Source of the DNA: Actinomycetes bacterium
GTDB taxonomy: Bacteria; Actinomycetota; Acidimicrobiia; Acidimicrobiales; JAJYPT01
DNA length: 32,054 nucleotides
Reading direction: 5' to 3'
NCBI GenBank assembly: GCA_021795135.1
Contig: JAJYPT010000003.1
Coordinates: 1 to 32,054, forward strand
Both the position numbers and the translations under genes were made by a program. The notes under the pieces are model-generated. The model worked only from the letters and a program-made list of their open reading frames with translations. It was not told the DNA's origin and ran no database searches. This document shows, one piece after another, positions 1 to 32,054 of the stretch. Every line of letters begins with the position of its first letter. The stretch's first letter is position 1.

Positions 1-813
1 CTTCCTCTTCAAGCTTATTTTCGAATCAACTCTGAAAATGCTGGACAGTTTGAACGTACCCTTATCATTGCCGATGAAGGATCTCAAGTTCATTACATTG
101 AGGGATGTTCTGCTCCTGTTTATTCTTCTGACTCTTTGCATTCAGCAGTTGTAGAAATAATTGTAAAACCAAGTGCAAGAGTAACTTATACTACGATCCA
201 AAACTGGTCTAACAATGTTTATAATCTTGTTACAAAAAGAGCTCGCTGTGAAGCAGAGGCTCATATGGAATGGATTGATGGAAACATTGGATCAAGACTT
301 ACTATGAAATATCCTTCTGTTTATCTAGTTGGTCCAAAAGCCTCAGGAGAAGTACTTTCTGTAGCTTACGCAGGACCTGGACAGCATCAAGATGCTGGAG
401 CAAAAATGATTCATGCTGCTCCTGAGACAACTTCTACAATTATTTCTAAATCCATTTCCAAAGATGGGGGTAGAACTTCTTATAGAGGTTTGGTTCATGT
501 AGATGAAGGAGCTCACAATTCCAAGAGCTTTGTTCGCTGTGACGCTTTGATTTTAGATGATCAAAGCCGTTCTGATACTTATCCCTATATGGAAGTAGGC
601 GAACAAGATGCTCAAATTGGACATGAAGCAACTGTTTCCAAAGTAGGAGATGACCAACTATTTTATCTAATGAGTAGAGGTCTTTCAGAAACAGAAGCTA
701 TGAGCATGGTCGTAAATGGCTTTATTGAACCTGTAACACGCACCCTTCCTATGGAATATGCTGTTGAGTGGAGTCGATTGATTGAACTCCAAATGGAAGG
801 CTCAGTAGGATAA
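1..813 (+). CDS. sufB: Fe-S cluster assembly protein SufB, C-terminal part (5' truncated by window start)
   Basis: Frame 1 is open from base 1 ([39 protein letters not shown]...). SufB-typical [15 protein letters not shown] and [23 protein letters not shown] motifs; followed by sufD and sufC. The ORF-track start at 136 is internal. Confidence 0.95.
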
Positions 814-876
814 AACTTGATTAGATATCGTCAAGCAAAAGAACCTTCAAATAATATTTGACAGAAGGATAAACCA

Positions 877-1224
877 ATGACGATGAGAGAAGAGTGTAAA
901 AATTATCAAAGCCGGACATATGATTCGGGAGAGGTCATGAGGACTTGCAGCTTAGATTTAGCTCCAGAAGCCCCTTGGCGTTGTCCTGAGAATTGTCCGG
1001 CTTATGCTCCTAGAAGCGCAGATGTAGGCTGGGTACGTGGAAGCTTAGTTGAACCGCCTTTAGAAGAAGAGCCAAATATTGATGAAGATTCTTTGGAGAT
1101 GCTTGAAGAAGCCGAAGAAGTAGTTAATGATATTGGCCCTTCTGTCATTTCTGAAGTAGAAAAAGAAAGATCTAAAAACTCTTCCCCAAAGAGATTTAAA
1201 CTACCGTGGAAAAAAAATTCTTAA
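877..1224 (+). CDS. Small uncharacterised protein with four cysteines in a SUF operon
   Basis: 115-aa ORF between sufB and sufD on the same strand. N-terminal C-x16-C-x11-C-x3-C (C7, C24, C36, C40), acidic middle, basic C-terminus. Confidence 0.8.
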   Translation: MTMREECKNYQSRTYDSGEVMRTCSLDLAPEAPWRCPENCPAYAPRSADVGWVRGSLVEPPLEEEPNIDEDSLEMLEEAEEVVNDIGPSVISEVEKERSKNSSPKRFKLPWKKNS

Positions 1225-1251
1225 ATAGATATTGAATTGAGTTGAGCTAGA

Positions 1252-2586
1252 GTGAATTCTAATAAAGGTGTCTTTACCCCTGAACAAGCAGAGGGTCTTC
1301 CTGGTCCTAAATGGTTGAAAACAGCAAGGCTTGCTGCAGCCCAACGTTTTTCTAAAGCCCAATTACCTTCTGAAGCGGAAGAAGTATGGCGCTATAGTAG
1401 AATCGATGAATTAGATCTTGATAAGTTTCATCCTTTTCAAGTTAATGTCTCTTCACAAGCAGCTATACCAGATCAATTGAATTCCCTACTGAATTCGTTT
1501 AGTCAAAATTCAGGTTTTTTGCTATTTCATAATGGGCAATTGGTAAAAAAAAATCTAAGTCAAATAGCCCAAGATAAACAAGTAAAAATAGGTTCGGTTC
1601 AAGAAACTAGAGATGGAATTTTTGATTCAGTTCCTTTGATTCAAGACGCCTTTGCAGATCTTTCAATAGCATTCTTGTTAGATGCAGCAGTTATAGAAAT
1701 ACCTACAGGGGTAAGTCTGGAAGATCCTATAGTAATTTTGCATCTTGTAGATGAGCCTAATGTTGCTGTTTTCCCAAGAACTGTAATAAGAGCTGGACAA
1801 GGCTCTAGTGTTAGGGTCATAGATCATTTAACATCAACCAATGTAGAAGCTTTAGTTTGTTCGGTTTCTGAACTTGATGTAGATGAGGCTGCAAATCTTA
1901 CCTATCTATTCAATCAAGATCTTGGTCCCAAAGTATGGCAGTTGGGGTATCAATCTTCTCAAGTAGGTAAAGATGCTTCTTTTGAATCCTTTACTACCTT
2001 TTTAGGTGGAGATTATGCTCGCATGCGTACCGATTCAAGATTGGTTGGTCAAGGTGGTTCAGTTAAACTTTTAGCTGCTTATTATGGAGATGGTTCTCAA
2101 GTTCATGATTTTAGAACTCTTCAAGAACATAGTGCTCCTAAAACCACAAGCGAGCTTTTATTTAAAGGTGCAGTTCAAGGCAAAGCTCGTTCTGTCTATT
2201 CTGGTCTTATTAAAGTAGATAATGGAGCAAGCGGTACTAATGCTTTTCAAACTAATCGTAATCTAGTTCTATCAGAGGGCGCTCATGCCTATTCGGTTCC
2301 CAACTTAGAAATAGATGAGAACGAAGTAAGTTGTAGTCATGCTTCGGCAGTGGGGCCTATTGATAAAGATCATCTTTATTACTTGGAAAGTCGTGGGATT
2401 CCTACTGAAGTTGCCGAAAGACTAATTGTGCTTGGGTTTTTCGAAGATATTTTATCTAGAAATGCTTCATCACAACTCCAAGATTGGTTGAGAGAGTCGA
2501 TAGCGAAAAAACTCAATGCTGGATTTAAAATTATTGCTGATTTAGAAAATAAACCTGAAGGTTTAAAAGTAGGAAGTGAGATTTGA
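1252..2586 (+). CDS. sufD: Fe-S cluster assembly protein SufD (GTG start)
   Basis: SufBD family sequence: VYSGLIKVDNGASGTNAFQTNRNLVLSEGAHAYSVPNLEIDENEVSCSHASAVGPIDKDHLYYLESRGI. Confidence 0.93.
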   Translation: MNSNKGVFTPEQAEGLPGPKWLKTARLAAAQRFSKAQLPSEAEEVWRYSRIDELDLDKFHPFQVNVSSQAAIPDQLNSLLNSFSQNSGFLLFHNGQLVKKNLSQIAQDKQVKIGSVQETRDGIFDSVPLIQDAFADLSIAFLLDAAVIEIPTGVSLEDPIVILHLVDEPNVAVFPRTVIRAGQGSSVRVIDHLTSTNVEALVCSVSELDVDEAANLTYLFNQDLGPKVWQLGYQSSQVGKDASFESFTTFLGGDYARMRTDSRLVGQGGSVKLLAAYYGDGSQVHDFRTLQEHSAPKTTSELLFKGAVQGKARSVYSGLIKVDNGASGTNAFQTNRNLVLSEGAHAYSVPNLEIDENEVSCSHASAVGPIDKDHLYYLESRGIPTEVAERLIVLGFFEDILSRNASSQLQDWLRESIAKKLNAGFKIIADLENKPEGLKVGSEI

Positions 2587-2906
2587 TGTCAGAGAGCATA
2601 AGACTTTGTTCTGTCTCGGATATAAAACCAGATACAGCTCGTCGTTTTGATGTTGGTCCTCACAGGATTGCTTTAGTGCGTATAGGTGAGAATGAGTTTT
2701 TTGCTATTGGAGATAAATGTAGTCATGCTGATTATTCTTTATCTGAAGGAGAAGTTTATGCCGATCAATATGAAATTGAGTGTTGGAAACATGGCAGTAC
2801 CTTTTCACTAAAAACAGGAGAACCTACAGTTTTACCTGCTACAAAACCAGTTCCTACATATGAGGTAAAGCTAAATGGAGACAATATTATGGTGGAAATA
2901 TCATGA
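2583..2906 (+). CDS. Rieske [2Fe-2S] ferredoxin-like protein of the SUF operon
   Basis: 107 aa with CSH...CWKH (CxH/CxxH Rieske ligands). Overlaps both sufD and sufC by 4 nt. Confidence 0.9.
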   Translation: MMSESIRLCSVSDIKPDTARRFDVGPHRIALVRIGENEFFAIGDKCSHADYSLSEGEVYADQYEIECWKHGSTFSLKTGEPTVLPATKPVPTYEVKLNGDNIMVEIS

Positions 2907-3661
2907 CATCTTCAACATTTAAAGTTAGTGGACTTCGAGCTGGAATTTTAGGTAAAGAAATTGTCAAAGGAATTGACCTTGAAATACATTCTGGTCAAGT
3001 CCATGCCATTATGGGTCCCAATGGATCTGGTAAAAGTACTCTTTCCCATGTCTTGATGGGAAGACCAGGATATGAAGTTATTTCTGGTAGTGCAACTATA
3101 GATGGCATAGAACTATTGGGAATGCCAATTTGGCAAAGAGCACAAGCGGGTCTTTTTATTGCTCTCCAATATCCAATAGAAGTGCCAGGAGTGAGTTTAG
3201 AAAACGCGCTAGGGGAAGCTTTTGCAGCCAGAGGACAAGATCGTTCCATGGTGTATGAAAAAGTTTTAGCCGAGGCTAAAAGACTTGATTTTGATGAAAA
3301 GTTTTTATCTCGTTCACTAAATGTAGATCTTTCGGGTGGAGAAAAAAAGAGGAATGAAACTCTTCAACTGGGAGTACTAGAGCCTAAATTTGCAATTTTG
3401 GATGAGATCGATTCAGGTCTAGATATTGATGCTTTGAGAGATGTTTCTAGAAGGATCGAAGCTGCAACTACTGAATTTTCTTTAGGTGTTTTAGCTATAA
3501 CTCACTATAGTCGACTTCTTAAAGAATTGAAACCTGATGTAATTCATGTTATGGCTGGTGGAAAAATAATAGATACTGGTGGTCCTGAGCTAGCTGATAA
3601 GTTGGAAAAGACAGGATATAGCGCTTATGGCTTAAAAGATGAGGAACCTATTGTTATCTAG
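2903..3661 (+). CDS. sufC: Fe-S cluster assembly ATPase SufC (operon copy)
   Basis: Walker A GPNGSGKST, signature LSGGEKKRNE, ILDEIDSGLDIDALR. Confidence 0.95.
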   Translation: MTSSTFKVSGLRAGILGKEIVKGIDLEIHSGQVHAIMGPNGSGKSTLSHVLMGRPGYEVISGSATIDGIELLGMPIWQRAQAGLFIALQYPIEVPGVSLENALGEAFAARGQDRSMVYEKVLAEAKRLDFDEKFLSRSLNVDLSGGEKKRNETLQLGVLEPKFAILDEIDSGLDIDALRDVSRRIEAATTEFSLGVLAITHYSRLLKELKPDVIHVMAGGKIIDTGGPELADKLEKTGYSAYGLKDEEPIVI

Positions 3662-3730
3662 GCGATATTTTTGGTGTCGTGAAATTCTAAACTTTGGTAA
3701 ATAGATAATAAAGTAACAAGAAAGGCAAAG

Positions 3731-4087
3731 ATGACTATTGAAGAACAAGATGGAGATAGTCCTCTTTGGGGGTCTTGGGAAAAAGTAGTTTCTTTTGATC
3801 CCACTAAGGCAACAGTTCGTCCTGTTATCTCCAGTCAAGGATCTAAGGCATTTATAGTAGGTCTAGAGCCAGGCCAACAACTTCGAAGTCACCCAGCTCC
3901 TGCTGACTTGTATTTATTTGTTGTACAAGGCAGTGTAACTTTTACGATAGCAGACCAAGTCAATGCTGTAAATCTTGGAGATTGTGTACTGATGAAAAAA
4001 GGAGTTCCTCATGCTATTTATAATAGCCAAGAAGCTCGGGCTGCTGTTTTGGGAGTTACCTTGCCTCTATCAACTGTTTCACGATAA
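3731..4087 (+). CDS. Small cupin-domain protein
   Basis: 118 aa with a cupin pattern (GLEPGQQLRSHPAPADLYLFVVQGSVTFTI...GDCVLMKKGVPHAIYN). Confidence 0.75.
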   Translation: MTIEEQDGDSPLWGSWEKVVSFDPTKATVRPVISSQGSKAFIVGLEPGQQLRSHPAPADLYLFVVQGSVTFTIADQVNAVNLGDCVLMKKGVPHAIYNSQEARAAVLGVTLPLSTVSR

Positions 4088-4350
4088 ATAGACTTAGCAA
4101 TTTGTTGCTATGGCTCAGTCGATTTTTATTTCTTTTGAAATTCATTGACTGAATTGTTATTTTTTACCTGTATTTGAGATTATGTACTTTGCTAGTAGTC
4201 CAATTTTTATAAAATAAAACTAATACGGGTTCCTCTAGTTTTAGACAATGCTTCATAGCTTGTCATGCAATTCCTCAGATTGCAGTCTCTAAGGACAGTT
4301 TCATTGATCCTTACAGTTTCGTCTATTCTAAATGCACTTCAACCTAAATA

Positions 4351-4380
4351 TTGGAGTTATTGTTATACTCCAAACATTTT
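4351..4380 (+). terminator. Possible weak terminator or stem-loop
   Basis: TTGGAGT (4351-4357) / ACTCCAA (4367-4373), 7-bp arms, followed by a short T run (ACATTTTTG). Confidence 0.3.
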
Positions 4381-4524
4381 TGCCTTACTTTTTCAAAGTA
4401 TTGGATAGCTTCCATGGTTTGTCCTTAAAGGCTTTACTTTCTAAGTAATAAAATTTTCTGAAAAAAGAAAGTATTTTAATTTTACTTTTTATATAAGAAT
4501 CTCCTCAAAAATTCTTTGACCAAC

Positions 4525-4652
4525 AAATTTCTAAAATTTATTCTTTTAGTTTCCATTACTTTCAAAAATTAGGAATCCCTTCATGGAGGGCTATTTATTT
4601 TAAGTTTAGTTATTTGTATTTGAAGGTGTTCAAAAATAAATTTTAGAAATTT
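4525..4652. repeat. 18-bp perfect inverted repeat separated by 92 nt
   Basis: AAATTTCTAAAATTTATT (4525-4542) and AATAAATTTTAGAAATTT (4635-4652) are exact reverse complements. Confidence 0.8.
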
Positions 4653-4709
4653 TTTTGATCTGCTATAGACATAATACCTATCGGTATGTAAGATAAGTGC
4701 TCAAATAGA

Positions 4710-4721
4710 GAAAGCGCTTAC
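4710..4721. promoter_or_regulatory. Putative LacI-family operator at the lacI start codon
   Basis: GAAAGCGCTTAC with central palindrome AAGCGCTT (4712-4719), typical of LacI/GalR-family operator cores, 4 nt before the ATG at 4724. Confidence 0.6.
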
Positions 4722-4723
4722 GT

Positions 4724-5770
4724 ATGCCTAGTGAATTCGAAAAACCGACAATTTATGAAGTAGCTGAACGAGCCGGGGTTTCCATTGCTTCGGTATCTAG
4801 AGTATTGCAGAACAAGCCTGGAGTCTCTGAAGCTACTCGAAAAATGATTACTTCAGTAATGCAAGAGTTAGGATATGTTCCAAGTAATGCAGCTCGAGGT
4901 TTGGCGGGTTGTAGAGCTGGAATTATAGGATTGATATTTCCAGATTTAGATGATCCTTCTATGGAATCTGGACATGAGACTCTGCTTTATTTTGATGAAA
5001 TTATTAGAGGAGCACAAAGAGCGGCTCGACAAGAAGGTATTGCAGTGTTGATAGCTGCGACCCATTCTGCTTCTGGTAGGGAACTGGCTTTATCAATCGC
5101 AAGTAAAGTTGATGGATTGGTGGTAATGGCCCGTAGTGTCCCAGAGGTAGATATGCGTTCTTTGGCTACTAGGATTCCAACAGTGTTATTAGCAGCTGAT
5201 AGGCATATTTCGGGAGTTGACTATTTGATAGCAGACAATGAAGGCGGTGCAGCCGCTGTCACTAGACATCTTGTTGAATATCATAAATATCCAACTGTGA
5301 AGTTTATAGGGGGCCCTTCGAATTCACCAGATTCTAGAGCTCGTTTTCGTGGGTATTGTAAAGCATTGGCTTTAGCCAATCTTGAAGTTCCAAAAAGCCC
5401 CTGGATGGCTGGAGATTTTACAGAAGCTAGTGGTCGTAGGATTGCTAAAGTAATTCTTTCAAAAGGGTCTCTTCCTAGATCTGTTGTCGTTGGAAATGAC
5501 CAAATGGCATTTGGGATGATGAAAGTACTCATATCTGAAGGAATCAAAGTACCCCAAGAGGTAGCAATTACTGGTTTCGATGATCTTCCAGTAGCTCGCT
5601 ATTTGCAGCCGGGTTTGACTACTGTTCGCCAGCCAATGAGACAGCTGGGTGCTGAATCTATTCGATTGCTTCTTGTGCGTTTAGGTGGGGCTACCTCTCC
5701 TCAATCAGTTACGTTGCCAACTGAACTTACGTTACGACAAAGTTGTGGATGTGTAAACGATGACTACTAA
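4724..5770 (+). CDS. LacI-family transcriptional regulator
   Basis: N-terminal HTH TIYEVAERAGVSIASVSRVLQNKPGVSEATRKMI, periplasmic-binding-like sensor domain, C-terminal LRQSCG. Confidence 0.95.
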   Translation: MPSEFEKPTIYEVAERAGVSIASVSRVLQNKPGVSEATRKMITSVMQELGYVPSNAARGLAGCRAGIIGLIFPDLDDPSMESGHETLLYFDEIIRGAQRAARQEGIAVLIAATHSASGRELALSIASKVDGLVVMARSVPEVDMRSLATRIPTVLLAADRHISGVDYLIADNEGGAAAVTRHLVEYHKYPTVKFIGGPSNSPDSRARFRGYCKALALANLEVPKSPWMAGDFTEASGRRIAKVILSKGSLPRSVVVGNDQMAFGMMKVLISEGIKVPQEVAITGFDDLPVARYLQPGLTTVRQPMRQLGAESIRLLLVRLGGATSPQSVTLPTELTLRQSCGCVNDDY

Positions 5771-7601
5771 AAAACCAATTTCACCACGAGATGATTGGCG
5801 AAAACGAATTAGTCTTCGTTCTGATGAACAAGCTACTTTAAATACCAAGATAAATTCAACATTACAAGCTCCTGCAGGGTTAGTAGCTACTCCTGGGCAA
5901 GCTCAAATTACTTTGAGATGGCTTCCAGTAGAAGGAGCAATTGGTTATATAATTTTTCGCTCTTTTGATGATGATGGATTTGTTGCTATCAATCATGGTG
6001 GTAGCGATGTCTTGGCTGTGCCTGAATTGTTATATGCAGATACCGATATCGTATCTGGAACTTTTTATTCTTATCGAGTAGCAGCGACTGCATCACTTGA
6101 TATAGCACCTGGACCTATGTCTAAGACGGTGACTTGTCAGGCAGTATCAACCATTGCCAGACCCCTTATTGGTCTAGTTGATAGTGCTGGTTCAGATGGT
6201 GATTTGGATCGAGTTTGGCATATGATAGGTTCTGAGCGTTTATCCCAACTAGATGAAGACTTTGATGTTTTTGGAAATCCTATTGGTAAAGAGTTTTCTC
6301 AAGCGCTTTCTATTGCGAGCAGCGAACTTGGAGCAACTATGGTTCGAGCTCATGCGATTTATCATGATGACTTGGAAGTATTTTCATGGAAACAAGGTAA
6401 TCCCAAATATAATTTTACCAAAGTCGATGCAATATTTGACAAGATTATAGAATTGGGTTTGCGTCCAGTTGTTGAGTTATCATTTATGCCTTATGATTTA
6501 GCAACTGACCCTAATGCTACTGTTTTTGACTACCGAGGTATAATTTCGCCTCCTCGCGATTGGGCTAAATGGGCTGAGCTTAATTTTGAACTAGGCAAAC
6601 ATCTAGTTGAGCGTTATGGCATCGATGAAGTTTCTCAATGGGCTTTTGAGGTATGGAACGAACCTAATCTTGATGTCTTTTGGACAGGCACTCAAAAAGA
6701 CTATTTTCAATTATATGACCTTGCAGCAATGGCAATTAAAGAAGTTGACAGTCGTTTGATTGTTGGCGGCCCTGCTACTGCAGCTGGGGAGTGGTTATAT
6801 GCTTTTATTGCTCATGTTGCAGATAATGCAATACCTTTGGATTTTTTATCTACCCACACTTATGGCAATACCCCTTTAGATGTTAGGCCTATTTTAGCTA
6901 AATACCACCTAGAGAAGACAAAGATATGGTGGACTGAATGGGGAGTAGGATCTACCCATTTCGGACCTATCCATGATACTGCTTTAGGAGCCCCTTTTAT
7001 TTTAAGAGGTTTTAAAGCTGTACAAGGTCGAGTTGATGCAGTTGCCTATTGGGTTATTAGTGATCATTTTGAAGAACTTGGACGACCTCCTCGGTTGTTT
7101 CATAACGGTTTTGGTCTTCTTTCGGTGGGCAATTTACGAAAACCTCGTTTTTGGGCTGTACGCCTAGCGCAAGAGCTTGGAGATCACCTTCTGCCAGTTG
7201 GCATAGAAGGTGATGGTGCCGAATCCCTAGTAGAGATATGGGCAACAAAATCTTTCGATGGCCAAGTTGATGTTTTGTTATGGAACAGTACTCTCAATGC
7301 ATCCAAGTTTGAGGGAGATGCACAACTTGAGAGAACTGTATCTTTAGATGTCGTTGGGCTAGAGCCAGGGATCTATAAAGTATTTCTTGCTCGAGTAGAT
7401 AGTAATCATTCTAATATCATCAGGCATTGTCCGCCTGAGGTGAAATGGCCCAATGAAAAATTGTGGAAGCAAATTGCTACCCAAGACCAGCTGTGGGAGA
7501 CCACGTTGGATGATTTAACTATAACGACAAAAACAAAAGTTAACTATGAAGTGATTTTACCAATGCCGGCAGTGGTCCGGATTAGGTTTAAACCATCTTA
7601 G
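5760..7601 (+). CDS. Glycoside hydrolase, probably GH39-like (beta-xylosidase-type), with N-terminal fibronectin III-like domain
   Basis: Candidate acid/base in FEVWNEPNLDVFW and nucleophile in IWWTEWG. N-terminal APAGLVATPGQAQITLRWLPVEGAIGYIIFRS resembles FN3. No obvious signal peptide. Overlaps the lacI stop by 11 nt. Confidence 0.75.
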   Translation: MTTKKPISPRDDWRKRISLRSDEQATLNTKINSTLQAPAGLVATPGQAQITLRWLPVEGAIGYIIFRSFDDDGFVAINHGGSDVLAVPELLYADTDIVSGTFYSYRVAATASLDIAPGPMSKTVTCQAVSTIARPLIGLVDSAGSDGDLDRVWHMIGSERLSQLDEDFDVFGNPIGKEFSQALSIASSELGATMVRAHAIYHDDLEVFSWKQGNPKYNFTKVDAIFDKIIELGLRPVVELSFMPYDLATDPNATVFDYRGIISPPRDWAKWAELNFELGKHLVERYGIDEVSQWAFEVWNEPNLDVFWTGTQKDYFQLYDLAAMAIKEVDSRLIVGGPATAAGEWLYAFIAHVADNAIPLDFLSTHTYGNTPLDVRPILAKYHLEKTKIWWTEWGVGSTHFGPIHDTALGAPFILRGFKAVQGRVDAVAYWVISDHFEELGRPPRLFHNGFGLLSVGNLRKPRFWAVRLAQELGDHLLPVGIEGDGAESLVEIWATKSFDGQVDVLLWNSTLNASKFEGDAQLERTVSLDVVGLEPGIYKVFLARVDSNHSNIIRHCPPEVKWPNEKLWKQIATQDQLWETTLDDLTITTKTKVNYEVILPMPAVVRIRFKPS

Positions 7602-7627
7602 GATAACAGTCCAAGGGGGAGATAAAA

Positions 7628-9343
7628 ATGAAGGATTCACCAGGTTTTGCTAAGCAGATAGTGGCTAGAAATAAATTTAAAAACACTAGCCGCAAGAGCG
7701 GAACTAAAAGGATTGCTACGTTGGTAGCAGTAGCTTTTACAGTAGCTGCATGTGGTAGTACTGCTACAAGTACAGTTAAAAGTACTGGAGGAGGTTCTAT
7801 GACGATAGGAGTTGATAATGGATCTCCAACTTTACAGAAAAACTTTAATCCGTTCTCGTCAAATATGCGAATCGGAACTACCTATATGTACGAACCCTTG
7901 GAGTATGTAAATACTCTAAATGGAAAGTTTACTCCTTTTTTAGCCACAGGCCATCATTTCGTAAATAATACCACTTTGCAGTTTGACATTCGTTCTAATA
8001 TGAAGTGGAGCGATGGAAAACCAATCACTGCTTCAGATGTAGTTTTTACATTCAATTTACTTCATAAATATCCAGCACTTGATGTAACAGGAATATGGAA
8101 TCATTTAAATTCTGTAACTTCATCAGGAAATGTTGTTACTTTTCACCTCAATAGTCCCGATGTTCCGTTTGCCCAAATTATTGCTCAAACTCTTATAGTC
8201 CCTCAACATATTTGGGCGAGTATAAAAAATCCGGTTACTTTTACAAACAATAACCCTGTCGTATCAGGACCTTATGTATTGTCTTCGTTTAATCCGAATC
8301 AATATATATTGAAGAAAAATCCTAATTGTTGGCAAGCTTCTCATGTAGCTGTTCCTAAATTGATATTTCCCGCAATGAGTGGAGGCCAAACTTCTCAACT
8401 ACAGTTGTCTAGGAATGCTTATAGCTGGGCAACTTTATTTGTTCCCAACATAAAACAATCGTGGGTAGATAAAGCTCCAAAGTATAATAAATATTGGTTT
8501 CCACCAGGGGGTTCAATTTCTCTTTTTCTTAATCTAGCTAAAGCACCTTTCAATAATCTTACTTTTCGCCAGGCTTTATCCGATGGATTGAATCGTCAGA
8601 CTATAGCTACTAAAGCTGAAAATGGATATGTAAAACCAGCTAGCCAAACTGGGCTTTTACTCCCAGGTCTCAAAAAATGGCTCAACCCTTCATATCCAAA
8701 TAAAGGAGTGCCTACCTATAATGTAGCTAAAGCAATGAAGTTACTTTCATCTATTGGTTATCATAAAAACGGCAATACCCTTCTAAGTCCTAATGGATCC
8801 CCGGTCAAATTTTCAATAATTGTTCCGAATGGGTTTTCGGATTGGATTAGTGGAGCCCAAACAGTTGGCCATGAACTTGGTCGCTTGGGAATTTCAGTGA
8901 CAGTATCTACTCCTCAATTCGCAGCTTACCAAAGCCAATTACAAACCGGCCAATTTCAAGCAGCTTTTGGTTCCATTGGTGGAAATGGTAACCCATATTT
9001 GGATTTCCATAATCTACTAGCTAGTAGCCTAACTGCTCCTATTGGTCAAAGTACAGGAGTGGGAACAAACTATGAGAGATGGAAGAGCACAAAAACTGAT
9101 GCTTTGTTGAATCAATTGCTAGTTACGACTAATCCTACCTTGCAGAAAAAAGCTGTATATGGACTAGAAAAAATTATGTATACTCAATTGCCAGTTTTGA
9201 CCCTATTTTATGGAGCAACATGGGGAGAGTATAGCACTAAGAGCTATACCGGATGGCCAAGTGCTGCTAATCCATATGCTCCACCAGCGCCATATGGTGA
9301 TCCTCCTATTATGATTATGACTCATCTTCACAAGAGGGCTTGA
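7628..9343 (+). CDS. ABC transporter substrate-binding lipoprotein, family 5 (Opp/Dpp type)
   Basis: Lipobox-like VAVAFTVAACGS; MKWSDGKPITASDVVFTFNLL and FRQALSDGLNRQTIA are SBP family 5 features. Confidence 0.9.
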   Translation: MKDSPGFAKQIVARNKFKNTSRKSGTKRIATLVAVAFTVAACGSTATSTVKSTGGGSMTIGVDNGSPTLQKNFNPFSSNMRIGTTYMYEPLEYVNTLNGKFTPFLATGHHFVNNTTLQFDIRSNMKWSDGKPITASDVVFTFNLLHKYPALDVTGIWNHLNSVTSSGNVVTFHLNSPDVPFAQIIAQTLIVPQHIWASIKNPVTFTNNNPVVSGPYVLSSFNPNQYILKKNPNCWQASHVAVPKLIFPAMSGGQTSQLQLSRNAYSWATLFVPNIKQSWVDKAPKYNKYWFPPGGSISLFLNLAKAPFNNLTFRQALSDGLNRQTIATKAENGYVKPASQTGLLLPGLKKWLNPSYPNKGVPTYNVAKAMKLLSSIGYHKNGNTLLSPNGSPVKFSIIVPNGFSDWISGAQTVGHELGRLGISVTVSTPQFAAYQSQLQTGQFQAAFGSIGGNGNPYLDFHNLLASSLTAPIGQSTGVGTNYERWKSTKTDALLNQLLVTTNPTLQKKAVYGLEKIMYTQLPVLTLFYGATWGEYSTKSYTGWPSAANPYAPPAPYGDPPIMIMTHLHKRA

Positions 9344-9377
9344 GATGAATGTACTCAGCTTCAAAGACAAAGAATAA

Positions 9378-10361
9378 GTGATGCGATACGCCTTACATAA
9401 AATTCCGGTATTTCTCCTCACCCTATGGGGCGCTATAACTTTGAATTTTTTACTCCCAAGGTTGATGCCCGGTACTCCATCAGAAGCGGCTTTGGCCAAA
9501 TTTGCTGGGATGGGACCAGTATCTCCATCACAATTACGGGCTATTCAAGCAACTTTGGGAGTCCCTCATGGAAGTTTGATATCACAATATGGGCAATATC
9601 TAAACGATATTGCCCATGGGAGATTTGGAATTTCTTACACATATTTTCCCGAACCAGTAAGTAAACTTATAATTCAAGCCTTACCATGGACTTTGGCTTT
9701 AGTAGGTACGGTAACCATACTGGCTTTTATTATTGGGACCTTATTTGGAGTATTGGCTGCTTGGCGACGAAATAAGCTTTTTGATACTTTTGCAACAGTA
9801 AGTTGTACTTTTAGTTCGGCGTTTCCTTATTTTTGGACAGGACTATTGTTTTTATTTGTTTTTGGATTCGTCTTGGGCTGGTTCCCAATTAAAGGTGGAT
9901 ATGGGGCTTCTATGAGTCCTAATATGAGTTTTAGCTTCTTTGGTAATGCAATATATCATAGCTTATTGCCTGCTGGAACACTTTTGGTTAGTGGCATGGG
10001 TGGATGGTTACTTGGCATGAGAAATAATATGATTCCCACTTTGGGGGAAGATTATGTAATCTTTGCTGAAGCAAATGGACTGCCTAGTCGTAAGATTGCT
10101 CTTCGTTATGCAGCTCGTAATGCTATTTTACCTAATCTAACCGGGTTTGGAATGGCTCTAGGTTTCGTGGTTAGTGGTTCTATTTTGACCGAAGTTGTTT
10201 TCTCATATCCTGGAGTCGGTTTCCTTCTCTATAACGCTGTAATCAATAATGACTACCCACTTATGCAAGCCTTATTTTTGATTATAACCATTACCGTATT
10301 GGTGGCTAATTTTTTAGTAGATTTACTTTACGGATGGCTTGACCCGCGAGTTAGACGATGA
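9378..10361 (+). CDS. ABC transporter permease (DppB/OppB type)
   Basis: Multi-TM; LPRLMPGTPSEAAL, DYVIFAEANGLPSRKIALRYAARNAILPNLTGFG; C-terminal LLYGWLDPRVR. Confidence 0.9.
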   Translation: MMRYALHKIPVFLLTLWGAITLNFLLPRLMPGTPSEAALAKFAGMGPVSPSQLRAIQATLGVPHGSLISQYGQYLNDIAHGRFGISYTYFPEPVSKLIIQALPWTLALVGTVTILAFIIGTLFGVLAAWRRNKLFDTFATVSCTFSSAFPYFWTGLLFLFVFGFVLGWFPIKGGYGASMSPNMSFSFFGNAIYHSLLPAGTLLVSGMGGWLLGMRNNMIPTLGEDYVIFAEANGLPSRKIALRYAARNAILPNLTGFGMALGFVVSGSILTEVVFSYPGVGFLLYNAVINNDYPLMQALFLIITITVLVANFLVDLLYGWLDPRVRR

Positions 10362-11299
10362 ATTTTCCTTTGTTAGATAATAATATTAAAAATTTGTTGA
10401 CAAAAGAAGAACTAGCGAAGAAGCTTTCTTCGCGCTCTTCTAACTCTGGAACTTTTATAATACGTGCTTTTTTAACCTTATGGGAAAATCGCAAGGCTCG
10501 AGTGGGAATAGCTATACTTGGTATTTTTATTCTAACTGCAATATTGGCACCAGTGCTTAGCCCTTATTCTCCAACTTCAACAAATTTTTCACGTTCAGCA
10601 GCACCAAGCTGGGCGCATCCCTTAGGAACCACCGGTCAAGGCCAAGATGCTCTTTCTCAATTGATATGGGGCACTCGGGTTTCTGTGTTTGTTGGTTTTG
10701 CCGCCGGTGCGCTTGCAACGATTGTAGCTGTAACCATTGGTCTTGTTGCTGGCTTTGTGGGAGGAGTTATTGATACCATTTTGTCTTTTGTTGTCAATCT
10801 TGCTCTGGTAGTTCCTTCTTTGCCATTGATGATAGTGATTGCTACTTATATACCGGGACGTGGAATTGGGGTAATCATTTTTGTCATATTTGTAACTGGA
10901 TGGGCGTGGGGAGCTAGAGTCCTTCGAAGCCAAACTACTAGTTTGAGGCAAAGAGATTTTGTTGTAGCTGCCCAATTTTCTGGAGAGCGACTTCCTCGTA
11001 TTGTCTTGCGAGAAATATTACCTAACATGACATCTCTTATTGCAGCCAATTTTTTTGGAGCAGCTACAGCAGCCGTGCTTGCTGAGGCAGGTTTAGAGTT
11101 TTTAGGGTTAGGCAATCCCAGCATAGTTAGTTGGGGGACAATGCTTTATTGGGCTCAAAACAACAGTGCTCTACTTACTGGAGAATGGGCTCTTGTTTTT
11201 GCTCCAGGCCTTTGTATTGCCTTATTGGCTGCCTCATTATCATTAATCAACTTTGGGGTAGATGCTCTTGCCAACCCCCGCCTACGGGAACATAAATAA
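10358..11299 (+). CDS. ABC transporter permease (DppC/OppC type)
   Basis: HPLGTTGQGQDALSQLIWGTRVSVFVG; EAGLEFLGLGNPSIVSWGTML; 4-nt overlap with the upstream permease. Confidence 0.9.
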   Translation: MNFPLLDNNIKNLLTKEELAKKLSSRSSNSGTFIIRAFLTLWENRKARVGIAILGIFILTAILAPVLSPYSPTSTNFSRSAAPSWAHPLGTTGQGQDALSQLIWGTRVSVFVGFAAGALATIVAVTIGLVAGFVGGVIDTILSFVVNLALVVPSLPLMIVIATYIPGRGIGVIIFVIFVTGWAWGARVLRSQTTSLRQRDFVVAAQFSGERLPRIVLREILPNMTSLIAANFFGAATAAVLAEAGLEFLGLGNPSIVSWGTMLYWAQNNSALLTGEWALVFAPGLCIALLAASLSLINFGVDALANPRLREHK

Positions 11300-12279
11300 T
11301 GTCCCTATTAGAAGCGGTGAGGATAAATGTCGTGTATGAACCTTTCAGAGGAGCTGAAATACATTCGGTCAGAGATGTTTCACTACGAATAGAACATGGG
11401 GAGATAGTTGGCTTAGTAGGAGAATCTGGATGTGGCAAATCAACTCTTGCGTATGCTCTTACCAAAATGCTACATTCACCAGCTCGATTTGTCTCAGGAA
11501 AAATTTTTTTCAAAGGTGAAGATATTACTGACTTAAGTGGAGAGAATCTACGTCTTCATCGGCGTAAAAGTTTTGCACTTGTTCTACAAAGTGGGATGAA
11601 TGCTCTAAATCCTGTGATCAGTATTGAAGATCATTTTGTAGATGTCATGCGAGCGTATGAAAAGGTCAAATTTAAAGATATTCGTTCTAAAGCAGAACTT
11701 CTTTTGAAAAGTGTGCACTTACCACAATATACCCTTGAACGTTATCCCCATGAATTATCTGGAGGTATGCGTCAACGAGTAGCAATAGCACTTGCTCTTG
11801 CTTTGGATCCACAATTGGTAATTTTTGATGAGCCAACTACTGCATTAGACGTCCTAGCTCAAGAAGCAGTCATAGCTACCATTAGAGAACTACAACATAG
11901 TTTTGGCTTTTCTGCTTTATTGGTAAGTCATGATTTGGGGTTGGTACTGGATGCAACTGATCGTGTAATGGTAATGTATGCAGGCCGGGTAGTTGAAAAC
12001 CAAAATTCTTCGACGATGTATAAACACGCCCAACATCCCTATACAAAAGCTTTGCTTGATTGTTACGCTGATCCAAGAGCTGAAGAAGTAAAGCTAGGAG
12101 GTATTCCGGGCTCGCCTCCAGATCTTTCTTCTCATATAGATGGTTGTTCGTTTCAGCCCCGTTGCAATTTGGCCGAAGCACAATGTTCTTTAAATGAACC
12201 TCCCTTGTATCGTAGTGAATTTGGCCACGTAGCCTGTTTTGTGGCGAGTCAGAAAACAAAAGAAAATCTCAATGAATAA
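11299..12279 (+). CDS. Oligopeptide/oligosaccharide ABC transporter ATPase (OppD/DppD type)
   Basis: GESGCGKS Walker A, LSGGMRQRVAIA signature, C-terminal GSPPDLSSHIDGCSFQPRCNLAEAQC. Confidence 0.92.
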   Translation: MSLLEAVRINVVYEPFRGAEIHSVRDVSLRIEHGEIVGLVGESGCGKSTLAYALTKMLHSPARFVSGKIFFKGEDITDLSGENLRLHRRKSFALVLQSGMNALNPVISIEDHFVDVMRAYEKVKFKDIRSKAELLLKSVHLPQYTLERYPHELSGGMRQRVAIALALALDPQLVIFDEPTTALDVLAQEAVIATIRELQHSFGFSALLVSHDLGLVLDATDRVMVMYAGRVVENQNSSTMYKHAQHPYTKALLDCYADPRAEEVKLGGIPGSPPDLSSHIDGCSFQPRCNLAEAQCSLNEPPLYRSEFGHVACFVASQKTKENLNE

Positions 12280-13090
12280 AATTGATAGTTTTAGAAAAAC
12301 TGGGACTTTAGTAGTTGAAGATGTCACAAAGCTATATCAAGGACGGCGACGCCATGAAGCATCGGTAGTGGCAGTTAAAAATGTTTCATTTACACTTCCA
12401 GCTGGAGGAACCATCGGTCTAGTTGGTGCTAGTGGGAGCGGGAAAAGTACTCTTGCTCGTTTGATAACAGGAGCAGAACGGCCAAGTTCGGGAAGTATTG
12501 TCTTTAGTGACTATAGAGTGGAGAGACTTCGTGGTAAGAATCTACGTCATTACTATGGAGATGTCCAACTAGTATTTCAAGACCCTTACGCAGCTCTTAA
12601 TCCACTCAATACGGTTAGCTACGCTTTGACCCGCCCAATAATCAATTATTTAGGTGTTTCAACACAGCAAGCTCGATTGCGGGTCAATGAATTGCTTGAA
12701 CTGGTTGGTTTGACCCCTGTTGAACAATTTGGTGCTAAACTTCCTCATCAGCTTTCTGGAGGTCAGCGCCAGCGAGTTGTACTTGCTCGCGCATTAGCGT
12801 GTAAGCCTCAATTACTTGTAGCTGATGAGCCAGTATCGATGCTTGATGTTTCACTTCGAGCCGAAATACTTAGTTTATTGGATCAGCTAAGAAGACAAAC
12901 TGGGATAAGTCTTATATATATAACTCATGATTTACTTAGCGCTCGTTTGGTAACTAATAATCTTCTTGTATTGAATAATGGTCAAGTTGTTGAGCAAGGT
13001 CCAACTTTAGAGGTATTGAGAAATCCACAAAATGAATATACAAAAAAGCTACTTGCTGCACTTCCGAATCCATCTCATTGGAGTACCTAA
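12272..13090 (+). CDS. Oligopeptide/oligosaccharide ABC transporter ATPase (OppF/DppF type)
   Basis: GASGSGKST, LSGGQRQRVVLARALA. The ATG at 12272 (MNKIDSF...) is a better start than the track's 12239. Confidence 0.9.
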   Translation: MNKIDSFRKTGTLVVEDVTKLYQGRRRHEASVVAVKNVSFTLPAGGTIGLVGASGSGKSTLARLITGAERPSSGSIVFSDYRVERLRGKNLRHYYGDVQLVFQDPYAALNPLNTVSYALTRPIINYLGVSTQQARLRVNELLELVGLTPVEQFGAKLPHQLSGGQRQRVVLARALACKPQLLVADEPVSMLDVSLRAEILSLLDQLRRQTGISLIYITHDLLSARLVTNNLLVLNNGQVVEQGPTLEVLRNPQNEYTKKLLAALPNPSHWST

Positions 13091-13133
13091 AGTTAGGCTC
13101 TTTTTTGCAAGATTACAACTAACATAGACTTTA

Positions 13134-14078
13134 TTATTGTGGGTAAAAAGTGTTTTTGAGTGCAATATCTCGATCAGACGTAAAACGTTGAGAGATTTGA
13201 GCTGTGGGTACCATATGGTCAAAACCATGAGGGGCACCACGATACACATGTAGTTCAGTCGAAACATTTGATTGCATAAGTCTATTAGCATAAATTATGT
13301 CTTCATCTACAAATAAATCTAATTCACCAGTCATTATTGTTGCTGGTGCAACTCCTGATAAATCAGTCATTCGGGTAGGAGCTGCATATGGTGATATATT
13401 TTTTGTTCCATAATTAGTTCCTAGGTAACTACGCCAAGCAATTTCATTATTAGTACGATTCCATAATTGAGGCTCGGTAACCATATAGCTAGAAGGTGTG
13501 GAATTAGTATCATCAAGCATGGGAGAGATTAGAATTTGATGAGTAATATTAAATTCTCCTTTATCTCGTATAAGTAAAGCCAAACTAGTTGCAGAACCTC
13601 CTCCTGAACTACGACCACCGACAACTATTCGATTAATATCGATTTGTAATTGTGAGGCATTTTCTATGATCCAAGCTAAGCCAGTATAGCAATCTTGCAG
13701 TGCTGCTGGAAAAGGGTGCTCAGGTGCCCGTCGCCAATCTACAGAAACGACAGCACATTGATGTTTGTTGACGATTTCTTCACAGAATTGGTCATCTAAA
13801 TCTGGAGAGGTGATGACATATCCTCCGCCTTGAATCCAATATAGACAGGGCAAAACATCATTTGTGTTAGAAGAAGGCTTAAAAATCCTAAGCATCACAC
13901 TAGGTTTGTTGTCTTTGCTTGGTGTCCAATAATCTGAATGGCTAATTGATAGATTTGATTTTGGAACATGACCGTAGGCTCTTGCTGCTCGAACAGCCTC
14001 AATATTTGTTAAATCCAAAACAGGCAATTTTGAGACCACTGGCATAAACTCGGGATCCAGGCGGTTTAAAATTGGCAT
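13134..14078 (-). CDS. Alpha/beta hydrolase, acetyl-esterase/HSL-like
   Basis: WIQGGGYV oxyanion-type motif, nucleophile elbow VGGRSSGGG, terminal GAPHGFD histidine. Confidence 0.85.
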   Translation of the reverse strand: MPILNRLDPEFMPVVSKLPVLDLTNIEAVRAARAYGHVPKSNLSISHSDYWTPSKDNKPSVMLRIFKPSSNTNDVLPCLYWIQGGGYVITSPDLDDQFCEEIVNKHQCAVVSVDWRRAPEHPFPAALQDCYTGLAWIIENASQLQIDINRIVVGGRSSGGGSATSLALLIRDKGEFNITHQILISPMLDDTNSTPSSYMVTEPQLWNRTNNEIAWRSYLGTNYGTKNISPYAAPTRMTDLSGVAPATIMTGELDLFVDEDIIYANRLMQSNVSTELHVYRGAPHGFDHMVPTAQISQRFTSDRDIALKNTFYPQ

Positions 14079-14091
14079 TTTAGTTATTTAG

Positions 14092-14129
14092 TAATTCATT
14101 GGAGTACTCGATAGTGTTCCAATGAATTA
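14092..14129. repeat. Inverted repeat/hairpin between sufC2 and the esterase
   Basis: TAATTCATTGGA (14092-14103) / TCCAATGAATTA (14118-14129), 12-bp perfect arms. Extendable to a loop of CGAT on the + strand with two G-U pairs. Confidence 0.75.
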
Positions 14130-14174
14130 GAAAGTAGTTAAAAATGCCACGCAGAAAGCCGTATAACATTTGTT

Positions 14175-14927
14175 TTAATTTCTCTCACGCCAAGCTTCAT
14201 ATCCTTGCTCTTCGAGTTGTTTAGCTAGTTCTGGTCCACCTTGTTCCACTATCTTTCCATTTACTAAGATATGAACATAATCAGGAGTTATCTCATCTAA
14301 TATTCTTTGATAATGGGTAATTAGTAGAACTCCTAATTCGGGACGGCTCTTTCTAACTTCTTTTACTCCTCGAGCTACCACTCTAAGGGCATCTATATCG
14401 AGCCCAGAATCTGTTTCATCTAATATAGCTATCTCTGGCTCCAATATAGCCATTTGGAGAACTTCATTACGTTTTTTTTCTCCTCCTGAGAAGCCTTCAT
14501 TTAAATGTCGGGTGGCAAAAGAAGGATCCATACCCAAGCGGTCCATCCATTCCATTATTGTAAGTCTAAGTTCAAGTATGGAAAGTTCCATGCCTTTTCT
14601 AGCTGAAAGAGCCTGACGTAAGAATTGGATAACTGGTACGCCAGAAATTTCTTCTGGATATTGAAAAGCTAAAAATATACCAGCTTTACCTCTTATATCT
14701 GGGGTCCAAGAAGTTATGTCTTCACCTTGAAAAATAATTTTTCCTGAAGTGACTTCATAATCAGGACTACCTAATAAAGTATTGGCTAATGTAGATTTTC
14801 CTGAGCCGTTAGGACCCATTAGGGCATGTATCTCCCCATCATTTACTAATAGGTTAACGCCTTTTAGGATTTCAGTTCCTTCTACGTTGACATGAAGATC
14901 TTGGATTTCAAAAAGAGGTGTAGTCAC
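14175..14927 (-). CDS. sufC: Second SufC-type Fe-S assembly ATPase (orphan copy)
   Basis: GPNGSGKSTLANTLLG, FSGGEKKRNEVLQMAILEPEIAILDETDSGLDIDALRVVA. No sufB or sufD adjacent. Confidence 0.9.
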   Translation of the reverse strand: MTTPLFEIQDLHVNVEGTEILKGVNLLVNDGEIHALMGPNGSGKSTLANTLLGSPDYEVTSGKIIFQGEDITSWTPDIRGKAGIFLAFQYPEEISGVPVIQFLRQALSARKGMELSILELRLTIMEWMDRLGMDPSFATRHLNEGFSGGEKKRNEVLQMAILEPEIAILDETDSGLDIDALRVVARGVKEVRKSRPELGVLLITHYQRILDEITPDYVHILVNGKIVEQGGPELAKQLEEQGYEAWRERN

Positions 14928-14978
14928 AGTTCCAGTTTATATCTATAGAAAGTTTATGAGAATATTACTATTAAAAGG

Positions 14979-15590
14979 TTACCATCCCCTTTGAATCCAT
15001 TCATCTAAATGAGGCCGTTCATTTCCAATAGTTGTAGCTTTCCCATGTCCAGGAAGAACTACTGTATTGTCTGCAAATAGAGCAAAAACTTTATTTTTTA
15101 GAGAATCCATGATTTGTTTGAAATCTCCTCCAGGGAAATGAGTGGCGCCGGGGCCTCCTGGGAAAAGAGTATCTCCACTAAACAAAACAGAAGAGCCAGG
15201 TATTGAATAACAGGTAGATCCTGGAGTATGTCCTGGAGTATGTATAGCTTTTAATATTAAGTTTCCAAAGGGCAGTTCTTGTCCATCTTCGATACAAAAA
15301 TCGTATTCTTCTAACATTGAACTATCTTTAGTTCCTATACCTACTTTGACCCCAGCTTTTCTAAGCTGAGCTATTGCACGTACATGATCCCAATGGCCAT
15401 GGGTGTGAACTGCTGTAGTAGACTTCAATTTTTTAGACAATTTTAGTAAAAGTTCAGGATTGTCTGCTGCATCTATAATTATGGAGTTAGAAGTTTTTTT
15501 ACAAACTGGAAAATAAACATTGTTATCTAAATTTCCCACTGAAACTTGATAAATAATACTTTGTTCGTCTTCGTAAGCAATATCGGTCAT
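14979..15590 (-). CDS. MBL-fold metallo-hydrolase (glyoxalase II-like)
   Basis: THGHWDH, HTPGHTPGS, FSGDTLF, VLPGHG. Strong AAGGAGG upstream of the ATG on the minus strand. Confidence 0.88.
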   Translation of the reverse strand: MTDIAYEDEQSIIYQVSVGNLDNNVYFPVCKKTSNSIIIDAADNPELLLKLSKKLKSTTAVHTHGHWDHVRAIAQLRKAGVKVGIGTKDSSMLEEYDFCIEDGQELPFGNLILKAIHTPGHTPGSTCYSIPGSSVLFSGDTLFPGGPGATHFPGGDFKQIMDSLKNKVFALFADNTVVLPGHGKATTIGNERPHLDEWIQRGW

Positions 15591-15602
15591 TTTCCTCCTT
15601 AG

Positions 15603-15644
15603 AAATAATAGAAAAAATTTCTTTGGATGATTTTTCTATTATTT
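15603..15644. promoter_or_regulatory. 14-bp perfect inverted repeat in the divergent promoter region
   Basis: AAATAATAGAAAAA (15603-15616) / TTTTTCTATTATTT (15631-15644), 14-nt spacer. Lies between the MBL start and the candidate ncRNA. Confidence 0.65.
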
Positions 15645-15666
15645 GTAGATGCGATATGTTTAAATT

Positions 15667-15880
15667 ACCAGAGAAAGGAGGTGGTCCAACTGATAGGTAA
15701 ACGTTTTGGGACTCTGGAGGTGTCTGACCGTTAGGCAGCACTGAGGACTTCCTGACAATCCAAGTCAGGCACCGAATTCACAACGTGTCAAGTCTAGTCC
15801 CACTTGATAAACAAACTTGTGAATTTCTTTTCCCAGTAGTTTTGCACAAGGATAGCTAGCTATCCTTGTGCAATTTTTAT
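15667..15880 (+). ncRNA. Candidate structured non-coding RNA (possibly raiA-motif-like; class unconfirmed)
   Basis: No plausible long ORF. AGAAAGGAGGTGGTCC (15672-15687) complements the canonical 16S 3' end. Helices: 15751-15756/15764-15769, 15774-15783/15817-15826, 15786-15793/15802-15809. Pseudoknot GGGACT (15708-15713) with loop AGTCCC (15796-15801). Ends in an intrinsic terminator; possible -10 TATGTT at 15655-15660. Confidence 0.75.
15842..15880 (+). terminator. Rho-independent terminator of the candidate ncRNA
   Basis: 32-nt perfect palindrome TTGCACAAGGATAGCTAGCTATCCTTGTGCAA (15842-15873) followed by TTTTTAT. The T run is only on the + side. Confidence 0.9.
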
Positions 15881-15927
15881 GTCTAATCTAGGGCTGAACT
15901 ATTTTTAAATACTAGACTTTGTGCTAA

Positions 15928-16677
15928 ATGCAAACACAGATAAAAAGTAACGATTATCTTCTTCCAGGATGTATATTTTTCCCTCCTAAAAATGCAAGTA
16001 TGCCTTTGGTTCATGTTTTGATTCTTTGTCATGATTTTCCTGTTTTCAAAGAAGAGACCAATCTTTTTTCAAAGACCTATTGTGAACTTGCAGACAGAAT
16101 TTCTCAAGAAGTTGGCTGGACGGTACTTTATTTTAATTTCTCAGGAATTGGAGATGCTCCAGGTTCATTTTCTCTATCTCAATGGCTAAATGATTTGAAA
16201 TCAGCTGTAGATTTTGTATATGAGATGGATAAAATCAACGGGGTTTGGCTAGCAGGCTTTGGTGTGGGTGGCGGACTAGCTCTATGTGCAGCAGCTGAAG
16301 ATGCTCGTATCAAAGGAGTAGCTTCTTTTGGTGCCTGGTCAGATTTCAATGAATGGTCTAATCCAGAGCTGATTGTGGATTTAGCCAAACGAGTTGGAGC
16401 AATAAAACCAAAGCATCAAGTGGATTTAGATAAATGGCGCAATGAGTTTAAATCAATAAAGCCAATTGCTGGAATTGGAAAAGTCCCTCCTCGTTCTTTA
16501 TTGATTGTACATGGATCTGAAGACGAAGTAGCCCCAGCTGTAGAAGCTAGAGCCTTATCTAACGCTGCTGAAGAACAAGTAGAACTTAGAGTTATACCAG
16601 GTGCCAAACACCGTATAAGAGACGATCCTCGAGCTATTGCTATTCTTTTGGGGTGGCTGGACCGTCAATTCGTTTAG
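15928..16677 (+). CDS. Alpha/beta hydrolase (dienelactone hydrolase/serine aminopeptidase-like)
   Basis: VLILCHDFPVFKEE, LYFNFSGIGDAPGS, LAGFGVGGGLAL, LLIVHGSEDEVAP, PGAKHRI. Confidence 0.8.
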   Translation: MQTQIKSNDYLLPGCIFFPPKNASMPLVHVLILCHDFPVFKEETNLFSKTYCELADRISQEVGWTVLYFNFSGIGDAPGSFSLSQWLNDLKSAVDFVYEMDKINGVWLAGFGVGGGLALCAAAEDARIKGVASFGAWSDFNEWSNPELIVDLAKRVGAIKPKHQVDLDKWRNEFKSIKPIAGIGKVPPRSLLIVHGSEDEVAPAVEARALSNAAEEQVELRVIPGAKHRIRDDPRAIAILLGWLDRQFV

Positions 16678-17302
16678 CTTGCAATTGGGTATCAATTTCT
16701 TTTCTTATTTGTTTGGATGCTTCAAATGGATTTTCTGACTCTGTTATCCAGCGCACCACTACAAATCCTTTTGCTCCTAGTGATACTAAATTTCTAATTT
16801 TTTTGGGTTGGACTGCACCTGTAACAAAAAAAGGAACTTTTGAAATTTGACTAGCTTGTTTTAAATATTCTACCCCGGTTCCGGCTCTACCTGGTTTGGT
16901 GGGAGTAGGTTCTAGGGGGCCCACAGATATATAGTCAGTTTGTTGGTATAAAGAAGCTCTTAGTTCTTTCTCGCTGTGAGTAGATAATCCTATAATCGCC
17001 TCAGGGCCAAGTATTTTTCTTGCCAAGCTTACAGGAACATCGTCTTGACCAAGATGTACTCCGTCTGCTTTTACCTCTAAGGCAATATCTGGACGATCAT
17101 TGAGTATAAAAGGAACTCCAAATTCATTACAAATCTCGATCGCTTTATGAGAATATTTTATTATTTGTTTAGCATCTGCTGTTTTATCTCTAAGCTGTAC
17201 TATATCTACTCCGCCTTTTATGCAATTAGATAAAAATTGTTCAAAATCAGGCCTAATAGGAGTACATAGATATAAATAGCGATTTTCTAAGTTCACTGAC
17301 AA
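16640..17302 (-). CDS. thiE: Thiamine-phosphate synthase
   Basis: GGVDIVQLRDK, FILNDRPDIALEVKADGVHLGQDDVP, IIGLSTHS, YISVGPLEPTPTKPGR. Confidence 0.93.
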   Translation of the reverse strand: MSVNLENRYLYLCTPIRPDFEQFLSNCIKGGVDIVQLRDKTADAKQIIKYSHKAIEICNEFGVPFILNDRPDIALEVKADGVHLGQDDVPVSLARKILGPEAIIGLSTHSEKELRASLYQQTDYISVGPLEPTPTKPGRAGTGVEYLKQASQISKVPFFVTGAVQPKKIRNLVSLGAKGFVVVRWITESENPFEASKQIRKEIDTQLQAKRIDGPATPKE

Positions 17303-17306
17303 GTTT

Positions 17307-17906
17307 TTAGCCTTTAGATAGCTTTTTTTGTTCTGCTTTTAAATCTTTTTTATATTGGCGGACTTTTTGTAATGACTCCAAATCAACTATGTCAGCAATG
17401 GATAGATAAACATTTGGTTGACCAAAAGGAGAACTTACTTCTTGCCATCTTGGAGGACGAATTCCAAATTGTTTACCTAACAAAGCAATGAAAATTTTAG
17501 CCTTTTGTTTCCCAAATCCAGGAAGAGCTTCAATGCGTTGTAAAAGTTCTTCTGCATCTTTAGCTCCTAGCCATACTTGGTCGGCTTTAGAGTTATATTG
17601 ATCAGTAATAATTTTACAAAGCTGTTGAACTCTTTTTGCCATAGCTGAAGGGAATCTATGCAAAGAAGGAGTTTGGCAGAAATAAGAGTCTAGTTTTGCA
17701 GGATCCAAATTTGCTATATAACCAGGATCCAAACTCCCTGCCCTTTGTTGTAGCACTAAAGGACCCCTAAATGCTTTTTCCAGCATAATTTGTTGATCTA
17801 GAACCATTCCTATCAATAAAGCTAATGGGTCTTGGGCAAGTAATTGGTCAGCATTTGGCTCTCCTGCTAAGGCGAGAGATTTTGGATGAGTACTAGAGCT
17901 ATTCAT
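17307..17906 (-). CDS. HhH-GPD-type DNA base-excision repair-like protein
   Basis: ALLIGMVLDQQIMLEKAFRGP; RIEALPGFGKQKAKIFIALLGKQFG helix-hairpin-helix. Confidence 0.75.
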   Translation of the reverse strand: MNSSSTHPKSLALAGEPNADQLLAQDPLALLIGMVLDQQIMLEKAFRGPLVLQQRAGSLDPGYIANLDPAKLDSYFCQTPSLHRFPSAMAKRVQQLCKIITDQYNSKADQVWLGAKDAEELLQRIEALPGFGKQKAKIFIALLGKQFGIRPPRWQEVSSPFGQPNVYLSIADIVDLESLQKVRQYKKDLKAEQKKLSKG

Positions 17907-20621
17907 CTATTGTAAAAAAGCAGGATTAACTGAGTCAGTGGCTAGGCCATATTTAGCAATTGCATCTTGTACTTCTTCTGCTTTTGCTTCATTACTATTT
18001 GCAAGGGCAAAAAGAACAGCTACCACAATGTGTTCAGCATCTATTTCAAAATAACGTCTTAGGTTTTTTCTAGTATCAGAACGTCCGAATCCATCAGTTC
18101 CAAGGGATGAGTAATTATTAGGAACCCATCTAGCTATTTGATCAGGTACTGATTTCATAAAGTCGCTTACTGCTATGACTGGTCCTTGTATAGATTCTAA
18201 AGAAGTTTTGACAAAAGGAATTTTTTGTTTAGCAGTTGGATGAAGACGATTCCAACGTTCTGTTTCTAAAGCTTGTTCTCTCAAAGCCTTATAAGAAGTC
18301 ACCGACCAAATTTCTACAGAAGTATCCCATTGCTCAGAAAGCATCTTTTGGGCCTTTACAGCTGCTTTCCAAGTTGATCCAGAAAATAATATGGCACCGT
18401 GACGATTATGAGAAGATGGGGAGGGTGCATCACTAAAGCGATACATTCCTCTAAGTATGCCTTCTTTTACCCTAGTTGCCTCTTTACCTGTTGGAAGAGC
18501 CGGCATGACATAATTTTCATTATATAAAGTTATATAGTAAAAAATATCTTCGGGATTAGGTCCATACATTCGCTTTATTCCTTCATTGACAATGATTGCT
18601 ACTTCGTATGCAAAAGCAGGATCATATGCCATAAGGTTGGGGAAAGTAGAAGCCAATACTAAAGAATGACCGTCGTCATGTTGAAGACCTTCTCCTTCAA
18701 GGGTGGTTCTTCCAGCTGTTGCTCCCAGCAAAAAACCTCTTCCTCTCGCATCTGCAAAAGCCCAAGCAAGATCTCCAACTCTTTGGAATCCAAACATTGA
18801 GTAAAAGATAAAGAAGGGAATCATTGGCTGACCCCAGGTGGCATAAGAGGTGCCAGCAGCGGTAAAGCTTGCTAAAGAGCCAGGTTCTGTAATGCCTTCT
18901 TCTAAGATTTGACCATCTTTTGCTTCTGTATATGAAAGCAAAAGATCGGCATCAACTGGGGTGTAGAGCTGACCTTGGGGAGCGTAAATCTTTATTTCTC
19001 TAAAAAGTGCATCTAAGCCAAAAGTTCTAGCTTCATCTGGAATTATCGGAACTATTCTTTTGCCCACTCCTGGATCTCTAAGTAAGTTTCGCATCAGACG
19101 TGCAAAACCCATTGTTGTAGAAACTGCTTGATTGGCAGATCCTTTTAAAAACTCTTCATAAGTAGAAGGGACTAATTCAGGAAGAGGTTTAGAACGTACT
19201 ACCCTTTTAGGTAAAGAACCACCCAAAGCAGCACGTCGTTCCATTAGGTATTCGTGAGCAGGAGACCCAGGAGGAGGACTATAATAAGGTGGTAATTCTG
19301 CATCTAGGGCTTCTACTGGAATATCTTCTTCTAAATGAAGACGATCTCTTAGGGCAAGCATTTGAGTCTTGGTCATTTTTTTAATTTGATGGGTGGCGTT
19401 TCTAGCTTCGATATCAGGCCCTAGAGTCCATCCCTTTACTGTTTTAGCTAAGATTACAGTAGGAGAACCTTCATGTTCTACTGCTGCTTTATAAGCAGCA
19501 TATAATTTACGATAGTCATGCCCTCCTCGAGGCAATGTTCTAAGCTCATCATCGCTTAGATGTTCTACTAATTTTCTCAATCTAGGATCAGGACCAAAGA
19601 AGTGTTCTCGTATATAGGCTCCACTTTCTACGGTATATTTTTGGAATTCCCCATCTAAGGTATTATTTAGCCTATTTACTAACACTCCATCAACATCTCG
19701 AGCAAGCAATTCATCCCATTTGGTGCCCCAAATAACTTTTATAACATTCCATCCAGCGCCTCTAAAAATAGCTTCTAGTTCTTGAACTATTTTCCCATTG
19801 CCCCTAACAGGGCCATCTAATCTTTGAAGGTTGCAATTGACTACGAAAATAAGGTTGTCAAGGCCTTCACGAGCAGCCAAGGAAAGAGCTCCAAGAGATT
19901 CAGGTTCGTCAGTTTCTCCATCTCCTAGAAAACACCAAACTTTGGATTTGGAGGTGTCTGCAATTTGGCGATGTAATAAATAGCGGTTAAAACGAGCTTG
20001 ATAAATAGCATTTATAGGGCCAATACCCATCGATACGGTGGGAAATTCCCAAAAATCGGGCATTAAGCGAGGATGGGGGTAAGAAGAAAGACCCTCTCCT
20101 CCTAATTCCATTCGGAAATTATCTAGCTGGGCTTCATTTAATCTACCCTCTAAATAAGCTCTTGCATAAATACCAGGAGCTGCATGGCCTTGAAAAAATA
20201 CTTGATCTCCAGCTTGACCATCATTTTTTCCTCTGAAAAAATGATTAAATCCAACTTCGTATAAAGAAGCCGAACTGGCATAAGTAGCGAGGTGACCTCC
20301 TATGCCGTCGGAACGGGCATTTGCACGAGTAACCATTACTGCTGCATTCCAGCGGATATATGCTCGTATTTTTCTTTCCATATCTTCATCTCCTGGGAAC
20401 CAAGGTTCTTGTTCAGTGGGGATGGTATTTATATAAGGAGAAGAAATAGTGCCTGGAAAGCCCACTTGGCTTTCTCTGGCACGTTCTAGGAGCTTCATCA
20501 GTAAAAAACGAGCGCGATTGCGCCCTTTGATGTCAACTATTGCATCAAAAGAATCTAACCACTCGGTTGTTTCTTGTTTGTCTATGTCTGGTATCTGATG
20601 GGAAAAACCGTCAAAAATCAC
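17907..20621 (-). CDS. aceE: Pyruvate dehydrogenase E1 component, homodimeric type
   Basis: 904 aa. [78 protein letters not shown]. Confidence 0.97.
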
Positions 20622-20771
20622 GTTTACGCTCGCAGTACTTGGGCTTAGTGAATGTCATTTACTATAAAAGCCTATGTTATCAACTTTGGTCAATTTGTTT
20701 GTTGTATCTAAAAACAAAACATTTAATTTGATTTTATCTTTTATTATTGTAAAAAACTAGGAGATGATTTT

Positions 20772-21239
20772 TTGCAACAAAAACAATTGAAAGTTTTTAC
20801 CGACGGAGCATGTCTTGGTAATCCAGGACCGGGGGGATGGGCCTTTGCAGTCGTTCAAGGACCATGGGAGGGTGGATGCGAAGCCAATACTACGAATCAA
20901 AGGATGGAGATTACAGCAGTTTTACAAGCAATTAAAAGTATTAGTGTCCCTTTGGAGATTATAAGTGATTCTGCTTATGTCGTAAATTGTTTTCGTCAAA
21001 ATTGGTGGCGTAATTGGATTAATCGTTCTTGGCGTAACAGTGCTGGCAAACCAGTAGCTAATAGAGATTTATGGGAACCTTTGGTCAAGTTATTTTTAGA
21101 ACGTGGACAAGACCAGGTGAGTTTTAGTTGGGTAAAAGGACACTCAGGAAATCCAGGTAATGATTTTGTTGATCTAATAGCGAGTCGCTGTGCTGCTACA
21201 CAAAGTCAAGAAAGAGGAGATATTTCACCTTTAGTTTAG
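20772..21239 (+). CDS. rnhA: Ribonuclease HI (TTG start)
   Basis: VFTDGACLGNPGPGGWAF, TTNQRMEITAVLQAI, ISDSAYVVN, WVKGHSGNPGNDFVD. Confidence 0.93.
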   Translation: MQQKQLKVFTDGACLGNPGPGGWAFAVVQGPWEGGCEANTTNQRMEITAVLQAIKSISVPLEIISDSAYVVNCFRQNWWRNWINRSWRNSAGKPVANRDLWEPLVKLFLERGQDQVSFSWVKGHSGNPGNDFVDLIASRCAATQSQERGDISPLV

Positions 21240-21293
21240 GTTAATTTGGCAAAAAACTTTTTAGTAAGGCTTTTGTCGCCTATTCTCTAAAAA

Positions 21294-22712
21294 GTGACTA
21301 CAAGTTCAAAAACATTCGACGTAGTAATATTGGGAGGCGGTCCTGCAGGTTATGGAGCTGCTCTTTATGGAGCTTCTGCAGGATTGTCCATTGCTTTGGT
21401 AGAAGCTAGCAAAGTAGGAGGAACCTGTTTACATAAAGGATGCGTTCCTGCTAAAGAATTTTTAGAAACAGCTGCGATCTATCGAAGCGTTTCTAATGCG
21501 AAAACTTTTGGAATAGAAACATCTAAGCCAAAAATTGATTTTTCTATTAGCCAAGCCCGCAAGCAAAAAGTCGTAGACCAGCTCTGGAAGGGTTTGACTG
21601 GTCTTTTACGAAAACGTAAAGTGACTATTATCCAAGGTCGGGGATATCTCAAAAATTCTAATACTGTAGAAGTTGAAGGATATGGGCAACTGGAGGGAAA
21701 TTACATTATCCTTGCAACAGGTTCAGATGTTCGTACTTTGGATGGTTTTGAAGTAGATGGTCGTTTTGTCATGACCTCTGATGAAGTTCTATCTTTGGAG
21801 ACTCTTCCTAGCTCAGTAGCTGTTATTGGAGGAGGTGCTATTGGGTGTGAATTTGCTTCTATGATGTCAGATTTAGGTGTAAAGGTAACAATTTTGGAAG
21901 CTTTGCCTCAATTGTTGACAGGGGTAGATGCAGATGTTGCCCAAGTTCTAGATAGATCATTTAAAAAACGTGGAATTGAAGTAAAAACAGGAGTTCGCAT
22001 ACAAGGACATATCCCTGGTGCTAGTACTACTAAGATAAGTTTTTCTTCTAATGAGACAGATGGTGAAAAACTACATACTTTAGAAGTAGATACCATAATT
22101 GTTTCAGTTGGAAGAAAGCCAAATTCTGAAAAAATAGCTAGCGATCAAATAGGTCTCGAAATAGATGATCGAGGGTTTGTAGTTGTTGATAACAAAATGA
22201 GAACTAATCTAGAAAATGTGTATGCCATAGGAGATTTGGTTCCAACTGCCCAACTAGCCCATGTTGGATTTGCAGAAGCTATTGTGGCGATAAAAGAAAT
22301 TCTAAAAGAAGACCCTTTGCCAGTAAATTATTCTGCTGTGCCTTGGTGTATCTATTCTCATCCCGAAGTTGCTTTTGTTGGATTGTCTGAGGATCAAGCT
22401 CGTAATCTTGGTCATGATATTTTGGTTTCCAAACATCGTTTTGCGGGCAACAGTAGAGCACTTATAATTGGAGAATCTGAAGGTTTAGTAAAAGTAATAA
22501 GCGAAAGAAATTATGATGGTAGCGCGGGAAAGATTTTAGGGGTTCACTTAGTGGGCCCTTGGGCAACAGAACTTTTAGGACAAGGATATTTGGCTGTAAA
22601 TTGGGAAGCTACTCCTGAAGAAGTATCTAACTTTATACAGCCTCACCCTACACTTTCTGAAGCTTTTGGAGAAACAGTTATGTCACTTACCGGAAGAGGA
22701 CTACACGGATAA
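21294..22712 (+). CDS. lpdA: Dihydrolipoyl dehydrogenase (GTG start)
   Basis: GGGPAGYGAALYGA, GGTCLHKGCVPAKEFL redox-active Cys pair, YAIGDLVPTAQLAHVGFAE, HPTLSEAFGE. Confidence 0.95.
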   Translation: MTTSSKTFDVVILGGGPAGYGAALYGASAGLSIALVEASKVGGTCLHKGCVPAKEFLETAAIYRSVSNAKTFGIETSKPKIDFSISQARKQKVVDQLWKGLTGLLRKRKVTIIQGRGYLKNSNTVEVEGYGQLEGNYIILATGSDVRTLDGFEVDGRFVMTSDEVLSLETLPSSVAVIGGGAIGCEFASMMSDLGVKVTILEALPQLLTGVDADVAQVLDRSFKKRGIEVKTGVRIQGHIPGASTTKISFSSNETDGEKLHTLEVDTIIVSVGRKPNSEKIASDQIGLEIDDRGFVVVDNKMRTNLENVYAIGDLVPTAQLAHVGFAEAIVAIKEILKEDPLPVNYSAVPWCIYSHPEVAFVGLSEDQARNLGHDILVSKHRFAGNSRALIIGESEGLVKVISERNYDGSAGKILGVHLVGPWATELLGQGYLAVNWEATPEEVSNFIQPHPTLSEAFGETVMSLTGRGLHG

Positions 22713-24094
22713 TGGCTGAAGTTATAATGCCTCAATTAGGTGAAACAGTCACCGAAGGCACAATTACTAGATGGTTAAAAAAACAAGGCGACCCAATAGC
22801 AGTAGATGAGATACTTTTTGAGGTATCTACGGATAAAGTAGATTCTGAAGTCCCGTCTCCAGCAGGAGGTTTCTTGTCTAACATTTTAGTCAAAGAAGGT
22901 GAGACAGTACCAGTTGGGGCAGTCTTGGCTGTTATCTCTGATGATTTACAAGCATCAGATTCGCCTAAGAGTTCTCCTCCTGAGACTTTTGAACAAAAAT
23001 CTAGCCCAAAGGTTTTAGATTCAGCGAACTCGGTTCCAAAACAGAACGACTCTGTCTCACAACCACAACAACCTCCAGAACCTACTCAGGCATTACCATC
23101 TTCTCCTAAGGTTGAAAAATCTCCTACTAGCAATGCCAGTGCTACAGGTCGTCTTATGTCGCCCTTGGTTCGTCAATTGCTGCAAGAATATGACATAGAT
23201 CCTTCGGAAGTAACTCCAACAGGAGATGGAAATCGTATTACCCGTTCAGATGTTTTATTGTTGGCAGAATCTAAAGCTAAAGGAGGAACTTCTAGACAAA
23301 AAGATGAACCATCTATTGTCAAAGAAGTCAAAACTGTTCCAGAGACTCCTTATCAAAAAGTAGAACCAATACCAATTTCGTCTCATGATGAAATTATTCC
23401 TTTTTCTAATATGCGTCGTCGTACTGCTCAGCATATGGTCCACTCCATAGCTACTTCGGCTCACACTCTTGTAGCGATAGAAGTTGATTTTGAAAATATA
23501 GAGAAGTTACGTAGAAAAAAAGGGGCTCAATTCAAAGCTGAAGAAGGTTTTAGTCTTACCTATCTTGCTTTTATATCTTTAGCTGTTACCCAATGTTTGA
23601 GAGAATTTCCTCATTTGAATTCCTCGGTAAATGCCGATTCTTTAGTAGTGCATAAAGATATCCATCTTGGAATAGCTGTTGATTTAAATTTTGAAGGATT
23701 GATAGTTCCTGTAATACATAATGCAGATGGCAAAAGGGTTAGAGCTTTGGCTAGAGAAATAGTAGATCTAGCCTCCAGAGCTCGAAGTCGACGCTTGGGT
23801 GCAGATGATATAGCTGGGGGAACTTTTACAATTACAAACCCTGGGCCTTTTGGAACCTTTATTACTGTTCCTGTAATCAACCAACCTCAAGTAGCAATTC
23901 TTTCTACTGATGGAATTAAAAGACGTCCAGTAGTTGTACAAGGACCAGACGGAGGAGAAGCCATTGCTATCCATTCTGTTGGCATCTTGGCCTTGTCTTT
24001 TGATCATCGAGCAGTAGATGGAGCTTATGCGTCTGCCTTTTTGGCCCGTTTGAAACAAATAATTGAAACCAAAGATTGGGACCAGGAGATATAG
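22712..24094 (+). CDS. 2-oxo acid dehydrogenase E2 (lipoyl acyltransferase), single lipoyl domain
   Basis: Lipoyl site EVSTDKVDSEV, E3-binding domain SPLVRQLLQEYDIDPSEVTPTGDGNRITRSDV, catalytic LSFDHRAVDGAYAS. Confidence 0.93.
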   Translation: MAEVIMPQLGETVTEGTITRWLKKQGDPIAVDEILFEVSTDKVDSEVPSPAGGFLSNILVKEGETVPVGAVLAVISDDLQASDSPKSSPPETFEQKSSPKVLDSANSVPKQNDSVSQPQQPPEPTQALPSSPKVEKSPTSNASATGRLMSPLVRQLLQEYDIDPSEVTPTGDGNRITRSDVLLLAESKAKGGTSRQKDEPSIVKEVKTVPETPYQKVEPIPISSHDEIIPFSNMRRRTAQHMVHSIATSAHTLVAIEVDFENIEKLRRKKGAQFKAEEGFSLTYLAFISLAVTQCLREFPHLNSSVNADSLVVHKDIHLGIAVDLNFEGLIVPVIHNADGKRVRALAREIVDLASRARSRRLGADDIAGGTFTITNPGPFGTFITVPVINQPQVAILSTDGIKRRPVVVQGPDGGEAIAIHSVGILALSFDHRAVDGAYASAFLARLKQIIETKDWDQEI

Positions 24095-25756
24095 ATGAGT
24101 CGAAATCTTCAATTTAGGTGGTTGGGGAAAACTTCTTTTGCTGATGCTGAAGCTATTCAGAATTCTTTATTTAGCGCAAAAGGCAAAGACTATATGCTCT
24201 TGTTGGAACATCTACCTGTTTATACCCAAGGCATAAGAGCCTCCCAAGAAGAAGTATTAGTCAAAGATCTAGGAGCTCCAGTTGTAAAGGTAAAGCGAGG
24301 TGGAGCCACTACTTTTCATGGCTTGGGGCAATTGGTTATTTATCCAGTTGTCGATCTTGCTCCCAGGTCTCATATGTCAACTTTTTATGTAAATACTTTG
24401 GAAAATTTAATTATTGAAGTTTTGGCTGAACTAGGTATAACAAATGTGGGCAGATTAGCTCAATATCCTGGAGTTTGGGTTGATCCGAATGGTTCTAATG
24501 CTCGTAAAATTGCTGCTATAGGAACCCGTATTTCAAAGGGAAGAACTATGCATGGAGCTGCTTTGAATGTTTCAACTGATCTTTCTATGTTTGAAAACAT
24601 AGTTCCATGTGGGATATCAGACAAAGCAGTTACTTCTGTCTTGGCAGAAGGAATTACAACTTCTTTGCATGAAGTAGTGGATTTGGTTGAGAAAAAAGCT
24701 GCAGCTTTTATGGCAGAAGTCTCTCAAGATAGCGATATTGTTATTTCTCGACAAGATGTAGCTTGGAAAAACACTTCTATAGTTGGGCAAAAAAATCTTA
24801 TTCCAAAACTTGCTTCTAAACATTTGACAACTCGTTTGAACGAGGCTTTTTCTTCTAGCTCTGAACCAGTCAAGTGGATTGAAACAAAGCGTAAGCCCCC
24901 CTGGCTTAGAGCTAAGTTCAACATAGGTCAAGAATATAAAGAATTGAGATCTACTCTCAAAGGTTTTGATTTAGCAACAGTGTGCGAAGAGGCGGGTTGT
25001 CCTAATATATATGAGTGCTGGAATCAAGGAACAGCTACTTTCATGATCAATGGTACTCGCTGTACTAGAGCTTGTGCTTTTTGTTTGGTAGATACTAGAA
25101 GACCACTTGAATTAGATCATCAAGAGCCAATGCGAGTTGCCCAAGCTGTAAAGCAGATGAATCTTTCTTATGTGGTTCTTACAGCTGTTGCAAGAGATGA
25201 CTTAGAAGATGGAGGGGCAAGTGGTTTTGTCTCTAGTATTGAACACATTAGAAGACTTTGCCCGCAAGTTTCTATTGAGATTTTGATTCCTGATTTCAAA
25301 TCCAACTTAAATTCTTTAGAAAAAATATTTTCTGTTGCTCCTGAGGTTTTGAATCATAATTTAGAAACTGTTCCTAGGTTGCAAAGAGCTATTAGACCCT
25401 CAGCATCTTATGCAACTAGCCTTGCTGTGTTAGCTAGAGCAAAACAAGCAGGACTAGTTACAAAGTCAGGACTGATTTTAGGCATGGGAGAAACCGAACA
25501 AGAAATTTCTCAAAGTATTATTGACTTGGGTTCTATAGGGGTAGATATATTGACCCTCGGTCAATACCTAAGACCTAGTTCTAATCACTTGCCTATTTCG
25601 AGATGGGTTGAGCCTAAAGAATTTGAAGATTTGAAAGAATTTGCTTTGGGAGTCGGATTTTCCCATGTTGAATCCTCTCCTTTGACTCGCTCTAGCTATC
25701 ATGCCAAAGCAGCAGCACAAAATGCTAGTTCTTTAATTTCTATACCAGTCAATTGA
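24095..25756 (+). CDS. LipB-LipA fusion: octanoyltransferase plus lipoyl synthase in one ORF
   Basis: LipB: KRGGATTFHGLGQLVIYP, ARKIAAIGTRISKGRTMHGAALNV, IVPCGI. LipA: CEEAGCPNIYECW, CTRACAFC radical SAM, LTAVARDDLEDGGASGF, C-terminal TRSSYHA. One uninterrupted 553-aa frame. Confidence 0.95.
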   Translation: MSRNLQFRWLGKTSFADAEAIQNSLFSAKGKDYMLLLEHLPVYTQGIRASQEEVLVKDLGAPVVKVKRGGATTFHGLGQLVIYPVVDLAPRSHMSTFYVNTLENLIIEVLAELGITNVGRLAQYPGVWVDPNGSNARKIAAIGTRISKGRTMHGAALNVSTDLSMFENIVPCGISDKAVTSVLAEGITTSLHEVVDLVEKKAAAFMAEVSQDSDIVISRQDVAWKNTSIVGQKNLIPKLASKHLTTRLNEAFSSSSEPVKWIETKRKPPWLRAKFNIGQEYKELRSTLKGFDLATVCEEAGCPNIYECWNQGTATFMINGTRCTRACAFCLVDTRRPLELDHQEPMRVAQAVKQMNLSYVVLTAVARDDLEDGGASGFVSSIEHIRRLCPQVSIEILIPDFKSNLNSLEKIFSVAPEVLNHNLETVPRLQRAIRPSASYATSLAVLARAKQAGLVTKSGLILGMGETEQEISQSIIDLGSIGVDILTLGQYLRPSSNHLPISRWVEPKEFEDLKEFALGVGFSHVESSPLTRSSYHAKAAAQNASSLISIPVN

Positions 25757-25788
25757 GAAGTATTTATTGGATTTAAAAAAAGATCAAA

Positions 25789-26337
25789 TTGAAAATTTAT
25801 ACAAAAACTGGTGATAATGGAACAACTGGACTTTATTTTGGTGGAAGAGTTCCTAAAGACGATGCTCAAATACATGCAGTTGGAGCTATAGACGAAGCAC
25901 AAGCTGCATTGGGGGTAGCTAGATCTTTATCTCACAAAACATCGGAATTGAATTCTATTATAGTTTCTATTCAAAAAGATCTATGGATTTTGATGGCTGA
26001 AGTGGGAACCAAAGATGAAAATCGTCATAAGCTAAAACCACAAGAATCTCTAGTTACCAGCTCAATGATACAAAGACTAGAGTCTATGATAGATTTGACA
26101 GCTGAAAAATTCCAAATGCCAAATGAGTTTGTCATTCCAGGACAAACTCCAATTGCTGCTTCATTAGATTTGGCAAGAACTGTCATACGAAGAGCAGAGC
26201 GTTGTTGTATTAGCTGGAACTCAAATAGTAATTCTTTGGCACCAATTTATCTAAATCGCCTATCAGATCTAGTCTGGGCTTTAGCTCGATGGCAAGAAGG
26301 CGATTTTTTATTTAGTCGTTCTAAGGAGAATCAATGA
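25789..26337 (+). CDS. Cob(I)alamin adenosyltransferase, PduO type (TTG start)
   Basis: KIYTKTGDNGTTGLYFGGRVPKDD; GAIDEAQAALG; RTVIRRAER. Confidence 0.93.
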   Translation: MKIYTKTGDNGTTGLYFGGRVPKDDAQIHAVGAIDEAQAALGVARSLSHKTSELNSIIVSIQKDLWILMAEVGTKDENRHKLKPQESLVTSSMIQRLESMIDLTAEKFQMPNEFVIPGQTPIAASLDLARTVIRRAERCCISWNSNSNSLAPIYLNRLSDLVWALARWQEGDFLFSRSKENQ

Positions 26338-27788
26338 TTAAGTTAGAATCAGCATCACAAATACCATCTGAAGTCCAAGCAATAGGTTTTGGTGTCTTTT
26401 CTCAAGGATCTACACTTGAAGCAGGAGACAAGATAGATGTTTCTATCTTGAAACAAGTAGGCTTTGAAGCAAAGCTAGGACAAACATATCTAATGTCCCC
26501 AGGACAAGGATCTCCTGTCAGTATAGCGATCGGTTTGGGTGATAAATCAAAATTTGATTTAGATGCTCTAAGGAAATCTGGCGCAGCTTTTATTAGAGCA
26601 TCTAAAAACTACACAACTGTAGCTATAGAAATTGACTTGGTTGAAGATGACTTTGGTCCACAAGGGTTTTATCAAGCACTAGGAGAAGGTGTTTTATTAG
26701 GCTCTTATAGTTTTGATACTTATAGATCTAATTCTCAAGATAATAAAGTTGAAAAAGTATTTATAAAAAAAGCTCCTCAACAAGCACTACAAAAAGCTGA
26801 ATTAATTGCCGAAGCTGTGTATTTAGCTCGGGATTTAGTCAATGAACCAGCTGGAAAATTATCTCCTAGTCATTTTGCAGAGATAGCCCAAGGTCTTGCC
26901 AATGAAGTCTTAGAAGTCCAAGTATGGGATGAACAGACTATCAAAGATGAAAAACTAGGTGGAGTTCTAGCGGTTTCTAGGGGTTCTTTTGAGCCTCCTC
27001 GTTTAATTAAAATGGAATATAAGCCTCCAACAGATATTGCTTCTGTTCCTAGCGTTGTCTTAGTGGGCAAAGGGATTACTTTTGATTCAGGAGGACTTTC
27101 TCTCAAAAGTGCTGAAGGCATGATGACAATGAAGACTGATATGAGTGGGGGGGCTGCTGTAGTTGGGGCTATGTCAGCTTTAGCAAAATTATCATTACCA
27201 GTCCACGTCATTGCTATAGTACCAGTAACTGAGAATATGCCAGGGGGGAGAGCTACTAAACCAGGAGATGTTTTCCGAGCTCGTAATGGAAAAACTATAG
27301 AGGTTTTGAATACTGATGCTGAGGGGCGTTTAATTTTAGCTGATGGATTAAGTCTTGCAAGTGAGATCAATCCCGATGCAATAATTGATTTAGCTACTCT
27401 GACTGGAGCCTGTGTGGTTGCCCTTGGACGTGAGATTGCAGGAGTGATGGGAAATAACCAATCCTTAGTAGACCAAATCCTAAAAGCTGCCCATTCAACT
27501 GGTGAGGCTTGTTGGCAACTACCTCTTCCTAGTCAATATCGCAAACATATAGAATCAGAAATCGCAGATATGAAAAATATTGGTGCTTCTGGAGGACAAG
27601 CTGGAACTTTGTCAGCTGCTTTGTTGTTGGAAGAATTTGTAGGAGAACAACCTTGGGCTCATCTTGACATAGCAGGACCTGCTCGTTCGGACAACAACGA
27701 AGGATATTGGACTAAGGGTGGTTCGGGATTTGGAGTAAGGCTTTTGATAGATTTGTTTGAATCTTTTACAGTTCCTGTCAAAGATTAA
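26334..27788 (+). CDS. pepA: Leucyl aminopeptidase (M17)
   Basis: GKGITFDSGGLSLK, MKTDMSGGAAV, NTDAEGRLILADGL. Confidence 0.95.
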   Translation: MIKLESASQIPSEVQAIGFGVFSQGSTLEAGDKIDVSILKQVGFEAKLGQTYLMSPGQGSPVSIAIGLGDKSKFDLDALRKSGAAFIRASKNYTTVAIEIDLVEDDFGPQGFYQALGEGVLLGSYSFDTYRSNSQDNKVEKVFIKKAPQQALQKAELIAEAVYLARDLVNEPAGKLSPSHFAEIAQGLANEVLEVQVWDEQTIKDEKLGGVLAVSRGSFEPPRLIKMEYKPPTDIASVPSVVLVGKGITFDSGGLSLKSAEGMMTMKTDMSGGAAVVGAMSALAKLSLPVHVIAIVPVTENMPGGRATKPGDVFRARNGKTIEVLNTDAEGRLILADGLSLASEINPDAIIDLATLTGACVVALGREIAGVMGNNQSLVDQILKAAHSTGEACWQLPLPSQYRKHIESEIADMKNIGASGGQAGTLSAALLLEEFVGEQPWAHLDIAGPARSDNNEGYWTKGGSGFGVRLLIDLFESFTVPVKD

Positions 27789-27798
27789 CTCTAAGTTT

Positions 27799-28581
27799 AT
27801 GTCGCATAGTCTGGATTTGTTTACACCTCAAATCATTCAAGATGTAAAGTCTGTTATAGATGCATCTAATAAGATAGTAGCTCTGACTGGAGCTGGTATT
27901 TCTACAGAATCAGGCATTCCTGACTATAGAGGTCCTAATGGAGTTTGGAGTAAAAATCCTATTTTAAAAAAGACTTCAAATGTGCATTACTATATGAATT
28001 CTTTTGAAGTTAGACAGCTGGCTTGGCAAGATCGAGTTGAATCTCCTATTTGGAAAGCTGAACCCAATAATGCTCATTTTAGATTGGCAGAGCTGGAAAA
28101 AAGAGGAAAACTAACTGCTATTGTTACTCAAAACATTGATCGCTTACACCAAAAAGCAGGATCACAAAAAGTTATTGAGCTTCACGGTAATGTATTTGAA
28201 GCTGTTTGTTGTTCTTGCGCCCGGCGTTATCCAATGCCAGAGGTCATACAAAGAGTTTCTCCCCAAAACTTAGATCCACGATGTCTACACCAACAAGGCC
28301 AAGAGGTCTGTAATGGAATTCTGAGATCATCAGCAATAGGTTTTGGGGAAGTTTTGAATAAATCTGATTTAGAAAGTGCTTATAGCTATATCTCAAATTC
28401 AGATTTGTTAGTAGTTGTTGGGTCAAGCTTGGTGGTGCAACCAGCTGCGAAATTGGTTCCTTTTGCAAAAAAAACAGGAGTAAAAGTAGTAATAATCAAT
28501 GCTAGTGCTACTTGCCATGATACTTTAGCTGATTATTTTATACATGCTCCTATAGGTAAAGTGATGACGGAGATAATATAA
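27799..28581 (+). CDS. Sir2-family NAD-dependent protein deacylase
   Basis: GAGISTESGIPDYRGPNG, TQNIDRLHQKAG, ELHGNV, four zinc cysteines CCSCARR...C...C, VVGSSLVVQPAA. The ATG at 27799 is preferred over the track's 27757. Confidence 0.93.
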   Translation: MSHSLDLFTPQIIQDVKSVIDASNKIVALTGAGISTESGIPDYRGPNGVWSKNPILKKTSNVHYYMNSFEVRQLAWQDRVESPIWKAEPNNAHFRLAELEKRGKLTAIVTQNIDRLHQKAGSQKVIELHGNVFEAVCCSCARRYPMPEVIQRVSPQNLDPRCLHQQGQEVCNGILRSSAIGFGEVLNKSDLESAYSYISNSDLLVVVGSSLVVQPAAKLVPFAKKTGVKVVIINASATCHDTLADYFIHAPIGKVMTEII

Positions 28582-28610
28582 CGCTTGAGATAATACAATG
28601 AGGATCTAAA

Positions 28611-29477
28611 TTGAATTTTGGAATAGCTGTAGCATCAGGGACTTTCAAAGGAGTATTTGGACATGGAGTCCTTTCTACTTTTGAAGCAGAAGGAATCCTA
28701 GCCAGTTCCTATTCAACAGTATCGTCATCTGTTTTATCAGGTGGATTTGCAGCAATTGGCCAAGCTAATGCAATAGGTGTTGATTATTGGATAGAAGTAG
28801 CTGGTTCAAATAAATCTATGAGTGAAATAGTACTAGAAAGTATAGAAAAATATGGACCTATTTTGCGTGAAAAATTATTTCATCCAAATACTCCAAGATT
28901 TTTGATAGGTACAAGTAGAGTTGCCAACCAAGAAGCTGCCGATCTTGTTCAGAGTCCCCAAGCAAAACGTCTGGGTAAAAAGCTACTTCTAGAAGCAGCT
29001 CGTCAAAATTCATCTTGGGTGAAACAAAACTTAGAGATCCAAATATATGATTCTAAAGATCCACAAAAAAAAGATCTTTTGCTAAAAGATGATAATTTTG
29101 ACGAAGTTGCTTATGCATCTACTCGAATGCTTCATGCTTGGGAAATACCAGCACAAATACAAGGACAAGCTTATGTTGACGGGTCCTATACGAGTTCGTG
29201 TTTGTCTAAAGAATTAGCAGATATTGGCTGTGATGTGATAGCAGCAATTGGGACAGAGCCGGGAACTTTTTATCGGGATCTAGCTAAAACACAAGAGATA
29301 GATAAAGATATCAATATACAAAATACCAAATTAGTTCTAATTCAGCCTCCTTTTGATCTAGCTACTTTAGGAGTTGATTTTACTAAAGCTAGCGAAGAAG
29401 GATTATCTCAAAGCTATCAGTTAGGAATAGAGACTGGACAAAGTTTCCTAACTGAGTTGAATAAACTTGGTATTTGA
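28611..29477 (+). CDS. Divergent patatin-like protein
   Basis: ASGTFKGVFGHGVLSTFEAEGI resembles the patatin oxyanion region. TVSSSVLSGGFAA sits at the nucleophile-elbow position and YVDGSY at the D-G motif. Confidence 0.55.
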   Translation: MNFGIAVASGTFKGVFGHGVLSTFEAEGILASSYSTVSSSVLSGGFAAIGQANAIGVDYWIEVAGSNKSMSEIVLESIEKYGPILREKLFHPNTPRFLIGTSRVANQEAADLVQSPQAKRLGKKLLLEAARQNSSWVKQNLEIQIYDSKDPQKKDLLLKDDNFDEVAYASTRMLHAWEIPAQIQGQAYVDGSYTSSCLSKELADIGCDVIAAIGTEPGTFYRDLAKTQEIDKDINIQNTKLVLIQPPFDLATLGVDFTKASEEGLSQSYQLGIETGQSFLTELNKLGI

Positions 29478-29751
29478 TTGTTAGGAAAATTAATCTATGC
29501 CTTAGTTATTTTGAAATAAAGGTGACCTTCAGAACTGGAAGATCAGCTATATTTCCATTGTCTATTAGATTTAATCCAGTTTGGAAGATTTTATACTAAT
29601 TGATACTTGTTTTAAAGGGTATAGGTTTATTTGATATCTATATAGTTTTTATTGATGGGAAACATTGTTGTAGTTTTTTTGTTGTATTGTAAGAGTTTCT
29701 AGAGCAAAATTTTATTATATATAATTATTTAGATTGATATTGAAGGGCGCG

Positions 29752-30942
29752 ATGCCAATGGCTAATATGAGGGATCTTTTAAGTAGCGTCAAATCCCAAA
29801 TAAAAGAAATAGATACAGAAGAAGCTGAAAAATTAATAGATTCTTCTGCTCCAATTGTTCTATTAGATGTTAGAGAGTCAGATGAATATGAACAAGGAGC
29901 TATTCCTGGTGCTTTACATATACCTAGGGGTTTTTTGGAATTCCAAAGCGAAGGTAAACTCCCAGATAAAAATACTCCTATTCTAATTTATTGTGAAAGT
30001 GGAGGTCGCTCTGCTTTTGCTGCAAAAACTTTACTTGATTTAGGATATTCTAAAGTCCAATCTTTGGCAGGAGGATTTGGGAAATGGAAAAATGAGGGCA
30101 AACCCTGGCAAGCCCCAGCCACTTTAAATGCAGCTCAACGCAATCGCTATCACAGGCATTTATTGTTACCTGAAGTGGGGGAAAAAGGACAAAAGAAACT
30201 TTTAGAATCTAAAGTATTGTTACTAGGTGCAGGTGGACTGGGTGCTCCGGCAGCTTTATATTTAGCAGCAGCAGGAATTGGAACAATAGGAATAGTGGAT
30301 ATGGATGTAGTTGATGAATCTAATCTTCAACGCCAAATTATCCATAATCTAGAAAGAGTAGGACAAAGAAAAGTTGATTCTGCCAAAGTAGCCATAGAAG
30401 GAATAAATCCTGATGTAAAAGTTATTACCTATGATGTTAGGTTGGGTGCTGATAATATCTTAGATATTATTGATGGTTACGATGTAATTGTAGATGGAAC
30501 AGATAATTTTCCAACTCGTTATTTAGTCAATGATGCATCTCTTTTGAAAAATATTCCAGTAGTTCATGGTTCAATTTTTAGATTTGAAGGACAAGCAACT
30601 GTATTCAAGCCATATGAAGGGCCCTGTTACCGTTGTATGCTGCCAGAACCTCCTCCTCCAGAATTAGCTCCTTCTTGCGCAGAAGCAGGGGTGTTGGGAG
30701 TTTTGCCTGGAATAATTGGATCTATACAAGCACTAGAGGCTATAAAAATAATTTTAAATCTAGGAGATCCTTTAGTAGGGCGTCTTATGGCTTATGATGC
30801 CTTAGAAGAGTCTTTTAGAACCTTTAAAGTCCAAAGAGATCCAAATTGCCCAGCCTGTGGTCCACAAGCTGGTGAAATTGTTATTGCTGAATATGACGAG
30901 CTATGCATGCCTCACCCAGTGAGTGCGCCAGCTGGGGTATAA
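29752..30942 (+). CDS. Rhodanese-ThiF/MoeB (E1-like adenylyltransferase) fusion
   Basis: N-terminal rhodanese IVLLDVRESDEYEQGAIPGA...YCESGGRSA. C-terminal ThiF/MoeB LLLGAGGLGAPAALYLAAAGIG, DGTDNFPTRYLVND, CYRCM...CPACG. The ATG at 29752 is more likely than the TTG at 29734. Confidence 0.92.
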   Translation: MPMANMRDLLSSVKSQIKEIDTEEAEKLIDSSAPIVLLDVRESDEYEQGAIPGALHIPRGFLEFQSEGKLPDKNTPILIYCESGGRSAFAAKTLLDLGYSKVQSLAGGFGKWKNEGKPWQAPATLNAAQRNRYHRHLLLPEVGEKGQKKLLESKVLLLGAGGLGAPAALYLAAAGIGTIGIVDMDVVDESNLQRQIIHNLERVGQRKVDSAKVAIEGINPDVKVITYDVRLGADNILDIIDGYDVIVDGTDNFPTRYLVNDASLLKNIPVVHGSIFRFEGQATVFKPYEGPCYRCMLPEPPPPELAPSCAEAGVLGVLPGIIGSIQALEAIKIILNLGDPLVGRLMAYDALEESFRTFKVQRDPNCPACGPQAGEIVIAEYDELCMPHPVSAPAGV

Positions 30943-30975
30943 AAAGATAAAACTTTATTAAAAATAAATAACTTA

Positions 30976-31006
30976 CTAAAACAGGTCCTAGATGGACCTG
31001 TTTTAG
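30976..31006. terminator. Bidirectional terminator between convergent genes
   Basis: CTAAAACAGGTCC (30976-30988) / GGACCTGTTTTAG (30994-31006), 13-bp perfect stem, A/T-rich flanks, between convergent CDSs. Confidence 0.85.
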
Positions 31007-31007
31007 T

Positions 31008-32054
31008 TTATTCAAAAATTATTATTGTATCCCCATTGCTCAATGAGTCTCCTACTGAGACTAAGATTTCTTTTACAACTCCATTTTGATCAGCTAGTAC
31101 ATTATTTTCCATCTTCATAGCTTCTAATACACAGATAATTTCGCCTTGTGCAATGCTTTGGCCAACCTCTACAGCTATTTTCGTAATTACTCCTTGCATG
31201 GGGGCAATAACTGTCTTTGATGCAGAACCATGATGTTTTCGAGAAGATCTACTCAAGGGTTTAGAAGCTTGAGCAGGGATAGCTTGGGGCAATTGAGAAT
31301 TAGGAGATATCCATAATTTTACGTTGAATAACTTTCCATTTACTTCTGCTTGGATTTGTTGTTCTTGGAGGGCAAGTTGTTTGTTTGGGCTAGTTGTTTC
31401 TAAAGAAGATATATTGGAAAAATTAAGCTTTTCTTCTACCCATTTTGTTGAATAGTTATTGTCTTGAAAATCTTTATGGTCAAGGATTGCTTTGTGAGCT
31501 TCGATATTGGTTTTGATACCTTGAATTTTGATCTCAGTTAATGCTTGGAGCATCCTTTTTATAGCGATTTGTCGATTGGGGCCCCAAGAGATGAGTTTTG
31601 CCACTAAATTGTCGTAAAAACTTGGAAGGCTATCTCCGCTTTGGTACCCAGCATCTAGTCTTATGCCTAATCCGCCTGGGGTATCGAATTGAGTAATAGT
31701 TCCAGGAGTTGGGCTAAAGAGTCCTCCAGAAACATCTTCAGCATTGATTCTGCATTCAATAGAATGCATATTGGGATCGAAAGTAGCTTTTTTATCTTTT
31801 ATAGATTGTCCTGCTGCTATTTCTATTTGAAGGCGAACTAAATCCAAACCGGTGGTCATTTCTGTCACTGGATGTTCTACCTGAAGACGAGTATTCATCT
31901 CCAAAAAATAAAATTTATCTTTTTCATATAAAAATTCAATGGTTCCTAAATTTTCATATCCACAATGCTTTGCTATTTTGAGCGCAGCTTGTCCCATAGC
32001 TTGGCGTACTTTAGGACTCAATCCTGGAGCTGGGCATTCTTCTAATAATTTAGA
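31008..32054 (-). CDS. Acetyl-/propionyl-CoA carboxylase alpha subunit (biotin carboxylase C-terminal part plus BCCP), N-terminus beyond window
   Basis: EFLYEKDKFYFLEMNTRLQVEHPVTEMTTGLDLV, ECRINAED, C-terminal biotin site VLEAMKMEN. Frame stays open to the window end. Confidence 0.93.
   Translation of the reverse strand, partial: SKLLEECPAPGLSPKVRQAMGQAALKIAKHCGYENLGTIEFLYEKDKFYFLEMNTRLQVEHPVTEMTTGLDLVRLQIEIAAGQSIKDKKATFDPNMHSIECRINAEDVSGGLFSPTPGTITQFDTPGGLGIRLDAGYQSGDSLPSFYDNLVAKLISWGPNRQIAIKRMLQALTEIKIQGIKTNIEAHKAILDHKDFQDNNYSTKWVEEKLNFSNISSLETTSPNKQLALQEQQIQAEVNGKLFNVKLWISPNSQLPQAIPAQASKPLSRSSRKHHGSASKTVIAPMQGVITKIAVEVGQSIAQGEIICVLEAMKMENNVLADQNGVVKEILVSVGDSLSNGDTIIIFE

Follow-up and report, generated by a model that had tools for sequence, protein, structure and literature searches.

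A LipB-LipA fusion, predicted to combine both steps of lipoyl synthesis, is the ordinary arrangement in Acidimicrobiia

Two enzyme families act in the endogenous assembly of protein-bound lipoate. Members of the LipB family take an octanoyl group from ACP, bind it to a cysteine and pass it to the lysine of a lipoyl domain, and members of the LipA family insert sulfur by radical-SAM chemistry using an auxiliary cluster (PMC12246082, PMC9307952). The LipS1/LipS2 route commonly co-occurs with LipA in bacteria (PMC10332631). Here we describe a gene in which LipB and LipA form one protein, found in a stretch of 32,054 nucleotides that was analysed as a whole (hereafter the window). The reading that we favor, with a probability of roughly 0.88, is that of one bifunctional enzyme for endogenous lipoylation, which arose by a single fusion in an lpd-E2-lipB-lipA operon and has been retained since.

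The fusion gene, lipBA, lies on the forward strand, as do all of its parts given below, and occupies positions 24095-25756; a Shine-Dalgarno-like AGGAG (24084-24088) can be read in the sequence 6 nt 5' of its ATG. Its 553 codons are uninterrupted and cover both enzymes completely, an architecture common to 69 loci. Three Pfam families match the 553-aa protein above their gathering scores: LplA-B_cat (PF21948) at residues 19-200, LIAS_N at 262-302, and Radical_SAM at 321-474. Equivalog cut-offs of NCBIfam are exceeded by the LipB domain (about residues 1-205, 24095-24709; TIGR00214, 137 bits versus a cut-off of 84, residues 29-183) and by the LipA domain (about residues 263-548, 24881-25738; TIGR00510, 347 bits versus 310, residues 263-541), and the LipB half also passes PRK14345 (175 bits versus 155). 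The nearest solved proteins by sequence are the M. tuberculosis LipB 1w66 and LipA 5exi/5exk. Across positions 24600-25000 the other two frames contain 9 and 12 stops and the coding frame has none; thus the open frame at the join is not a product of chance. The in-frame fusion proposed in the initial annotation is therefore genuine, and a search for a stop or frameshift between the domains, which would have spoken against it, found an open frame and relatives continuous over the same join. The fusion protein is the sole LipA found in the assembly, and no other PF21948 protein encoded there scores as LipB; three further proteins of the LplA/LipB fold are present. From these family assignments we infer octanoyltransferase and lipoyl synthase activities for the fusion protein.

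Residue conservation was counted over 108 LipB sequences, 69 from fused loci and 39 from separate genes. The putative catalytic residues Lys138 (24506-24508; Lys in 69/69 fused sequences) and Cys172 of the PCG motif (24608-24610; Cys in 108/108) correspond to Lys142 and Cys176 of MtLipB and to Lys135 and Cys169 of E. coli LipB (PMC9307952), and His75 and His153 are intact as well. In the LipA half, the cysteines of the auxiliary [4Fe-4S] cluster (C297, C302, and C308, CxxxxCxxxxxC, 24983-25018) and those of the radical SAM cluster (C323, C327, and C330, CxxxCxxC, 25061-25084) are conserved in 108/108. The RSSY motif, read in the translation, is located at residues 532-535 (25688-25699); Ser533 and Ser534 occur in every complete row of the alignment, and Tyr535 in 60 of 68 fused sequences. 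The initial annotation held that all signature residues are intact, which is correct for Lys138, Cys172, the six LipA cysteines, and RSSY, but it missed a replacement in the LipB motif HGPGQ. Position 77 (TTG, 24323-24325) is Leu in the window alone, giving HGLGQ; the other 68 of the 69 fused sequences and all 39 separate LipB sequences have Pro there. No Pro codon can be reached from TTG with fewer than two base changes, so the substitution does not reflect a single-base error. The HGPGQ motif is typical for LipB and is not known to be strictly required; the window protein departs from it and nonetheless exceeds the family profiles. P77L could weaken the first step, octanoyl transfer; the remainder of the domain looks conserved, and an impaired LipB half is possible but unlikely.

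The two domains are joined by a linker of about 57 residues (206-262, 24710-24880), with features defined from an alignment of 30 fused proteins: an RQDVAW-like stretch near its start (219-224) and a predicted helix (237-253). Linker length varies between 29 and 97 aa in the 69 fused loci and is mostly 50-70. The AlphaFold model of the window protein has a mean pLDDT of 90.6 and a pTM of 0.91, with pLDDT below 50 only at residues 226-236 within the linker, and a distant member of the class gave 87.7 and 0.89. In fold comparison the target TM-score was 0.91-0.95 for MtLipA 5exk and 0.85 for MtLipB 1w66. If two domains of some 205 and 290 residues floated freely, a pTM near 0.6 would be expected by our own estimate from the pTM formula; hence AlphaFold predicts a definite packing, and a fixed arrangement of the LipB and LipA domains is plausible, a pTM value being something other than a measured interface. 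A fixed bienzyme with both active sites turned toward a common docking site, where a lipoyl domain would undergo octanoylation and sulfur insertion while bound only once, is a tentative and rather doubtful extension of this model, and channeling from LipB to LipA is hypothetical.

As stated in the initial annotation, the fusion lies directly behind lpd and the gene of a lipoyl-bearing E2. On the same strand, lpd (21294-22712; Pyr_redox_2 and Pyr_redox_dim) encodes dihydrolipoamide dehydrogenase (E3), followed by an E2 dihydrolipoamide acyltransferase (22712-24094; Biotin_lipoyl, E3_binding, and 2-oxoacid_dh) with one N-terminal lipoyl domain, and the E2 stop codon TAG abuts the ATG of the fusion. 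The divergent neighbor aceE (17907-20621, reverse strand; PDH_E1_M, 280 bits) encodes a homodimeric pyruvate dehydrogenase E1, with an RNase H-like gene between it and the lpd side, and genes for a cobalamin adenosyltransferase, a leucyl aminopeptidase, and a Sir2 protein follow 3' of the fusion. Of 39 named loci in Acidimicrobiia, 37 have lpd and 29 have E2 upstream of the fusion; aceE is the divergent neighbor in 7/39 (flanks of up to 8 kb). At five loci (L034, L036, L037, L044, and L045) lpd sits shortly 5' of the fusion, and no E2 gene was found in the interval. Elsewhere in the window, a SufB/SufD-type Fe-S assembly gene (1252-2583), unlinked at about 22 kb upstream, is a possible source of LipA clusters, and a gene for a biotin carboxylase with a biotinyl domain (31008-32021, reverse strand) is incomplete at the contig end.

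The E2 is the expected substrate of the fusion protein, the choice of carriers being our inference. A second set of lipoate assembly genes (positions 2490-11605, reverse strand) lies on another contig, C214, as binned in the draft genome. Its profile matches are LipS1 above the cut-off and a LipS2-like radical SAM protein below it, accompanied by an LplA-like ligase, two GcvH-like carriers, and an 812-aa Fe-S/CCG protein, and the set resembles the LipS1/S2 route (PMC10332631). Two reading frames there resemble, by eye only, subunits of electron-transfer flavoprotein, and such an ETF/Hdr-like neighborhood is unusual for LipS1/S2. On a further contig (C249, 1627-3957, forward strand) an HdrC-like/CCG protein is followed by a divergent LplA-like protein of 343 aa. 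Since a LipS1/S2-like set stands beside LipA here, as is commonly reported, the fused LipBA probably lipoylates the E2 of the 2-oxoacid dehydrogenase, and the LipS1/S2 set, taking C214 as binned, probably serves other carriers. Together with the three LplA/LipB-fold proteins, the LipS1/LipS2 set could partly bypass the fusion.

The fusion is far from the local oddity implied by the initial annotation: it is the standard arrangement across Acidimicrobiia. A single match spanning both domains was present in at least 139 of 198 sampled genomes of the class, a hand count in which some matches include one stop codon, read as running past the C-terminus. In addition, two-piece matches were considered as gene fissions and rejected, as all nine cases examined contain both domains in one open frame. 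At the order level, most of the 397 genomes with matches listed have one match across both domains; the source genome is the only representative of its genus and family in the compared set. At the level of open reading frames, 110 loci were sorted into 69 fused, 39 separate, and 2 with lipA only (the 69 slightly exceed the number of distinct genomes, a few having been drawn twice), and the fusion is kept in every class member examined in this way. Named fused records belong to Acidimicrobiia (Acidimicrobiales/Acidimicrobiaceae MAGs, Candidatus Microthrix), and named separate-gene records mostly to Actinomycetes, e.g., Streptomyces, Nocardia, Nonomuraea, and Dietzia. In one Candidatus Microthrix locus (UBA881, L086, about 7941-9889), the LipA half seems to be cut short mid-LipA, possibly by a frameshift.

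The phylum's other classes, sampled with about 270 genomes, yielded no stop-free spanning match among the matches listed; lipB and lipA are separate and mostly adjacent there, and the few spanning matches contain stops. Candidate fusions outside the class (G729, G651, G702, and G769, as well as L092 from Desulfuromonadales, L112, and L113) were rejected because of stops between the genes or separate genes, and an apparent occurrence in 'Acidobacteria' (L097) agrees with genome G401 in position, length, and score and is that same genome, taxonomically a member of the window's class. Among the matches listed for 118 genomes from the phylum of L092, none was spanning and stop-free, and a scan of viral contigs recovered no relative of the fusion protein. 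It had been noted beforehand that the fusion might already be described as common in its clade. It is indeed common in Acidimicrobiia; however, no paper describing a LipB-LipA fusion was found in the literature searched. Such proteins presumably carry automatic 'multifunctional fusion protein' names in UniProt/InterPro. The fusion is real and ordinary within Acidimicrobiia, and the news is modest.

Several observations bear on whether one functional protein is made. The window is a contig from a draft assembly of 257 contigs, in which an assembly or frameshift artefact might join two genes; however, many independent assemblies, including the single-contig G002, G006, and G398, show this join with linker residues that align, the coding frame stays open exactly where stops crowd the other two, and relatives at 50-58% identity run through the join without a break, so that an assembly join is ruled out and the probability of any such artefact is negligible. 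It is also very unlikely that two polypeptides are produced, the full-length protein and a LipA started inside the linker. An in-frame ATG does occur at 24710 (residue 206), and TTG codons at residues 244 and 248, but these internal starts have no convincing Shine-Dalgarno sequence (at best 3/6 bases, before the ATG), in contrast to the good AGGAG of the true start, and Met206 is not conserved, the column being Trp in 24/30 sequences. A further alternative is that this genome relies on the LipA half alone, with P77L impairing the LipB half and an LplA-like ligase encoded elsewhere in the assembly taking over attachment. The replacement is indeed found in 1 of 108 LipB sequences, the end branch of the window LipB is long (0.62 versus a median of 0.2 in the LipB tree), and the assembly offers three further PF21948 proteins. 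Nevertheless, Lys138, Cys172, His75, His153, and the remaining LipB domain are intact, the HMM score of 303 bits falls within the 187-363 spanned by fused relatives, and the half is free of frameshift or other decay in an ORF of uniform codon make-up; we regard this alternative as unlikely.

Turning from the protein to its history, a single branch of the LipA tree sets the fused sequences apart from the others, with one change and an SH-aLRT value of 73, though this tree carries a long-branch warning; support for a single origin is therefore moderate. The LipB tree requires two changes of the fused label, which together with the moderate basal support would favor several independent fusions, yet the starred branches force at most one gain of fusion in either tree. 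Moreover, the order of domains is constant and linker motifs are common to many members, so we consider repeated fusion improbable. Most separate-gene loci have lipB immediately 5' of lipA, and E2 and/or lpd frequently occur a few kb upstream in this group; the adjacent lipB-lipA genes of Actinomycetes are the obvious precursor arrangement. A single ancient fusion is the simplest and most likely history for the genomes sampled, rather than a proof of universality. It would date from the base of Acidimicrobiia or close to it, when, in an lpd-E2-lipB-lipA operon, the stop separating the last two genes was lost once, and it would have been retained thereafter.

On the mechanism of a bifunctional LipBA, the N-terminal LipB half would transfer octanoyl from ACP, via its cysteine, to the lysine of a lipoyl domain, and the C-terminal LipA half would then, by radical SAM chemistry, sacrifice its auxiliary [4Fe-4S] cluster to insert sulfur at C6 and C8. 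The most likely effect of the fusion is a 1:1 ratio of the two activities, with both active sites kept on one scaffold; a given lipoyl domain could then go through both steps with less dissociation. In lipoyl assembly a protein-bound intermediate must pass from LipB to LipA, and the class-wide fusion provides a single protein in which guided passage can be studied, useful also for structural work on both lipoyl steps together. If the bienzyme reading is true, the fusion would be a natural system for testing the hand-off in lipoic acid synthesis. The fusion also offers a simple protein marker for Acidimicrobiia, and it calls for care in pathway annotation, as gene callers that assign one function per ORF may miss LipB or LipA across the class.

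Compared with described systems, the N-terminal half shares with LipB (EC 2.3.1.181; TIGR00214, 1w66) the whole domain, the Cys/Lys dyad, and the fold, but it carries a C-terminal lipoyl synthase and, in this genome, HGLGQ instead of HGPGQ. With LipA (EC 2.8.1.8; TIGR00510, 5exk) the other half shares both cluster motifs, RSSY, and the fold; it differs in carrying an N-terminal octanoyltransferase and a linker in place of the usual free N-terminal extension. In the bifunctional lipoate--protein ligase/lipoyl synthase LplA-LipA (NF053790), LipA is likewise preceded by an attachment enzyme that shares the LipB fold, but there this enzyme is an ATP-dependent ligase, whereas that of the window is a LipB octanoyltransferase; the window protein falls outside this family, reaching 362 bits versus a cut-off of 800 and matching the LipA part only (model positions 330-605). 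Finally, the adjacent lipB-lipA genes of Actinomycetes and Gammaproteobacteria, often a few bases apart, have the same order and reactions, but they encode two polypeptides with stop codons between them, where the window encodes one.
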